Position numbers and translations under genes: made by a program | The notes under the pieces: model-generated | Database searches by the model: none | What the model was told of the DNA's origin: nothing | What the model saw: only the letters and a program-made list of their open reading frames with translations | In this document: positions 1 through 61,954 of the stretch, one piece after another | How positions within the stretch are numbered: position 1 is the first letter of the stretch | Layout of the letters: every line of letters begins with the position of its first letter | Assembly: GCA_002085155.1 (NCBI GenBank) | Contig: NASX01000023.1 | Span: forward strand, 11,116-73,069 | Reading direction: 5' to 3' | Source of the DNA: Sorangiineae bacterium NIC37A_2 | GTDB lineage: Bacteria; Myxococcota_A; Polyangia; Polyangiales; Polyangiaceae | Length of the DNA: 61,954 nucleotides

Positions 1-301
1 GAACCTGGCGGCCGGTCAATGGACCACGAACGGACTCGGCAATGAGGTCGCGGGCGCGAACATTTCCGGCGGGAAAATTTGGCTGCGCGTCGAGGCCAAT
101 GTCCGAAGCGACAACGGTGGCGCCAATGCTCGCTTCTCGTACAGCACGGACGGGCAGACGTTCACGCCCCTTGGGAACACCTACAACATGACGAAGGATT
201 GGCAGTACTTCCTCGGCTACCGCTTCGCCATCTTCAACTACGCCACCTCTGCTCTCGGCGGCGCGATCAAGGTCAACTCCTTCACGGTCACGACTCCGTG
301 A
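1..301 (+). CDS. C-terminal fragment of a GH43-like glycoside hydrolase (partial, runs off the left edge)
   Basis: An open frame enters from the left edge and stops with TGA at 299-301, giving 99 residues. The text GKIWLRVEANVRSDNGG, FSYSTDGQTF, LGYRFAIFNYATSALGG matches the concanavalin-like beta-sandwich found at the C-terminus of many GH43 beta-xylosidases and arabinofuranosidases. The catalytic five-blade propeller would lie outside the window. Such enzymes are usually exported and attack xylan or arabinan side chains, but substrate cannot be told from this part. The next gene is convergent. It could instead belong to another glycosidase with the same accessory domain. Confidence 0.6.
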   Translation, partial: NLAAGQWTTNGLGNEVAGANISGGKIWLRVEANVRSDNGGANARFSYSTDGQTFTPLGNTYNMTKDWQYFLGYRFAIFNYATSALGGAIKVNSFTVTTP

Positions 302-444
302 GCCGCGAGCTCGAAGCTCCGAGCTCCGTCGCCAGCCGTTCCACCTGAAAAGGCGGGACGGCTGAGCCCAGGGCGCGAGCGAGACGTCGGCGCGAAAAGA
401 CGAGCGCCCGAGAAAAAGCGTCGCCGGTCGAGCTCAAGAGGAGC

Positions 445-1626
445 TCAGGGGAGATTCGCGGAGGAGACGATCCAGGTGTTGTCGGTGCAATAGGGGCAGC
501 TCCCGCCCACAAGCATTCCCTTGCCTGTAGCGGTCATGTCGCCTTTGAGCCACCAGTTCAGCCAGGCCAGGCTGATGCGCGTGAAGTGCCCGCCGTTCTG
601 AGCCCAGAGATCGCCACCGTGATCGGCGCCGATCTTCGCGAACATCATGATCGGGATCTCACTCCGCTTTGAGATGTTGTCGTAGTCGCGCTGACCGTTC
701 TCATTGGCTCCGAGGCTGTCAGCGGTTCCCGTGATGATGAGCACCGGCGTGTGGATGGAGTTGTAGAAGTTCTGGTCGACGGAGAAGGAGCCACTGCTCG
801 TGTGCCCCCAGGTCGTCATGCGTGGATCCGCCGCCGTTCCTGCCGCCATCAAGCCGCCACAAGAGAACCCATTCGCCGCAACCTTCTCAGTGTCGATCGC
901 TTGGTAATAGGCGCTACAGGGCTTGTCGTTCTCTTCCTGGATCCAGTCGACGTAGCGCAGAAGCACATCACCGCCGCCGCCGAGCTGGCGATTTGGCTGA
1001 TTCCCCTGCGGATCACCGTCCGCAATCACGAAGTAACCATGGGACGCGATCTGAGCCATGGCGGCTTCTGCAGCGAAACCGTCTCGCGAACATCCGCCCT
1101 GCCCCCAGACGAAGATGGGGTAACGCTCGCCTTCGCCGAGATCGGCAGGACGGAAAATCGTTCCTTCGCGGATACCCGGATCAGAATTCGTCTCGACGAT
1201 CACTTGGTGAGGCCCCGTACCGGAGACGTTGCGATTCACGCGCGTCGAGGCCGTGCAGGTTCCGGTGAATCCGCCGCTTCCCGCGCCACCACTGGCTGCC
1301 CCTCCGCTCGCGGCGCCGCCGGACGCTTGACCACCCGTCTCCGATTGTCCGCCGCTTCCTGCGTCCGGAGTTCCGCCACTTGCTGTGTCAGGTGCCCCGC
1401 CGCTCGCATTCTGGGGAAGACCGCCGGAGCTCGTCTCGCCCCCCGCACTCGCGACGGCTCCGCCCGCGCCTGCCGCAGTTCCCCCTGCCGCGGCTCCTCC
1501 CGCGGCCGCCGCCGTTCCACCGCTCCCTGACGATCCCCCATCGCTATCGGATGAGCTGCAGGCCACCGAGAGCGTACCGAGCACCGAAAAGGCGACCAAC
1601 GAACGAAGAACACGCGGGGCGGGCAC
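445..1626 (-). CDS. Lipoprotein alpha/beta-hydrolase (esterase or depolymerase-like)
   Basis: The start is GTG at 1626. Residues 1-23 form a lipoprotein signal ending LSVAC (C23; the -3 residue Ser is unusual). About 90 residues of Gly/Ser/Ala linker follow, then an alpha/beta-hydrolase domain. The nucleophile elbow is GFSCGG (GxSxG type). A candidate acid is the Asp in TGTADSLG, and candidate histidines lie in GADHGG and NGGHF. The fold resembles chlorophyllase and dienelactone-hydrolase-type esterases or PHB depolymerases. It is predicted to be anchored in the cell envelope. Its substrate is unknown, though a glycosidase gene converges on it. It is divergent from the pirin gene, and the 142-bp gap should hold both promoters. 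Confidence 0.8.
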   Translation of the reverse strand: MPAPRVLRSLVAFSVLGTLSVACSSSDSDGGSSGSGGTAAAAGGAAAGGTAAGAGGAVASAGGETSSGGLPQNASGGAPDTASGGTPDAGSGGQSETGGQASGGAASGGAASGGAGSGGFTGTCTASTRVNRNVSGTGPHQVIVETNSDPGIREGTIFRPADLGEGERYPIFVWGQGGCSRDGFAAEAAMAQIASHGYFVIADGDPQGNQPNRQLGGGGDVLLRYVDWIQEENDKPCSAYYQAIDTEKVAANGFSCGGLMAAGTAADPRMTTWGHTSSGSFSVDQNFYNSIHTPVLIITGTADSLGANENGQRDYDNISKRSEIPIMMFAKIGADHGGDLWAQNGGHFTRISLAWLNWWLKGDMTATGKGMLVGGSCPYCTDNTWIVSSANLP

Positions 1627-1768
1627 GTATGTTCTGTACCCGTTGGGCCCCCACCCGAGGGGATGCGCCGAGCCGCCCCCGCGAGATTCAAACTTTCATT
1701 CGGGCTGCGTCACCGCTCGCCGAGCCATTCAGTGGCATTTTGCTCACATGTCCTAAACTAGAGGGACA

Positions 1769-2923
1769 ATGAAGGAAATCGATCGGCGCGTAGCCCTCAA
1801 GTCTGTCGCGGGGACCGTCGCCCTCGGAAGTGTCCTCGCCTGCTCGCGGCGCGTCCCAGAGCCCGGCGTGCGGGACTCGACGCCCGCACCGCTCGCGCTC
1901 GATGAGGCGCGAGTCAAGACGACCTTTCGCCTCCAAAAGAACACCCCCTTTCCGACGTTCGATCCTTTCCTTTTCTGCGTTCACCATCAGGACGCGTTCC
2001 CCGCCGGGAACGGCCGCTTCGGACCCAGTGTGTCCCTCGACGGTCGAAACCTCGGCCAAGACTTCTCCGCGAAAGACGGCTTCAGCATGTACCACGGGCG
2101 GGAAGTCCCGGGATTTCCTCGTCATCCACACCGCGGTTTCGAGACCATCACCGTCGTCCGCAAAGGCCGCCTCGATCATGCAGATTCGCTAGGCGCGCGG
2201 GCCAGATACGGCGACGGCGATGTGCAATGGCTCACAGCCGGCGCTGGCATCGAACACGCCGAGATGTTCCCCTTGCTCAGTGAGCGTTCAGAGAACCCTC
2301 TCGATCTCTTTCAGATCTGGCTCAACTTGCCCAAGCGCAGCAAGTTCGCTGACCCAGCCTTCAGCATGATCTGGGCGAACATGACGCGCGAGAGCTCGCT
2401 TACCGACGACGAAGGCCGTCCGATTCGGCTCACCGTGCGCGCTGGGGCCCTCGGCGATCTCCGCGTCCCGGGCACCCCCGCCCAATCCTGGGCAGCCGAC
2501 CCGAAAAATGACGTGGCCGTGGCGACCATCGAGCTCGCTCCTGGCGCGACCTTCCGCCTGCCCGCCGCTCTGCCCGGAACCGACCGCGCCCTCTATCTGA
2601 TCTCCGGCTCCCAGGTTGCCCTCGGTGGCGCCCAGCTTCTCCCCGGTCACGGCGCCCGGCTGGACTCCCATCTCCCGCTCACGCTCCAGGCGGGAAACGA
2701 TTCAGTCGAGCTCCTGCTGCTCCAGGGCCGTCCCATTGGTGAGCCGGTCGCGAAACGCGGGCCCTTCGTCATGAACACCGAAGACGAGCTGCGCCAAGCG
2801 TACCTCGACTACCGAAAGACCCAGTTTGGAGGCTGGCCCTGGGACGACGCCGCGCCCGTCCACGGACCTTCGCCGGACCGCTTTGCGGTTCACCCGAGCG
2901 GGAAAACAGAGAAACCCGTGTAG
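1769..2923 (+). CDS. Pirin-family cupin protein with a Tat/lipoprotein-like leader
   Basis: The 384-residue product has the pirin signature: HPHRGFETIT, HADSLG and GDVQWLTAGAGIEHAEMF, which supplies the metal-binding His/Glu of the N-terminal cupin. A second beta-barrel follows. Pirins bind Fe or similar metals and some act as quercetin 2,3-dioxygenases or redox sensors. What is unusual is the N-terminus: DRRVALKSVAGTVALGSVLAC looks like a twin-arginine leader ending in a lipobox (C25), whereas most pirins are cytosolic. The ATG at 1769 has GAGGGA just upstream. Function beyond the fold is not clear. Confidence 0.85.
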   Translation: MKEIDRRVALKSVAGTVALGSVLACSRRVPEPGVRDSTPAPLALDEARVKTTFRLQKNTPFPTFDPFLFCVHHQDAFPAGNGRFGPSVSLDGRNLGQDFSAKDGFSMYHGREVPGFPRHPHRGFETITVVRKGRLDHADSLGARARYGDGDVQWLTAGAGIEHAEMFPLLSERSENPLDLFQIWLNLPKRSKFADPAFSMIWANMTRESSLTDDEGRPIRLTVRAGALGDLRVPGTPAQSWAADPKNDVAVATIELAPGATFRLPAALPGTDRALYLISGSQVALGGAQLLPGHGARLDSHLPLTLQAGNDSVELLLLQGRPIGEPVAKRGPFVMNTEDELRQAYLDYRKTQFGGWPWDDAAPVHGPSPDRFAVHPSGKTEKPV

Positions 2924-3118
2924 GTTCGAACGTTGTGTTCTGAGCCAGCTCCCCTTGGCCCGTTCCCTCAGGAGCGTGGCAAGTGCTTCCTTTCAAATTT
3001 GAAATTTCCTGTAGCCAAAGATGCGCGTTCGGTGTTAGAGGTGGGATAGCCCCTTTGGATCCCCTTCCGACATGTGCAAGTCGCCAGGGGTGGGGCGAGA
3101 GACGCTTCTCTTCCGAGC

Positions 3119-4513
3119 ATGGCCTTTCCTCTCCTTCCCGCCGCCGGGACGCTCCACCCAAAATGGGCTGTTGACCTCCTGGTCAGCGCCCAGCGGCGGC
3201 GTTTCAGCGGCAGCCTCGTGGTGCGCAAGAGCGGAGGCTCTGAGCTCAGGCTCGGGCTCGCGGAAGGGCTCGTGACCGGGTGGGCGAAAGGCTCCTCGCC
3301 CTTGCCCGGCGGAGACGCAGGAGCCGCGGGTCCCGGGAGTCTCGAGGAGATCCTCGCGGAGCTCTTGCCCCCAGAACAGATCGCCTTCTGCCAGACCCAC
3401 GCCGAGCGCCGCGAAATAGACCTACTCGGCGCAGCCGCCGAGCTCCGATTCCTCGACGCGGAGGCTCTCGCTCGCCTGCGCAAGGAGGGGCTGCTTCGGG
3501 AGCTCCGTTCGCTCCTCCGGACTTGTCACGAGCTCGACTACGAGTTCCAGGCCCACGAGGACAAGGTGGTCGGCTTCAGTCCTCCCCTCGAACCCGCCGT
3601 CCTGATCGCCGATCTTCTCGAACACTCACCAGCGCTCGAAGCCTGTCGCACGCGCATTCAAGGGCTCGGCGACAAAGTGCTCGCTGTCCCCGACGTCTTC
3701 AAAGCGAGCGCCACTGAGCTCCGCCGCGGGCCGCGCCAAGTCCTTCAAAGCCTCGCGCGGTCGCCCGAGAGCTTCGAGACCTTGCGCACGAGAAACCTCG
3801 TCCCCGAGCCCACTCTCGTCGCGACAGTCTACGCCTTGCTCGCCTGCACCCCGGACAATGTCCCAAGCGGCGCGTCGAAAGCAGCGGCTGCCCTTTCTAC
3901 CGGTCCGGGCCTCATCAGCGACTTCCCTCGAAGTGATAGCGAGATCCAGGAGCTGCGCCAGAAGGATACCGTACGCATCCCGCACGCCTCACAACCGCCG
4001 CCCACCCATCCTCGAGCCACGCCCTTGGGCGGAAGTGAAAGGCGGGAGACCAACCGCAGCGGAAGCTACCGCATCGCTCATACATCGGGCGATGCTCCTC
4101 GCGAATCCGTTGGGCCCGAGAGCGCCGCATTCGGCCCAAGGCCCACGCCGCCCGCGCCCCATCGCCCGTACGTGAAATCGCCCCAAGAGAGGGAGGTCGA
4201 GAGCCGCGTGCTCGACGCGTGGCTTCGCGCGGTGGACGATAAGAGCTACGCGCCGAAGGCGCTGCGCTGGGCCGAGAAGGCGGCCGACTATTTCCCGAAG
4301 AACTCGAGCATTTTGTTCTATTTGGCCTGTTTGCTCGCCATGAATGATCATCCCCTCGAAGCCGAGGCGGTTTCGGTCCATCTCCTGAAGCTCGACCCGG
4401 AGCACCTCGAGGCACAAAGCGAGCTCAAGCAACTCCAGAAGCTGAACCGCCTTCAGTCACGGCCGCGCCCGAAGACGATGCTGAATCGCTGGGGGATCCG
4501 GAAGAGCCTCTGA
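3119..4513 (+). CDS. DUF4388-like / TPR protein
   Basis: The frame opens at 3074, but ATG 3119 (MAFPLLPAAG) is a more natural start and gives 464 residues; neither start has a clear ribosome site. The first ~110 residues (FSGSLVVRKSGG, ELRLGLAEGLVTGW) resemble the DUF4388/PATAN module common in myxobacterial signalling proteins. A middle helical region and a Pro/Arg-rich linker follow. The last ~90 residues contain a TPR pair (ALRWAEKAADYFPKNSSILFYLACLLA). There is no signal peptide or membrane segment, so it is probably a cytoplasmic scaffold. Its stop lies only 5 bp from the stop of the convergent kinase gene. A partnership with that kinase is possible but only inferred. Confidence 0.65.
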   Translation: MAFPLLPAAGTLHPKWAVDLLVSAQRRRFSGSLVVRKSGGSELRLGLAEGLVTGWAKGSSPLPGGDAGAAGPGSLEEILAELLPPEQIAFCQTHAERREIDLLGAAAELRFLDAEALARLRKEGLLRELRSLLRTCHELDYEFQAHEDKVVGFSPPLEPAVLIADLLEHSPALEACRTRIQGLGDKVLAVPDVFKASATELRRGPRQVLQSLARSPESFETLRTRNLVPEPTLVATVYALLACTPDNVPSGASKAAAALSTGPGLISDFPRSDSEIQELRQKDTVRIPHASQPPPTHPRATPLGGSERRETNRSGSYRIAHTSGDAPRESVGPESAAFGPRPTPPAPHRPYVKSPQEREVESRVLDAWLRAVDDKSYAPKALRWAEKAADYFPKNSSILFYLACLLAMNDHPLEAEAVSVHLLKLDPEHLEAQSELKQLQKLNRLQSRPRPKTMLNRWGIRKSL

Positions 4514-4518
4514 GCGGC

Positions 4519-6972
4519 TCAGAGGTTCGTCCCGCCACGGCGAGCGCTGATCGCGTCGATCGCTTCCCAATAGGCCTTCGACTGATCTTTGCAGGGAGCG
4601 GGACAGGGTTTCGTCTTCCCCTTTCCGCACCCTGTTTTGGTCCCCTTCGCGAGAGAAGCGAGGAGGGCCGCGCTGCGATCGTCTCCCAGGCTCTTGGCTC
4701 GATCGAGCAAAGGCAACCGATCTTCACAGGATTTTGCGCCTTCGAGCTCCAGCAAGATGCGGAGCGCGGGAGAGGCTGCCTCCAGCACCTCCTTCGAACG
4801 AAGCAGCTCCTTGGCCTTCGGCGCTACTTTCGCTCCGCTCTTCTCGAGCTGATACAGAAGATCAGCTCCAGCGCTCCCGAGGCCGCTCCTCATGAGCTCA
4901 AGGGCGAGGTCCGACGCATTGCCGCCGGTCTTTGCAGCCCTGAGCACGATCAGTCCCAGAGCTTCACTATCCCGTTTTTCAGGAGCGACCCGCAGCAGCT
5001 TCTTTGCCGTCACCATCGCATCCGCGAGCCCCGTCGCGCGACTCGCGAAGGCGAGGAGCAGCGGCTCAAGCACCCGCGGATCTTCGGGATACTGCTCGGA
5101 GAGCGGGAGGAGCCCTTCGACGCCTAGCCGCAAAGCGTCCGCGAGCTCAACGTCTGTCGCGAGCGCAGGCTCAGAAATCTCAAGAGGTGCGGGCTCCTCG
5201 CGCGCCGGCGCCGGCTCATCTGGGACCGGCACGGGAGCCTCGCTTGCGAGCTTCTCTGCTTCCGCGCGAGCCTTTGTGACCTCGCTCGCGCGCCACTTGA
5301 GTCCGAGGAAGAGCAGCGCCCCCGAGACACAGAAGAGCAAAATGAGCAGAGGCGCTCCCAGCCACCGGCGAAGGCGAGCCGCGTGAGGCCCCTCCAGCGC
5401 CCTGCGCTTGAAGTAAGCGGCGCTGCCCCCGAGGAGAGCGACGATCGGAACGATCCAGGTGAACCCGGCAAAGCCGACGCCGGGCTGTTGGGTGAGAAGC
5501 GGACTATCCCAGAGGCGACTCAGAAAGTCGTCGGCAAAACGGAGCAAGAGGTAACTCGCTCCGTACGCGATGAGCCCAGCGAGAAGCGCGCTCCGAAGGC
5601 GCCCTAATACAGCGACCACTCGGGCGCTGTTCGCCCAGATCGCAGAACGAAAACGTTTGATGCCGAGAGCCGCGGGCATAGCTAGCGTGCCCGAGATGCC
5701 CGCGGCGACCAAGATGAACTCGGTCTTGCTCAGTCGAATCGGTCCCACAAAAAGCTCAAGTCCACTCAGCGCGCTCGCGAGCAAAGCGAAACAAGAGAGA
5801 CCCGCCGCGAATCCGTAGAACAAAAGCCTCGGCCTCGTCGTGCTGAGATCTTCAATCTCCTCAGCGCCGAAAAGTGCCGATTCCATGGGGGGGCGCGGCG
5901 GCGGGCGGGTCTCTCCGAGAGCCACACGCACCTCGGAGAGCACCGCTTCGAGAGCGGCGCGCGCGTCACCGATCGTCTGGTAACGGTGGTCCGGCTCCTT
6001 CGCCATCGAGCGCTGGATGAAGAGCTCGAGGGACTCCGGGATCTCGGGCACGATCTTGCGCGGCCGCGGCGCCTCTTCCGTCATCACCGCGACCAGCATC
6101 GCCATCAGGTTGTCCGCGACGAAGGGAGCTTGCCCCGTCACCGCAGCGAACAAGATCACTCCGAGCCCGTAGACATCGACCCGATGATCCCCGCGATTGC
6201 CCATGGCCTGTTCGGGAGCCATGAAGGCGGGTGTTCCGACCAAAGAGCCCGTCTTGGTGAGCTGCGTGTCCGAGTGATCGAGGAAGCGGGATAGCCCAAA
6301 GTCGAGCAGCTTGACCTCAGGGTGTCTCGGCACGTTTCCGTCCGGTCCCGCCAACAGAAAGACATTCTGAGGCTTGAGGTCGCGATGAATGATGTTTTGG
6401 GCGTGAGCTGCCTCGAGAGCCTCACAAATCTGAAGGCCCACCTCGATCGCTGTGACCACGTCGAGGCGGCCGCGTTCTTCGATGTACTGATCCAGGTCGA
6501 GCCCCGAAAGAAGCTCACAAGCCAGGTAGCTGTAGCCGTCCTCGGTGCGGCCGATGTCGAAGACGCCCACCACCTTCGGGTGGGACAGAGAGGCTGCGGC
6601 CTCCGCCTCTTGCTGGAACCGTGCCAGTTGTTCTGCGTCCCGGGCGTGCTCAGGGTGGAGCACCTTGAGAGCGAAGAGCTTCGTGCGGATGCGGGCGTGC
6701 CGAGCTCGATAAACACAGCCGACGCCCCCCTGACCGATCAGCCCCTCGATCAAATAAGTGTCGTTCAGGGTGCGGCCGATCAGCGGATCGATCTCCTGAC
6801 TGACCTCCGGCAGTGGTCCTTGTGCTTCCACCGATGTCGTCGCGCCGCTTGTCGCCACGTTAGCCTCAGCAAGGTACCTGAAGCCCACTGGTTCCGCATG
6901 TGCCTGCGGCAGAGCGACTTTCAAGGGCGAATTCATGAGGACGGGAGCGGGCGGGGCTCTCTCGGCAGCCAC
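4519..6972 (-). CDS. Membrane-spanning Ser/Thr protein kinase
   Basis: This is an 817-residue PknB-type kinase with all catalytic elements: Gly loop GQGGVG at 80-85, Lys103 in ALKVL, HRDLKPQN at 196-203, DFG at 224-226 and MAPE at 251-254. The kinase domain ends near residue 345. About five or six hydrophobic segments follow between ~380 and ~560, then a soluble helical tail of ~250 residues ending in a Cys-containing stretch. Multi-span Hanks kinases of this kind are frequent in myxobacteria, most other bacterial ones having a single span. The start taken is GTG 6972; ATG 6936 (MNSPLKV) is an alternative. The kinase should face the cytoplasm. Confidence 0.9.
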   Translation of the reverse strand: MAAERAPPAPVLMNSPLKVALPQAHAEPVGFRYLAEANVATSGATTSVEAQGPLPEVSQEIDPLIGRTLNDTYLIEGLIGQGGVGCVYRARHARIRTKLFALKVLHPEHARDAEQLARFQQEAEAAASLSHPKVVGVFDIGRTEDGYSYLACELLSGLDLDQYIEERGRLDVVTAIEVGLQICEALEAAHAQNIIHRDLKPQNVFLLAGPDGNVPRHPEVKLLDFGLSRFLDHSDTQLTKTGSLVGTPAFMAPEQAMGNRGDHRVDVYGLGVILFAAVTGQAPFVADNLMAMLVAVMTEEAPRPRKIVPEIPESLELFIQRSMAKEPDHRYQTIGDARAALEAVLSEVRVALGETRPPPRPPMESALFGAEEIEDLSTTRPRLLFYGFAAGLSCFALLASALSGLELFVGPIRLSKTEFILVAAGISGTLAMPAALGIKRFRSAIWANSARVVAVLGRLRSALLAGLIAYGASYLLLRFADDFLSRLWDSPLLTQQPGVGFAGFTWIVPIVALLGGSAAYFKRRALEGPHAARLRRWLGAPLLILLFCVSGALLFLGLKWRASEVTKARAEAEKLASEAPVPVPDEPAPAREEPAPLEISEPALATDVELADALRLGVEGLLPLSEQYPEDPRVLEPLLLAFASRATGLADAMVTAKKLLRVAPEKRDSEALGLIVLRAAKTGGNASDLALELMRSGLGSAGADLLYQLEKSGAKVAPKAKELLRSKEVLEAASPALRILLELEGAKSCEDRLPLLDRAKSLGDDRSAALLASLAKGTKTGCGKGKTKPCPAPCKDQSKAYWEAIDAISARRGGTNL

Positions 6973-7122
6973 GTAGGGCGATTCCCTACGTCGGAACGAT
7001 GGAGTCCACGGGGACCTCTCCCCAAAACGGCGCGAAGCGCCCCCCGAGTTAGAGATCTCCCTTCAAAAAGTCCGCTCAGACTTCCCGTCCGCGCCTTGTG
7101 AGCCAGTTTCGGCCCATGTTAG

Positions 7123-7138
7123 GGACATTTTAATGTCC
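7123..7138. repeat. Inverted repeat over the start codon of the acyltransferase gene
   Basis: GGACATT (7123-7129), a 2-nt spacer, and AATGTCC (7132-7138) form a perfect 7-bp inverted repeat. The start codon ATG 7133-7135 lies in the right arm. It could be an operator or could pair up the start codon in mRNA, or it may be chance. Confidence 0.35.
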
Positions 7139-8251
7139 AGTGCCAGCCCCGGTCGCCTCCCTGGTCTCGACGGCCTGCGGGCCCTCGCGGTGCTCCTCGT
7201 CGTCTTCTTCCACCAAGAGCTCCTCGGCATCGGCTGGATCGGAGTCCAGATCTTCTTTGTTCTCTCCGGGTTCCTCATCACCCGGATTCTCGTGCAGTCG
7301 AAAGAACTCCCGTTACGAGCATACCTCGTCGAGTTCTACGGCCGGCGCTCGCTCCGTATCTTTCCCCTCTATTTCGGGGTGCTCGGGGCCTTCGCCCTCC
7401 TTGCGGCCCTAGGCATGGAAGCCCAAGGCGTACGCGAAGGACTGCCTTTCGCAGCGACGTACACCTACAACTTCTGGCACGCGTCGGATGCCTTCGTTCA
7501 CTCGAAGCTCATCTCCCATTTTTGGTCGCTGTGCGTCGAAGAGCAGTTCTACCTGATCTGGCCTTTTTTCATCTTCTTCTGCCGCCCGAGCGCCCTGCGG
7601 GCGGCCCTGCTCTCGATCGTCTTTCTCGGGCCTTTGGTTCGGCTCGGTCTCCACGCCCTCATCGAGACCCCTTCGCTCGGCGCGTTCGAAGACACGGAGG
7701 TTGCCCTCTACGTCCTCACACCGTCCCACGTGGATGCTTTTGCGCTCGGCGCGCTCTTCTCGCTCTATCCGCTCGGAGGAAAGCCCGGCGCGCTTCTCGG
7801 GTGCTTCGCCATCCTAGCGGCTTCAGGAGCCCTGCTTGCCCCGAGGGTGCCCGATGGTCCCCTCTCTTTCGGGAGTCTTGGCTTCCCGCTCGGGCTCGCT
7901 CCCGGCTACGGCTATATCTGGGCCTATTCGCTCCTGAATCTGTGCGCAGCTCTCACGATCGACTGCGTTGTCCACCGTCGTCTTCTCCCCGGACTCTTTG
8001 AGTCACGGGTCATGAGCTACATCGGGAAGATCTCGTACGGCGTCTACGTATTCCATTATCCGCTCCAGTCTTTCATCAGGAAGGCACTCCCCAACGCTCC
8101 CGTCGCGCTCGGTCTCGTGGTTCAGGTCACGTTGACGCTCCTCGTCGCGAGCCTCTCGTTTTACCTCTGGGAGACCCCCTTCCTCCGAAAGAAGGACGTC
8201 TGGTTCAAGCCTGGGCCCGAAAAAGGACCGCCCGCGCGAGCCGCTGCGTAG
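7133..8251 (+). CDS. Acyltransferase-3 family membrane protein (OafA/YrhL type)
   Basis: The 372-residue polytopic protein starts with the family signature LPGLDGLRALAVLLVVFFHQ, which carries the conserved Arg and His, followed by GVQIFFVLSGFLITR and about ten membrane segments. FWSLCVEEQFYLIWP and SYGVYVFHYPLQ near the middle and end are also typical. Family members transfer acetyl or other acyl groups to cell-surface sugars, such as O-antigen or exopolysaccharide, at the inner membrane. No SGNH domain is fused to the C-terminus. The acceptor cannot be predicted, since no polysaccharide cluster is adjacent. It stands alone, divergent from the upstream kinase. Confidence 0.9.
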   Translation: MSSASPGRLPGLDGLRALAVLLVVFFHQELLGIGWIGVQIFFVLSGFLITRILVQSKELPLRAYLVEFYGRRSLRIFPLYFGVLGAFALLAALGMEAQGVREGLPFAATYTYNFWHASDAFVHSKLISHFWSLCVEEQFYLIWPFFIFFCRPSALRAALLSIVFLGPLVRLGLHALIETPSLGAFEDTEVALYVLTPSHVDAFALGALFSLYPLGGKPGALLGCFAILAASGALLAPRVPDGPLSFGSLGFPLGLAPGYGYIWAYSLLNLCAALTIDCVVHRRLLPGLFESRVMSYIGKISYGVYVFHYPLQSFIRKALPNAPVALGLVVQVTLTLLVASLSFYLWETPFLRKKDVWFKPGPEKGPPARAAA

Positions 8252-8389
8252 AGTCTCGGTCCGGAGAGCTCTGTCCTCTCACCCTTTCACAATCAACATC
8301 GCGCCTCGAAATATTTTAGATCGGAGAGCCCGCCCTCTGCGTAATGGTTTTCGACGCTCAGATTCCTCTATACCCTGCCCTTGATCTTT

Positions 8390-9883
8390 ATGCGCAAAGC
8401 AGCCCCCGCCCGCTCCGGTCTCCCAAGAAGCGTCCGTCCCCTCGCGGCGCTCCTCCTCGTTGGCTCGAGCCTCCTCGCCTGCGGAAAGAGAGCTCCGGAG
8501 GTCCCCGCCGGCCCGGCGACGCCCCGCTCCTCGACCAAGGCGGACCGCGAGAGCGTCTCTGTCACCATCTACAACTCGAACTTCGGTCTCGTGCGCGAGA
8601 CCCGGCGCGTGAAGCTCGACGAAGGCAAGGTCGCCCTCGCCTTCGCTGACGTCTCCGCCCACATTCAGCCGGAGACCGTTCACCTGAAGAGCCTCGACGG
8701 GAACAATCTTCTCACAGTTCTTGAACAGAACTATCGCTACGACCTGCTCACTCCCGATAAGCTCCTCGAAAAGTACGTCGGGAAGAAGATCAAGGTCGCT
8801 CGTTACCACGAGAAGCTCGGCACCGAAGAGATCGTCGAAGCCGACGTGCTCGCTGTTGAAGGTGGACCTGTGTTCCGTATCAATGGCGAGATCGTGACGG
8901 GGCAGCCCGGTCGCCTGATTTTCCCGGAGATTCCGAGCAATCTGCTCTCGCGTCCGACCCTTGTTTGGCTCCTCGCGAGCGCGAGGCCGGAGCAGCGCCT
9001 CGAGGTCAGCTACCTGACCGGACAAATGCGCTGGCGCGCCGACTACGTGCTCGTCCTCGCAGAGGACGACAAGCGCGCAGACCTGAGCGGCTGGGTCACT
9101 CTCGAGAATCGCTCAGGCACCAGCTACGACGGCGCCGAGCTGAAGCTCGTCGCGGGCGACGTCCAGCGTGTCGTCCCGCCTGCCCCCGCGCCCGTTCCGG
9201 AAGAAGAGGGATACGCCTACGAGTACGCCGAAGCCGCTGCCCCCCCTCCCTTCGCAGAGGAGCAGCTCTTCGAGTACCACCTTTACACTCTCTCCCGAAA
9301 GACCGACCTCAAGGACAACGAGCAAAAGCAGGTCAACCTCCTCGAAGCCAGCTCGATTCCGGTCGAGAAAAAGCTCATCGTCCGCGGACAGAACTACTGG
9401 TACACGACGCGCGCTGGGACTGTCCTCGAGAAGCAAAAAGTCTCCGCGTACCTCGAGTTCGAGAACACCGAGAAGAACCAGCTCGGCATGCCGCTGCCGA
9501 AGGGTACAATCCGCGTCTACAAGGCGAACCGCGGCGGTTCCCAAGAGTTCGTCGGAGAAGATTCGATCGACCACACGCCGCGTGACGAAAGGGTCTTGAT
9601 CAAGCTGGGTGAGTCCTTCGACGTCGTCGTCGATCAGAAGCAGGTCGAATACCTGGCTCTCAGCTCCTGCTCCAGCGAAAGCGCCTGGGAAATCGCGCTC
9701 CGGAATCACAAAGATCAAGCCGAGGTCGTCGAGGTCGAACAGCCTGTCAGCGGAGACTACGAAGTCGTCAGCTCCAGTCACAAAGCGACCAAGAAGGACG
9801 TTCACACCTTCAGCTTCCAGGTCAAGGTCGATGCCCGCGGCGAAGCCAAGATCACCTACCGCGTCCGAAACACGTATTGCTAA
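8390..9883 (+). CDS. DUF4139 lipoprotein, first of a tandem pair
   Basis: The frame is open from a TTG at 8381, but ATG 8390 (MRKAAPARSG) is the better start, giving 497 residues. A basic N-region and hydrophobic core lead to the lipobox SLLAC. The body is a DUF4139 protein: VTIYNSNFGLVRETR, YNYR-like QNYRYDLLTPDKLLEKYVG, LSGWVTLENRSGTSYDGAELKLVAGDV, and a C-terminal beta-rich section. DUF4139 proteins are exported and have no established activity. The downstream neighbour is a close paralogue 42 bp away, so the two are probably co-transcribed and arose by duplication. Confidence 0.85.
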   Translation: MRKAAPARSGLPRSVRPLAALLLVGSSLLACGKRAPEVPAGPATPRSSTKADRESVSVTIYNSNFGLVRETRRVKLDEGKVALAFADVSAHIQPETVHLKSLDGNNLLTVLEQNYRYDLLTPDKLLEKYVGKKIKVARYHEKLGTEEIVEADVLAVEGGPVFRINGEIVTGQPGRLIFPEIPSNLLSRPTLVWLLASARPEQRLEVSYLTGQMRWRADYVLVLAEDDKRADLSGWVTLENRSGTSYDGAELKLVAGDVQRVVPPAPAPVPEEEGYAYEYAEAAAPPPFAEEQLFEYHLYTLSRKTDLKDNEQKQVNLLEASSIPVEKKLIVRGQNYWYTTRAGTVLEKQKVSAYLEFENTEKNQLGMPLPKGTIRVYKANRGGSQEFVGEDSIDHTPRDERVLIKLGESFDVVVDQKQVEYLALSSCSSESAWEIALRNHKDQAEVVEVEQPVSGDYEVVSSSHKATKKDVHTFSFQVKVDARGEAKITYRVRNTYC

Positions 9884-9925
9884 CGAGAAGAGAAGTTCCC
9901 TCGCCTCAGAGAAGGTAGAAACTCC

Positions 9926-11377
9926 ATGCCCCATTCATCGCGCTTCATCCACCGTCTGCTCGCTCTCCTCGCCCCTCTCTCGTGCCTCGCGCCCGCCGCC
10001 GCACAAACCGCACCGGCGAAGAATCAGGTCAAGGTCTCCGACGAGAGCCAGCGCAAAGAGGTCAGCCTGACCGTCTACAACTCGAACTTCGCCCTGGTGC
10101 GCGAGGTCCGAAAGCTCGACGGGCTCAGCAAAGGCCAGTTCGAACTCGAGTTCCGCGACGTCGCCGCCACGATCCAGCCGGAAACCGTCGCGGTGAAGCC
10201 AGACACCAAGGGGCTCAAGGTGCTCGAGCAGAACTACCGGTTCGATCTGCTCACCCCCGACAAACTTCTCGAAAAATACGTGGGGCGCGACGTGCGGGCC
10301 TACCGGTATCACCCCGCGACCGGGCGCGAAGACGCCGTTGACGCGAAGCTGCTCTCTGTCACCGGCGGTCAAATTCTCCAAATTGGCAACGAGATCACCT
10401 TCGACTACCCGGCCCGCCTCGCGTTCCCCGAGCTTCCGCCGAACTTGATCGCTAAGCCGACTCTCATGTGGCTCGTCGACAACAGCGCCGCAGCGGCTCA
10501 GAACGTCGAGGTCTCTTATCTCGCCCAGGGGCTCTCGTGGAACGCCGACTATGTGCTGGTCGTAAACGACAAAGACACCCAAGGCGACCTGGTCGGCTGG
10601 GTCACGCTGTCGAACAACTCGGGCACGAGCTACCGCGCAGCGGAGCTGAAGCTCGTCGCCGGTGACGTGAACCGAGTTCGCCAAGAAATGGCCGGACCGA
10701 CCATGGCGAAGTCGGCGCGCGCCAGTGTCGTAGCGGACGCAGGCTTCCGCGAAGAAGGCCTCCTCGAGTACCACCTGTACACGCTCGGCCGTCCCGCAGA
10801 CGTGCTCGATCGCGAGCAGAAACAAGTCACCCTGCTCGAGGCAGCCGGTCTCGGCATCCAGAAGAAGCTCGTCTTCTCCGGTCAGCAATATTACTACCAG
10901 AGCCAGTTCGGCGAGCTGCAAAAGAACCAGAAGGTCTCGGTCTATCTCGACTTCGAGAACTCGGAGAAAAATCGCATGGGCATGCCGCTGCCGCGGGGCA
11001 CCATCCGCGTCTACAAGGCGGACGGCGCAGGCAAAAAGCAGTTCGTGGGCGAGGATGCCATCGATCACACCCCGCGGGACGAAAAGCTCCACATCAAGGT
11101 CGGAGAGGCCTTCGACGTTGTCGCCGATCGGAAGCAGACCGAATGGCGTTCGCTCGGAACTTGTAGCTCCGAGTCCGCTTGGGAAATCGAACTCCGTAAC
11201 CACAAGGACGAAAACGTCACCGTCGAGGTCCGTGAGCCGGCAAGTGGTGACTTTACCATCGTCGAGTCAAGCCATCCCGCAAAGAAGGAGAGCTCTTCAC
11301 TTCACACCTTCGACGTGAGTGTCCCCAAACGAGGCAAGACGAAGCTCACGTACCGCGCCCGCGTCCGCTGGTGCTGA
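9926..11377 (+). CDS. DUF4139 periplasmic protein, second of a tandem pair
   Basis: This 483-residue product follows the preceding paralogue line by line (VYNSNFALVREVRKL, QNYRFDLLTPDKLLEKYVG, LVGWVTLSNNSGTSYRAAELKLVAGDVNR, MGMPLPRGTIRVYKADG). Its leader ends with an apparent signal peptidase I site (APAAAQ) and no lipobox Cys. The pair would therefore give one lipid-anchored and one soluble form of the same module. ATG 9926 has AGAAGGTAG upstream. Its function is unknown; a paired envelope role is an inference from the duplication. Confidence 0.85.
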   Translation: MPHSSRFIHRLLALLAPLSCLAPAAAQTAPAKNQVKVSDESQRKEVSLTVYNSNFALVREVRKLDGLSKGQFELEFRDVAATIQPETVAVKPDTKGLKVLEQNYRFDLLTPDKLLEKYVGRDVRAYRYHPATGREDAVDAKLLSVTGGQILQIGNEITFDYPARLAFPELPPNLIAKPTLMWLVDNSAAAAQNVEVSYLAQGLSWNADYVLVVNDKDTQGDLVGWVTLSNNSGTSYRAAELKLVAGDVNRVRQEMAGPTMAKSARASVVADAGFREEGLLEYHLYTLGRPADVLDREQKQVTLLEAAGLGIQKKLVFSGQQYYYQSQFGELQKNQKVSVYLDFENSEKNRMGMPLPRGTIRVYKADGAGKKQFVGEDAIDHTPRDEKLHIKVGEAFDVVADRKQTEWRSLGTCSSESAWEIELRNHKDENVTVEVREPASGDFTIVESSHPAKKESSSLHTFDVSVPKRGKTKLTYRARVRWC

Positions 11378-11523
11378 GCCCGTCACCCGAAGCCCGCTTG
11401 GTCCCATACGAGCGGGCTCCCCATCCGTCAGAACTCGCCCGCGCCCCGCTCCCGAGAGAGTGTACCCGCGCTCCCCCTGCGCCCTCGGAAAGGCCGACCG
11501 GAGCTCAGCCCCCATCTGGGCAG

Positions 11524-14376
11524 CTAACTCGCCCCTGATGGCGCCTCTTTTTGACCGAGGGCGAGCACTGCGCGCAGGGAGTCCAGGTCGATCGGTTTGA
11601 CGAGATGCGCGAGGAAGGACTCACGCTGGGAGCGTTCGTGATCTTGAGGGCGACCGTACCCGGTGACAGCAACGATGCGAATGTCTTCGAGGCCCGGGAG
11701 ACTCCGGAGGCGTTGACCGAGCTCGTAGCCGCTCATCCCTGGCAGCCCCACGTCGAGCAGCGCTACTTCCGGCTTCTCGCGATCGGCGACAGAAAGAGCA
11801 CTCGGGCCGTCAAATGCCGTCGAGACCGCGTGTCCCTCGAGCTCGAGGAGGGCAGCGAGCAGCTCACAGGCGTCTCGATTGTCGTCGACGATCAGGATGC
11901 GCGCGGGAGTCACGGTCTTCTTCGCGCGCTCCATCTGCGGCGGGATCGAGATGCGCCCGAGGGGGAGCTCGACAGTGACCTCGGTTCCCTGACCGAGCCC
12001 GTCGCTTCGCGCGGACACTCGCCCGCCGTGGGCCGAGACGATACCTTGTACGATCGAGAGCCCAAGCCCTAGGCCTCCCTGCGCTCGGTCGAGCGCCTGA
12101 GGCGCCTGGACGAAACGCTGGAACACCTGGTCAAGCGTCGCCGGATCAATGCCCATGCCGTCGTCGCGCACCGTGATCGTAGCGTGCTTGTTGTCGCTCT
12201 TGGCCAAAATCCAGATGTTCCCGCCTCGCGAAGTGTACTTGATCGAGTTGTGAACGAGGTTCGCGACGACCTGGGATAGTCGCACGAAGTCACACTCGAT
12301 CGAAAAGTCGACGGGGATCTCGACGTGGAGTTGATGCGTCGCGTGAGCGCCCGGCGGCCAGGTCACTTCGAGGGCGCGCTCGATGATTTCGGAGATGGCA
12401 GCAGGGCGACGTTCGAGCTCAAGGCGACCGTGGGTGATGCGCGCGACGTCGAGCAGATCGTCGACCAAACGAACGAGGTGGTCCGTCTGTCGTTGAATGA
12501 TGGCAACCTCTCGGTCGTGACCGTCCCCGGGGAGCGAGCTCATCAGTTCGAGCGCTGAACGGATCGGCGCGAGGGGATTTCGGAGCTCGTGACCGAGCAT
12601 CGCGAGGAACTCATCTTTGGTCCGGCTCGCAGCTTCGGCGATCTCGCGCGCGCCCATCGCGTCGCGATAAAGCCTCGCGTTCTCGACGGCCAAGGAAGCG
12701 CGATCCGCGAGGGTCTGCGCCACAGCCAGGTCTTTTTCGCCGTAGCGCCGCTTCGACTCGGCCATGACCAGGGTGATCACGCCGAACGGCTCGCCGAGCC
12801 TCTTCAGCGGAACGCCAATATAGGAGCCGAGGCCGAGCTCAAGGATGGCCCCCTTGTGCTCCTCGTCGCGCGCCTGAGCTTCGAGCACCTCACGAGGGAT
12901 TTCCTCGATCATCTCGGACTCTCCCGTCCGAAGAATGTGATGCACTCCGTTCGGCGCCTCGGGGTCCGCCGGATAACGGCGCTCAAGTTCGCGCAGACGT
13001 TCGACTTTCTCGGGGTCGACGTGAGCTACTGCGAGGCGCGTCAGCGTTCCGTCTTCCTGAATATCAACGGCGCACCAGTCAGCCATCGCGGGCACCGCCA
13101 AGCGCGCCACGGTGGCGAGAGTCTCTCGGTAGTCGAGGCTCGAGTTCAGCTCCTCGGTCGCGCGAGCCAAGAACGCCGCGCGAGCTTCGTCCGCCCGCTT
13201 CGGCGAGACGTCACGGAAAACCAAGATGACCCCTGCAAGCTCGTCATTCGAGGCTCGGATCGGCGAAGCGCTGTCGTCGATGGCAATCTCGCTGCCGTCC
13301 GGACGCAGCAGCAACGTATGGTTCGCGAGGCCCACGATCGAGCCACTCCGGAGCACCTGCCTTACCGGGCTCTCCACGGTCTCCCGGGATCCCTCTCGAA
13401 TGATCTTGAACACGTCCTCGAGAGGCCTTCCGAGAGCATCTTCTGCTTTCCAACCCGTAAGCTGTTCAGCGATCGGGTTGAGCAGATTGATGTTGCCCTC
13501 GGGGTCAGTCGCGATAACAGCGTCCCCGATACTTCTGAGCGCAATCTGAAACCACTCGCGCGCGAGGCTGAGCTCCGCTTCGTGCTCCCTGGCCTCAGTC
13601 ACGTCACGGAACAGGTTCACGACATACTGAACGCGGCCCTGTTCGTCGCGAAGAGCGTTCGCGCGAACGATCCCCCAGCGCTCCTTATCATCGCCGTGCC
13701 TGTGGAAACGTACGGAGAGCTCGGGGGCGGAGAGCCCCTGGATGAGACGCCTGCCCGGTAGCTCCTCGAGCGGCAACGGCCGCCCCTCCGCATCCTGGAA
13801 TTTCAGCCTGCGGACCACCTCGACGGGCTCGAGGGCGAGGAACTCCTCCACTGACGAACAACCCGCGGTTTCTGCCGCCAAACGGTTCGCATAGAGGATG
13901 TTCCCCTGCGGATCTTGCAGGGCGATCCCTTCTCCGACGCCTGACAGAACAAGATCTCGTTGGGCAGTCGCGAGCTCCGCCTCGTGCACGGCGCGCCGCG
14001 CCGCGGTGCGCTGGACGATGAACCCGCCCATGACCGAGGCGATGCAGAGCCCCTCAAAGAGAAACACCGAAACAGCTGCCAGCTCCCGCTGGCGCTCCTC
14101 TTCGCCGCTCGGCATGAAAAGGACCTTCGCGACCAGCGCGGAAAGGATCGTCGTCGCCAGGCCCGCGAGCACCCCTCCGCGATAGGCCGCTCCCATGATA
14201 GCAGCGAAGTAGAGCAAGAAGGGCGTCGGCGAGCCGATCGACTCCGCGAAGGCGAGCTTGACGACCGTCGTGCCGAAAACCAGAGCGGCTCCGAAGAGAG
14301 TCCCAGAGAGCCAACTATGATCACCGCGCCGTACGCTGCGGATTTGTTCGGGCAAAACTGAAAGAAGGGTCCGCAT
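11524..14376 (-). CDS. Hybrid sensor histidine kinase (DUF4118-PAS-PAS-GAF-HisKA-HATPase-REC)
   Basis: The product has 950 residues. The order of parts is: an N-terminal membrane block of about four segments resembling the DUF4118 sensor (FLLYFAAIMGAAYRGG), two PAS domains (GVGEGIALQDPQGNILYANR and SIGDAVIATDPEGNINLLNP), a GAF-like region, HisKA with phospho-acceptor His596 in GHELRNPLAP, HATPase (NSIKYTSRGG, GLGLGLSIVQ) and a REC domain with ILIVDDN, Asp875 in LLDVGLPGMSG and the LVKPID lysine. The kinase and its receiver are thus fused, and the output partner must lie elsewhere. The gene stands alone; no response-regulator gene is adjacent. Confidence 0.93.
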   Translation of the reverse strand: MRTLLSVLPEQIRSVRRGDHSWLSGTLFGAALVFGTTVVKLAFAESIGSPTPFLLYFAAIMGAAYRGGVLAGLATTILSALVAKVLFMPSGEEERQRELAAVSVFLFEGLCIASVMGGFIVQRTAARRAVHEAELATAQRDLVLSGVGEGIALQDPQGNILYANRLAAETAGCSSVEEFLALEPVEVVRRLKFQDAEGRPLPLEELPGRRLIQGLSAPELSVRFHRHGDDKERWGIVRANALRDEQGRVQYVVNLFRDVTEAREHEAELSLAREWFQIALRSIGDAVIATDPEGNINLLNPIAEQLTGWKAEDALGRPLEDVFKIIREGSRETVESPVRQVLRSGSIVGLANHTLLLRPDGSEIAIDDSASPIRASNDELAGVILVFRDVSPKRADEARAAFLARATEELNSSLDYRETLATVARLAVPAMADWCAVDIQEDGTLTRLAVAHVDPEKVERLRELERRYPADPEAPNGVHHILRTGESEMIEEIPREVLEAQARDEEHKGAILELGLGSYIGVPLKRLGEPFGVITLVMAESKRRYGEKDLAVAQTLADRASLAVENARLYRDAMGAREIAEAASRTKDEFLAMLGHELRNPLAPIRSALELMSSLPGDGHDREVAIIQRQTDHLVRLVDDLLDVARITHGRLELERRPAAISEIIERALEVTWPPGAHATHQLHVEIPVDFSIECDFVRLSQVVANLVHNSIKYTSRGGNIWILAKSDNKHATITVRDDGMGIDPATLDQVFQRFVQAPQALDRAQGGLGLGLSIVQGIVSAHGGRVSARSDGLGQGTEVTVELPLGRISIPPQMERAKKTVTPARILIVDDNRDACELLAALLELEGHAVSTAFDGPSALSVADREKPEVALLDVGLPGMSGYELGQRLRSLPGLEDIRIVAVTGYGRPQDHERSQRESFLAHLVKPIDLDSLRAVLALGQKEAPSGAS

Positions 14377-14680
14377 CGCTCTTGGGTCGTTCCTGGGGAC
14401 CGAAGGACTTTCTACGAGAGGACCCTAGCTGATGCACAAACCTCCACCAAACTTCGCCCCTGCGGAGCGTCCCAGGTCCACACTTCTGGGAGAGATCGGC
14501 CCCGTTTCCCCAAGATGCGCTCGATACTCACGAGCCGACTCCCGCTCGGGCACCGCGCTCCCTATCGGCTCGAACGGCCAGTCCTAGTTGTTTATTCAGA
14601 GGTGAGCAGGCCCCCGCGCGCCCCCGTTGTCTCCCTCGAAGCGCACCAGCGGGAGCCCGAGCTCTCCGCCCCCGCTCTCT
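14377..14680. other. 304-bp gap without a recognised gene
   Basis: The gap separates the histidine kinase start from the stop of the small membrane-protein gene, both on the minus strand, so it should hold the kinase promoter. The 8-nt arms CGAGCCGA and TCGGCTCG near 14530-14571 form an imperfectly placed inverted repeat. I see no convincing open frame. Confidence 0.4.
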
Positions 14681-14848
14681 TCAGAAGACGCGACGAAGAA
14701 GCTCCACGCCGTACACCAAGACGAGCGCGATGAGAGTCGCGTTGATGACACGATCGAGCTTCTTTCGAAGCTGCGCGAAACGCGGCAGGACGAGCAAGCG
14801 CGCGAGCGCGAGCACGACGATCGCAATCGCCAAGACCTTTCGAATCAC
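14681..14848 (-). CDS. Small 55-residue membrane protein downstream of ggt
   Basis: GTG at 14848 is preceded by GAGGGTGAG at good spacing, and the frame runs to TGA at 14681, encoding 55 residues. It starts MIRKVLAIAIVVLALARLL, has a basic middle (RFAQLRKKLDR) and a second hydrophobic stretch (INATLIALVLVYGVELL) ending RRVF. Two short membrane helices with a positively charged loop are predicted. It lies 43 bp after the ggt stop and is probably in the same transcript. I know of no function. Good codon use and the ribosome site argue it is real. Confidence 0.6.
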   Translation of the reverse strand: MIRKVLAIAIVVLALARLLVLPRFAQLRKKLDRVINATLIALVLVYGVELLRRVF

Positions 14849-14891
14849 AATCTCACCCTCTCACCCTGCGCCCGCGCCGTCCGTGATTCCA

Positions 14892-16553
14892 TCAATGGAC
14901 CAGCGCCTCTCCAAACTTGCGCGGATCGGAGGCAGCGCGGACCACCCCGTCGCGCCTCGAGAGGACCTGGACCGCGTGGGACCTAAACCTCGCCTCCGCG
15001 ACTCGCTCTCCGCGAAACGCGAGGTCCTCCTTGTGCTGCTCGGGGGTGCCCGGATCGACCATGATCGTGTCCGGACCTAGGGGGATCAGGATGCGCGGCG
15101 CGCGCACGGCTTGGTCAGGGGTTTGACCGAAGACGAGGCAACCGAGCAAGACTTGGGACACGTTGGTCGGGATCGTCATGCCGCCGGAGCCGCCCAGAGC
15201 GAGCACGGCCTGCCCCCCTTCGATCACGATGGTCGGGGTCATGCTCGAGACGGGACGCGCCAGAGGCCGGGGCCTGTTCGGACTCTCCTTCATGCCGAAG
15301 GGCAGGACGTCGGCCTGCTTCGTGAAGTCGTCGAGCTGATCGTTGAGGACAACGCCGCCGCTCGCGGTCACCAGAGTCGACCCGAAGAGTCGATTTACGG
15401 TGGTCGTGAGAGAGACGACGTTCCCCGAACGGTCGCTTGTGACCAGGTGGTGGGTGCCGTGTTCTTCCTGGCCAAACAAGGGGAGGGCATGGGTGCGGTC
15501 TAGGGCAATTTTCGCCTTGCGGGCGGCCAGCCGGCGCTCGTCCATGAGCGCCTGGAGATCGACCTTCTCAATATCCGGATCGCCGATGTACCTCATGCGA
15601 TCGGCGATGGCCCCGCGCATGCCCTCTGCGAGGAGATGTTGATAGGCGGGCGTCCCGAAGCCGAGCGTACGGAGCTCATCGGGAGAAAACATCATCAAGA
15701 GCTCAGCGACCATCAGGCCTCCGGCCGACGGCGGGGGCATCGTGTAGACGTCCTTGCCGTCGTAACGAATCCTGAGCGGCTCCCGCTCGACGACTCGATA
15801 CTCAGCGAGATCCTCGAGGGTCAGAGCGCCCGCCGCGGCCTGCGTCGCTTCGACCATTTGAAGGGCGAGCGGCCCCTCTGTCATGACCGAACCTCCCTCG
15901 CGCGCGATGCGCGCCAGCGTCTCAGCGAGCTCAGTATTGACGACCCGTTGTCCGACGACGGCGGCCTTGCCCTTCGGGAAAAAGAGGGATTTCAGCTGAG
16001 GGCTGCGCGCGAGCTTCTTCTCGCCGTAGCCGAGCATGGCCGCGAGGTGCTGCGAGACGACAAAGCCATTTCTCGCGCGCGCCTCGGCCTTCTTCACGAG
16101 CGCCGAAAATGGGAGCTTTCCAGCGCGACGGTGCAGCTCGATGAGCCCGGCGAGTTCACTCGGCGTCCCCACGAGTCGCCCTTCCTCGCCGGGAGGCAAT
16201 GGCCTGTTTTCAAACTCGGCGGGACTGATGGCCCGGGGAGCGCGCTCGCGGAAGTCGAGCACACTCATCTTCTGAGCCTTCTCATCCCAGAACATCGCAA
16301 ATCCTCCGCCCCCGAGCCCGCTCGAAGTCGGAGCCGTCACCCCCGCGACGAGCGCCGCCACGATAGCCGCGTCCGCCGCCGAACCACCTGCGTCCAAGAT
16401 GGCCAGGGCGTCTCGAGTCGCCGTCGCATTCTCCGTCGCTACCGCGGCCCCCGGGACCCCCGCTTGAAGCCGGGGCGCTCGCGCGAGCATGAGCGCGCAA
16501 AGGACGAGCACAAAAGGGACGGTGCTCCGGACTCGCAAGGCCATCTCTTTCAC
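14892..16553 (-). CDS. ggt: Gamma-glutamyltransferase
   Basis: The 553-residue Ntn-hydrolase is made as a proenzyme that cuts itself before a catalytic Thr. The expected motif is HGTHHLV, with Thr367 counted from GTG 16553; before it lies the large-subunit core (AALVAGVTAPTSSGLGGGGF) and after it the small-subunit sites (VVSLTTTVNRLFGS, LNDQLDDF, GSGGMTIPTNVSQVLLG). An N-terminal signal peptide (VLVLCALMLARAPRLQAG) indicates periplasmic export. The enzyme cleaves gamma-glutamyl bonds of glutathione or polyglutamate. It is divergent from gshB, so both genes concern glutathione turnover. ATG 16544 is a possible alternative start. Confidence 0.93.
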   Translation of the reverse strand: MKEMALRVRSTVPFVLVLCALMLARAPRLQAGVPGAAVATENATATRDALAILDAGGSAADAAIVAALVAGVTAPTSSGLGGGGFAMFWDEKAQKMSVLDFRERAPRAISPAEFENRPLPPGEEGRLVGTPSELAGLIELHRRAGKLPFSALVKKAEARARNGFVVSQHLAAMLGYGEKKLARSPQLKSLFFPKGKAAVVGQRVVNTELAETLARIAREGGSVMTEGPLALQMVEATQAAAGALTLEDLAEYRVVEREPLRIRYDGKDVYTMPPPSAGGLMVAELLMMFSPDELRTLGFGTPAYQHLLAEGMRGAIADRMRYIGDPDIEKVDLQALMDERRLAARKAKIALDRTHALPLFGQEEHGTHHLVTSDRSGNVVSLTTTVNRLFGSTLVTASGGVVLNDQLDDFTKQADVLPFGMKESPNRPRPLARPVSSMTPTIVIEGGQAVLALGGSGGMTIPTNVSQVLLGCLVFGQTPDQAVRAPRILIPLGPDTIMVDPGTPEQHKEDLAFRGERVAEARFRSHAVQVLSRRDGVVRAASDPRKFGEALVH

Positions 16554-16721
16554 TTATCCGACCCGGCGCCCGCCGTCACGAGAGGAGCCCAAGGGACCGC
16601 CGGAAAAAACGACCGTCACGGGGCAGCCCCGTCTCGAGGAGCACGAAGCCACGCCTCGTCAGCGACCGGCTCGGAGCGCCCTTTTGGGTGAGGCTCCGTT
16701 TGGTACTACCTTCCGAAGGTC

Positions 16722-17681
16722 ATGCGCTTTCTCTTCGTGATGGATCCCGCGCACTCCATGCTCCCGGACAAAGACACCTCGTTCGCCTTTATGGAGGCGG
16801 CGAAGGAGCGCGGTCATCAATGTTACCACTGCCTCCCGGCTCAGGTGGGCCTGCGCGGCAAACACGTGACCACTGTCTCCGCTCACGTCGAGGTCCAGCG
16901 CATGGCGCCCGCCGTCAAGCTCGGCGTGTACGAGGAGCACCCCGCCGCTGACTTCGACGCGATCTTCATTCGCAAGGATCCGCCCTTCGACGCAGCTTAC
17001 TTGGCTCTCACTCAGGTGCTCGATCTGGCCGAAGCGGAGACCTTCGTCCTGAATCATCCGCGCGCCCTGCGCGACGCCAACGAGAAGCTTCTCGCTCTCC
17101 ACTACCTCGACTTCATGCCCGAAACGATCGTGACGTCCCAGCCGAGCGACGTATTCACATTTGTCGATCGCGTCGGTGAGGCGGTCATGAAACCCCTCGA
17201 CGGGGCCGGCGGGAGCGGCGTCGTCCGCCTCTCAAAGGGCGACAAAAACGTCCGAGCTCTCACCGATCTCCTCACGGGCGAAGGCAAACGCTTGGCGATG
17301 GTGCAGCGCTTCGAACCCGCCATCAAAGAGGGCGACAAACGTGTTCTGTTGCTCGACGGGGAGCTGCTCGGCGTGATTCGCCGCGTTCCTCAGGAGGAGG
17401 ACTTCCGAGCCAACATCCACGTCGGAGGCCGCGTCGAAGCGACAGATCTGACGCCCCGAGAGAAAGAGCTCGTCCAGGCGATCGGACCGTCGCTCCGCGA
17501 GCGAGGTCTTTGGTTCGTCGGCCTCGACCTCATCGCCGAGAAGCTCATCGAGATCAACGTCACGAGCCCGACCGGCATCCAAGAGCTGGCCCGCCTCACC
17601 GCCTCGCGCCCCGCTCACAAAGTCATCGAGTTCGTCGAGCGTCAGGCAAAACGTCGGGGCGACCGCGGACAAGACGCATGA
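16722..17681 (+). CDS. gshB: Glutathione synthetase
   Basis: The 319-residue protein has the normal GshB length and order: the N-terminal MRFLFVMDPAHSMLPDKDTSFAF, the inter-domain FDAIFIRKDPPFDAAYL, and the ATP-grasp core with MKPLDGAGGSGVVRL, the arginine-rich GDKRVLLLDGELLGVIRR and the metal-binding FVGLDLIAEKLIEINVTSPTG. It joins gamma-glutamylcysteine to glycine using ATP in the cytoplasm. No gshA lies nearby. Its stop overlaps the ATG of the next gene (ATGA), showing translational coupling. The divergent neighbour is ggt, and the 168-bp gap between them should carry both promoters. Confidence 0.93.
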   Translation: MRFLFVMDPAHSMLPDKDTSFAFMEAAKERGHQCYHCLPAQVGLRGKHVTTVSAHVEVQRMAPAVKLGVYEEHPAADFDAIFIRKDPPFDAAYLALTQVLDLAEAETFVLNHPRALRDANEKLLALHYLDFMPETIVTSQPSDVFTFVDRVGEAVMKPLDGAGGSGVVRLSKGDKNVRALTDLLTGEGKRLAMVQRFEPAIKEGDKRVLLLDGELLGVIRRVPQEEDFRANIHVGGRVEATDLTPREKELVQAIGPSLRERGLWFVGLDLIAEKLIEINVTSPTGIQELARLTASRPAHKVIEFVERQAKRRGDRGQDA

Positions 17682-18613
17682 ACGACTTCCTGAAGAAGCT
17701 TGCCGTCGCGCTCGGCCTCGCGCTTCTCATCGTGGTCGGACTCTTGGCCGCTCGCTCGAGCGGTTCAGGCGCGCCCATAGCGCCGCCCCCGGCCCGAGCC
17801 CCGCTTCCCCCGCAGCCGAACACGAGGACGGCTCGCGCGCTCATCCCGACGGGCGCCTGGCTGATCGTCGACTTCCACACGAGCCTCTCAGAAACAGCCC
17901 CCTTCGCTGGCAGCCCCGATCCCTCCTGCGGCGATGTTGCTCCGCCCGAGCGCGCCGCTGTGGGCATCTTGCCGCCACGGGCGACAGACGACGCGCCGGA
18001 AATCGTGCTCGGCGCGGCAGGAGTATCACGGCGTTTTTTCGAGTGCGCCCGTGAGCAGATTTTGGCGAGCGGCGGACAGGAGTCCCCTGTGAATCCCGCC
18101 ATCGACTTCCTCAAGTCGAAGACCGGAATCTTGCTCCATGAAAAGCGGGGCGCCGTCGGGAACTTGGTCTTCGCTACGGGCAGCCCCGACCTCGACGGGC
18201 TCGTGCGCGCGTTGCTCCTCGATGACAAAGATCTCCCCCCCTCTCCTCATCGAGCGTTTCCCCCGCCGGCCGAAGGCGCTCTCGCCCACGCGACCCTCGT
18301 CTTGCCCCCCGATTGGCTCGAAGCGGCGGGCCCTGAAGGGGCCCGCTCTCCTCTCCGCCACGCCCGCGGGGGGTTCGCGACCTTATTGCCCAGCGGAACG
18401 GTGAAGGCGCGGATCGACTGCGCTGACGAGGGGCGACCCGAGCTCCGCAAGTTCGTCGAACGAGCTCTCGCGGACCTAGGCCAGAAGGTCCCGGGAGGTC
18501 TCGGCACCCCGACGTTCCGAGAAGAGCCAGGGGCCATCGAAGTCGAGCTCGCGGGGAAGGTCTCCGGCCTCTCCCGCTGGCTCGGGCGCTGGGGGCAGCT
18601 CCAGGGTCCCTGA
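17678..18613 (+). CDS. Anchored protein of unknown function coupled to gshB
   Basis: The start is ATG 17678, inside the gshB stop (ATGA). The frame is open further upstream but only within gshB. The 311-residue product begins MNDFLKKLAVALGLALLIVVGLLAARSS, an uncleaved signal anchor or signal peptide, followed by a Pro/Ala-rich stretch and a soluble domain of ~240 residues (GAWLIVDFHTSL, LKSKTGILLHEKRGAVGNLVFATG). I recognise no catalytic motif or known family. The two Cys in the first half could form a disulphide. Coupling to gshB suggests co-expression, but a role in glutathione metabolism is only a guess. Confidence 0.7.
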   Translation: MNDFLKKLAVALGLALLIVVGLLAARSSGSGAPIAPPPARAPLPPQPNTRTARALIPTGAWLIVDFHTSLSETAPFAGSPDPSCGDVAPPERAAVGILPPRATDDAPEIVLGAAGVSRRFFECAREQILASGGQESPVNPAIDFLKSKTGILLHEKRGAVGNLVFATGSPDLDGLVRALLLDDKDLPPSPHRAFPPPAEGALAHATLVLPPDWLEAAGPEGARSPLRHARGGFATLLPSGTVKARIDCADEGRPELRKFVERALADLGQKVPGGLGTPTFREEPGAIEVELAGKVSGLSRWLGRWGQLQGP

Positions 18614-18702
18614 AGACGGGTCTCCGGCCCGATCGGGCCGCCCCAGCCTCGAACCCGGGCCTCGCGCGGGGTCGGCTCCTCGGGAGAGTCGGCGGCCGGT
18701 CT

Positions 18703-18732
18703 TTGGACACCCGGGACATAACCTGCTAAATT
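18703..18732 (+). promoter_or_regulatory. Candidate sigma-70 promoter and structured leader of rplU-rpmA
   Basis: TTGGAC at 18703-18708 and TAAATT at 18727-18732 are separated by 18 nt, giving a plausible promoter whose transcript would begin near 18740. The ~140-nt leader contains two adjacent hairpins: AGGAAT/ATTCCT (about 18791-18810) and GCCGA-GAGA-TCGGC (18811-18824), the latter capped by a GNRA tetraloop. Confidence 0.45.
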
Positions 18733-18877
18733 TATAAAAGAATCTTCGATCTCCTGAACGGGCGTATCCGAGATCGCCCTGAAAGAAAAGAGGAATGCTG
18801 CAGAATTCCTGCCGAGAGATCGGCGATTGATCCTTGCGCCCGGGGGTTATCGCGTTTAGCTTTCGCGGCCCTTCCCC

Positions 18878-19189
18878 ATGGCAAACGCAGTCATTCGCAC
18901 CGGCGGAAAACAGTACCGGGTCTCGCCCGGCGACGTTCTTCGCATTGAAAAATTGGATGGTTCCCCCGGAGATCGGGTGACGTTCGAAGAGGTCCTCTTC
19001 CTCGGCGGAGACAGCCCGAAGTTCGGCGCTCCGCTCGTGTCGGGTGCCAAGGTCGAAGGTGAGATCGTCGCACAAGGTCGCGGCGAGAAACTCGTCATCT
19101 TCAAGTTCAAGCGCCGGAAGAAGCACCGCCGCAAGAACGGTCATCGTCAATCCTTCACCGCAGTGAAGATCACGGAGGTCCTCGGCTAA
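18878..19189 (+). CDS. rplU: 50S ribosomal protein L21
   Basis: The 103-residue product matches L21 over its full length ([46 protein letters not shown]). It binds 23S rRNA domain V/II together with L20 in the large subunit. Its TAA stop (19187-19189) shares an A with the rpmA start codon, so the two are translationally coupled as in most bacteria. Unlike many genomes, obgE does not follow the pair. Confidence 0.97.
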
Positions 19190-19449
19190 TGGCACATAAA
19201 AAGGGCGGCGGCTCCACACGCAACGGTCGCGATTCAAATGCGCAACACCGCGGAGTGAAGGTCTTCGGAGGCCAGACCATCAGCGCAGGCGGCATCATCA
19301 TCCGCCAGGTTGGCCAGAGCGTTGACCCCGGCAACAATGTCGGTCGCGCCAAAGACTTCACTCTCTATTCGCTCATCGACGGCGTCGTGAAGTTCGAGTG
19401 GGCTTCGCGCACGAAGAAGAAGGTCTCGGTCTACCCGATCGAGGCTTGA
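19189..19449 (+). CDS. rpmA: 50S ribosomal protein L27
   Basis: The 86-residue product starts [16 protein letters not shown], so the flexible N-terminal tail that reaches the peptidyl-transferase centre is present from the first codon; there is no Firmicute-type cleaved extension. [19 protein letters not shown] is the conserved core. It is coupled to rplU by a TAATG overlap. A strong intrinsic terminator follows 24 bp later. Confidence 0.97.
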
Positions 19450-19473
19450 GGGAAGTTCTTCGATCCGGTATTG

Positions 19474-19507
19474 CGCCGCCTCCCGCCGAGGCGGCGTTTT
19501 TCTTTTT
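19474..19507 (+). terminator. Intrinsic terminator of rplU-rpmA
   Basis: A perfect 9-bp stem CGCCGCCTC (19474-19482) / GAGGCGGCG (19488-19496) with a 5-nt loop is followed by TTTTTCTTTTT. Confidence 0.9.
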
Positions 19508-19619
19508 GCGCAGGAGAACCTGCGCGCTCTCCCCTCACAAGGCGTAGGTTCTGCGGTAGGTTTCGGGGGTGAGCCCCGTCTCGGTCGAACAGACCCCGTA
19601 GGTCGTTCGTCCTCCCTCG

Positions 19620-21611
19620 ATGTCCAGCCTCTCGAAAATCAGTGTCTTGCCCGCCGATCTGGCGAACCAGATCGCCGCGGGTGAGGTCGTCGAGAGACCA
19701 GCCAGCGTCGCCAAGGAGCTCCTCGAGAATGCCCTCGACGCCGGAGCATCGCGCATCGAGCTCAGCTTGACCGGTGGCGGCCTCAAGGAGCTCACGGTCA
19801 TCGACGACGGCTTCGGCATGAGCCCCGGGGACGCCCGGCTGGCCCTCCAGCGGCACGCCACGAGCAAGCTACGCGCCTTCACAGATCTCGACTCCCTCTG
19901 CTCATTCGGCTTCCGCGGGGAGGCGCTGCCGAGCATCGCCTCCGTCAGCCGCTTCGAGCTCACGACCCGCGAAGCGACCCGTGACGAGGCCACCGTCGTC
20001 ACAGTGCTCGGCGGCAAAGACCCGCAGCACAGGAGCGCAGGAGGCCCCGTAGGAACGAAGGTCAGCGTCCGAGACCTCTTCTTCAACGTTCCGGCCCGCC
20101 TGAAGTTCCTGCGCTCGACGAGCACCGAGAGCGGTCATGTGAGTGACGTGTTCGTGGCACTGGCGCTCGGTCGACCGGAGGTGACCTTCGTGCTGTCGCG
20201 AGATGGGCGCACCGTACGCAAGCTCCCCAAGGTAAAGACCCGGAGAGAGCGCGCCATTCAGGTCCTCGAACGAGACGACCTCAGGCACGTGCGCGGTGAG
20301 CGGGGCCCCCTCCACATCGAAGCCTTCCTCGCTGGGCCCGAGTCTGCGCGAAACGGCGCATCGGGACTCCGCTTCTTGGTCAATGGGCGCCCGGTGCGCG
20401 ATCGCGCCCTCGCCCAAGCTGTGGCCCAAACCTACGGCTCCACTCTCGAACGAGGGCGCTACCCGGTCGGCGTCGTCTTCCTCGACTTGCCGCCGCACCT
20501 CGTCGACATCAACGTCCACCCCCAGAAACTCGAAGTGCGCTTCGCAGAGGCCCGCGCCGTCTTCGACGCTCTCTTCCAGGTCCTCTCGAAGGAGCTCGGG
20601 TACGCGACCGAGGAGACCTTGACCAAGGCCAGCGCCCCGAACGTGCGCCCCTTTTCGCGGGACCGAGCGCCCTCTCCCCGCGCCGAAGCTCCGCTGAGTC
20701 CTCCCGAAGAGCGCCAGACGCTCCGCGTGCGCGCGAGTGTGGCCGAGGAGGTTCCGTCGATTCGTCCGGAGACCTTGCGCGCCTTCGAGCTCAAAGATTC
20801 GGCTCAGCCGGGACGCAGTCGTCTCCGTTTCATCGCTCAGCTCCGTCGCAGCTATCTCATCTGCGAAGGGCGCGAGGGACTCGTCATCCTCGATCAGGCG
20901 CGCCTGGCAGAACGTGTCCTCTGCTCAAGACTCTGGAATGATTTTCTCGAAGGGCGCACGCGGGCTCAGTCCCTGCTCTTCCCGATTCAAGTCGTCGTGC
21001 CCGAAGGGCTCGAGCACGTCCTCAGCCTCGCTGAACCCCTCACTCAGCTCGGCATCGAGGTGCGCGCAAAGAGCGATACCGTCGCCACCATTCACTCCGT
21101 CCCCGACGCCCTTTCGCACGCTCCGCCAGAGGCGGTCCTCGCCATCGTCAGCCAAACTCTCCGCGAGAGTGCTGACCTCTCTCCGCACGAGCGGCTCCGA
21201 AAGCTCACCGCATGCCTCGGCGATGCCTTCTGTCTGAAGCGGGGCCAGACCCTCGGCCCCGGCGAAGCCTCGAGTTTGCTCTCGAACTTCGACGAGCTCG
21301 GCGCCACGTTCGAAGGCCCTTCTCCGATCGTCCACCGCGTTTCCTTCGAGGAGCTCGACGGCGGCAGAGCGGAGCCCGTGCCCAGCTCCGAGCGCCCCGA
21401 AAGGAGCAGCGAACCCTCCGCTCCCGAAGCGTCCATCTTCACCCAAGAGCCCCAAGACTCGGGCGAAACTCAGCGCCCCACAAAAGCCAAACTCTCCGCG
21501 GAGGAGCCCGAGGCGCCGAGGCCCCGCGAGTCCGGTGAGCGACGCACCACGGACCAAGAACAGAGTGCTGTCCCCGCACCGGGTGCAAAACGTAGGAGCC
21601 GGGGAGGATGA
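19620..21611 (+). CDS. mutL: DNA mismatch repair protein MutL with degenerate endonuclease motifs
   Basis: The 663-residue protein has an intact GHKL ATPase: ELLENALDAGA (33-43), DDGFGM (62-67), GFRGEAL (97-103), and the transducer end VDINVHPQKLEVRF. MutL couples mismatch-bound MutS to strand incision and helicase loading. In the C-terminal half, the usual DQHA(x)2E(x)4E nuclease site reads DQARLAERVLCS (425-436): the His and last Glu are lost. The later Zn/metal motif (CPHGRP in many homologues) is replaced by FEGPSP. This MutL is therefore probably not an endonuclease. About 100 residues of charged low-complexity tail follow. The stop overlaps miaA (ATGA). Confidence 0.95.
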   Translation: MSSLSKISVLPADLANQIAAGEVVERPASVAKELLENALDAGASRIELSLTGGGLKELTVIDDGFGMSPGDARLALQRHATSKLRAFTDLDSLCSFGFRGEALPSIASVSRFELTTREATRDEATVVTVLGGKDPQHRSAGGPVGTKVSVRDLFFNVPARLKFLRSTSTESGHVSDVFVALALGRPEVTFVLSRDGRTVRKLPKVKTRRERAIQVLERDDLRHVRGERGPLHIEAFLAGPESARNGASGLRFLVNGRPVRDRALAQAVAQTYGSTLERGRYPVGVVFLDLPPHLVDINVHPQKLEVRFAEARAVFDALFQVLSKELGYATEETLTKASAPNVRPFSRDRAPSPRAEAPLSPPEERQTLRVRASVAEEVPSIRPETLRAFELKDSAQPGRSRLRFIAQLRRSYLICEGREGLVILDQARLAERVLCSRLWNDFLEGRTRAQSLLFPIQVVVPEGLEHVLSLAEPLTQLGIEVRAKSDTVATIHSVPDALSHAPPEAVLAIVSQTLRESADLSPHERLRKLTACLGDAFCLKRGQTLGPGEASSLLSNFDELGATFEGPSPIVHRVSFEELDGGRAEPVPSSERPERSSEPSAPEASIFTQEPQDSGETQRPTKAKLSAEEPEAPRPRESGERRTTDQEQSAVPAPGAKRRSRGG

Positions 21612-22555
21612 GCCTTCTGTCGGTCCTCGTCTTGGTCGGGCCGACCGCTTCGGGGAAGACAGATCTCGCCCTCAGTCTCGCCCCGCGCCTGAACGCCGAG
21701 ATCGTCAGCGTCGACAGCGTCCAGGTCTATCGCCATTTCGATGTCGGGTCCGGAAAGCCGACCCCCGAGGAGCTCGCCCGCGTCCCTCATCATCTCATCT
21801 CCAGCCAGGATCCGACCGATCCTCTTGAAGCGAGCCAATTCCAGGCACAAGCAGATCGAGTCATCTCCGACATCGCCGCTCGCGGCAAGCGGGTCATCCT
21901 GTGCGGAGGAACGTTCCTCTGGCACCGAGCGCTCCTCTACGGGCTCGCTGATGCCCCCGAGGCCCAGCCGGAGCTCCGCCGGGCCCACGCAGAACTCGTC
22001 ATGCGCGAAGGGAGAAGAGCGCTGCATGAGCGTCTCAGGGCGGTCGATCCTGAGAGCGCCGCGCGCCTTCATCCGAACGATTTCGTGCGCGTAAGCCGCG
22101 CCCTCGAGGTCTTCGAAGCGAGCGGCCAAAAGATGAGCGCCTTACAAGAGGCACACGGCTTCCGCTCCGAGCGCTACCGCCCTCTCTTCGTCGGAATCGA
22201 CTGGCCCCGGGAGGATTACGACGCGCGCCTGCTCCGGCGCACCCGCGGCCTCTTTGAGCGAGGATTCGTCGAAGAGGTGCGCTCGCTCCTCGAGCGGGGT
22301 TACGGCGAAACGCGCGCCATGAGCTCGGTCGGTTATCTTCAGGTGCGCGACGCTGTCCGCTCCGGAAATTTCGACCTCGAAGAGCTCATCACACTCGTCT
22401 ACCAAAAGACCCGCGTCTTCGCCCGCCGCCAGCGCACCTGGCTTCGCGACCGCGAAATCCATTGGCTGCCCCCGAGCGTCCTCGATCCTCGCGACGATTC
22501 CGCTTCTGCCGAGCTCACCCGCCTCCTCGAGAGCTGGGAAACTCACGCCGGCTAA
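21608..22555 (+). CDS. miaA: tRNA dimethylallyltransferase
   Basis: The 315-residue enzyme adds a dimethylallyl group to A37 of tRNAs that read codons starting with U. The P-loop GPTASGKT is at 11-18, followed by VSVDSVQVYRHFDVGSGKP with the base-recognising Asp/Gln region, LCGGTFLW, NDFVRVSRALEV and the C-terminal TRVFARRQRTWLRD. The ATG is inside the mutL stop and has GGGGAGG at good distance, so mutL and miaA form a coupled operon, an order seen in many bacteria. The next gene is convergent. Confidence 0.96.
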   Translation: MSLLSVLVLVGPTASGKTDLALSLAPRLNAEIVSVDSVQVYRHFDVGSGKPTPEELARVPHHLISSQDPTDPLEASQFQAQADRVISDIAARGKRVILCGGTFLWHRALLYGLADAPEAQPELRRAHAELVMREGRRALHERLRAVDPESAARLHPNDFVRVSRALEVFEASGQKMSALQEAHGFRSERYRPLFVGIDWPREDYDARLLRRTRGLFERGFVEEVRSLLERGYGETRAMSSVGYLQVRDAVRSGNFDLEELITLVYQKTRVFARRQRTWLRDREIHWLPPSVLDPRDDSASAELTRLLESWETHAG

Positions 22556-22718
22556 CCCAACGCGCCTCCCCGTTCGTTGGCCCCGGTCCATCAAATCCAC
22601 GAGGGCCCAGCCGAGCCTTCGCCTGAGCCCAGCGCCTACCGCTTCGCTGCCCTGTCACAGAGTGCCATCGGACACTTCGCGCGCTCACCGGCCCTGCGAG
22701 CGACGCTCTCCCGCTCCC

Positions 22719-23426
22719 TCATCCGTCGCTCCAGGTGCTTGAACTCGGGTCACCTCGATAGTGGAAGACTCGGCGTCCTCCGAGCCGAACATGCCCGACC
22801 ATGGCGGGACGAAAACAGGCGAGACAGGTCCCCTCCGGGCGACGAACACTCGGGTACACGACCCCAAGCGACCCGAGTTCGAGCAATCGCTCGGCGAGAG
22901 CCTGCGACGCTACGTAACTGTCCGGATCGAGATAGACCTCGAAGCAGGAGTCACCCCGAAGGTCGTGAAACTCACCGGAGAAGTCCGCGAGCAGCTCTCG
23001 GTAGACCACCTCCTCTTCGGGCCAATTCGTTTCGACGAACTCGAGGACCTTGTGGAACATGACCTCACTCTCGGACGTCTCGCGCTCGAAGGCCGCATAC
23101 CAAGCGCCGCGCTCGGGCCCATTAAAACGACTCCCGAGCGGATGCGCATGGCAGAAGGCGGCGTTGACGATCCGATAGTTCGGGACGCCAAAGACGAGCT
23201 CCTGGATCCCGATCCCGGGCAAACGCTCATTTTCGGCCCAAAGGCGCTCGTTGGTGGCGTGATCGAGGTCGAAAATCTCGTTCAAATGTTCGTCGCTGTC
23301 GGCGATGCGGCGCAGGACACTCTCCCCGCCGTCGATGAAACGCTCAGGGATCAGCCGGTAGGTGTCGAAGCGCCGCACCAGGCTCAAAGGCGGAAGCTCC
23401 GGCGCTCGGGCTCGCTTGCGCTTCAA
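22719..23426 (-). CDS. RES-domain toxin of a Xre/RES toxin-antitoxin module
   Basis: A TTG at 23426 overlaps the antitoxin stop (TTGA) and is preceded by GAGGAGG six bases away, giving 235 residues. An upstream in-frame extension exists only inside the antitoxin gene. The RES fold is shown by FDTYRLIPERF, GSRFNGPERGAWYAAFERETS and VVYPSVRRPEG, with candidate active-site residues Arg100, Tyr110, Glu121 and Ser193. Characterised RES toxins (for example MbcT and the Pseudomonas enzyme) degrade cellular NAD+. The protein is longer than typical RES toxins (~150-180 residues), with an inserted helical part after residue 35. Confidence 0.85.
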   Translation of the reverse strand: MKRKRARAPELPPLSLVRRFDTYRLIPERFIDGGESVLRRIADSDEHLNEIFDLDHATNERLWAENERLPGIGIQELVFGVPNYRIVNAAFCHAHPLGSRFNGPERGAWYAAFERETSESEVMFHKVLEFVETNWPEEEVVYRELLADFSGEFHDLRGDSCFEVYLDPDSYVASQALAERLLELGSLGVVYPSVRRPEGTCLACFRPAMVGHVRLGGRRVFHYRGDPSSSTWSDG

Positions 23427-23863
23427 TGTTGTCCTCCTCGCCGCGCGTCGAGCAGACGCCGCACGATAGCGAGCGAAGGCAAGCCGCCGCGCACCATAAA
23501 CTCGAGAGGCGAGAGCCCCGCGAAGATTCGATTCGTGTTCGGTCGCGTCACCCAAGCGTCCGCGAGAGCTTCCGAATAAAGAATGTGGAGCGCCTTGAAG
23601 ATCCCGACGAGATAGGAGATGCGCTGCAAACGATCCGCATCGAGCACCCGCTCGGGATTCTTCTTCAGCTCGTAGTAGGGACCGTTCGAGATCCCTCCGA
23701 GCAGGGCCCGCGCATCTTCGTCGCGCACCTTCCAGCGCTCCATGATGTTAAAAAAGGCGCGGAGCGCGCCCGCGCTGAGCCGCTCTCGGACCGCTTTGTC
23801 GGTCAGGTCCACGAGCGGCGAGGGCTCGTAGCGGGTACGCGGGTAGGTCTTCGGGAGAGGCAT
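23423..23863 (-). CDS. Xre/MbcA/ParS-family antitoxin
   Basis: ATG 23863 has TAGGAG about seven bases upstream and gives 146 residues; a TTG one codon earlier is less likely. The C-terminal half (ADRLQRISYLVGIFKALHILYSE, then NRIFAGLSPLEFMVRGG) is the DUF2384 toxin-binding domain that usually blocks the RES active site. The N-terminal half is a helical Xre-like DNA-binding region (WKVRDEDARALLGGISNGPYYELKKN). It precedes the toxin with a 4-nt overlap. A perfect inverted repeat sits directly at its translation start, which suggests autorepression. Confidence 0.87.
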   Translation of the reverse strand: MPLPKTYPRTRYEPSPLVDLTDKAVRERLSAGALRAFFNIMERWKVRDEDARALLGGISNGPYYELKKNPERVLDADRLQRISYLVGIFKALHILYSEALADAWVTRPNTNRIFAGLSPLEFMVRGGLPSLAIVRRLLDARRGGQH

Positions 23864-23870
23864 CAAAGTC

Positions 23871-23904
23871 TCCTATTCCGGAGAACTATGACTCCGGAAT
23901 AGGA
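23871..23904. promoter_or_regulatory. 13-bp inverted repeat, probable operator of the Xre/RES module
   Basis: TCCTATTCCGGAG (23871-23883) and CTCCGGAATAGGA (23892-23904) are perfect reverse complements separated by 8 nt. The left arm, read on the minus strand, contains the antitoxin ribosome site. The element could bind the antitoxin as a dimer, and, if transcribed, could also hide the ribosome site in a stem. There is no U-run, so it is not a typical terminator. Confidence 0.7.
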
Positions 23905-23932
23905 GGACGCAAGCTCCGGCGCGCTTCCCCGG

Positions 23933-25063
23933 CTAAAAAACCTGGACGATGGCGGTCTCCCCTGAGGTCAGCCAGCCCGGCTGGGCTGCGTCGAGGGCCG
24001 CTGCGCGGCCGGGCTCGAGCCCGACCAGAACCTCCGACTTGAGGACTCGGAGCGCCACGAGAGGCGGAAAGCCGGCGGGTCCCGCCGACGCCGCGGGAGT
24101 GTCAAAGGGGTACAGGCGATCTTCGATGATGCGCCGGTAGTTGAGATCGCCTTTGAGGAGGACGACGTCAGCTCGCCCGATGTCGGTCCGCAGCTCATCA
24201 GGCATCCCGGTGAGGTGGAGCGGACGACACCAAAACGCGTCCGTCCGGAGCTCGAGCTGGCCTCCCTCGAGCGCCCGCTCGAGCCGCTCCCCTACCAGGC
24301 GGAGCGGACCCACTGCCCGCTTCCGAAGCTCAGCGATCGTCCATCGCACGTCTCTCGCCGTTGCATCGGAGATGAAGAAGGGACGAGGCTTGTGGTGCAG
24401 TCTTACCTTTTTTCCGCCGCGCAGGAGCACGTCACTCGCGAGCAGATCGCACGTCAGCTCACTACCTGCATTGTCGAGGATGATGTCGACCATACTTGCA
24501 GCATCGAGGAGCCCGAGGGCTCTTGCGCGCTCGTCGACGATGAGCTCGCGGCTGTCGCCGCGCCTTTGAAAGCTCAGATCGTGGAGATTCCCCCAAAGAG
24601 AGAGCTCCAGCGCCGCGCTCCGCTCCTCGCTCCGAGAGGTCCACTCTAACTCTGCCCACCTTTGCGCCGCCGGGAGCCCTGCCTCGAACCCTTCTCGCTT
24701 CGCCTCCGCGAATGGATCCCGGGACGCCTCTCCCTGATACCCTGTCGCATGCAGCAGCGCGAAGTGAAAGACGGTCTCCGCCTCAAAGAACGGCAGCGCA
24801 TCCCAGGTCAAGCCTTCATGACAGAGACCTGCGCTCTGCCAAAACGCTGGATCTAACTCGCTCTCGATCAGCTGCGTTGGCACTGGCCCACGAGGGAGCG
24901 ACGCCAAGAGCAGCTCGAGCCACGAGACAACCTCAGCCGACCATCCGCCCCGCGAGAGGACATCGTGAATCATGAGCGGCATGCGCTCTTCGAAGGTCCG
25001 CCCCGCAAAATTGTCCTTTCGGATCGGCATAGGTGGGGGAAGCTCTCGGCTCGGGGCGCTCAT
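23933..25063 (-). CDS. DUF89 / ARMT1-like damage-control phosphatase
   Basis: The frame is open from 25099, but ATG 25063 fits the family start (MSAPSRELPPPMPI). The 376-residue product shows DUF89 landmarks: the N-terminal helix region, ILDNAGSELTCDLLASDVLL with the metal-binding Asp/Asn, RADVVLLKGDLNYRRI, and ALRVLKSEVLVGL near the end. DUF89 enzymes are metal-dependent phosphatases acting on damaged or over-accumulated sugar phosphates and related metabolites. The branch resembles ARMT1 by length and layout. It ends 70 bp before the Xre/RES start on the same strand, but the operator between them suggests separate control. Substrate is unknown. Confidence 0.8.
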   Translation of the reverse strand: MSAPSRELPPPMPIRKDNFAGRTFEERMPLMIHDVLSRGGWSAEVVSWLELLLASLPRGPVPTQLIESELDPAFWQSAGLCHEGLTWDALPFFEAETVFHFALLHATGYQGEASRDPFAEAKREGFEAGLPAAQRWAELEWTSRSEERSAALELSLWGNLHDLSFQRRGDSRELIVDERARALGLLDAASMVDIILDNAGSELTCDLLASDVLLRGGKKVRLHHKPRPFFISDATARDVRWTIAELRKRAVGPLRLVGERLERALEGGQLELRTDAFWCRPLHLTGMPDELRTDIGRADVVLLKGDLNYRRIIEDRLYPFDTPAASAGPAGFPPLVALRVLKSEVLVGLEPGRAAALDAAQPGWLTSGETAIVQVF

Positions 25064-25174
25064 GTCCCGGAGAGTTCCACAAAATTCTCCAAGGGGCATC
25101 GGCTCGCCGTCGGCTCGACCGAGCCCACTCGCCGATCGAGGTTCATCGAGCAGGCACTCGGGCGCCCGGGCGCC

Positions 25175-25830
25175 CTAGTTCAGCGTGCCGGAAAAAGCTC
25201 CTTCCTTGGCCTCAACCGCGCCCGAGCCATCGGCTGCCACGAGCGTCCCTTCGAAGATTCCCTGTACCCGCGCGCCTGGCTCATAGCCCACCGCTATCAC
25301 ATGAATCTCACAGCCTCCGCCGGGCCCGGCGGTGCTGACGGAGTTCGCTGTCCAACTGATCGATGAAGCTCCTTCGCTGCCACAGCGAAGCACCACGCCC
25401 GGCGCGAGAGCTTCGCCACCCTGAGGGATGAGCGTGAGCTCAAAGCTTCCCTCTGCGGTATTCACCGCCGAAATCCTGAGCGCAGGCGCACGCGATGCGT
25501 CGACCTGGGCTCCCCGGCCGAAGGAGATGTACTCGTCGTCCAGGCGCGCCGAGATGGGTGGTGGGGCCTTCGTCGACGTTCCCCCGCTTCCCGCTGCGCT
25601 CAAAGCCCCCCATCGCTTGTCCCACCTGCGGCCTCGAGACCACCCGCGCTAGCTCCGCCAGAGCCGCGACCCGTGCCGCCATCACTCGAGGCACCTCCTC
25701 CACTGCCCAGATCACCCTCGCCGGTAGACGAGCACGAAACGAGTCCCGCGAGACACCCGCCCGCGACCGCACCCCAAAGCCCCACCCTCGCCATGCTCTC
25801 GAGCGTGCCTAGGCACCGCCCCGAGGGCAA
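25175..25830 (-). pseudogene. Gly/Ser-linker lipoprotein interrupted by a frameshift in a G-run
   Basis: Two consecutive frames on the minus strand read as one protein. The first (25830 to 25600, or from ATG 25794: MARVGLWGAVAGG) has a lipoprotein signal with lipobox LVSC and a Gly/Ser/Ala linker ending GGTSDGGL. The second (to 25175) resumes the linker (SAAGSGGTSTKAPPP) and a beta-rich domain of ~120 residues (SARLDDEYISFG, FELTLIPQGGEALAPG, GCEIHVIAVGYEPGARVQGIFEGTL). Adding one G to the G6 run at about 25609-25614 joins them without a break. It may be a true mutation, a slippage-controlled gene, or a base-calling error. Confidence 0.7.
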
Positions 25831-25833
25831 GGC

Positions 25834-26730
25834 TTAGCCTCTTCGATACACGCCCGGCGTGATGCCCGTGCGCTGCTTGAAGACCGTCGTGAAATGGCCC
25901 TGGTTTGAGAAACCGCAGGCGGAGGCGATTTCGGCGATCGGGATTCGAACATCCCGCAGCATCGCCCGTGCCCGCTCGATCCTGCGTGAGAGCACGTATT
26001 GGTGAGGGGATTGTTCAAAGGCCTGCTTGAAGAGGCGCGAGAAGTGGTCCGGAGAATATCCGACCACACTCGCGAGGTCGAGGAGGCCAAAGTTCTTGTC
26101 GAGCTTCTGCTCGATGAAGTTCTTGACCTGCTCGCTCTGGGCCGGGGTCAAGCTCGGCGTCTTCGGGGGCGCGGGCGCCTCTGCCCTCGGGCCGTACCGC
26201 GCCGAAATGTACGAAGCGAGCGCGAGGGAGAGCGATTGTGTGTAGAGAGCGCCGAGAGGGGTGCGCCCCTCGGCCTGTCCTTGGAGCCTTTGGACCAGGT
26301 CGAGGACGTGCGCGTCGATGATGCCGAACTGAGGACCGCGATCTCGATCCAAGCCAGGCAGCTCCTCCGAGCTGAGGGCTTCGAGGCAGCTTCTCGGAAG
26401 ATTCACAGAAACGCAGGTCGACGAGGCTCCCTGATAACGAACGCTCTTCATGAACGTACCGGCTGGGAGCAGGTCGATCATGCCGGAGCGGCGCTGGAAG
26501 CTATATTCGCGATCCTCTCCGGTGAGTGGTTCACGATACACGACGGTCACCTCCGACGGTCCACCGGTCCAGACGAGAATCGCGTCCGTGTCGGTCGAGA
26601 GCTCTTCCACGCTCCCGCTCTCGGGAAGGTGCCCAATGCGCAGCGGCAGTCCAGGCCAATCTGATCCGGTCAGCGCGGCGCCGTACTTCGAAGGACGTTC
26701 AATCTCCATGAGCATGAGTAACGAGACCAT
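25834..26730 (-). CDS. AraC-family transcriptional regulator
   Basis: ATG 26730 is taken (MVSLLMLMEIERPS); the frame is open from a TTG at 26760. The 298-residue protein has an N-terminal cupin-like sensing region and a C-terminal pair of helix-turn-helix motifs: IEQKLDKNFGLLDLASVVGYSPDHFSRLFKQAF and RIERARAMLRD then PIAEIASACGFSNQGHFTTVFKQ, ending GITPGVYRRG. These are classic AraC/XylS features. It lies just upstream of, and reads toward, the frameshifted lipoprotein (3 bp gap). It is divergent from the SGNH esterase gene and might control it. The effector is unknown. Confidence 0.9.
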   Translation of the reverse strand: MVSLLMLMEIERPSKYGAALTGSDWPGLPLRIGHLPESGSVEELSTDTDAILVWTGGPSEVTVVYREPLTGEDREYSFQRRSGMIDLLPAGTFMKSVRYQGASSTCVSVNLPRSCLEALSSEELPGLDRDRGPQFGIIDAHVLDLVQRLQGQAEGRTPLGALYTQSLSLALASYISARYGPRAEAPAPPKTPSLTPAQSEQVKNFIEQKLDKNFGLLDLASVVGYSPDHFSRLFKQAFEQSPHQYVLSRRIERARAMLRDVRIPIAEIASACGFSNQGHFTTVFKQRTGITPGVYRRG

Positions 26731-26995
26731 GGATGTCCCCGCGGGCCCGGGTCCCGTCAAACCTCGAGCGGAGCCCCGTCATTCAGCGTTCGGCGTCAAA
26801 CGCAAAAATGGGGTCAAAAATTTCTCGCCCCCCGGGAAACTCTGGAATTTTTCACCGCCCAACCCCGAGTTCCCGAAAAACTTGGGCGAAAACGAGAAAG
26901 CCACGCCCCGGCGTCGACTTTAGGCTCCCTCGCGGCGCTCCAAAGCTCGAAGGCGCGTAGCTCCTTCCAAGTCTGCTCCAGAAGGTCATCGCGTT

Positions 26996-28024
26996 ATGCA
27001 GTCTCTCTCCTCCATCAAGATGCGAGGCTTTTCTCTCGGCTCCCTCGTTGTGCTCTCCCTCACGCTTCTCTCGTTTCCTGCTTGCTCGAGCGGGCCGAGT
27101 TCGCCGACCGACGATGATGCATCAGGTAGCGGCGGCCTCTCTCAAGCAGGAGGTGCTGCGGCGGGCGGCGCTCCTGCGAGCTCCGGCGGGAGCCCGAACG
27201 CCGGTGGTGCACCGAGCGCAGGCGGAGCTTTTGCCGGAGGCGCAGCGAGCGGCGGTTCACCAGCAGATACTGGTGGCTCGATGAGCGGCGGAGCCCCGAC
27301 CACTGGGGGCACGAACTCGGGAGGCGCGGCCGCAGGAGGCTCAGGCGACGGAGGCTCCAGCAGCGGCGGCAGCGATGGCTCAGGGGGAAGCGCAGGATTT
27401 CAGCCTTGTCCCGCGACGGGCCCTTGCAAGATTTTGCCCCTCGGCGACTCCATCACCTTCGGCCTCGGCTTTGACGGCGGCTATCGCGTCGAGCTCTTCC
27501 GCCTCGCGACGGAAGACGGCCACGACATCACCTTCACCGGCACTCAGAGCCCGAACGGGCCCAGCATGGTCGCTGGCAAGCCATTCCCGAAGAACCACGA
27601 AGGCATCAGCGGCCAGACGATTCAGCAGATCGCAGGTCGCGTTCCCCAGCCGGCCTTCCGCGAGGACATGCCGCACATCATCCTGGTCCACGCCGGAACC
27701 AACGACATGTATCAGATGCCCAGCGGCGCCGTCGATCGGCTCGGCATGCTCATGGACAAGCTGATCGACGAGGCTCCCGATGCTTTGATCGTCGTCTCGA
27801 ACATCATCCCCTTCCCCCAGTCCGCCTCGAACGTGACCGCCTTCAACATGCCGATCCAAGGTATGGTCGAGGAGCGCGCAGCTGAGGGCGCTCATATCCT
27901 GTTTGTCGATCAGTTCGCAGGCTTCCCCACAAACGAGCTCGGCGACGGCGTCCACCCGAACCAAGCCGGCTATGGTCGCATGGCCGCCAAGTGGTACACC
28001 GCAATCGAGCCGTACCTACCTTAA
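26996..28024 (+). CDS. SGNH/GDSL hydrolase lipoprotein (CE3-like)
   Basis: The 342-residue product has a lipoprotein leader (SLTLLSFPAC), a ~100-residue Gly/Ser/Ala linker and an SGNH esterase domain. Block I is LPLGDSITFG with Ser152, block II is around EGISGQTI, block III is HAGTNDM and block V is DGVHPNQAGY with Asp317 and His320. The arrangement resembles carbohydrate esterase family 3 acetylxylan esterases. It would act on an O-acylated sugar at the cell surface. It is divergent from the AraC regulator, with a 265-bp intergenic region available for control. Confidence 0.9.
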   Translation: MQSLSSIKMRGFSLGSLVVLSLTLLSFPACSSGPSSPTDDDASGSGGLSQAGGAAAGGAPASSGGSPNAGGAPSAGGAFAGGAASGGSPADTGGSMSGGAPTTGGTNSGGAAAGGSGDGGSSSGGSDGSGGSAGFQPCPATGPCKILPLGDSITFGLGFDGGYRVELFRLATEDGHDITFTGTQSPNGPSMVAGKPFPKNHEGISGQTIQQIAGRVPQPAFREDMPHIILVHAGTNDMYQMPSGAVDRLGMLMDKLIDEAPDALIVVSNIIPFPQSASNVTAFNMPIQGMVEERAAEGAHILFVDQFAGFPTNELGDGVHPNQAGYGRMAAKWYTAIEPYLP

Positions 28025-28086
28025 AGGCGACGTTCCCCAAGGCGCCTCCGAGCCGCTTCGTTCACCCAGAGCAACGCCGCAGGCGT

Positions 28087-28143
28087 CTCCATCCTGGACG
28101 CGCCTCCATCCTGGACGCGCCTCCATCCTGGACGCGCCTCCAT
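28087..28143. repeat. 17-bp tandem repeat, three copies plus a partial fourth
   Basis: The unit CTCCATCCTGGACGCGC is repeated exactly at 28087, 28104 and 28121, then a 6-nt partial copy. It lies in non-coding DNA after the SGNH esterase gene. Confidence 0.9.
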
Positions 28144-28307
28144 GCGCACTTCCTCGCTGGCCTCTTGTCGTTCCTGCAAGCCTGCCCGCGAATGCTCTGC
28201 AGGCACGCCCGAGGCGCTCCATGCGTCCCGCGGACGCGTCAGAACCCCGAGAGCATTCTTCCTCCGTCGCCAGCCCCCCACCACACACCTCTGGTGAGCG
28301 CACACCG

Positions 28308-28417
28308 CTCCAAAGCGCACACCCTCCAAAGCGCACACCCTCCAAAGCGCACACCCTCCAAAGCGCACCCCCTCCAAAGCGCACACCGCTCCAAAGCGCA
28401 CACCGCTCCAAAGCGCG
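28308..28417. repeat. 15-17-bp tandem repeat array (CTCCAAAGCGCAC core)
   Basis: Seven near-identical copies of CTCCAAAGCGCAC with 2-4 variable bases between them fill this stretch. Spacing is too short and spacers too similar for CRISPR. Between this array, the 17-bp array and the cupin gene (28025-28751, ~730 bp) I see no gene, only a further 2-copy repeat of GGGCGACCGYTATTTS near 28535-28567. Confidence 0.85.
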
Positions 28418-28751
28418 GACGAGTCGCCGATCTACCTACCTTCACTCATCGTAGACTCATTCGATGTTGATTTTTTCATCCTGAACCAGGTCCAAGCGCT
28501 ATCCAAAATTTTCTTCACCTCGCGATCGCTTTTTTGGGGCGACCGCTATTTCGGGCGACCGTTATTTGGGTTTCGGCTTAGCCTCTTTCTTTCCACCTAA
28601 AGACCCAGAAAAGCGAGGTCTTTTGCCGCGTTGCTGCGCCGACCTGCCCGTCAGCACCCGGTTTCCCGCCGCGCCTCCATGCGCGTTCCGAACGCGCATT
28701 CCGCGAGACATCGCGACGTTTTCTCCGTTCGTCGCGGGTATCCTTCGGCCC

Positions 28752-29141
28752 ATGAGACCTCTGAACCTCCTCGAGGACGCCGCTCACCTCTTCAGCGCGC
28801 GCTCCGCCATCAGCCCTATTTTCGAGTTTGCGCACGGCTACGAAAAGTACGTCCGGGAATTTTGCACCGAACAAGATCCGGGAAGGCTCATCTGTATCCA
28901 CGAGAGCAAGGTCGATTGGCCCTCTTGGGAGTCCCATCCCGCCGGCGACGAGCTCGTCGTCGTGCTCTCGGGCAAGGCCGAGTTCATTCAAGAACAAGAC
29001 GGCAAAGAAACCCGCGTCATCCTCGGCCCCCACGAAGCCATCATCAATCCGCCGGGCGTCTGGCATATCGCCAATGTGATCGAGCCGTTCATCGCCCTCT
29101 ACATCACACCCGGCCCAGGCACCACGCATCGGCCCCGCTAG
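28752..29141 (+). CDS. Small cupin-domain protein
   Basis: ATG 28752 (MRPLNLLEDAAHLF) is the likely start, although the frame is open further upstream into repeat-rich DNA. The 129-residue product is a single cupin barrel: HPAGDELVVVLSGKAEFIQE is cupin motif 1 (the usual HxH is reduced, with one His and a Glu), and GPHEAIINPPGVWHIANV is motif 2 with a conserved His. It is cytoplasmic, with no leader. Such proteins range from isomerases to small-molecule sensors, and no substrate can be inferred. Confidence 0.75.
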   Translation: MRPLNLLEDAAHLFSARSAISPIFEFAHGYEKYVREFCTEQDPGRLICIHESKVDWPSWESHPAGDELVVVLSGKAEFIQEQDGKETRVILGPHEAIINPPGVWHIANVIEPFIALYITPGPGTTHRPR

Positions 29142-29258
29142 AAGGGGGACGAGCAGGTCCGGGAGAAGCGGCACGAGGGACGGGGGAGCGAAGCCCGTTT
29201 AGACGCCGTTCAGGTCTCGTTTGCCCTACTTTGAGTTCCGCGCGACGAAGCTCAAAGC

Positions 29259-30560
29259 ATGAGCCCCCTCACGAACCACGCTCGCGCGGCGGGCCTCATC
29301 CTGATCCTCTCGTCGACCTCACGCGTGCTCGCCGCCCCGGGCGAGCCCCCTCCTGCCGTCCCGGGCGTCGCGCTCTCCCATCACCATTCCTCTGCTCCGC
29401 CCCTCCTCCCTGGCTTGCCAACGTCGGATCCGAACGGTGATCCCGTCGCGCTCCCCACAGAAGGCGAGGACCGCATCGACGCTACATTCGGCCGCGGTGT
29501 GAGGTTTCTTTCAGCCGAACGAGATTTCCAGCTTCAGTTCCGCGGCCGTCTTCAGCCACGTTTCCTCACCGAGCTCGCCGCGAGCGGGGACCGCTCAGTG
29601 AGCGAGTTCGTGATCAGGCGAGCACGGCTCGCATTCCTTGGACGCTTCCAAGATTCTTGGGAACTCTACTTGCAGCTCGGCTTCTCCCACGAAGACAATG
29701 AGCCCGATTATTATAACCCCATCCGCGACGCGACGCTCACTTACGGCGTCCTGCGCGACGCGATGATTCGAGTTGGTCAGGGTAAGGTACCCTTCGACAG
29801 GCAACGCACAAACTCATCCTCTGCTCTCCAGTTCGCCGATCGCTCGATCGTGATGACAGAGCTCACCCTCGACAGGGACGTGGGCGTCCAGGTCTTCTCC
29901 GAGAATCTCGGCGGTTGGGGCGGAATTCTCGGCTACAATGTCGGGCTCTTCTCCGGGGATGGGAGGAACCGCCTGGCGACGAACTCGGGTCTGCTCGTCG
30001 CTTTGCGCATATGGACGAGCCCCTTCGGGGAGTTTGACGCCAACGTCGAATCCGATCTCTCCCGCGGTCGGACGCTGCGACTTGCCTGGGGGTTCGCTGC
30101 AGCCAAAAACTTTGACACGGTGCGACCGAAGAGCACGACCGGCGAGACGTACGAGGCGTCGAGCTTCGACTACACCCATTTAACCACCGATCTTCACCTC
30201 AAATGGCGCGGTTTCTCTTGGCTCAGCGAGGCTCTCTATCGCCGCGCCGATACGGACTCGGAGACACACCTTGTGGACGGGGCGCCGCTCACAGAGTTCT
30301 CACGCTCGGCGTGGGGCTTCTTCACTCAGGCTGGCTATCTCTGGACCGAACACTTCGAGACCGCGGCCCGCTACGGGGAGCTCTTTCCGATCGGGCAGAC
30401 TGACCCCGCGCTCTTGCACGAGCGCGAGCTGGGCAGCGCGATCAACTATTACTTGTCGGGACACAACCTGAAGATCACAGTGGACTACTTCTTCGTCACC
30501 CGCGGCGACGACTGGGACGGAACGCACCAAGCGCGAGTCCAAACTCAGCTCTACTTCTGA
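29259..30560 (+). CDS. Phosphate-selective porin (OprP/OprO-like) family outer-membrane protein
   Basis: The 433-residue protein has a signal peptide (GLILILSSTSRVLA) and a beta-barrel pattern. Family marks are FQLQFRGRLQPRFL, FVIRRARLAFLGRFQDSWELYLQLGF, MIRVGQGKVPFDRQR, a stretch of aromatic girdle residues, and the C-terminal phenylalanine (RVQTQLYF), the usual outer-membrane assembly signal. Members allow uptake of phosphate, polyphosphate or other anions. No phosphate-transport genes are adjacent, so phosphate specificity is not established here. Confidence 0.85.
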   Translation: MSPLTNHARAAGLILILSSTSRVLAAPGEPPPAVPGVALSHHHSSAPPLLPGLPTSDPNGDPVALPTEGEDRIDATFGRGVRFLSAERDFQLQFRGRLQPRFLTELAASGDRSVSEFVIRRARLAFLGRFQDSWELYLQLGFSHEDNEPDYYNPIRDATLTYGVLRDAMIRVGQGKVPFDRQRTNSSSALQFADRSIVMTELTLDRDVGVQVFSENLGGWGGILGYNVGLFSGDGRNRLATNSGLLVALRIWTSPFGEFDANVESDLSRGRTLRLAWGFAAAKNFDTVRPKSTTGETYEASSFDYTHLTTDLHLKWRGFSWLSEALYRRADTDSETHLVDGAPLTEFSRSAWGFFTQAGYLWTEHFETAARYGELFPIGQTDPALLHERELGSAINYYLSGHNLKITVDYFFVTRGDDWDGTHQARVQTQLYF

Positions 30561-30652
30561 CCTTGCCAAGGCATGCATTCGTTGATGCGAGACAACAGCT
30601 GCTCTCGGCGCGCTTCTCCGAGCGGAAAAGCGGTGATAGGGTGCCGCGCGCG

Positions 30653-31558
30653 ATGACTCAGAGCGGGCCGACCTCACGACCATCCTTCGCGCTCGCGCTC
30701 ACGGGCGGCCTCATCGCATTGATCGCAGGCGCCGGACTCTACGCACATGGACAAAAGGGGGCGGAAGTCGAGCGGGACGAGCTTGAGCAAGCTCCTCTCG
30801 CGAAACCCTCAAGAGCCCCGACCCCAAAGGGGACTCAATCTTTCGAAGCAGTCGTTCCTGCCGAAGATTGGGTTGATTTTTCTCCCGGGCCGAGTCCTCT
30901 GCCGCGCTCACCCAAGGCTCATGAGGAAAACATCACCGTACAAGTCGCCGCCGCTCGTACTTGTTCGACCTCGAGTGTGGACGGACTGAGCCAGCAACTC
31001 ATCGCCGAAATGCGCTCCCTAGCGCCACAAGACCTCACCCAAATTCCCGATCGCCCCAATCTCACCGTCGATCGCAGCGCGTTTCTCTTCCTGGAGGCAA
31101 ACGCTCGCACGGCGCTCGTGGCGGCGCTCGACTCGAATCGAAGTCGAACCATGCGCCTCAACAGCGCATTCCGAACCCTCGCCCAACAATATCTGGTGAG
31201 CGAATGGGCAGCCGCTAAGCGCTGCGGCGTGACGCTGGCGGCGTCCCCCGGAACCAGTAACCACGAAACGGGCCTGGCCATCGACTTGGCTGAGCCGCAA
31301 ACCTGGCGCAAGACGCTCGAGGCTCACGGTTTCCGCTGGATGGGCAAGGCTGACCCGGTCCATTTCGACTACGTCGGTCGAACATCGCGCCGAAAAAATC
31401 TCGACGTTCTCGCGTTTCAACGGTTGTGGAACCGCCATCACGGCGACGACATGATTGCTGAGGACGGCCAGTTCGGCGCGTCGACGCGAGAGCGCCTGCG
31501 CAAAGCTCCCGCCAGGGGGTTCCGCTCGAAAACGCCCGCCCTTCCCTCCGGCGGATAG
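30653..31558 (+). CDS. M15-family D-Ala-D-Ala carboxypeptidase with a C-terminal peptidoglycan-binding motif
   Basis: ATG 30653 gives 301 residues; the frame is also open from a TTG at 30563. The N-terminus has a signal anchor (FALALTGGLIALIAGAGLYA). The VanY-type catalytic core contains SNHETGLAIDL (His and Asp zinc ligands, SxHxxGxAxD pattern) and DPVHFDYVG (third His). The last ~60 residues (DVLAFQRLWNRHHGDDMIAEDGQFG) resemble PG_binding_1. It should trim peptidoglycan stem peptides in the periplasm. It lies 93 bp after the porin gene and may share its transcript. Confidence 0.85.
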   Translation: MTQSGPTSRPSFALALTGGLIALIAGAGLYAHGQKGAEVERDELEQAPLAKPSRAPTPKGTQSFEAVVPAEDWVDFSPGPSPLPRSPKAHEENITVQVAAARTCSTSSVDGLSQQLIAEMRSLAPQDLTQIPDRPNLTVDRSAFLFLEANARTALVAALDSNRSRTMRLNSAFRTLAQQYLVSEWAAAKRCGVTLAASPGTSNHETGLAIDLAEPQTWRKTLEAHGFRWMGKADPVHFDYVGRTSRRKNLDVLAFQRLWNRHHGDDMIAEDGQFGASTRERLRKAPARGFRSKTPALPSGG

Positions 31559-31740
31559 CTTCGGACGGTAGAGAGACGGGTGACCTCGATGAAGACTTCG
31601 CGAAGGTGGGGAACGAGCTCGCCTTCGGGGTTTGTCGATACTAGAAGGGCCCCCCGAAGGGAGCCCCTCCTCGTCACTCATCGAACAAGAGAGCCGGACG
31701 CCAGGCGCTGTCCTCTTTCGAAGGAGCGCTCATGGTGCGC

Positions 31741-32370
31741 TCACCCACAGGAAGCCGGAGCCGGCACGCCGAGATTGTCCAGCAAGCAGGCTTCGACCTC
31801 CGAGCATTCTTCGGCGGCTTCGATGCAGTCCTCGAGGTCCTTCGCCGTCTTCTTGCCGCCCATCGCCGCAAAGACCTCTACCATGAGAGGTTCATGGTCC
31901 TTCGAAGAGCAGAGATCGTCCGCGGCGGCACGAACCGCCGCCGATTCGGAGGTGCCATGCGCTGACAGAGCTTCAGCCAAACAGCTCCGTACAGCCGAGC
32001 TTCCGGGGTCAGCCGCCGTATGACAGCCACCGGCGAGCCGGAAACAGGCGGTCAGAGCAGCAGTTGCGGCCGCGTCTCCGTCATCACAATAAGCAGCGGC
32101 GATCTCATAGTTGCACTTTCGGGTCGAGTCGCACTCATCCGACAGGGCCAAGTCCACCACGTCGGCGCATGAGCTTCCGGGGGGCTCACCGTTGTCTCCG
32201 CCCTCTCCTCCTGCCCCGCCGCCTGCGCGCCCACCAGAGCCGTCCGACTTGCTGCCCCCGGAGGACTTTCCTCCGCTCGCGCTCCCTCCGGAGGACTTTC
32301 CTCCGCTGGCGTTCTCGTCGCCTCCGATCCCCTCGTCTTCCGTCGCGTCGTTTTCACAGCCGACGCTCAA
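31741..32370 (-). CDS. Cys-rich Gly/Ser-linker lipoprotein with a damaged signal peptide
   Basis: The longest frame starts at TTG 32370 and encodes 209 residues: an SVGC lipobox remnant, a Gly/Ser/Lys linker with repeated SGGKSSGGS, and a helical Cys-rich domain (CADVVDLALSDECDSTRKCNY, ALTACFRLAGGC, CIEAAEECSEVEACL). Read upstream, the hydrophobic part of the leader is present as LLLLSVGC but is cut by a TGA, and an ATG-ATG start lies one frame away at about 32383-32391. Removing a single base would restore a full lipoprotein signal. The gene is therefore probably frameshifted at its 5' end, or miscalled there. Confidence 0.6.
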   Translation of the reverse strand: MSVGCENDATEDEGIGGDENASGGKSSGGSASGGKSSGGSKSDGSGGRAGGGAGGEGGDNGEPPGSSCADVVDLALSDECDSTRKCNYEIAAAYCDDGDAAATAALTACFRLAGGCHTAADPGSSAVRSCLAEALSAHGTSESAAVRAAADDLCSSKDHEPLMVEVFAAMGGKKTAKDLEDCIEAAEECSEVEACLLDNLGVPAPASCG

Positions 32371-32801
32371 GAGCAGCAGGAGTCATCAGCATCGAGGTCA
32401 ACGCTGGATCCACTCCCCAGACGAACCACCCTTCCGAGTGATCCAAGCACTAGCAAGGACCGTTCCCATCCCGGAAATCCGCCATCTAATCAAAAGGATC
32501 GCGGGCACCGCGACATTTGTGTCGCAATCTCACGTTCTCGTGAGCATCCTTCCCACAAGGAGCTGCTCATCAACATCAAGCTCCCTTGAGCCTCTCACCC
32601 CGCGCGCCCCCATTTCGCTCACGGTCACTTGTATCACTTTCCGACGCAGCCCCTGAGATTTCCTCTTCGTGACCCCTGTCTTTCGTGCTCCCCCGCCCGC
32701 GCCTCAGCATGACCTAGGACCGGTATCGTCGGCGCGCCCGCTGAGCCGAGCTCCTCGCGAGCAACGGAGCCTTCTGATGGCGCACTTGTGCTCTCGAAAG
32801 G
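32371..32801. other. 431-bp stretch without a convincing gene
   Basis: Between the damaged lipoprotein and the ferritin-like gene, both on the minus strand, I find no frame with coding character. It should contain the promoter of the lipoprotein gene. Confidence 0.4.
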
Positions 32802-33482
32802 TCAGAGGAGGCCCCGCTCACGGAAGCGGGGCTCGTACTCTCGCTCGAGGGTTGTCTCGAGGATCTCACGATAGGACGCGGGAGCCATCAGGCCCCAGGC
32901 CCGCTCCTCGGGTAATACCAAGGCGCTCGTGCTGCTGCCGTAGCGCTTGGTGAGTCCGGTCAAGAGCAGCGGCAAGATGCGACGTCCAGTCTCGCGGAGC
33001 GCGGGACGTGTCTCGAGGAGATAGTCGAGCAGGTCCCAGCCAAACTGGCGGTGCCGAACTTCGTCGCGCAGGATCCGATCGAGAGCGCGGCGCGCGACCG
33101 GCACCGAGCAAGCGCGGCGGAGCTCCGTGAAGAGCGGAACGGCCACGGTCTCGCCCAGACAGAAAACCTCGAGCGTCGCAAAGAGGGTCCGCTCCTCCAG
33201 GGGCCCTGCCGGCGCCTTCAAGAGAAGGTCTTCTTGGACAATCGCGGGCGCGACCTCAGCGCCCGCCTCGCGCGCCACCTCCGCTGACAGCTCCGCGTGA
33301 TCCAGCTCATCCTGGACAATACGCAGGCCGTCGTCGATGAGTTCCCTCGGGGCGCCTAGCTGGATCAACCAGAGGGTGAGGTGCTGAGTGTGGGCGCTCG
33401 AACGGTATTCGGCCTCGATACGCCGGGCCCACTCGACGCGCACCGCCTCCGTCGGCCCAGGATTGTTGGAAAGTTCGCTCAA
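32802..33482 (-). CDS. Ferritin-like diiron-domain protein coupled to a lipoprotein
   Basis: TTG 33482 overlaps the stop of the preceding lipoprotein gene (TTGA) and gives 226 residues; upstream codons lie inside that gene. The four-helix pattern of a ferritin-like diiron protein is visible: EAEY near 24-27, DELDHAE with Glu59 and His62, EVFCLGE around 105-111, and RDEVRHRQFGW with Glu141 and His144. Two ExxH motifs fit a carboxylate-bridged iron centre, so an oxygenase or oxidase activity is plausible. There is no leader, so it seems cytoplasmic. The substrate is unknown, and so is why it is coupled to an exported lipoprotein. Confidence 0.75.
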   Translation of the reverse strand: MSELSNNPGPTEAVRVEWARRIEAEYRSSAHTQHLTLWLIQLGAPRELIDDGLRIVQDELDHAELSAEVAREAGAEVAPAIVQEDLLLKAPAGPLEERTLFATLEVFCLGETVAVPLFTELRRACSVPVARRALDRILRDEVRHRQFGWDLLDYLLETRPALRETGRRILPLLLTGLTKRYGSSTSALVLPEERAWGLMAPASYREILETTLEREYEPRFRERGLL

Positions 33483-34189
33483 TCGCCGCCTGCTCCTCCG
33501 GCCGCGCACGCTCCGTCGCTCACCCAGCTGCCGGGACCAAAAGGAGGATCTGCGCTCGCGACACAGCCCGTCACCGTCCACGCATCTCCGCAGGGATACC
33601 CACAAGCGTCGCGGTCTGCGCCAAAACCCGCTCCAGCGTTGCAGTCGGCGCCCTCATCAGGAAGCTCGAGAGGACAGGGCGCCGGGGGATTCCCCCCTTG
33701 ACCCTGATAGAGCCAGGTTTCGTCGACGCAGAGCGTGTTCCCGATACCCTCGCAGTACTCGTATGGGTTTTCACAGCTCCCTGGCGACAGGAACGTGAAC
33801 GAGCTGCCCATGTCGTTGCACTTGAACTCGAAAGAGCGCTCTTCCCCCGAAGTACAATCCGTGACCATGACGCAGCGCACATCCGGAACGCAGGACACGT
33901 ATGGGAAAAAGTAGTCCTCCGGACAGCTCGGGAGCGCCCCTGTGCCACCGCTCGACGTATCCCCGCCAAGACCACCGGTCGCGGCTCCACCGCTCCCTTT
34001 ACCGCCCGTCGAGGTACCACCGCTGCCGCCGCTACTCCTACCGCCTGAGCTCGCCCGTCCTCCTGAGGCGTCACCGCCCGACCCCGGATCATCGGAATCA
34101 TCGCTTGTGGTCGAGCCACAGGCGGGAATGAGGGCCGCGGCCAGGGTGACGACGATCGGTGCGCGATAGGTGCGGGGTGCTCGTGCCAT
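33479..34189 (-). CDS. Cys-rich Gly/Ser-linker lipoprotein upstream of the ferritin-like gene
   Basis: The 236-residue product starts at ATG 34189, has a lipoprotein signal with lipobox IPAC, a ~50-residue Gly/Ser linker and a C-terminal domain with 12 or more Cys (CPEDYFFPYVSCVPDVRC, CTSGEERSFEFKC, CENPYEYCEGIGNTLC, CGYPCGDAWTVTGC), likely disulphide-bonded outside the cytoplasm. I know no family. Its stop overlaps the ferritin-like start, so both are translated together. Adjacent recJ is also minus-strand but 254 bp away. Confidence 0.75.
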   Translation of the reverse strand: MARAPRTYRAPIVVTLAAALIPACGSTTSDDSDDPGSGGDASGGRASSGGRSSGGSGGTSTGGKGSGGAATGGLGGDTSSGGTGALPSCPEDYFFPYVSCVPDVRCVMVTDCTSGEERSFEFKCNDMGSSFTFLSPGSCENPYEYCEGIGNTLCVDETWLYQGQGGNPPAPCPLELPDEGADCNAGAGFGADRDACGYPCGDAWTVTGCVASADPPFGPGSWVSDGACAAGGAGGD

Positions 34190-34443
34190 GGCTCAGCCTC
34201 AAGCAAATCCTATACCCACTTCTCTCATCAGCGGATCACTGAGCCTCGAGCCGCACAAACTCGTGGTGGCCGCTCTGGGCATAGGCAAGACGAACCCGAG
34301 CAAGCGCCGGCCGGGGCAGGTCTGTCAGGACACCTGGCACAGTGTGTCACCGGGGACACAGCCCATGGTCAGGACCCATCGAAGCTCATGACCAAGGATC
34401 GACAGAGCCACCTCGGACCGAGCCACACGTCGCCCCCATTTTT

Positions 34444-36087
34444 TCAGAGCAGCACAGGCAACTCGCGCACCAAGAGCTCCACGTTCGTCGAGCCGAGGAA
34501 GTGGTTCTCGCGGAGCTCACAGGTGAGCCGGACGCGCCCGCTGAGCTCATCTGCCTTCGCGCCAAGACCAGGCCCAAAAGCGGTCACGCGGGAACCGCTC
34601 GGGAGCCTGAGCTCAAGCTTCAGGTGTCCACCTTTTACAGAGCGAGCCGACAGAATTTCACCTTCCACACCGAGCGTCGGGCGCGGGTTCGCTTCACCGC
34701 AGGGTTCGAGCAGGCACAGATCTTCGAAGACGTCCGCGAGCCGATCTTCTGGCGCGACCAAAAAAGGCTCTTCGGCGGCCGGCTTCTCATAGTCGGTGTA
34801 GCTCTCACAAACCGCGATGAATTTTCTTCGGAAGGCCTCGAGGTTTTCCTTGCGCACCTCGAGCCCGAGCGCTGCTTGGTGTCCGCCGAAGCGCTCGAGG
34901 TGTCCTTGGCAGGCAGACACGACATCAAAGAGCGGGAAACCCGCGGGGCCGCGCACCGAACCGCGCCCGACCTCTCCTTCGAAACCCACCACCACCGTCG
35001 GTAGGCCCTTCTGGTCCGCCAGCCGTCCCGCCACGATGCCCACGATGCCGTGATTCCAGCCCTCTTTGCCGAGAACGAGGGCGCTCTGTTGCCCCGCCTG
35101 CGCGATCATTTCCTCCGCTTCGTTCAAGATCTTGTCCTGCTCGAGGCGGCGCGCCTGACATTGGGACTCAATGGCCGAAGCCAGCTCTCGGGCCCGAGCG
35201 ATGTCCGTCTCGAGCAACAGGTCGAGCACAATCTCAGGAGAGCCAAGACGACCGGGAGCGTTCAACCTGGGCGCGACGCGGAACGAGACATCACTCGCCG
35301 CAAGGCGCTTCCCCGCTTCGATCCCGATCAGATCGAAGAGAGCGCGCAGACCGACTCGTTTCCCTTCGGCGAGCAAGCTGAGGCCGGCCCGGGTCAAGAC
35401 TCGATTGTCCCCTGTGAGAGGCGCGACATCCGCGATGGTCCCGATCGCGACGAGATCGAGCCAATCGCGCACATCGAGGGCTCGCTCGAGCTTCGTGCGC
35501 ACTCCGGCGAGAACGCTCAGAGCGAGCCCGCAGGAGGCGAGCCCCTTGTACGGAAAGCCGCACTCGGGGCGGTGGGGGTTCAGGAACGCGAAGGCCGGCA
35601 GCGTCTCCTCGGGAACGAGGTGGTGATCGATGACGATCGCATCGAGTCCACGCGCCTGAATTTGGCGCAGGGTGACGTGATCCGAAGAGCCACAGTCACA
35701 GGTGATGACGAGGCCCGGGTCTGCCGCGAGGACGCGCTCGAGAGCCGCGCCACTGAGCCCGTAGCCGCCGCTGAACCGACTGGCCAGAATGGGCACAACG
35801 AGGCGCGCCCCGAGCTTCCGCAGACCGTCTGCGAGGATGGCGGTCGCGGTCATGCCGTCGCAGTCGTAGTCGCCGAACACGACGATGGTCTCGCCCTGCG
35901 TCAGCGCCCGACCGATGCGCGTGACCGCCCGCTCTCGGTCCGCCATCGCGTCCGGCCTGGTCAGATGAGCCAGGCGCGGCGCGATGTATCGTTCCCATTC
36001 GGCTCCTTCTTGCCGAACTCCGCGGGCCTCGAGCCAGAGGCCGATCGTCCTCGAGCGGAGTCTGGGCGGAGGGCTGCCCGAAGCCAC
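34444..36087 (-). CDS. recJ: Single-stranded-DNA-specific 5'-3' exonuclease RecJ
   Basis: The 547-residue protein carries the DHH phosphoesterase motifs: FGDYDCDGMTA (73-78; the usual Val is Cys), ITCDCGSSDH, VIDHHLVPE and the DHHA1 region with GVVAGRLADQKG-like GIVGIVAGRLADQKGLP and FGGHQAALGLEV. An OB-like C-terminal domain completes it. RecJ acts in recombination, mismatch and base-excision repair. GTG 36087 follows the secF stop directly (TAA-GTG), so it is the last gene of the yajC-secD-secF-recJ run. secDF-recJ adjacency is known in several bacteria. Confidence 0.93.
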   Translation of the reverse strand: MASGSPPPRLRSRTIGLWLEARGVRQEGAEWERYIAPRLAHLTRPDAMADRERAVTRIGRALTQGETIVVFGDYDCDGMTATAILADGLRKLGARLVVPILASRFSGGYGLSGAALERVLAADPGLVITCDCGSSDHVTLRQIQARGLDAIVIDHHLVPEETLPAFAFLNPHRPECGFPYKGLASCGLALSVLAGVRTKLERALDVRDWLDLVAIGTIADVAPLTGDNRVLTRAGLSLLAEGKRVGLRALFDLIGIEAGKRLAASDVSFRVAPRLNAPGRLGSPEIVLDLLLETDIARARELASAIESQCQARRLEQDKILNEAEEMIAQAGQQSALVLGKEGWNHGIVGIVAGRLADQKGLPTVVVGFEGEVGRGSVRGPAGFPLFDVVSACQGHLERFGGHQAALGLEVRKENLEAFRRKFIAVCESYTDYEKPAAEEPFLVAPEDRLADVFEDLCLLEPCGEANPRPTLGVEGEILSARSVKGGHLKLELRLPSGSRVTAFGPGLGAKADELSGRVRLTCELRENHFLGSTNVELLVRELPVLL

Positions 36088-37281
36088 TTAAGCGGCCGCC
36101 GGCCCCTTCTTCGAGCCGCCTTTGCCTTGGGCAAAGAACTTCTTGTCGAGGATCTCAGTGAGCGGGAGCGCGACGTAAATTGACGAGTAAACACCCGCGA
36201 GCATGCCGATGATCAAGGTCAGCGCGAACTCCTTCAGGACACCGGTTCCCCAGATGAAGAAGCAGAGCAGCGCCAGGATGGCCGTGCCGGAGGTGATGAT
36301 GGTTCGGCTCATCGTCTCCGATAGGCTCACGTTGATCAGGTGGTACATGGACGAGCCGCGCAGCTTGCTCATGTTCTCACGCACGCGGTCATAGACGACC
36401 ACGGTGTCGTTGATGGAGAAGCCGATGATGGTGAGGATGGCCGCGACCGTCGTCAGGTTCAGCTCGTAGCCGAACAACGTCAGAACGCCGAGCGTCACGA
36501 TCGCGTCATGGGCCAGGGCGAACACACCACCCGGCGCAAACCGAAGGTCGAAGCGGATCGCCACGTAGGCCGTGATGAAGACGAGGGCGAGCACGATGCT
36601 CTTGAGGGCCGAGTCGCGCAGCTGCTTTCCGGCCTTGGGACCGATCCATTCAGTGCGGAGCGCTTCGCTCGGGACGCTGCCCTCGGGCAGGCCCTTGCGG
36701 AGCGCGGCCATCAGCTGATCGCCGCGGCTCTCGAGCGCGATCTCAACGCGGAAGTCCCGGGCGTTCTGGACGCTGGGGTTCGAGTCACCACTCTTGAGCA
36801 CGATGCCCGAGATGCCAGTGAGGCGCTCTCGGACCCATTTCAGGTCCGGGAGGGCTTCGAAGCGAGCGGTGATCTTTTCTCCGCCCGGGCTCACCTTCAC
36901 CTCCGTCGCGCCGACGGGACAGTCGTTGCCGGAATCGCCGAGGCAGAGCTTCTTCTCGATCAGTTCGACGGTCTCCGGAGGAACCTCAGAGACATCCTGC
37001 ACGCGGATCAGATAACGGTGCGGGTTCTTCGGGTCTTCGACGCGGATCACGTCCGGCGACGACAGACCGCCTGCCGTGACAGCTGCGCGAATCTGGGATG
37101 GCGTGACCTCTTTTTCAAAGGCGAGCTCGACCTCGGTTCCACCCACAAAATCGGTGCCGAGACGCGGACCGGGATAAATGAGAACAACCACCGAACCGAT
37201 CATCGCGAGGATGCTGATCCCCATGAAGAGGTTGCGGTTCTTCATGAAGTCCCAAACTTTACCTACGGGAAAGATATTCAT
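36088..37281 (-). CDS. secF: Protein translocase subunit SecF
   Basis: ATG 37281 has GGAGGAAA upstream and gives 397 residues; the frame is open further but only across the secD stop. Six membrane segments flank one large periplasmic domain. Signatures are YPGPRLGTDFVGGTEVEL, the TM block ALVFITAYVAIRFDLRFAPGG, and FSINDTVVVYDRVREN. SecF and SecD use the proton gradient to pull exported proteins through SecYEG. The gene is 20 bp after secD. Confidence 0.95.
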   Translation of the reverse strand: MNIFPVGKVWDFMKNRNLFMGISILAMIGSVVVLIYPGPRLGTDFVGGTEVELAFEKEVTPSQIRAAVTAGGLSSPDVIRVEDPKNPHRYLIRVQDVSEVPPETVELIEKKLCLGDSGNDCPVGATEVKVSPGGEKITARFEALPDLKWVRERLTGISGIVLKSGDSNPSVQNARDFRVEIALESRGDQLMAALRKGLPEGSVPSEALRTEWIGPKAGKQLRDSALKSIVLALVFITAYVAIRFDLRFAPGGVFALAHDAIVTLGVLTLFGYELNLTTVAAILTIIGFSINDTVVVYDRVRENMSKLRGSSMYHLINVSLSETMSRTIITSGTAILALLCFFIWGTGVLKEFALTLIIGMLAGVYSSIYVALPLTEILDKKFFAQGKGGSKKGPAAA

Positions 37282-37301
37282 CGCTTTTCCTCCGAGCGCG
37301 C

Positions 37302-39404
37302 TCAGCCGAGTGAGAGCTTCCCCTTCTTGCCCAAGTTTCGAACCCACCAGTCGAAGATCACGTGGGTCACAAAGACGCCCGTGAAGATGCTGCAAAGCAC
37401 GCCGACCATGAGGGTCACAGCGAAGCCTTTGACGGGACCTGTTCCGTACTGGGCCAGGACCGCGCCAGCGATGACCGTCGTGAGCTGACCGTCGATGATG
37501 GCGCTGAAGGCCTTGTCGTAGGCGACTTCGACGATCGCCCGTGGGCTTCGCCCCTCGCGCGCTTCTTCACGCATACGCTCCGTAATGAGCACGTTGGCGT
37601 CGACGCTCATACCGATCGTGAGCGCGAGACCGGCGATGCCGGGCAGCGTCATCGATGCGCCGAAGGAGGCCAGGATCGCGAGCTGGAGGAAGAGGTTCAG
37701 ACCGACCGCTAAGTTCGCGATCACCCCAGCCCAGCCGTAGTAGATGGCCATGAAGATGACAACCAAGAGGCCGCCGCCTGCGGCGCCTTGGAGGCCGAGG
37801 GTGATCGAGTCGCGACCGAGCGAGGGACCGATGCGCTGCTCGTTGGTCGGAGAGATCGGCGCGGGAAGAGCGCCGGAGCGGAGCACCAGCTCGAGTTTCC
37901 GCGAGTCGCGGAGCTGAACCTCCGGGTCCTGGGAGCCCATGGTGATGACGCCGGAGCCGCCCGAAATGCGCGACTGGATCGTCGGAGCGCTCTCAATCTT
38001 TCCGTCGAGGATGATCGCGAAGCGGCGACCGATGTTGGCGCCGGTGATGCGATCGAAGATCTTGCCGCCCTGATCGGTGAAGCTGAGCTGGACGAGCCAG
38101 CCGGCGCCGATGCGGTTCGAACCTTGGTCAGGTGTCGCGACGGCGTCGCGGATCATGTCGCCGGTGATGTCGGCGCGGCTCATGAGCAACATGGTCCGGC
38201 AGCCGACCTCGGACTCTTGCAGCGTGCTCTCGTTGAGCTCACGCTCGAGCTCCACGCCGACCTCGCGCTCCTCCGGCAGGTTCAGGGTGCTGGCCCAGGC
38301 CTTCAAGGTCTGGAAACACTCCTCTTTCTTCTGGCCGGCCTTGATCGGCAGGTACGCGTAAGTCGACACGCCCGTCAGACGCTCGCCATTTGCGTCCTGG
38401 CCGAGGGACACTCGCTCCTGCCGGAACTCGAGGCCCTCCGGCAGGCTGTCGTCCGTCACGGTCCGACTCAAGTCCTGAAAGAAACGCGACGCGTCATCGA
38501 CCATCTTGAACTCGAGGCGAGCCGTCTGGCTGATGAGCTCACGAATCTCGGCGAAGGCCTTTTCGTCCTCGCCGGGCACCTCGACGATGATGTCCTCGGC
38601 GCGGGTCGAAACCGAGGCCTCTCGAAGGCCCATAGCGTCGACGCGGCGCAGGATGATGTCCTTGGCCTGAGCCACGGCGCGCTCACGGATGGCGGTTTCG
38701 GCCGCCTCGCGGATCGTGAACTCGAAGGTCGAATCAGCGGGCTTGTGGACCTCAACGTCCGGCTGGAAGAGAGAACGGAAGCGGGCGTCGATCTTTCCCT
38801 CGTCAGCTCCCGGCTTCAGCCGAACAACGATCGTGTTCGTCCGATCGCGGGGTTTCTCGAGCTCGACCTTCTCGCGCAGCTTGGCGAGCGTCTCCTCGGA
38901 CGGAGACTCGTCGCCGCTGTGATCGGCGTAGAGGCGCGCGAGCTCTTTGCGCATGTCCTCGTAGTAGACGTTGCGCTTGTCCTTGATCGCTTCGGCGACG
39001 TCGACCGTATAGACGAGCCGAAGGCCGCCTCGGATGTCCAGACCCGCGACCAGCCGCGGACCCACACGTTCGAGGATATAAGGATGGACCGGGATCTTGC
39101 CGTCCGTGAGATTGTGGATGCTCGGCAGAAGTACGATCAGCGCTAGCAGCGTCACAACCTGCACGACGCCAAAGCGAGCGCGCCAGCGGACGTCCCCCGA
39201 GGGGATCACCAGGATCAGAAAGAACAGCGTGATGAGCCCGAAGCTCACCATCGTCCAGAACGAGTCACTGCGCGCGCCGAGCGCCGCACAGACCGAGGCG
39301 ATTGCGCCGGTCCAGAGGCGCCCGCGTAGTGGTCGCGATGCTAGGCCGCCGACCACCATCAACAGGGCCAGCGCACCGAAGATCGACATCAGAATCGTAT
39401 TCAT
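37302..39404 (-). CDS. secD: Protein translocase subunit SecD with an N-terminal membrane extension
   Basis: The 700-residue protein has the standard SecD order: TM1 just before VAGLDIRGGLRLVYTVD, the P1 domain with VDAMGLREASVSTRAEDIIVEVPG, GRRFAIILDGKIESAP, then five membrane segments with LTIGMSVDANVLITERMREE and LTTVIAGAVLAQYGTGPVKGFAVTL. Before TM1 there are ~75 extra residues with about two more hydrophobic segments (ILMSIFGALALLMVVGG and FGLITLFFLILVIP), not found in E. coli SecD. Spacing to yajC is 6 bp. Confidence 0.95.
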   Translation of the reverse strand: MNTILMSIFGALALLMVVGGLASRPLRGRLWTGAIASVCAALGARSDSFWTMVSFGLITLFFLILVIPSGDVRWRARFGVVQVVTLLALIVLLPSIHNLTDGKIPVHPYILERVGPRLVAGLDIRGGLRLVYTVDVAEAIKDKRNVYYEDMRKELARLYADHSGDESPSEETLAKLREKVELEKPRDRTNTIVVRLKPGADEGKIDARFRSLFQPDVEVHKPADSTFEFTIREAAETAIRERAVAQAKDIILRRVDAMGLREASVSTRAEDIIVEVPGEDEKAFAEIRELISQTARLEFKMVDDASRFFQDLSRTVTDDSLPEGLEFRQERVSLGQDANGERLTGVSTYAYLPIKAGQKKEECFQTLKAWASTLNLPEEREVGVELERELNESTLQESEVGCRTMLLMSRADITGDMIRDAVATPDQGSNRIGAGWLVQLSFTDQGGKIFDRITGANIGRRFAIILDGKIESAPTIQSRISGGSGVITMGSQDPEVQLRDSRKLELVLRSGALPAPISPTNEQRIGPSLGRDSITLGLQGAAGGGLLVVIFMAIYYGWAGVIANLAVGLNLFLQLAILASFGASMTLPGIAGLALTIGMSVDANVLITERMREEAREGRSPRAIVEVAYDKAFSAIIDGQLTTVIAGAVLAQYGTGPVKGFAVTLMVGVLCSIFTGVFVTHVIFDWWVRNLGKKGKLSLG

Positions 39405-39410
39405 CGTCGC

Positions 39411-39791
39411 TCACTTCTTCTCGAGCTGGGCGCCCGTCTCGGCCGTGTCCTTGCCGAGGACGGCCGACTTGAGCACGTCGATCTTCATTCCAGGGGCGAC
39501 CTCGATCTTTGCGAAGCGATCTCCCATTTCGACGAGCTTGCCGCGGATGCCCGACTGGGTCAGGACGAAGTCGCCCTTCTTCAGCTCAGCGAGGACCTTC
39601 TGTTGCTTCTTCTGCTGTGACCTGGATGACCAGAACATCATCAAGATCAGCGGAAGGAACATCAGGATCGGCAACAGCATGCCAAGACCGCTGGGCGGTT
39701 CCTGCGGGGAGGCGGGGCCGGGGGCGCTCGGCGCAGTGGTAGTGGTCGCTTGGCCCGGCGACGGCGCGAGAGTTTGCAGAGCGAAAGACAC
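39411..39791 (-). CDS. yajC: Preprotein translocase subunit YajC
   Basis: GTG 39791 has GGAG upstream and gives 126 residues; the frame remains open to 39857 without a better start. A Pro/Ala/Thr-rich N-terminus precedes one membrane segment (LPILMFLPLILMMFW), the basic SRSQQKKQQKVLAELKKGD and the SH3-like fold with VLTQSGIRGKLVEMGDRFAKIEVAPG. YajC associates with SecDF. The N-terminal ~35 residues before the membrane helix are longer than in E. coli. It heads the secDF-recJ operon and is divergent from tatA. Confidence 0.93.
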   Translation of the reverse strand: MSFALQTLAPSPGQATTTTAPSAPGPASPQEPPSGLGMLLPILMFLPLILMMFWSSRSQQKKQQKVLAELKKGDFVLTQSGIRGKLVEMGDRFAKIEVAPGMKIDVLKSAVLGKDTAETGAQLEKK

Positions 39792-39932
39792 GGGGAATCT
39801 CCGGAAGATGGGCTCGGAATCGTGAGCTGACGTTAGGGCCCGGGCTTCTAGCGGCAAAGCCCCCCATCAGCAAACAGATGGCGACTTTGTGGGCGTGACC
39901 GGTGGAGGTGCGGGTGCTAGATCGAACCCATC

Positions 39933-40133
39933 ATGGGCGCCATGAGCTTGAGCCACTGGTTGATCGTTGGATTTGTCGTCGTCTTACTGTTCGGCGGGAA
40001 CAAACTCGCCGCGGTCGGAAAGGGACTCGGGGAGGGCATCCGCGAGTTCAAGAAGGGGCTCGCCGGGGACGGAAGCCCCGAGGAGGGCGGCCCCCGCCTG
40101 AGCGCCTCGGACCGGGAGCGAGACGAGGCCTGA
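39933..40133 (+). CDS. tatA: Twin-arginine translocase TatA/E-type subunit
   Basis: The 66-residue protein has the expected short hydrophobic N-terminal helix (SHWLIVGFVVVLLFGGNKL), the FG hinge, an amphipathic helix (AAVGKGLGEGIREFKKGL) and a charged tail. ATG 39942 is a possible later start. TatA forms the size-variable pore of the Tat pathway. No tatB or tatC lies next to it. It shares a 141-bp divergent promoter region with yajC. Tat-like leaders occur here on the pirin and DUF1552 proteins. Confidence 0.93.
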   Translation: MGAMSLSHWLIVGFVVVLLFGGNKLAAVGKGLGEGIREFKKGLAGDGSPEEGGPRLSASDRERDEA

Positions 40134-40261
40134 GCGTCCGGTCCGATTTCGAACGGATTTCGGCGGCGCCTCTCGAGGCTCCGCTTGACAGGAAGCGAGG
40201 GAGGGGGTACTCCCGGGGCCCTTCGAGTCCCGAAAACCTTCGGGCTCTTAGACCGATTCCT

Positions 40262-40333
<72 letters not shown>

Positions 40334-40502
40334 CAGTCTCCGCACCAGCCCCTCCTATGAACCTTCCGCTCTCGAAGTCTTGATGTCGGCCCTCTGGCAG
40401 ATGTCCATGGGAGCGCAAGGGAGGGCGCTTCGAGGCGAACCGAACGGCAGAGCCCGTCCGGAGGTCGTTCTATTTCTCTTGTGCAGAAATGCAGGTTTCC
40501 GT

Positions 40503-40533
40503 CAGGACAGCGCCTGAGCGCCGTCCTGTTTTT
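40503..40533 (+). terminator. Terminator-like hairpin between tRNA-Val and infC
   Basis: CAGGAC-A-GCGC, loop CTGA, GCGC-C-GTCCTG (40503-40528) is a 10-bp stem with one mismatch, followed by TTTTT and an AT-rich tract. It lies 55 nt before infC. It may end the tRNA transcript or act as an attenuator in the infC leader. Confidence 0.75.
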
Positions 40534-40587
40534 GTATTTGTAATTTTGACCTCGAACCGATCGTTGAAAGGACCCCAATAACTTCAG

Positions 40588-41487
40588 ATGGCAATGCGTC
40601 GCCGCTTTCGTCCCGAACCCCGTGGCCCCCAAATCCGGGTGAACCACCGTATCCGCGTCCCGGAGGTTTTGGTCGTCGCTGAAGACGGAACGAACCTTGG
40701 CGTCATCCCGACTCAGGACGCGCTACGACGCGCGAAAGAAGTCGGCCTCGATCTCGTCGAGATCAATCCCAAGGGGAACCCGCCAGTCTGCAAGATCCTC
40801 GACTTCGGCAAGTTCAAGTACGAGGAATCGAAGAAGAAACGCGAGACGAAGCGAAAGCAGTCGAACGTCGAGGTCAAGGAGATCAAGCTCCGCCCGAAGA
40901 CGGACGAGCATGACATGGAGGTCAAGCTCCGGGCCATGCGCCGCTTCATCGAGTCCGGGAACAAGGTCAAGGTTGTCTGCCGTTTCCGCGGCCGCGAGAT
41001 CGCTCACCCCGAGATGGCCCGCGGTCAACTCGAAGAGCTCATCAAAGGCACCGAGGACCTGGCGAACGTCGAGCTTGCTCCCACGATGGAAGGCCGCGCC
41101 ATGGCCATCCTCGTCGTACCCAAGCCCGCCATCTTGCACCGCGTGGCTCAAGAGCGCGCGAAGCGCGAGGCCGAGCGCGCCAAGGAGCGTGCGGCGGAGC
41201 GCGAGCGCGAGCTCCAAGAGAAGGCCGAGCGTCGTCGTCGCCAAGCGCAGGCCGAGGCTGAGCGCGCTGCGCAGACCAAGAGTGTCGACGAGCTCCTCCA
41301 CGAGATGGAGCAACGGGACGCCGAAGAAGACGATTACGACGACGACGGTTACGACGACGACTACGACGACGAGGATGAGGACTTCGACGGCGACGATGAG
41401 GACTTCGACGATGACGACGAGGACTTCGACGACGAAGATGAGGACGACGAGGAAGACGAGTCGTCCGAAAAAGGGTCCAAGAAGTAA
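40588..41487 (+). CDS. infC: Translation initiation factor IF-3 with a long charged C-terminal extension
   Basis: Residues 1-180 are a normal IF-3: N domain (VNHRIRVPEVLVVAEDGTNLGV, PPVCKILDFGKFKYEESKKKRE) and C domain (EIKLRPKTDEHDMEVKL, FRGREIAHPE, PTMEGRAMAILVVPKP). IF-3 keeps subunits apart and checks the start codon and initiator tRNA. About 118 extra residues follow: a Lys/Arg/Glu helix (184-228), a short linker, and an Asp/Glu tail (243-296) with repeated DEDFD units. Myxococcus xanthus Dsg is an IF-3 with a shorter extension needed for development. The start is a standard ATG. No rpmI-rplT follows; a terminator and convergent gene do. Confidence 0.96.
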   Translation: MAMRRRFRPEPRGPQIRVNHRIRVPEVLVVAEDGTNLGVIPTQDALRRAKEVGLDLVEINPKGNPPVCKILDFGKFKYEESKKKRETKRKQSNVEVKEIKLRPKTDEHDMEVKLRAMRRFIESGNKVKVVCRFRGREIAHPEMARGQLEELIKGTEDLANVELAPTMEGRAMAILVVPKPAILHRVAQERAKREAERAKERAAERERELQEKAERRRRQAQAEAERAAQTKSVDELLHEMEQRDAEEDDYDDDGYDDDYDDEDEDFDGDDEDFDDDDEDFDDEDEDDEEDESSEKGSKK

Positions 41488-41508
41488 TCCCGCCCCTCTG
41501 TGAGCGAT

Positions 41509-41550
41509 ACGCCCGGTGCGCCCCCTCAGGTGCCCGGGCGTTCTTCTTTT
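41509..41550 (+). terminator. Intrinsic terminator of infC
   Basis: ACGCCCGG (41509-41516) pairs with CCGGGCGT (41534-41541) around a 17-nt loop, followed by TCTTCTTTT. Confidence 0.75.
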
Positions 41551-41721
41551 GTGAGGCCAACCCGAGCGCGAAACTCACCTGCCCGCAGCGAGAGAAGCGT
41601 CCCGCCGACGCGTGACGGGGGCCGTCAGGCCGCACGTACCCGCCGGCGCGACGCCGCGCCTCGGGGGAGCACCCGAGCGAAAGATGCGGGGAAGAATCGA
41701 GCTCCCGAGGGCGCGCTCTCG

Positions 41722-43053
41722 TCAGTGCGGGATCAGGCCAGCGAGGTAGGCGGCACCAAGTCCCAAAGCGAGCGCAGCCACTGCCGCGAGAGCAACAGTG
41801 GTAGCGGTCTTTCGTCCCCCGGTTTCGGCGGCGTGATGAGAATGATGTTTTTCGTCTTCGAGAGCCGAAAGATTCCCCAGCTCCGCGCTCAGCGGGAGCC
41901 GCGCCGCCTCCGGCTCGGGCTTGGGGAGGCTAAGACTGCTGCCCCAGTCGACCTGCTCCGGCGCCGAAGGCACCTTACCGACGATGGAGTTCGAGGTGAG
42001 CGAGACGCTTCCGCCTGGACCGCTCGGTGAAGCGCCGCCAGCGTCAAGAGACGTAAACTCGATGAGCGCTTCGTCGATCATGGTTCCGATGATCGACTGA
42101 CGCATCGCCTTGCGATTCTTTGCGAAGGTGATCTCGGTCTGGGCCGCCGTGACGATCTTCGCGATATCGAAAGAAGAAACCGCGCGAGACAACGAGAAGA
42201 GGACGCGATTCAGATCTTCGCCCAGGGCGCGGGCTGTCTGATAGCGGGTCTCGGGATGGAGCGTCAGCGTCCGCGCCAACACGGCCGCCAGATTCGGGGG
42301 CACGTTCGGGTTGATGGTGCGAATGTCAGGGACCTCGGAGCGCTGAACGAGGCGCACCGTCTCGAGATCGGTCGCGCCATAGAAGAGGCGCTGTCCCGCG
42401 AGCATCTCCCAGAGCATGATGCCGACCGCGTAGATATCGGTGCGCGAATCGACGTCGCGCCCCTGAGCCGCTTCCGGCGAGAGGTAGCCGAACTTCCCCT
42501 TGATGATCCCCGGCTGGCTCTCCTCCAGCTGAGAGTTTGCTTTGGCGAGGCCGAAGTCAGCGATCTTCACCTCACCGTAACGCGTGATGAGGATGTTCGG
42601 CGGGGACATGTCCCGATGAACGATGTTGAGCGGGCGCCCCTTGTCGTCCTTCAATTCGTGCGCGTAAGCGAGGCCCTCACACATGCGCACCGCGATGAGA
42701 CACGCCTCCTCGACGGGCATGATCTGACCGCGCGACTTCAGCGACTCCATGATCGCTTTGAGATCCGCGCCGTCCACGTACTCCATCACGATGAAGTACG
42801 CGTTGTCGCCTTTACCGATGTCGAAGACCTGAACGCAGTTCGAGTGGCCGAGGTGGGCGGAGAGCCGCGCCTCGTCCAAGAACATATTGATGAACTGCTT
42901 CTTCTCGCTGAGACTCGGCAGAACGCGCTTGATGGCGACGGTCTTCTTGAAGCCCTCGAGGCCCGCGCTCTCTGCGCGGAAGACCTCCGCCATGCCACCT
43001 GCCGCGATCCGTTCGATGACTCGGTAGCGCTGTTGTTGATGCTGTGTCGCCAT
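41722..43053 (-). CDS. Tail-anchored Ser/Thr protein kinase
   Basis: ATG 43053 (MATQHQQQRYRVIERI) is the likely start; a longer frame begins at 43098. The 443-residue protein has an active-looking kinase domain: AAGGMAEVF Gly loop (18-25), Lys42 in VAIKRVL, HRDMSPPN (146-153) and DFG (166-168), with GYLSPEA in place of the usual APE. A Ser/Ala/Pro linker with a His-rich patch (HHSHH) leads to one C-terminal membrane segment (VALAAVAALALGLGAAYLAG) and only three residues beyond it, so there is no sensory domain outside. The gene converges on infC. Confidence 0.92.
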   Translation of the reverse strand: MATQHQQQRYRVIERIAAGGMAEVFRAESAGLEGFKKTVAIKRVLPSLSEKKQFINMFLDEARLSAHLGHSNCVQVFDIGKGDNAYFIVMEYVDGADLKAIMESLKSRGQIMPVEEACLIAVRMCEGLAYAHELKDDKGRPLNIVHRDMSPPNILITRYGEVKIADFGLAKANSQLEESQPGIIKGKFGYLSPEAAQGRDVDSRTDIYAVGIMLWEMLAGQRLFYGATDLETVRLVQRSEVPDIRTINPNVPPNLAAVLARTLTLHPETRYQTARALGEDLNRVLFSLSRAVSSFDIAKIVTAAQTEITFAKNRKAMRQSIIGTMIDEALIEFTSLDAGGASPSGPGGSVSLTSNSIVGKVPSAPEQVDWGSSLSLPKPEPEAARLPLSAELGNLSALEDEKHHSHHAAETGGRKTATTVALAAVAALALGLGAAYLAGLIPH

Positions 43054-43199
43054 CGCCGTTGTTCTTCGGGCAAAAGGCGGCCGAAGCGGCTGCTTCATAC
43101 CCTATCTTGGGGTCGAGCCTACGCCAGGCTCAAAAATAGCGTCAAGGTTCGGGCCTTGACCGATCCCTGGTTCCCCCGATACGGAAGGAGCTCCTCCAC

Positions 43200-43364
43200 A
43201 TGGCTCACGCTCACGACGCGACTCCGCCCCAGGCCGAACCCCAAACACCGCTCGGCTTTACCTTCCTCGGCATCGCCCTTTTGCTGCTCGGCGCGATTTA
43301 TTGGGTCGCGCGGAGCTCAGACGACGAAGCCACCTCCGCCGAGACCGCCGAAGCCGCCCTGTAG
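43200..43364 (+). CDS. Small 54-residue single-span membrane protein
   Basis: ATG 43200 follows GGAAGGAG at ideal spacing; the stop is TAG 43362-43364. The product starts MAHAHDATPPQAEPQTPLG, has one membrane helix (FTFLGIALLLLGAIYWVA) and an acidic C-terminus (SSDDEATSAETAEAAL). I recognise no family. It is divergent from the kinase gene and lies upstream of tRNA-Ala. The strong ribosome site and clean composition make it likely to be real. Confidence 0.65.
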   Translation: MAHAHDATPPQAEPQTPLGFTFLGIALLLLGAIYWVARSSDDEATSAETAEAAL

Positions 43365-43528
43365 CCGCGCCGGGGGCCGAAATCGGCCCCGAGGAGGCGA
43401 AACGGGCCCTGACCGACCGAGTCAGAGCAATTTTCCTCTCGCCAACTCGAAAAAGTCATGGCAGTGTCCGCGGCCCCTGAACCCGCAGGGGATTCGGCTC
43501 GAACGCATCAAGCCGAGAAATTTTATCC

Positions 43529-43604
<76 letters not shown>

Positions 43605-43652
43605 CCACCTTTCGAGACGAAGACCGGGCACTGCTCGCGCCGTCTCCTGCCA

Positions 43653-44783
43653 CTAGCGAAACTGTCGCCCGGGACCTCGAGCCGGCGCGCGACCTCTCTC
43701 GGCGCCTTCGCCACGGCGCTGCTGGTGGCGACCGGCGCGGGGTACTTCCCTCGAACGCTCACGGGCACCTGCCCCGCGCTGAGCGTCCCCGTGGGCCCGC
43801 GGGCTTCCCTCCCTCGTCCCGGGCAACGGACGCACGCCTCCTCGGCTCCCGCCGTGCGTCGGCTTCGAGCGTCGCCTGAGGAAGTCCTCCCGGTGGTCCG
43901 CCCAGAAGGCCATACCGATCGCTGAATGGACAGCCCACGAGCCCCACCTGTAGGGCCCCGATCCCCAAGGCGCGAGGTACCAGGACCACCCGTAGAGGGG
44001 CGTATAGAGGTAGACGTAGCTTTCGCTTCCCGATGAGCTAACGGTGAGGTCCTTCGGGATCCAGATCCAACCGTAGTCGACTGCGCGCACCCACTCGCCC
44101 GTCTCGTACACGAAACGCGGAGGCTCTTCGGGCTTCGTTTCGGAGGAGACAGGGCGCGCATCAGACACGACAGTGGTCCGAATCCGGGGAGTTTTCGCCT
44201 CCGCTGGGGCTGGGGCTGCGCTCGCAGAAGACTCGCTCCCGGCGGGGTCCTCTCGTCTTGGCGACGCAGCTTCCCTTCCCGCATCCTGTGATGTCCGCTC
44301 CTCGGCGACCGCTTGACTCACCTGCACGTCTCGAGTGCGCGAAGGGGCATTGGGCGCGGCGGAGTTCGGCCCCGATGCGTGAGCTTCCGGAGCGGCGGCC
44401 TGGATCGCCCGAGGAGTGCTCTCCGAACGCGCGATCTTCGGCAGCGGAGGACGAACCGCAGGAGGGGGCGCTGGTAGGGGCGGAGGCAATTCGCCCTCCT
44501 CCAGACTCTCCTCGGGCGCCGCAGGGACCGCAGAGGTACTCGAGGCGCCGCCCTCCGAGCCTGCCGGCCCCGCCGCGCTCGGTTGGCTGCTCGAGGGCGC
44601 GGCCTTTGCTGCGCCCTTTGCGCTGCCGGAGGAGCTGGGTCGAGTCGCCTGCGCCGCGGATATCTGTCGTTCCTTCACCCGGAGCTCGCGCCCCTCTTCA
44701 GCGCTCACGGAGCCGCTCGCGCTCACAAGGATCAAGGCGAGCGCGGCTCGCACCGAGATAGAGGGAGCTCGGACGCTGGGCAC
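43653..44783 (-). CDS. Exported Pro/Ala-rich protein with a DUF6600-like aromatic motif
   Basis: The 376-residue product has a signal peptide (AALALILVSASGSVSA), then ~190 residues of low-complexity Ala/Ser/Pro/Glu, then an aromatic block: GEWVRAVDYGWIWIPKDL, YTPLYGWSWYLAPWGSGPYRWGSWAV. This is the repeated Trp/Tyr/Gly pattern of DUF6600-type proteins common in myxobacteria and acidobacteria. The last ~90 residues are Arg/Gly/Ser-rich with no conserved look. The gene ends 49 bp from tRNA-Ala. It is probably envelope-located, with function unknown. Confidence 0.65.
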   Translation of the reverse strand: MPSVRAPSISVRAALALILVSASGSVSAEEGRELRVKERQISAAQATRPSSSGSAKGAAKAAPSSSQPSAAGPAGSEGGASSTSAVPAAPEESLEEGELPPPLPAPPPAVRPPLPKIARSESTPRAIQAAAPEAHASGPNSAAPNAPSRTRDVQVSQAVAEERTSQDAGREAASPRREDPAGSESSASAAPAPAEAKTPRIRTTVVSDARPVSSETKPEEPPRFVYETGEWVRAVDYGWIWIPKDLTVSSSGSESYVYLYTPLYGWSWYLAPWGSGPYRWGSWAVHSAIGMAFWADHREDFLRRRSKPTHGGSRGGVRPLPGTREGSPRAHGDAQRGAGARERSREVPRAGRHQQRRGEGAERGRAPARGPGRQFR

Positions 44784-44890
44784 AAGACTATCAATGTGTC
44801 ACGCAGCGCGAGCTCCCGCAAACTGGAGCCAGGATGGGCGAAGCTCCCCGAAAGGCCCCCAAAAAAGACAAAGGCATGCCCAGAGCTCTT

Positions 44891-44931
44891 GAAAAGCCCC
44901 GAGCGCTCTCGGATGTCCTCCGGGGGTTTTC
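44891..44931 (-). terminator. Candidate terminator after the DUF1552 gene
   Basis: GAAAAGCCCCGAG (44891-44903) pairs, with a G-G mismatch and one bulge, with CTCCGGGGGTTTTC (about 44918-44931); on the minus strand it is followed by a T-rich tract. The stem is imperfect. Confidence 0.4.
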
Positions 44932-44939
44932 GCCTTTTC

Positions 44940-46295
44940 CTAGAGCCCCTCGATGGGGCTTCCCGCCGGGTCGCCGTAGCTCGAGACGTCAAGCCCAAAG
45001 CGGCGAATGATGGATGCGTGAAGGGATCCGGTGTTCTTGCCTTTTGCATCGACGCTGCGACCCGTGACAAATCCCCCGGCGTGTCCCGCGATCATGACGG
45101 GCATGCGCGTTCTGGCGTGACTGTCGCCGTCCCCATTTTCTGAGGCGTAGAGCGCGAGCGTCTCGTCGAGCAGCGTGCCATTTTCGGTCGTGACGCTGCC
45201 GAGAGCGTTCACGAGATACGCGAAGCGACGCACCTTGAAGCGCGAGGTCGCGATCACTCGAGCATTTGCGATGCGCATCGCTTCGCTGCGATTCAGCCCG
45301 TCGAGATCCGTCGCGCGATCGGTGTCATCGAGCTTGTGCGAGATGAAGTGATCGGACCAATCCCCCACCCCTTCGATCCCCTCGCCGAGGCTGTAGCCCG
45401 AGTAGGTCACGCCCCAGCTGTCACTGTACTGAAGAGAAACCACCCGCGTCAGATCGCAGGACAAAGCGAGCACGGCGAGATCGATGAACAGCTTGGACTT
45501 CTGGTGCCAATCTCCGCCCATTTCTGGCTCATTTGGAACCTGACAGGCACCCGAGCCGCTGCCAAGCTGAGCCTCGAGCTCCGTCACCGACTGAAAGTAT
45601 TGATCGAGACGCGCCTGATCCGCTCGGCCCAGCTTCAGCTTCAAGCGCTCCGCGTCCGCCTTGACGAGATCGAGCACGGAAGCGCGACGGCGAGCGTGCG
45701 TGCCCCCCGCTGCATCTACCGCTTTCATACCGAACAGGTTCGAAAAGAGTTGCCTCGGGTTTCGAATCACCGTCTCGACTTGACCGTTCGCTTTGAACGA
45801 GATGTTCCCTTGGGCGATGTCCGTGCTCGGAGTCGCCGAGAGGGCGAGGTTCCGAAACGGGGTCTCCCCTCGCAGAGAATCTGCGAGATATTGATCGAGA
45901 GTCGGAGCGGATGGCGTGTAGTTGTTCTTGATTCCCTTGTGCGCCGAGAGCGCCATCGACGGGATATGGATATCGGTCGAGACGCCCGAGTGGTCCGTCC
46001 CCGTCACCACCGTCACCTCCGAGAGGACGCTTCCCTGAGCCGGCCAGATCCGCTCAGCCGCAAATCCCTCCAGATCCACAAGACAGGGAGGAAGCTGGCC
46101 GGGGACAAGGGGACCCGCTTTCGGCTCAAACTGCCCGGGGTCCGTCCCGTTGGGATAGAAAAAAGCGACAAAGCGCTGGGGCTTCGTCGTCTGAGCCACC
46201 GCCTTCTTCGGCGTCATGATCTCGAGGAAAGGCAGCGCCATCAGCGCGCCAGCGCCTCGCAGCAGAGTTCTTCGGGGCAGGTGATGAATCATCAT
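44940..46295 (-). CDS. DUF1552 protein with a twin-arginine leader
   Basis: ATG 46295, four bases after the preceding stop, gives 451 residues (a longer frame exists only inside that gene). The leader HLPRRTLLRGAGALMALPFLEIM is a Tat signal. The body matches DUF1552: RFVAFFYPNGTDPGQF, VVTGTDHSG, HIPSMALSAHKG, TLDQYLAD, and a C-terminal SENGDGDSHARTRMPVMIAGHAGG. These proteins resemble alkaline-phosphatase-fold or sulfatase-like (DUF1501-like) enzymes and nearly always travel with DUF1592 proteins. The biochemical role is not established. Confidence 0.88.
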   Translation of the reverse strand: MMIHHLPRRTLLRGAGALMALPFLEIMTPKKAVAQTTKPQRFVAFFYPNGTDPGQFEPKAGPLVPGQLPPCLVDLEGFAAERIWPAQGSVLSEVTVVTGTDHSGVSTDIHIPSMALSAHKGIKNNYTPSAPTLDQYLADSLRGETPFRNLALSATPSTDIAQGNISFKANGQVETVIRNPRQLFSNLFGMKAVDAAGGTHARRRASVLDLVKADAERLKLKLGRADQARLDQYFQSVTELEAQLGSGSGACQVPNEPEMGGDWHQKSKLFIDLAVLALSCDLTRVVSLQYSDSWGVTYSGYSLGEGIEGVGDWSDHFISHKLDDTDRATDLDGLNRSEAMRIANARVIATSRFKVRRFAYLVNALGSVTTENGTLLDETLALYASENGDGDSHARTRMPVMIAGHAGGFVTGRSVDAKGKNTGSLHASIIRRFGLDVSSYGDPAGSPIEGL

Positions 46296-46299
46296 GACC

Positions 46300-48027
46300 T
46301 CATGGGGAAACGGCCGGCGCCCGGCGCAGTCGGAATTCGGGACCTTTGACGACTGCGCCAATGAGCGAGCGGAATGCGTGGCCAGTCGTCTTGAACTCAC
46401 TCGCGATCCTCTGCACCGCACACACATCGCTCGCGTTCGGCTCGCGTCCGTGCACATAGAGGAACGCTCGATCGGCGATGCAGCTCGGGACCTCGGGCAT
46501 CTTCGCCAAAGAGGCGCTGAGCTCTGCGATCCGCTCGAAGGAGTTCGGCGCGGGCGCGTCCGGGAAGGCTGGCTTCATCTCGTAAGGAGTCAGATCCACC
46601 GTCGGATCGAAGACCCCGCGCCGATCGAAGACGAACAAACCGAGGCCAATCGGGTCGATCTTCGCGTGGCACCCCGCACAATCGCCGAGCGTATTTCTGG
46701 CCTGGAAAATCGCGATGCGGTCGAGCCCGACCAAGATCTCGCCGATCGTATCCTGAAGGTCCGGTGGAAGCTCGAGGGACTCACAAAGGAAGGTCTTCCG
46801 CAGCCAGTTGCCGCGGATGCTGATCAGATCGCCGTCGCCCTTGGCGCTGAGGAGACTCGCGTGCGTGAGAAGGCCCGAACGCGCACGGGGACTCTCCTCC
46901 GGAAACTCGAGACGGCCGTCCGACGAGGGAGCAGGAAGCCCGTAGAAGGTCGCAAGGCGCGGCGTCAGAAACGTGTGATTCGCGGTGAGGACATTCAGAA
47001 AATCTTGATTGCCGAAGGCGTACTCTTCAATCAATCGATCGGTTTCGAGCTGCATGTCCCGGTAGACCGGTTCATCCGCCGGCGTCATCGGCTTCAAGGT
47101 TTGGTACCCGAGCCACTGCCGGAAGAAGGACGCAAAAAACGTCTGTGCGCGCGGATCGGCGAGCATGTCTTCGGCGACGCGCGCGAGCCCCTCCTCGGTA
47201 TCAAGAGCGCCAGACTCGGCCAAATCGAGGAGCTCGGCCGAGGGACCCCGCCCATGGAGAGCGAAGGACAACTTCGACGCGAGCTCGGTCGGACTCAGGG
47301 TCGAAAGGCCTTCCTTTTCGCTCCCGACCTCGACCCGATAGAGAAAACTCGGCGAGGTCAAGAAGACCTCGATGACCAGCTTGAAAGCATCAGCTTCATC
47401 GAGTGCTGCAGCCCTCGCGGCCTGGACCAACGAAGAGACCTCTGCGGCCTCGAGAGACCGTCGATACGCTCTCCGTCCAAAAGAGCGGACGAAGCTCTCC
47501 AGGCATCCAGTCTCCGAGACATCACATCCGACGACCTTCGCGCGACGGGCTGGGTCTTCGAAGAGCGCCGCGGCCAGGCTCTCCGCCGAGCTCAAGTAGC
47601 CGCGCAGGTTCTCGGCCGACATCGTCTGAAGATCGGCGTAGGTGCGAAATCCGAGCCTCTCCGTGTCGAGGGGGAGCCCTTCGGCGCTCGCAGGTTCGCC
47701 CAGCGCCAAGAGGTCTTGCACCGTGAGCTGGTATTCGAGAGCCGAGAGCCGCCGGAGAACTCCCGCCCCGGTGTCGATGTCGAGCCCACAGGACACGGAT
47801 CCCGTCCCGCCGCCCGGCGAGCCCGAGCCGGCCCCACCTGAGCTAGCGCCTAGATCCTCTCCGGCGGGACCACCGCCTGACGAGAGCGTTTCATTCCCTC
47901 CCGCGCCCGACGCGTCCCCGCCGCCCTCGCTGCCGCAGGCAATCACAAACGCTAAGAGCGATCCGAGAACAAGAGCTGTACTTCGGCCAGCCTGGGCTCG
48001 ATATCGAGTTCGAACAGAATCCACCAT
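46300..48027 (-). CDS. DUF1592/DUF1588 cytochrome-like lipoprotein
   Basis: The 575-residue lipoprotein (lipobox VIAC) has a Gly/Ser linker and the planctomycete-type module set: DUF1587/1595 region (LRRLSALEYQLTVQDLL, FVRSFGRRAYRR), DUF1592 (SPSFLYRVEVGS, LASKLSFALHGRGPSAELLDLA, DPRAQTFFASFFRQWL), DUF1588 (GLLTHASLLS...ISIRGNWLRKTFLC) with CAGCHAKIDPIGLGLF, a CxxCH haem-binding motif, and DUF1585 at the end. A single covalently bound haem and a role in electron transfer or oxidation of a polymer or alcohol are reasonable but unproven. It pairs with the next gene. Confidence 0.88.
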   Translation of the reverse strand: MVDSVRTRYRAQAGRSTALVLGSLLAFVIACGSEGGGDASGAGGNETLSSGGGPAGEDLGASSGGAGSGSPGGGTGSVSCGLDIDTGAGVLRRLSALEYQLTVQDLLALGEPASAEGLPLDTERLGFRTYADLQTMSAENLRGYLSSAESLAAALFEDPARRAKVVGCDVSETGCLESFVRSFGRRAYRRSLEAAEVSSLVQAARAAALDEADAFKLVIEVFLTSPSFLYRVEVGSEKEGLSTLSPTELASKLSFALHGRGPSAELLDLAESGALDTEEGLARVAEDMLADPRAQTFFASFFRQWLGYQTLKPMTPADEPVYRDMQLETDRLIEEYAFGNQDFLNVLTANHTFLTPRLATFYGLPAPSSDGRLEFPEESPRARSGLLTHASLLSAKGDGDLISIRGNWLRKTFLCESLELPPDLQDTIGEILVGLDRIAIFQARNTLGDCAGCHAKIDPIGLGLFVFDRRGVFDPTVDLTPYEMKPAFPDAPAPNSFERIAELSASLAKMPEVPSCIADRAFLYVHGREPNASDVCAVQRIASEFKTTGHAFRSLIGAVVKGPEFRLRRAPAVSP

Positions 48028-48174
48028 CTCCGTCGATCGCCGCCCAATCAGGGACGGGCACCTCTCGGGTCAGGTTCTCATGGGAGCGAGAGCTGAAAAG
48101 CCAGAAAAATGCCCATCAAGTAGGAATCGATGGCGAGACACCACCAGGGCTAGATTTTTCTGCCGAGGGGCAGC

Positions 48175-48936
48175 TCAGCTGGCGCAGCGGCCCCGCGGGT
48201 CGACGCCGGGATTACAAATGTTCTCGTAGGTTTTTCCATAGTGAGCGTTCACAAAGTCCGCCACCGCCGCTTCGTCGAAGCACTCGCCTTCCAGGTAATG
48301 ACCCCAAGCGGTCGCCGCAAAGGGCACTTCGAGTCCGGGATCGGGCGCAACGATCAAGCGATGAGGGAAGCTGGAACATAAGGAATCGCTCGGCCACTCG
48401 TCGTAGAAGCGCGACAGCTGTTCCACAAAATCGTCGCAAGAGTCACCCCGCTCCTCGATGAGCTCACAGTTATAGAGGAGCGCAACAGCGCTGTGCTCGA
48501 GAGAATGGAGCAGATGGCCCGGGTTGAGCGGCTCCTCGTACACGCCGAAGTTCGCCCAATAGGGGTAGTGCGCGCCGATCGACGGCGGGTTCGTCGAAGG
48601 CGAAAGCTCGCTGCACTCCGAGACATGCAGCGCAGGCTGAGAGATGGCCACGCAGGTGCGCGTCTCACAAGAACCTGCGCGTGCTGAACAACTCTCAACC
48701 CCCGGCGGGAGCTCGGAACCAGCCCCTCCGAGTCCCCCCAGGCCTCCTCCAAGTCCGCCCGAGGCGTCCGTTCCGCCCGCTGCGCTCCGCCCGCCTGACG
48801 CACTCCCGCCGCCCTGGCCGCCGCTCGCAGCACCACCCGTAGTGTCAGGTTCCTCTCCGGAACTGCAGGCGCCGAAGAAAAGAAGCGTCGCGCCCGCGAG
48901 GAGCACAGAGAGAGAGGAGGCCGGTCGAAGCATCAT
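48175..48936 (-). CDS. DUF3105 lipoprotein
   Basis: ATG 48936 (or 48933) after a GGGGGC site gives 253 residues; the frame is open upstream but through a region with the opposite-strand gene. It has a lipoprotein leader ending FGAC, a Gly/Ser linker and a DUF3105 domain: PPSIGAHYPYWANFGVYEEP, HLLHSLEHSAVALLYNC, with Cys pairs nearby. DUF3105 function is unknown; its His-rich core suggests metal binding. It precedes the DUF1592 and DUF1552 genes on the same strand (147-bp gap). Confidence 0.82.
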   Translation of the reverse strand: MMLRPASSLSVLLAGATLLFFGACSSGEEPDTTGGAASGGQGGGSASGGRSAAGGTDASGGLGGGLGGLGGAGSELPPGVESCSARAGSCETRTCVAISQPALHVSECSELSPSTNPPSIGAHYPYWANFGVYEEPLNPGHLLHSLEHSAVALLYNCELIEERGDSCDDFVEQLSRFYDEWPSDSLCSSFPHRLIVAPDPGLEVPFAATAWGHYLEGECFDEAAVADFVNAHYGKTYENICNPGVDPRGRCAS

Positions 48937-49084
48937 GGAAGCCCCCTCTACCGCACTCTCCGGACGCTGTCCCGGGGCCGAGCGGCCCTTCGGGCCGGGG
49001 AGCGCCCGCACGCGGGCCCAAAGGAGCCTCGTCCCGAAGCAGATTTTCCCGGGTCCTCTTTGGGGAGAGACTCGGCGCCCGCCT

Positions 49085-49429
49085 ATGCCGGCTTTGCCCG
49101 TCCTGCTGCTCATCGTCTCCAACGTGTTCATGACCTTCGCCTGGTACGGACACCTCAAAGATCAGAAGAGCTCCCTGCTCTGGATCGTGATCCTCGTGAG
49201 CTGGGGCATCGCCTTCTTTGAGTACTGTTTCCAGGTTCCGGCGAACCGCCTCGGCCACCAAGCGGGTCTCAGCGCCGCAGAGCTCAAGACGATTCAGGAA
49301 GTCATCACACTCTTGGTCTTCCTGCTCTTCGCGCGCTTCTACCTCGGTGAGGCAATTCGCTGGAATCACATCGTTGGCTTCGGCCTCGTCCTGGTCGGCG
49401 CCTGTTTTGTCTTCAAGCCCTGGTCCTGA
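49085..49429 (+). CDS. DUF486 family four-helix membrane protein
   Basis: ATG 49085 is the natural start (MPALPVLLLIVSNVFMTFAWYGHLK); the frame is open far upstream but only antisense to the lipoprotein gene. The 114-residue product has four membrane segments and the family phrases WYGHLKDQKSS, WGIAFFEYCFQVPANRLG, FSAAELKTIQEVITL-like LSAAELKTIQEVITL and FARFYLGEAIRWNHIVGF. It resembles small multidrug-type DMT transporters. The transported substrate is unknown. Confidence 0.9.
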   Translation: MPALPVLLLIVSNVFMTFAWYGHLKDQKSSLLWIVILVSWGIAFFEYCFQVPANRLGHQAGLSAAELKTIQEVITLLVFLLFARFYLGEAIRWNHIVGFGLVLVGACFVFKPWS

Positions 49430-49450
49430 CCGCCTGAGCTGCCCGCGAGC

Positions 49451-50518
49451 TCAAGCGCTGAGCGGCGGGTAGTCGTTGTAGCCCTTGGCTCCCGGCGTGT
49501 AGAGCAGTGAGAAGTCCGGCGTCGCGAGCGGGGCCTTCTTGCGGAATCTCTCGACGAGGTCGGGGTTTGCCAAGAACGGTCGCCCAAAGGAGATCAGATC
49601 GGCTTCGCCTCTGGACAAGGCCTGCTCCGCTGTCTCTGCGTCGTAACCACTGTTTTTGATGATCGCGCCCGAGAAGAGGCGACGCAGCTCCTTCGAGAAC
49701 TCTCGCGCTCGAGGATCAGCGGTGAGCACGATGTGAACGTAGGCGATCTTGAGAGCGTTCAGCTGTGAGACGACGTATCGATACTGAGCCTCGACCTCGT
49801 CATAAAGCTTCATGTCATTGAAGGTATTGAAGGGAGACAGGCGAACCCCGACTCGGTCCGGACCGATCGCAGAGGCGACCTCTTTTGTGGTCTCGAGCAC
49901 GAACCGCGCCCGGTTTTCGACGCTCCCGCCGTACTCGTTGTCTCGACGATTGGTGTGGGGCGAGAGGAACTGTTCGAGCAGGTAGCCATTGGCGGAGTGG
50001 AGCTCGATCCCGTCGAAGCCGGCGCGCCGCGCGTTCTCCGCAGCACTGACGAACTCACCCCGAGTCTCGATCAGTTCCTGCGCGCTCATGGCGCGGGGCT
50101 CGGACATGGGAACGCTCCCCTCTTGATCTGTGTGCATCATTTCCTCAGCGCGCACCGCGCTCGGTGCGAGAGGCGAGTGACCACCGGGGAAGTTGAGCTC
50201 GTGGCCGATGCGACCGGTGTGCATGACCTGGGCGAAGATGTGCCCGCCGCGCTCATGGACCGCGTCCGTGACAGCCCGGAAGCCTTCGACCTGCTCCTCC
50301 GAGTAGAGCCCGGGGATGCGCGCGTAACCGAGCCCCCGGGGAGACGGTGCAATTCCCTCCGTGATGAGGAGACCGGCGCTGGCCCGCGCCGCGTAATGAT
50401 CGCGGATCAGCTCGTTCGGAACGTTGCCGAGCGCCCGGCTGCGCGTCATCGGCGCCATCACGACGCGGTTTTTGAGTGCCAAAGAGCCCAAGTGGTAGGG
50501 AGAGAACAGGGTGTTCAT
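49451..50518 (-). CDS. Old Yellow Enzyme family alkene reductase (NemA-like)
   Basis: ATG 50518 (MNTLFSPYHLGSLALKN) gives 355 residues; the frame is open slightly upstream. It is a flavin TIM barrel: NRVVMAPMTRSRA, VMHTGRIGHEL, FDGIELHSANGYLLEQFLSPHTNRRDNEYGGS with the substrate-binding His and Asn, VGVRLSPFN, and the C-terminal ADLISFGRPFLANPDL. Such FMN enzymes reduce activated C=C bonds, nitro esters or maleimides with NADPH. Next on the minus strand upstream is a ferredoxin-NADP reductase-like gene. They may be in one redox operon. Confidence 0.92.
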   Translation of the reverse strand: MNTLFSPYHLGSLALKNRVVMAPMTRSRALGNVPNELIRDHYAARASAGLLITEGIAPSPRGLGYARIPGLYSEEQVEGFRAVTDAVHERGGHIFAQVMHTGRIGHELNFPGGHSPLAPSAVRAEEMMHTDQEGSVPMSEPRAMSAQELIETRGEFVSAAENARRAGFDGIELHSANGYLLEQFLSPHTNRRDNEYGGSVENRARFVLETTKEVASAIGPDRVGVRLSPFNTFNDMKLYDEVEAQYRYVVSQLNALKIAYVHIVLTADPRAREFSKELRRLFSGAIIKNSGYDAETAEQALSRGEADLISFGRPFLANPDLVERFRKKAPLATPDFSLLYTPGAKGYNDYPPLSA

Positions 50519-50612
50519 GGGGTGACCTTTCACGCCTTGAGTTAAAGTAGGGCTGCGCGAGGAACAATCCGTCATTCGGGAACAGATTGTTCAGGTCCCG
50601 GAACAATCGCGC

Positions 50613-51356
50613 CTACCAGTATTTCTCGAAGTTGAAGTGGCCCGGCTCACGCCTGCGGTGCTTGCGCAGGCCGCGAGCTCTGAGCGCCGCGACCATTTCC
50701 TCGATCATCTGGGGGTTGCCGCAAATCAGAGCGTGACTCTGTTCTCCGAGTTCTTCGCCCACGCGGCCTTCGAGCTCACCAGAAGCGAGGACCGTTGTGA
50801 CGCGGCCGGAAAGACCCGACTCGTTCAGCTCTCGACTCGTCACCTGAACGTAAGAAAATCGCGGGTCGCGCGCACAGAGGGCGTTGAGCTCTTCCGAATA
50901 GGCGTGCTCACTCTTCGTGCGCGCCCCATGCACAACGATCACTCGTTCGAAGCGGCGCAGCTCATTTTCCTCACGGAGCATTGAGATGTAGGGGCCGAGA
51001 CCGGTCCCCGTCGACACAAGCCAAAGGGTCCGGCACTCTGGGACTTCGCCCAGGGTGAAGAAGCCGAGCGCCGCCTCGTCGAATCCGAGCTCATCACCGA
51101 CGCCGAGCTTGAACAGGTTCGGGGTGAGTTCACCGCCCGGGACCAAACTCAAGAAGAACTCAGCAGGTGCCCCCGGCGCAGACGCCGCGGAGTAGGATCG
51201 CCTGATCCACTTCTCCCCCACCGAAAATCCTAACTGAAAAAATTGGCCCGGAACGAAACGAGCCGGCTCGACGTCGAGCACCACGGAACGCAGGCTCTCC
51301 GTCCAAACCGTGGTCCGGACGATGCGGGCGGGCCGAAAAGGAGGGGGAAAGGTCAT
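50613..51356 (-). CDS. fpr: Ferredoxin-NADP reductase-like flavoprotein
   Basis: ATG 51356 (MTFPPPFRPARIVRT) gives 247 residues, normal for bacterial FPR; a longer frame upstream has no family sequence. FAD is bound through RRSYSAAS, NAD(P) through LVSTGTGLGPYISML, and the end is FNFEKYW, the aromatic C-terminus typical of this subfamily. It passes electrons between NADPH and ferredoxin or flavodoxin and is often linked to oxidative stress. It is upstream of the Old Yellow Enzyme gene with a 94-bp gap. Confidence 0.88.
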   Translation of the reverse strand: MTFPPPFRPARIVRTTVWTESLRSVVLDVEPARFVPGQFFQLGFSVGEKWIRRSYSAASAPGAPAEFFLSLVPGGELTPNLFKLGVGDELGFDEAALGFFTLGEVPECRTLWLVSTGTGLGPYISMLREENELRRFERVIVVHGARTKSEHAYSEELNALCARDPRFSYVQVTSRELNESGLSGRVTTVLASGELEGRVGEELGEQSHALICGNPQMIEEMVAALRARGLRKHRRREPGHFNFEKYW

Positions 51357-51492
51357 CGGGCCCAGGGAGTCTAGAGCGCCTTTGCTTCCTTCGACCATCC
51401 TTCGCTGCTCGGGCGGGCAAACTCCCTCCTCCTCAAAAAAGGGGGAAGGAAAGCGGAGGCATACGGCACCTCCTCGGCTACACTCGCCCCCC

Positions 51493-52314
51493 ATGAGTTC
51501 GGACGCTTTTCTTTCTCTCGAGCCGGCCCCCCCGTCGGAACGGTCCAAGGTCCCGTCGTCCCGGCCGATTCGCATCGATGGCCCGCCTCCGTTGCGAGCT
51601 CGCCCGAATCCGTTCCTGGCGGAGCCTCCCGGTGACGAAGCTCCGCCTCCGCCTTCCCAAGCCATCACCCCACTGACTCCGGAAGCGGGTGAGCCTAAGC
51701 TTGCCGCTCGGGAGGAAACGATGGGGGATTCAAGCAACGGACAAGCAAGGCGTCAGCCACCAAGCCCGCCGCGAAGAGAGGCAGCTGCGCCTGCGCCCTT
51801 CGCGCAGAACGGAGTCGCATCAGCGCCGATCGCATCAGCGCCGATCGCATCAGCGCCGATCGCATCAGCGCCGATCGCATCAGCGCCCGTCGCGTCGGCG
51901 CCCGCCTTCGAAGCGCCGAAGTCTCAGGACGCGGCTCGTTCAGCGAAGCGCGATCCCGATCTGGTCCCGCTGACCCGTGAGGCGCATCGCGAGTTCCGCA
52001 AGGGAACCTGGACGAAGCCCCTCTTGCTCGGCGCACTTGCCGCGGGACTCCTCGCCGCTCTGTCGCTCCTCAGCGGAGAAAAGGCCAAGGAACAACCCAA
52101 AACAGCGGCGCGCCCGCTCACGGCCCAGCCGGAGCCCGAGTTCACGATCGGCTCATCTCAGGCGCCCGACCGAATTCCGGATGTGCCCGTAAACCAGACG
52201 TCCGTTCGCTCGCGCAAGAAGACTGAAGAGCCCCCAGAGCGGCCCAGCGGCATCGTGCCCGAGAAACAGTTCGCGAGCGAGTTCAAACAGCGAGCCCGTC
52301 AGTCTGAACAGTGA
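51493..52314 (+). CDS. Pro/Ala-rich single-span membrane protein with SAPIA repeats
   Basis: ATG 51493 gives 273 residues. The N-terminal ~170 residues are Pro/Ala/Ser-rich and contain a run of SAPIA pentapeptides encoded by a 15-bp tandem repeat. One membrane helix (TKPLLLGALAAGLLAALSLLSG) follows near residue 185, then a charged, probably exported tail. No enzymatic domain is visible. A structural or periplasm-spanning role like TonB-type Pro-rich regions is possible, but the evidence is only compositional. A strong terminator follows. Confidence 0.65.
   Translation: MSSDAFLSLEPAPPSERSKVPSSRPIRIDGPPPLRARPNPFLAEPPGDEAPPPPSQAITPLTPEAGEPKLAAREETMGDSSNGQARRQPPSPPRREAAAPAPFAQNGVASAPIASAPIASAPIASAPIASAPVASAPAFEAPKSQDAARSAKRDPDLVPLTREAHREFRKGTWTKPLLLGALAAGLLAALSLLSGEKAKEQPKTAARPLTAQPEPEFTIGSSQAPDRIPDVPVNQTSVRSRKKTEEPPERPSGIVPEKQFASEFKQRARQSEQ
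51816..51905 (+). repeat. In-frame 15-bp tandem repeat (six units)
   Basis: Units of CGCATCAGCGCCGAT: four exact copies at 51816-51875, then CGCATCAGCGCCCGT and CGCGTCGGCGCCCGC. They encode successive IASAP-type pentapeptides. Changes of unit number would keep the reading frame. Confidence 0.9.
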
Positions 52315-52319
52315 GCATC

Positions 52320-52350
52320 GAGAGCGTCCTCCGGGACGCTCTCTTTCTTT
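52320..52350 (+). terminator. Intrinsic terminator
   Basis: GAGAGCGTCC / GGACGCTCTC is a perfect 10-bp stem with a TCCG loop, followed by TTTCTTT. Confidence 0.9.
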
Positions 52351-52470
52351 GACGACCCTGGGCGCGACAAGTACTCACATGGAGCGCTGGTCCGCGCCGC
52401 GCGGCGACCTTCGAGCGCGCTCAGGTGTTGTCAGAGGGCATAAGCGAGCCTTCGAGTGCGCTCAGGCTTC

Positions 52471-53319
52471 TCAGCGCCCGAAGCGGACGTTCACAATCGC
52501 GACGCCCTCCGTTGCCTGGCCGTTCTTGTCGAGCCCCGGTTGCCACTTCTTACGCAGCGCGCAGCGCCGCGCTTCGCGCCCGAACCCAAACCCCGGATCG
52601 CGCGTCACCTCCACTGCCTCCACAGTTCCGCTCTTCCCCACGCGCACCCGCAGGGAAACAACAGCGCTATGGATGTCCTCGACGTCCGCCTCCGAAGGGA
52701 AGGGACAATCCCATCGTCCGCCGCCCGCGAGCATCGGCGGACGCGACAGATTCTTCGGAGCGGGCGGGGCAAGAGCGCGCAGGCCGGTCCCCCCGGGCAC
52801 GCCGCTCGCGCGCGCATTCCCATCACGAACCGCTACCTTCGAAATTCCACCACTCTCGGTCGTTCCGCCGCGGTAGCTCCCCTCGCCGCTCACAATCGTA
52901 TTCGCGATATCGACGACCTCCGCCGGAGCCTCGAGGACCTTCCCTGCCTCAGCCGCCGCAGGCGGCGGCTCCGAGGGCCGAGGCTCTTCTACGACTGGCT
53001 CAGCAGGAGCCGGCGCGCTCTTGAGAGCGGGGCGCGGGACCTCGGGCGCGATCGGCCGAGGAGGTGGCTCCGGCTCGGCGGGAACCACAGTCGGCTCATG
53101 CGCTTCAGGCGGAGCAGGGAGCACCACCTCCATCCACTCGGGTTGCAGATGCGTCGCGCGAGAGAGCACCCGGACGCTCAAAGTCGTCACGCCGACTACG
53201 ATGCCCCCGTGGAGCAGGATCGCGAGCGTGACAGCGCTCGCCCGTCGCCGAGTATTCGCCGGAGCGGGAGCATCGAGGACGTGCGCGCTTCGCGCTCCGG
53301 CACGCCCACCTTCTCTCAC
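52471..53319 (-). CDS. tonB: TonB-like energy transducer
   Basis: GTG 53319 overlaps the exbD stop (GTGA) and gives 282 residues. A basic N-terminus and membrane helix (AVTLAILLHGGIVVGVTTLSV) lead to a long Pro/Glu/Ala-rich periplasmic linker and a C-terminal TonB/AgmX-type domain (HSAVVSLRVRVGKSGTVEAVEVTRDPG, RRCALRKKWQPGLDKNG). It carries inner-membrane energy from ExbBD to outer-membrane receptors. No TonB-dependent receptor gene is adjacent. Confidence 0.85.
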   Translation of the reverse strand: MREGGRAGARSAHVLDAPAPANTRRRASAVTLAILLHGGIVVGVTTLSVRVLSRATHLQPEWMEVVLPAPPEAHEPTVVPAEPEPPPRPIAPEVPRPALKSAPAPAEPVVEEPRPSEPPPAAAEAGKVLEAPAEVVDIANTIVSGEGSYRGGTTESGGISKVAVRDGNARASGVPGGTGLRALAPPAPKNLSRPPMLAGGGRWDCPFPSEADVEDIHSAVVSLRVRVGKSGTVEAVEVTRDPGFGFGREARRCALRKKWQPGLDKNGQATEGVAIVNVRFGR

Positions 53320-53753
53320 GGCGCAGCCTCCAGAGGCTCAATGGGAGGCCCTTGTTCGACGCCAAATGCTACGCGGGAAAGTCCAGCTTGGCGCAAGACA
53401 TCGAGGATGCGGAGGACGCGGCTGTGGGGAACGTCTCCGTCCGCCTGGACCACAGCGCGGAGCTCCGGGTGCGCTGCGAGGGCCGCCTTCGCTTTCGCAT
53501 GAACCTCACGCTCGTCTCCAACCTTCACGCCATCGACGCGCAGTGTTCCGTCAGCGCTCACCGCGACACTAAAGATCTGTTGAACTTCCGCGCCCGTGGC
53601 TGCTTTCGGCAAGTCCATCGGGACCGCTCTCGAGACCACGAGCTTTGCGGTCACCATGAAGATGATCAAAAGGACGAGGGTAATATCCACGAGGGGCGTC
53701 ACGTTGATGCCCGTGATCGGAGCGCTCGCACCTCGAGGAGAAAAGCCCGCCAT
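53316..53753 (-). CDS. exbD: Biopolymer transport protein ExbD
   Basis: The 145-residue protein has one membrane helix beginning INVTPLVDITLVLLIIFMV, with the conserved proton-path Asp23, and a periplasmic domain (VDLPKA-like MDLPKAATGAEV, VVQADGDVPHSRVLRILDVLRQAG). It forms the proton channel with ExbB. It starts 3 bp after exbB and overlaps tonB. Confidence 0.93.
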   Translation of the reverse strand: MAGFSPRGASAPITGINVTPLVDITLVLLIIFMVTAKLVVSRAVPMDLPKAATGAEVQQIFSVAVSADGTLRVDGVKVGDEREVHAKAKAALAAHPELRAVVQADGDVPHSRVLRILDVLRQAGLSRVAFGVEQGPPIEPLEAAP

Positions 53754-53756
53754 GTT

Positions 53757-54530
53757 CTAGGCTCCGACCGTGCTCTCGGCGGCCAGCGTCGAACTCGCCG
53801 CTACGGGTCGCTCGCTCGTCCGGACATTCTCTCGTCCGGCGCGCCGCCTACGCTCGCGTTTCGCCTCGAGATCGGGATCGTGCTCCGCGACAAGATGCGC
53901 AAGGAGAACGTGACCGAGCGTCTCAGCGTCGGCGATGGCCTGGTTCACCCGGCCTTGGAAGTAGTTGAACGCGGCGACCACCGGGATTGCGACGACGAGA
54001 CCCACAGCCGTCGCGACCAGAGCCTCGGCGATCGTTCCCATGACCCGCTCCGGCGCGAGACCTGCTCCCTGAACCAGAGCGCTGGTCATCGCCTCAGGTT
54101 TCCCGAGCTCGTCGAAGGCCCCGACCACCCCAATTACGGTCCCGAGCAGTCCGACGAAAGGAGCGTTATTGCCAATCGTACCAAGGATCAAAAGGCCCCG
54201 TTCGAGGCGCTTCCGCTCGAGACCTTGAGCGGCAGCCATCGCTTCTTCAGCTGCCTCCGAGCCCAAATCGGACTCCGCAAGTCCCGCCAGGACAACATTG
54301 CCCGGAACACTCTTGGCTTCGCTGAGCAGTCGCTCGGCGCCCTCGTGGTCGTCGTTCCGAAGGGCCTTTCGAAGTGCAGGGACGAGCCGCTCCACCCGAC
54401 CGAGCGCCTTGCGTAGGACGATCCATTTGTCGATCGACACAGACAGCGACAAGAAGCTCAGACCGAACAGGAGCCAGAGCACCCACTCCGCGCCCGAGCG
54501 GACCATCAAGTTCGTTAACTTCTCAATCAC
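53757..54530 (-). CDS. exbB: MotA/TolQ/ExbB proton channel protein
   Basis: GTG 54530 gives 257 residues with three membrane segments: an N-terminal one (WVLWLLFGLSFLSLSVSIDKW), and two later ones in NNAPFVGLLGTVIGVVGAFDEL and ALVATAVGLVVAIPVVAAFNYF, the proton-path Thr/Pro motif of the family. It is the pentameric core of the ExbBD motor. The linked exbD and tonB genes support the ExbB rather than TolQ name. Confidence 0.93.
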   Translation of the reverse strand: MIEKLTNLMVRSGAEWVLWLLFGLSFLSLSVSIDKWIVLRKALGRVERLVPALRKALRNDDHEGAERLLSEAKSVPGNVVLAGLAESDLGSEAAEEAMAAAQGLERKRLERGLLILGTIGNNAPFVGLLGTVIGVVGAFDELGKPEAMTSALVQGAGLAPERVMGTIAEALVATAVGLVVAIPVVAAFNYFQGRVNQAIADAETLGHVLLAHLVAEHDPDLEAKRERRRRAGRENVRTSERPVAASSTLAAESTVGA

Positions 54531-54666
54531 AGTGGTCCCTGGACCCGCTTATAAATGCGACCGGGTCGCGCTTTCTCTTTAGGCCCGGGAGGGAGCCTCG
54601 TCAAATTCCGAGGGCCAACGGAGCCGCGCCCTGCCGCGCCGCTCCACCCTGTCAGTCCGTCTAGCG

Positions 54667-55152
54667 CTACCCCGCAGAGGCTCCGTCTGCCCGGCTGCAG
54701 CTCGAGCAGGTTCCGCGGAGCTCATGCAAGTGGCTCTCGAGGCAAAACCCGTAGTTCTTTGCGATCTCCTCCTGGAGCAATTCGAGGGTCGGCGAATGAA
54801 ATTCCACGAGCTGACCGCAACGAGTGCAGACGAGGTGATCGTGGTGGTCGCGGCCAAAGGCGCGCTCATAGCGCTGAGTCTCTCCTGGCCCCGCCGGCGC
54901 AGGTTGGATCAATCCGGCCTCCATGAGGAGCGGAATCGATCGATAGACCGTCGCAGGATGCGCGTTGCGCAGTCCCCCCGCGCGAAGGACACGCGCCAAG
55001 TCTTCGACGGTGAAATGACCCTCGTACCCCAGAGCGCAGCGCGCGATGCGCTCACGCACTTGAGAGTTCTTGAGCTCCTTCTTTCGAACGAGCTCACGGA
55101 GTCGCGAAAGCGCCCGCTCGTCGTCGTCGGAGTTCTGCTCGGCTCGGACCAT
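54667..55152 (-). CDS. fur: Fur-family metalloregulator
   Basis: The 161-residue protein has the winged helix (RERIARCALGYEGHFTVEDLARVL, HPATVYRSIPLLMEAGLI) and the metal sites HHDHLVCTRCG and CSSC at the C-terminal end, a possible structural zinc centre. It could be Fur, Zur or PerR; metal cannot be settled by eye. It precedes exbB-exbD-tonB on the same strand with a 136-bp gap, which fits iron-linked control. I did not find a clear Fur box in that gap. A bidirectional-looking terminator separates it from rpsD. Confidence 0.88.
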   Translation of the reverse strand: MVRAEQNSDDDERALSRLRELVRKKELKNSQVRERIARCALGYEGHFTVEDLARVLRAGGLRNAHPATVYRSIPLLMEAGLIQPAPAGPGETQRYERAFGRDHHDHLVCTRCGQLVEFHSPTLELLQEEIAKNYGFCLESHLHELRGTCSSCSRADGASAG

Positions 55153-55209
55153 TTACGGGGCTGAGCTTTGAGGCTTGTCGCCACGCGGTCAAGCTCGAAC
55201 CGACGATAA

Positions 55210-55237
55210 AGGCGCGCCTCGCAAGCGAGACGCGCCT
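55210..55237 (-). terminator. Terminator hairpin between rpsD and fur
   Basis: AGGCGCGCCTCGC (55210-55222) pairs with GCGAGACGCGCCT (55225-55237), a 13-bp stem with one wobble and a very short loop. On the minus strand it is followed by TTTATCG, so it would end the rpsD transcript. Confidence 0.65.
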
Positions 55238-55298
55238 CCATGAGACAATGGCAACCGAGACCGATGCAGCCAAATCCGTGGGCAGCGTGGGCCGCGCC

Positions 55299-55886
55299 TC
55301 AGAGACGCATCGCGTAATGCTCGATGATGAGCTTCATCTGAACAGGGAACAGAGTCTGCTGACCGTCGGGCAGATCGCGAACCACGATCGTGTTCGAGTC
55401 ACGATTCACTTCGAGCCACTCAGGGATCGGGAAGCGCGCTTCCGGGAGACCAGCAGGAAGGGGGCGAAGCGTGAGAGTGTCGCCACGTTGCACGCGGTAA
55501 GAAGCGATGTCCGTCTTCTTTCCGTTCACCGTGACGCGTCCGTGGGTCACGAGCTGGCGTGCAGCGGGAATGGTGCGAGCGAAGCCCGCGCGGAAGATGA
55601 CGTTATCGAGACGACGCTCGATGATCTCGAGCAGCGCGGTCGTCGATGAAGGGCGCGTACGAGCCTCGACGACAAGGCGGCGAAGCTGGGACTCTGTGAG
55701 TCCATAGTTCATACGAACCTTGCGCGTCTCGATGACGCGGATCGCATACTCGCTCAGCTTGTGGCGAGCGTGTCCGTGCTGGCCCGGGGGATAGGGGCGT
55801 TTCTCAATGGTGCGCGTCGTAAGTCCAGGAAGATCTACGCCCACGGCGCGCGAGATTTTCAGGTGGGGTCCGGTATATCGGCTCAT
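55299..55886 (-). CDS. rpsD: 30S ribosomal protein S4 (stand-alone)
   Basis: The 195-residue product is S4: SRYTGPHLKISR, PPGQHG, RLDNVIFRAGFA, TIPAARQLVTHGRVTVNGKKTDI-type S4 RNA-binding domain and the end HYAMRL. It lacks the N-terminal zinc Cys set and is about ten residues shorter than the common ~205-residue form. S4 nucleates 30S assembly. It is not next to rpsM-rpsK-rpoA-rplQ, the usual alpha-operon partners; flanking genes are unrelated, so it may be a second S4 or a relocated single copy. Its leader holds a long inverted repeat. Confidence 0.95.
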   Translation of the reverse strand: MSRYTGPHLKISRAVGVDLPGLTTRTIEKRPYPPGQHGHARHKLSEYAIRVIETRKVRMNYGLTESQLRRLVVEARTRPSSTTALLEIIERRLDNVIFRAGFARTIPAARQLVTHGRVTVNGKKTDIASYRVQRGDTLTLRPLPAGLPEARFPIPEWLEVNRDSNTIVVRDLPDGQQTLFPVQMKLIIEHYAMRL

Positions 55887-56849
55887 GGTCGGCGACTCAT
55901 TGGCACAGGAAAGGCCCGAAGGAAAGGTAAAATAGGGCCGGGCCCCGGCCCCTCACGCATGGTCAAAGTTGCAACACCCGCGGACAGAGAGGTGGGCCGG
56001 GGCCCGGATGGGCGAAGCTAGCGATGCGGGCTTTCCCGCAGACACCAGGGTTTTCGGCCTCGTTTGAGCGAGACATACCCTACATATCCCGCGCTCCCCC
56101 GAATGTCAATGCGAAGCATTTGCATTATCCGCCTGAACGTCCGTTGCCCCCCCGCGGCGCCCGGGCCCCCTCGGCCACCTCCGCTCGTCGGGACTCGGGC
56201 GCCCGGCGCCTCGACCGGCACCTGCTCTGCCCACCCGGACGAGCACTCGCGTTCCGCCCCACAAGCCGCTGCCCTCAGGAGCTCGAACGCGCGCCGGAAG
56301 GAACGAGCCACTGCGGCGCCGATAGCAGGACTCGCTCGAGCTCGGAGGGGACTTCGCCGCAGGGCCGCCTGAGCATGCCTTGCTACCGCCATCAGATGGC
56401 TCATCTCTCCCCACAAACATCCCACTGACAAACAGACACCGTCGGGTGGCTCACTCCTGTGTCGTCGTCTTCCCTACGAATCAGAACGAACCCGCGCGCA
56501 TTCGCATTCTGCAGAGCGGATCGAAATTCGCTCGCTCGAGCCTTCGCTTTCCCCGGCGGTGTCACGGTCGCGACCGACTCCGTGAAAGCCCTTCACCCAT
56601 CGTCCCATGTCCCCAACGCCCCGGAGGGCAAGCCCCCCGTCGTCACAGGAGCTATGCCCTCACCCGACGACTCAACGGCCAGCGAACATGGGCCTCCAAG
56701 GACTCGAGCGATTCGGAGCCCGGAGCGTGAACTCGCTGGAACTCCAAGCGAATCCTCCGGAGCCCATCTCAGTGAGTACGGAGCCCACACTTCACAAATT
56801 CCTCGCCCGGGCCCTTTCCCAACTCTCGCGCCTCTCTTAGCCTTCGAAC
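55887..56849. other. 963-bp stretch without a convincing gene
   Basis: This contains the rpsD leader at the left and the SET-gene upstream region at the right. Several frames stay open, as expected in high-GC DNA, but all have Arg/Pro/Ser-rich composition with no leader, motif or ribosome site that I trust. A short palindrome-like run near 56109-56121 (AATGC-GAA-GCATT) is present. Confidence 0.4.
55938..56007. repeat. 14-bp GC-only inverted repeat in the rpsD leader
   Basis: CCGGGCCCCGGCCC (55938-55951) and GGGCCGGGGCCCGG (55994-56007) are perfect reverse complements 42 bp apart. The left arm is itself part of a GGGCCGGG-C-CCCGGCCC palindrome (55935-55951). It lies 50-120 nt upstream of the rpsD start. 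Confidence 0.8.
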
Positions 56850-57227
56850 ATGCTCTTGGTTCGGACCTATCTCGAGAAAAGCCCCATCCACGGTTTCGGC
56901 GTGTTCGCGAAGGAGTTCGTCCAGAAAGGCGCCACCGTCTGGAAGTTTCACGAAAAGCTCGACATTCGCTTCACGCCGGAAGAGTTCGATGCGCTCCCGG
57001 ACAACGTGAAGGAAGAGCTCGAGTGGCACATGTACGAGCCGGAGGAAGGCGGGCCCTATTATTACGAGGCCACCATGGGCAAGTACATGAATCACTCCCG
57101 TGAGCCCAATGTGGACTTCTCCACGATTGGCGTCGGCACAGCCCGGAGGGACATCCGGCCCGGCGAAGAGCTCACCTGCGACTATCGCCACTTCATGGCG
57201 AATTTCGATCATATCCCTTACATTTGA
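56850..57227 (+). CDS. Single-domain SET protein (putative lysine methyltransferase)
   Basis: The 125-residue product is almost only a SET domain: YLEKSPIHGFGVFAKEFVQKG (SAM-binding GxG region), MNHSREPNV (NHxxxPN, 81-88), and ARRDIRPGEELTCDY with the catalytic Tyr112. There is no post-SET Cys cluster. SET enzymes use SAM to methylate lysines; bacterial ones are rare outside some lineages and their substrates are mostly unknown. It stands alone between gaps. Confidence 0.85.
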   Translation: MLLVRTYLEKSPIHGFGVFAKEFVQKGATVWKFHEKLDIRFTPEEFDALPDNVKEELEWHMYEPEEGGPYYYEATMGKYMNHSREPNVDFSTIGVGTARRDIRPGEELTCDYRHFMANFDHIPYI

Positions 57228-57417
57228 CGGCGAGCTCCTTCGACCGGGACTGCGGACTCGATCGTGGCTCGAGCGGCGCCGCTTTCCCTCGGAGGAGGGA
57301 GATTTTCCACCCCCGCCGTTCCCTCCCATGGTTACCCCGCCAGCGAGGAGCGAAAAAGCCCCGACGCTTGCCACCGACCAGGCCAAATTTGGTGGGTCTA
57401 GAGTATAGTCCCAGATC

Positions 57418-58446
57418 ATGTTTGCGCTCCTCACCCGTCCGACGGCGCGTGCGTCCCTGTTCGTTTCTCTCCTCGTTTTGAGCGGGGGGCCCGCCCTCGC
57501 TGAGGCGACCGCGGAGACGGACGCGATCGCCGTATCCGACGAGGCTCTCCAACAGGCCAGGCTTCATTTCTCGAACGGCGTCGAGCTCCTGCAGGCCGAT
57601 CCTCCGAACTACCAAGACGCCTATCGCCAGTTCGCCCTCGCTTACGCGAAGTCCGGTCGGTCCTGGAAGGTCGCCGGAAACCTCGGACTCTGTGCGCTCA
57701 AGCTCGAGCGAGACGGTGAAGCTCTCGCTCTCTACGAACAGTATCTGCGCGAAGGCGGCTCCGAGGTCGACGAATCGGAGCGAAGCGCCATCGAACGAGA
57801 GCTTCTCCTCGTGCGCGGCAACATGACAACCGTCGAGCTGAGCTCACCGCTGGAGAAGACGACGGTGAAGGTATCGCGAAAGGGCTCCTCCGTCCCGGCT
57901 CAGATTTACGAGCTCGAGCGCGGGGGCACTACGCTCGGCCTTCGCTCCGGGGAGCTCACCCTCACCGCCGAAGCTGACGGAAAGACGGAGGTCTGGACCG
58001 TCATCGCTGGGCCCGAAGAGCGCCGCACGCATGCGTTCAGCTTCGCCCCCGCACAAGCCCCGGCGCCGCCCGCCCCGGTTCCGTCGAGTGACTCCAAGTC
58101 GGGTTCAGGTCTCCGAACCACTGGCTATATCGTCGGAGGCGTCGGCCTGGCCGCCCTCGTCGGCGGTGTGGTGAGCGGTGTGCTCGCTAAGGACGCCGAA
58201 GGCAAAGCGAGCGACCGCTGCATCGGGACTGTCTGCCCCGAGGATGCCGAAGGCGATTTTCAGTCGGCCTCAGACACAGCGACGCTCGCGAATGTTCTTC
58301 TGATCTCTGGCGGCGTGCTCACGGCGACCGGGGTCACTTTCGTCATCCTGGGAAGCAAGAAGAGCTCCCCTGAAGCAGCCCGCATCGAGCTCACACCTCG
58401 ACTCGGTGCCGGCTCCTACGGTCTGTTCGCTCACGGACAGTTTTGA
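57418..58446 (+). CDS. TPR/PEGA-like envelope protein with two C-terminal membrane segments
   Basis: The 342-residue product has a signal peptide (LFVSLLVLSGGPALA), a TPR region (DAYRQFALAYAKSGRSWKVAGNLGLCALKLERDGEALALYEQYLRE), a beta-rich PEGA-like domain (VRGNMTTVELSSPLEKTTVKV) and a Pro linker followed by two hydrophobic helices (GYIVGGVGLAALVGGVVSGVLA and ANVLLISGGVLTATGVTFVILG). The layout is repeated many times in myxobacterial genomes, often near kinases. A role as an envelope scaffold or sensor is inferred from that only. Confidence 0.75.
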   Translation: MFALLTRPTARASLFVSLLVLSGGPALAEATAETDAIAVSDEALQQARLHFSNGVELLQADPPNYQDAYRQFALAYAKSGRSWKVAGNLGLCALKLERDGEALALYEQYLREGGSEVDESERSAIERELLLVRGNMTTVELSSPLEKTTVKVSRKGSSVPAQIYELERGGTTLGLRSGELTLTAEADGKTEVWTVIAGPEERRTHAFSFAPAQAPAPPAPVPSSDSKSGSGLRTTGYIVGGVGLAALVGGVVSGVLAKDAEGKASDRCIGTVCPEDAEGDFQSASDTATLANVLLISGGVLTATGVTFVILGSKKSSPEAARIELTPRLGAGSYGLFAHGQF

Positions 58447-58497
58447 CAGTTTGCCGCACGTCGCTCGCCCCTCCCCCTCGTTCCGGAAACCTTTGTT

Positions 58498-59850
58498 ATG
58501 CGTCACGCTCGCCTTTTTGCCTTCTCAGCTCTCTTCGCCCTCAGCGCTTTGGCCGTCTCCGCCTGTGTTGTCGACCGCTCCAAGTACGAGTTCGATGACG
58601 ACAAGTTCGACGCCCTGAGGAGCGGCGGGACGAAGGCCACAGGCGGAAAAAAGAACGGAGGAGGGGAAGGTGGCGAACCCTCCACTTCATCGGGCGGCCG
58701 CAAGAACAATGGGAGCGGCGGTGTGGCAGGTGAAACCGGCGACGACTCAGGAGCAGGCGGGGCGCCCCAGACAGTGCAGACCTGTTTGACAGGGGACCTC
58801 GAGTGTAACGGCAAGCAGCTCGAGATCTGCACGGGCGAAAGCTACATCGCTGTCGGAAAGCCTTGTGAGTTCGTTTGCGCAAACGATCAGTGTACCGGCG
58901 TCTGTGCCCCTGGCGCTCATGAGTGCGTGAACGAAACAGCGCAGCGGGTCTGCGACGAAAATGGTCAATGGGTGACGGAGCCCTGTGACTTTGCGTGCGT
59001 CGGGGATCAGTGCGGCGGCGTGTGCGCTCCGGGCGATCGCCAGTGTGGGAACCCGGACGGTGGCCTGATCCCGGTGGAGGTCTGTGACGCGACCGGAACC
59101 TGGAAGGGAACGACCACGATCTGTGAGGCTTGTGAGGACGGCCAATGTACAGGCGGATGCAGCCAAGGAGACACCCAGTGCGGGACCACCGAGCAAGGCG
59201 ATCCAGCAGTTCTGACCTGTCCCGAAAATGGGGCCGACTGGAGCGAAGCGACAATCACGGCCTGCGAGAATCAGGCCTGCGTGGACGGAGCTTGTGTCGG
59301 TGAATGCCGACCGACGGACACGACGTGCAACGGGAAGATTTACCGAACTTGTTCGGCGACCGGAACTTGGTCAGACACCACCTGTCCTTTCGTCTGCACG
59401 GAGGGCGTCGGCTGCACCGGCGTGTGCGTGCCCGGCACAGAGATGTGCGACGGGAACGTTGTCCTCCGCTGCACCGCTCAGGGCACCTGGGAAAAGCATG
59501 AAGTCTGCGGGCGCGACACGCCTCTCTGTGTCCACCTGAGTGATATCGACAAGGCGTGTGGCCAGTGCAATCCCCCGAAGAAAGGTGAAGCGAACAACTT
59601 CTGCTACATGGACAATGTCGTCACCTGTACTTCAAAGGGGATGCTCTCAACCCTCCAGGATTGTAGCGCGACGGTCATCAACGGCCTCTGCTACGCGGGC
59701 GCGTGCTTCAATGGGAAATCGTGCCCCGCGAGCGGCGTCAACGGCTGCGTAGACAAGGCTACGGGCTGGGTCTGCCCCATCAAGGGCAAGGCCCGCGCCG
59801 TTTGTGAGTGTGATTGTAGCAATGGGTTGAGCTGCGCAGAGGGCTGCTAA
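58498..59850 (+). CDS. Cys-rich modular lipoprotein
   Basis: The 450-residue lipoprotein (lipobox VSAC) has a Lys/Gly/Ser linker and then about six imperfect 40-50-residue modules of the type C-x-PG-x(3-5)-C-x(6-10)-CD-x-G-W-x(4)-C-x(3)-C-x(5)-C-x-G-x-C (for example CAPGAHECVNETAQRVCDENGQW). Roughly 50 Cys residues imply many disulphides outside the cytoplasm. Such tandem modules are common in myxobacterial surface lipoproteins; binding partners are unknown. It is followed by a Ser/Thr kinase gene 23 bp later, probably in one operon. Confidence 0.82.
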   Translation: MRHARLFAFSALFALSALAVSACVVDRSKYEFDDDKFDALRSGGTKATGGKKNGGGEGGEPSTSSGGRKNNGSGGVAGETGDDSGAGGAPQTVQTCLTGDLECNGKQLEICTGESYIAVGKPCEFVCANDQCTGVCAPGAHECVNETAQRVCDENGQWVTEPCDFACVGDQCGGVCAPGDRQCGNPDGGLIPVEVCDATGTWKGTTTICEACEDGQCTGGCSQGDTQCGTTEQGDPAVLTCPENGADWSEATITACENQACVDGACVGECRPTDTTCNGKIYRTCSATGTWSDTTCPFVCTEGVGCTGVCVPGTEMCDGNVVLRCTAQGTWEKHEVCGRDTPLCVHLSDIDKACGQCNPPKKGEANNFCYMDNVVTCTSKGMLSTLQDCSATVINGLCYAGACFNGKSCPASGVNGCVDKATGWVCPIKGKARAVCECDCSNGLSCAEGC

Positions 59851-59873
59851 GGTCTTGTTCGGATCGAAATCCC

Positions 59874-61349
59874 ATGGCGCTACTGCCTGACGACGTCCTC
59901 GATAACAAATATCGCATCATCCGCCTTCTCGGAGAAGGCGGTATGGGTGCGGTGTATGAAGGACTCAATACTCGCATCCAGAGGCGCGTCGCGATCAAGG
60001 TCCTCCACGGCAACGTCGCCTCGAACCAAGACGCGGTCCAGCGTTTCGAACGGGAGGCCCAGGCGGCCGGGCGCATCGGCTCGAAACACATCGTCCAAGT
60101 CCTCGACCTCGGCGATCTCCCGGGCGGCGAGCGCTACATGGTCATGGAGTTCTTAGACGGGATCGATCTCACCCGGCGCATCCGGGCCCACGGCCAAATG
60201 TCACCGAGGGAGCTCTATCCGATCGCCGTTCAGGTCCTCGAAGGGCTCATCGCCGCCCACGAAGCTGGCATCATCCACCGCGACCTAAAGCCCGACAACG
60301 TCTTCATCGTCCCGGAAGGCGAAGCCGCTGATTTCGTGAAGATCCTCGACTTTGGAATCTCGAAGTTCAACGTCCAAGGCGGCGAATTCAGCATGACCCA
60401 AACGGGCATCGTGATGGGCACTCCCTATTACATGTCCCCCGAGCAGGCGCGGGGCTCTCGCGACCTCGATCACCGAACCGACATTTACTCCCTGGGGGTC
60501 ATCCTCTACGAGGCTCTCTCGGGCCGTGTGCCCCACAGCGCGGAGACCTTCAACGAGCTCATCATCAAGATCGTGCTCGAGGACGCCCCGCCTCTCAAGC
60601 CCCCCAAAAACGACGAGGAGGCGGCTTTTCATCGCATCGTCGAGCGGGCCATCGCCCGCGATCCGAAGGATCGCTATCAGAGCGCCGCCGAGTTCCAAGG
60701 CGACCTCCACGACTGGGCCACCACATTTCGCATCCCGCTCAGCACAGTCGTCAAACACCGCTCGAACTTCCCCCCTGGACACACCCGGGCCATCGGGACC
60801 CAAAGAGCCTGGGTTTCGAACACCGAGTTTGGAGCCCCCGCGACAGGTGTTGCCGGGGCGACGCGCCCTTCCCCCTCTCGCAAGCTCCTGGCGATATCAG
60901 GGCTTTTTGCGGTGCTCGTGGTCGGCGCCGCGCTCGCCATCGCGCTCTCACGCCCGAGCTCCGAGCCATCTCCCGGCCTGACTCCATCCACTCCATCGGA
61001 GACAACCGATGCTCCCCGTCCCCTCGAACCATCCGAGGAGGTCAAAAAGGAACCCCCTCAGACAGCCGAGCCCAAGGAGCCCGAGGACTCAAAAGCCCAG
61101 CCTGAAGCCGCTCAAGCGGAGCCTGCGCAAGATCCGAAGCCGAACGCCGAAGAGCCGAAACCGAGCTCAGAGCCTCGCAAGGCGGCGACGACCAAGGCGG
61201 TCAACAAAGCGCCCGCGCAGACTCCCGCAAAGACAACGGCAACGGAGGCGCAACCGTCACCAGCGGAGCCAGCCCCCACAAAATCCTCATCGGAGCCGCC
61301 CAAACCCTCCACGACGAGCACGGGTCGCGCGATCCGCTCGACGCTCTAA
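59874..61349 (+). CDS. Ser/Thr protein kinase with a Pro/Glu/Ala-rich extracellular tail
   Basis: The 491-residue protein has a complete PknB-type domain: LGEGGMGAVYEG Gly loop (19-30), Lys42 in VAIKVL, HRDLKPDN (135-142), DFG (159-161) and MSPEQA. One membrane helix lies near 345-365 (LAISGLFAVLVVGAALAIALS), and a ~120-residue Pro/Glu/Ala/Lys tail follows outside, with no PASTA or other recognisable sensor. It is 23 bp after the Cys-rich lipoprotein gene; the lipoprotein could supply the sensing part, as an inference. Confidence 0.93.
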   Translation: MALLPDDVLDNKYRIIRLLGEGGMGAVYEGLNTRIQRRVAIKVLHGNVASNQDAVQRFEREAQAAGRIGSKHIVQVLDLGDLPGGERYMVMEFLDGIDLTRRIRAHGQMSPRELYPIAVQVLEGLIAAHEAGIIHRDLKPDNVFIVPEGEAADFVKILDFGISKFNVQGGEFSMTQTGIVMGTPYYMSPEQARGSRDLDHRTDIYSLGVILYEALSGRVPHSAETFNELIIKIVLEDAPPLKPPKNDEEAAFHRIVERAIARDPKDRYQSAAEFQGDLHDWATTFRIPLSTVVKHRSNFPPGHTRAIGTQRAWVSNTEFGAPATGVAGATRPSPSRKLLAISGLFAVLVVGAALAIALSRPSSEPSPGLTPSTPSETTDAPRPLEPSEEVKKEPPQTAEPKEPEDSKAQPEAAQAEPAQDPKPNAEEPKPSSEPRKAATTKAVNKAPAQTPAKTTATEAQPSPAEPAPTKSSSEPPKPSTTSTGRAIRSTL

Positions 61350-61400
61350 GCTCCTCAAAGCACCGCTGGCAACGTTCTCGCGCCATGCGAATCTTCGGCG

Positions 61401-61856
61401 CTATGGCACCTCGTACACCTCGAACTGTTTGCTCGAGTAGAGGCGTTTTGCTTCGATACGCTTCTTGCGCTTCCCCTTGCGGGTAACGATGTATTCAGCT
61501 TTGTAACGGCGCGCCACCTTCCGCAACTGCTCGTTGTCCAGAGAGTAAAAGCGCTTCACGTCGGGCGGACCCTTGAGCGGAGAACGGCCAGTGACATCCT
61601 CCATGCGACGGATCCACGCCATGAAATCCTTCGGCAACAATGGATCCCCCTTCCAGTCGACAACAATGGCCCTCCGGCAGTGAAAGCGAAACTCGGGAAA
61701 GTCGGGAGGGATGAGGAAAATGGCGTCCTTCGGAGTTTCTCGTTGGACCCACTGGCACAGGGCACCGAGTCCTCGGGGACTTTCGCGCAACAGGTTCGAC
61801 CTTTGCTCGATGTCCGACAGTGGGCGAGCGGCGAAGCTCGCGAATAGGATGATACG
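61401..61856 (-). pseudogene. C-terminal fragment of a membrane protein (DUF6798-like), cut at its 5' side
   Basis: The coding text reads from RIILFASFAARPLSDIEQRS at the junction through WVQRETPKDAIFLIPPDFPEF, AIVVDWKGDPLLPKDFMAWIRRMEDVTG to the stop at 61401. It resembles the soluble C-terminus of polytopic proteins with a DUF6798-type end. The preceding membrane segments are missing: the frame meets a transposase fragment at about 61856. The remaining piece is therefore a truncated gene, or one whose N-terminal part has been displaced. Confidence 0.55.
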
Positions 61857-61954
61857 GCGTCACGCTTGAAGTCGTCGTTGTAGTTCTTTCTCTTCTTCGC
61901 CATGGTCCATTCTCCCGGAGCATTGTTGCTCCATTTTGTCTCCGGGAAATCGGA
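61857..61954 (-). mobile_element. 5' end of an IS3-like transposase (fragment)
   Basis: On the minus strand ATG 61903 begins MAKKRKNYNDDFKRDA, typical of the N-terminus of IS3-family OrfA helix-turn-helix proteins. After about 16 codons the sequence changes to the membrane-protein gene. Upstream of the ATG there is a CCCGGAG...CTCCGGG inverted pair. The element is either a remnant or cut off by the end of the window. Confidence 0.55.

Follow-up and report, generated by a model that had tools for sequence, protein, structure and literature searches.

The closest described counterparts of the repair locus analysed here are the Escherichia coli MutS–MutL–MutH–Dam pathway and the MutL endonucleases of the Bacillus subtilis and Pseudomonas aeruginosa type, which carry the motifs DQHAxxExxxxE and CPHGRP. 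In the passages concerned, published accounts place MutH and methyl-directed repair only in a subset of gammaproteobacteria (PMC8034640, PMC8235422, PMC8744996), one of them specifying an E. coli-related set for methyl-directed repair (PMC8235422) and another stating that organisms with a mutH homolog have a MutL without the endonuclease C-terminal domain (PMC8744996). A section of a 2025 review adds that many bacteria are devoid of MutH (PMC12733681). Among the matches listed from the openly licensed PMC literature we found no paper on MutH in Myxococcota, and a search of the same literature returned no description of a genome with both candidate nickases. At the level of gene content, our Myxococcota data disagree with the published restriction of MutH and with the statement on MutL.

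The window, the whole 61,954-nucleotide stretch of DNA that we analysed (G000:C123:11116-73069), belongs to a 5.0 Mb draft genome of Myxococcota that is 98% complete with 3.12% estimated contamination. Its predicted repair system resembles that of E. coli in a motif-less MutL, the MutH catalytic residues, Dam, MutS1 and an ordinary GATC density, and differs in its phylum and in a loss of the MutL motifs that occurred within its own family. With the B. subtilis/P. aeruginosa type its MutL shares the C-terminal domain fold and a clamp-binding-like motif, but it is devoid of the metal ligands, whereas many members of its own family keep the motifs. Most likely this is the established E. coli mechanism, operating in a phylum where it was not expected, and we consider it highly probable that this member of the Myxococcota repairs mismatches in the E. 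coli manner, directed by methylation and dependent on MutH, with a non-nuclease MutL as matchmaker.

The mutL gene is a complete open reading frame of 663 codons (19620..21611, + strand, as for all window features located below) recognised by TIGR00585 (458 bits) and PF08676 (62.5 bits) and situated between rpmA (L27) and miaA. The latter (21608..22555) adjoins mutL in all five relatives compared (G309, G249, G115, G163 and G120), and the upstream rplU and rpmA pair (18878..19449) lies beside it in two of them (G249 and G115). Residues 6–329 match the E. coli MutL N-terminal domain (PDB 5akb, E 1.3e-74), delineating a GHKL ATPase domain (19620..20609) in which the alignment reveals retained ATPase motifs. 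The C-terminal dimerisation domain (20790..21362) is predicted to have kept its fold and lost its nuclease site: an AlphaFold2 model computed from 13 sequences (mean pLDDT 87.7) superimposes on the E. coli MutL C-terminal domain 1x9z with a TM-score of 0.73 and on those of Neisseria gonorrhoeae and B. subtilis with TM-scores of 0.65–0.72. By fold and sequence the protein thus combines the GHKL ATPase N-terminal domain and the dimerising-type C-terminal domain of the MutL family, and its nearest relatives come from records that bear the names Labilithrix, Polyangia, Polyangiaceae and Myxococcales, which places the window in Myxococcota. It also retains QSLLFP (20967..20984), a clamp-binding-like motif whose Q, L, L and P are invariant in 13 aligned rows; the putative clamp-binding motif of P. 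aeruginosa MutL is given as QPLLVP in the relevant passage (PMC8744996). The first-pass annotation of this DNA had raised the prospect of a second MutL, which did not materialise: no second MutL C-terminal domain was found in the window's genome, where MutL is single-copy. Past the C-terminal domain, a low-complexity charged tail of about 78 residues (21375-21611) starts where the 12 intact-motif relatives described below end.

Alignment with 12 relatives, picked for having intact MutL motifs, indicates that three metal motifs have been replaced. DQARLAERVLCS (20892..20927) stands in place of DQHAxxERxxxx, with DQHA changed to DQAR; GDA (21219..21227) substitutes for ACH, the third metal motif; and FEGPSP (21309..21326) occupies the position of CPHGRP, in a region two residues shorter. 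The first and last of these replacements had been read from the letters in the first-pass annotation and are borne out in the open reading frame, and its proposal of a nuclease-dead MutL gains a further lost motif (ACH) that it had not mentioned. The histidine of DQHA is an alanine, and the D, the Q and the first glutamate (DQHAxxE) are retained. The absence of the last glutamate of the canonical motif means little, since even the intact MutL proteins of the window's own family carry D, H or S at this position. In the alignment, the protein does not carry the set of DQHA(x)2E, ACH and CPHGRP ligands that marks the MutL endonuclease family, and it very probably has no nuclease activity. A frame error is unlikely because the frame is open and the C-terminal domain is predicted to fold as a MutL C-terminal domain. 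The nuclease site alone looks to have been lost, as the N-terminal domain alignment, the modeled C-terminal fold and QSLLFP are all kept.

The alignment with close relatives that had been suggested as a check sets the window apart from G309, which is grouped in the same genus, as well as from the 12 chosen relatives. The G309 MutL, of which 258 residues are seen before a contig end cuts the gene, reads DQHAAAERVVFS and CPHGRP, with its motifs intact. Within the genus, G309 is a remote relative (GC 0.70; MiaA 57% and MutL C-terminal domain 37% identical to those of the window), and we infer that the motif loss in the window MutL postdates the split between the two.

Loss of three motifs at once, the low-complexity tail after the C-terminal domain and the intact protein of a congener could also be signs of a decaying MutL in a strain whose mismatch repair is breaking down or gone and in which MutH is a bystander. 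We regard this explanation as improbable: the mutL frame is open, its ATPase domain and predicted C-terminal fold are retained, MutS1, MutH and Dam are all kept, and motif-less MutL recurs in many families. It is less probable still that the protein continues to cut DNA through a rearranged metal site; the D, the Q and the first glutamate of the first motif do remain, but the DQHA histidine, the ACH cysteine and histidine and the CPHGRP ligands are all absent.

The reading that we favour, an E. coli-type system with a matchmaker MutL, is supported by the remainder of the genome. The first-pass annotation had pointed to a lineage without an obvious MutH in the window; the window indeed contains none, but the implied absence from the lineage does not hold, as the genome encodes a single 248-residue MutH (C55:94269-94565; PF02976, 4.5e-31, above cut-off), a Dam methyltransferase on contig C78 (TIGR00571, 6.7e-79, above cut-off) and MutS1 on contig C9 (846 bits). 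The MutH protein passes the NCBI MutH equivalog model NF003458 (261.7 bits versus a cut-off of 243), falls below the cut-off of a second MutH model, TIGR02248 (216.6 versus 229.9), matches PDB 1azo with an E-value of 9e-56 and shares 103 of 234 aligned positions (44%) with its E. coli counterpart, the catalytic D, E and K being retained. The positions of E. coli MutH D70, E77, K79, K48, G49 and R184 are identical in all 83 core Myxococcota MutH rows, and that of Y212 is kept in 82 of them, with a gap in the remaining one; some of these conserved positions are presumably the GATC contacts of MutH structures. Dam, with a putative GATC specificity, aligns with E. coli Dam across most of its length and keeps DPPY. 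The window contains GATC about as often as chance predicts (430 sites versus 430.6 expected, largest gap 965 bases). The genome accordingly holds the gene set of MutH-type methyl-directed mismatch repair: MutH with its D/E/K residues, Dam, MutS1 and a motif-less MutL. The earlier expectation that a different incision route would be needed is supported, and with MutH, Dam and MutS1 present and MutL single-copy, the simplest form of 'repair without MutL cutting' would be incision by MutH as in E. coli.

MutH, Dam and MutL reside on three separate contigs of the draft assembly. The mutH gene lies divergently beside uvrA both in the window's genome and in G309 (UvrA 72% identical), the GC content of the MutH stretch equals 0.637 versus 0.636 for the window, and the word-usage correlations of the MutH and Dam stretches with the window (0.78 and 0.74, respectively) are the highest among the stretches compared. 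MutH and MutL are found on one contig in at least seven relatives, with intact MutL motifs in G177, G355 and G150 and lost motifs in G012, G022, G029 and G057; three of these seven are assemblies of 1–2 contigs, G177 and G150 being single-contig. Contamination is an unlikely source of the MutH contig. The least probable alternative, that the MutH-like protein belongs with Sau3AI-type restriction enzymes or comes from a contaminant contig and that something else makes the incision, draws on a weak match of the MutH domain to PDB Sau3AI and on the draft state of the assembly, and it is opposed by a score far below the Sau3AI model cut-off (46 bits versus the 300 required), by a length of 248 residues versus 509 in the Sau3AI chain, about twice as long, by the same uvrA neighbour in G309 and by the shared MutH–MutL contig in seven relatives.

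The favoured E. coli-type reading draws on the set of genes present, the lost MutL motifs, the residues conserved in MutH and Dam, the distribution described below and the intact G309 motifs found beside MutH. MutS would detect the mismatch and then load MutL, which, like E. coli MutL, would act as a matchmaker without nuclease activity and would activate MutH; MutH would in turn nick at Dam-marked GATC sites, in the new strand that is not yet methylated. In this lineage, MutH and Dam would have been present while MutL was still able to cut, and the redundant MutL site would have been lost in the window's genome after the split from G309.

Across Myxococcota, PF02976 matches 128 of 377 genomes, including 93 of the 236 better ones. 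MutH is present in 59 of the 77 genomes with a weak MutL C-terminal domain and in 62 of the 271 with a strong one; weak denotes an E-value over 1e-24, a cut chosen for this analysis and an imperfect one, as G054 is weak yet has intact motifs and G172 is strong yet motif-less. The other 29 of the 377 genomes have no MutL_C match, and 7 of the 20 of these among the matches listed carry MutH. We also classified 137 Myxococcota MutL proteins, the window's included, of which 83 keep the three ligands used and 54 do not, so that the window's state is the less common one; MutH accompanies 44 of the intact proteins (absent from 39) and 46 of the non-intact ones (absent from 8). Intact motifs therefore occur in 44 of the 90 classified MutH-bearing genomes, and MutH presence alone does not predict motif loss. 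The 137 proteins were chosen to favour weak C-terminal domains and MutH-bearing genomes, so the 377-genome count is the fairer of the two. Three truncated or broken MutL proteins (G289, G016 and G077) were left out of this classification, in which G032 and G319 (DAHA..E, SIHGRP) rank as intact, whereas they rank as partial in the clade count below; G117 is partial in both.

Six of the eight non-intact, MutH-negative exceptions belong to family f13, and the other two are G374 (90% complete) and G260 (73%), whose families include MutH-bearing relatives. Among loci read individually, the L011 and L013 genomes combine MutH with a motif-less or altered MutL, and the L016 genome pairs a motif-less MutL with a marginal match to the Myxococcota MutH profile (8.6e-5) that falls below the Pfam cut-off. 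Counter to the pattern, no MutH match accompanies the altered MutL of L014, L018 and L028 (DQHV, with NPHGRP or GPHGRP). In one 99% complete Myxococcota genome (G080), MutH and MutS1 are present and MutL is reduced to a trace match (E 3.7e-4), reflecting either a missing MutL or an assembly gap.

On a MutL N-terminal domain tree, built without four short rows (G309 among them), the motif state requires at least 14 changes, and the window's genome is a lone motif-lost tip beside intact relatives. The tree contains 21 clades in which the motifs are all lost or partial, 19 of which include MutH. Fisher tests of the MutH–MutL association ignore kinship, and a tree-aware independent-pairs sign test of MutH against MutL motif state was not significant (median p 0.25); correlated evolution of MutH and MutL motif loss is for this reason suggested but not proven. 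Dam is above cut-off in 38 of 40 MutH-bearing and 20 of 40 MutH-negative genomes of a chosen set and is thus the more widespread gene. We infer that Dam came first, followed by MutH and then by the loss of the MutL nuclease.

The MutH tree covers 87 of the 128 MutH-bearing genomes (83 core and 4 divergent sequences); G126 (no match) and G048 and G091 (short rows) were left out. Sequences cluster by family, with 25 changes for 24 groups where the minimum is 23. The window's own family, f1, by itself requires 4 changes, and the partner of the window's MutH in the tree is not the G309 protein but, in a weak pairing (94/57), that of G022 from family f3. This imperfect clustering by family suggests that MutH descent has been mostly vertical within families. 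In this tree, for which the bootstrap did not settle, the E. coli, Klebsiella, Proteus and Aeromonas proteins fall among those of Myxococcota. Neither forcing the core Myxococcota MutH into one clade (p-AU 0.177) nor forcing together all five gammaproteobacterial sequences used as the reference (p-AU 0.348) was rejected, and the tree leaves standing both a gammaproteobacterial and a myxococcotal first appearance of MutH. A class-wide set around G377, considered as a source of gammaproteobacterial MutH, was dropped as it evidently contained no E. coli relatives: 2 of its 198 genomes matched, through Sau3AI-like frames of about 470 residues with two MutH stretches.

Related MutH and MutL proteins of the same phylum occur together with the MutL motifs intact in G177, Labilithrix sp. 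ACE_MYX7 and Myxococcales bacterium 68-20. Unlike the window's genome, these genomes possess both candidate nickases; the single-contig G177 also encodes Dam. Myxococcota constitute a second large lineage with methyl-directed repair genes, one that includes both-nickase genomes as well as genomes in which the MutL nuclease has been lost. As the phylum holds both states, the switch from MutL to MutH cutting is directly testable by comparison and genetics, and both-nickase genomes together with repeated nuclease loss make an evolutionary case of clear interest. A broader reading, which we advance tentatively and with slightly more doubt than confidence, is that methyl-directed repair is no preserve of gammaproteobacteria but is widespread in Myxococcota, where it would be mostly family-inherited over an older Dam; that both-nickase genomes would be living intermediates from which the MutL nuclease was lost many times; that this pool could even be the source of the system in gammaproteobacteria; and that family f13, having lost MutH, Dam and the MutL nuclease, would have to start repair with an unrecognised nuclease.

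Family f13 comprises 11 genomes of the same class, all with MutS1 and all with a weak MutL C-terminal domain. None of the six f13 MutL sequences read has a nuclease motif, Pfam detects no MutH in the 11 genomes, the Myxococcota MutH profile yields three faint matches in them (best E 0.003), and Dam is absent from all nine genomes tested. One of five f13 mutL neighbourhoods was scanned with Pfam; it contains accA, miaA, an FHA-GGDEF protein, a rhomboid protein and two proteins without a Pfam match, and no nuclease was recognised. L357 (G364:C6:130500-150000) is an example of an f13 locus. In five Bacteroidota-type loci (L054, L069, L071, L075 and L076), which form a further group devoid of the canonical ligands, MutL reads DQQ[AS]AHER with APNGR-like letters at the CPHGRP region, and their genomes have no MutH above cut-off. 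L056 (Deltaproteobacteria MAG-89) and L080 (Parachlamydiales) similarly have no recognisable MutL nuclease motifs and no MutH above cut-off.

A few of the PF02976 matches are of a divergent MutH type; those read include family f35 and G075. These MutH-like proteins (L297, L301 and L306 in f35; L303 in G075) carry the motif [DN]FG[DS]WELK and accompany a motif-less MutL in G037, G057 and G107 and an intact one in G075. In G057, the divergent MutH-like gene lies about 10 kb from mutL.
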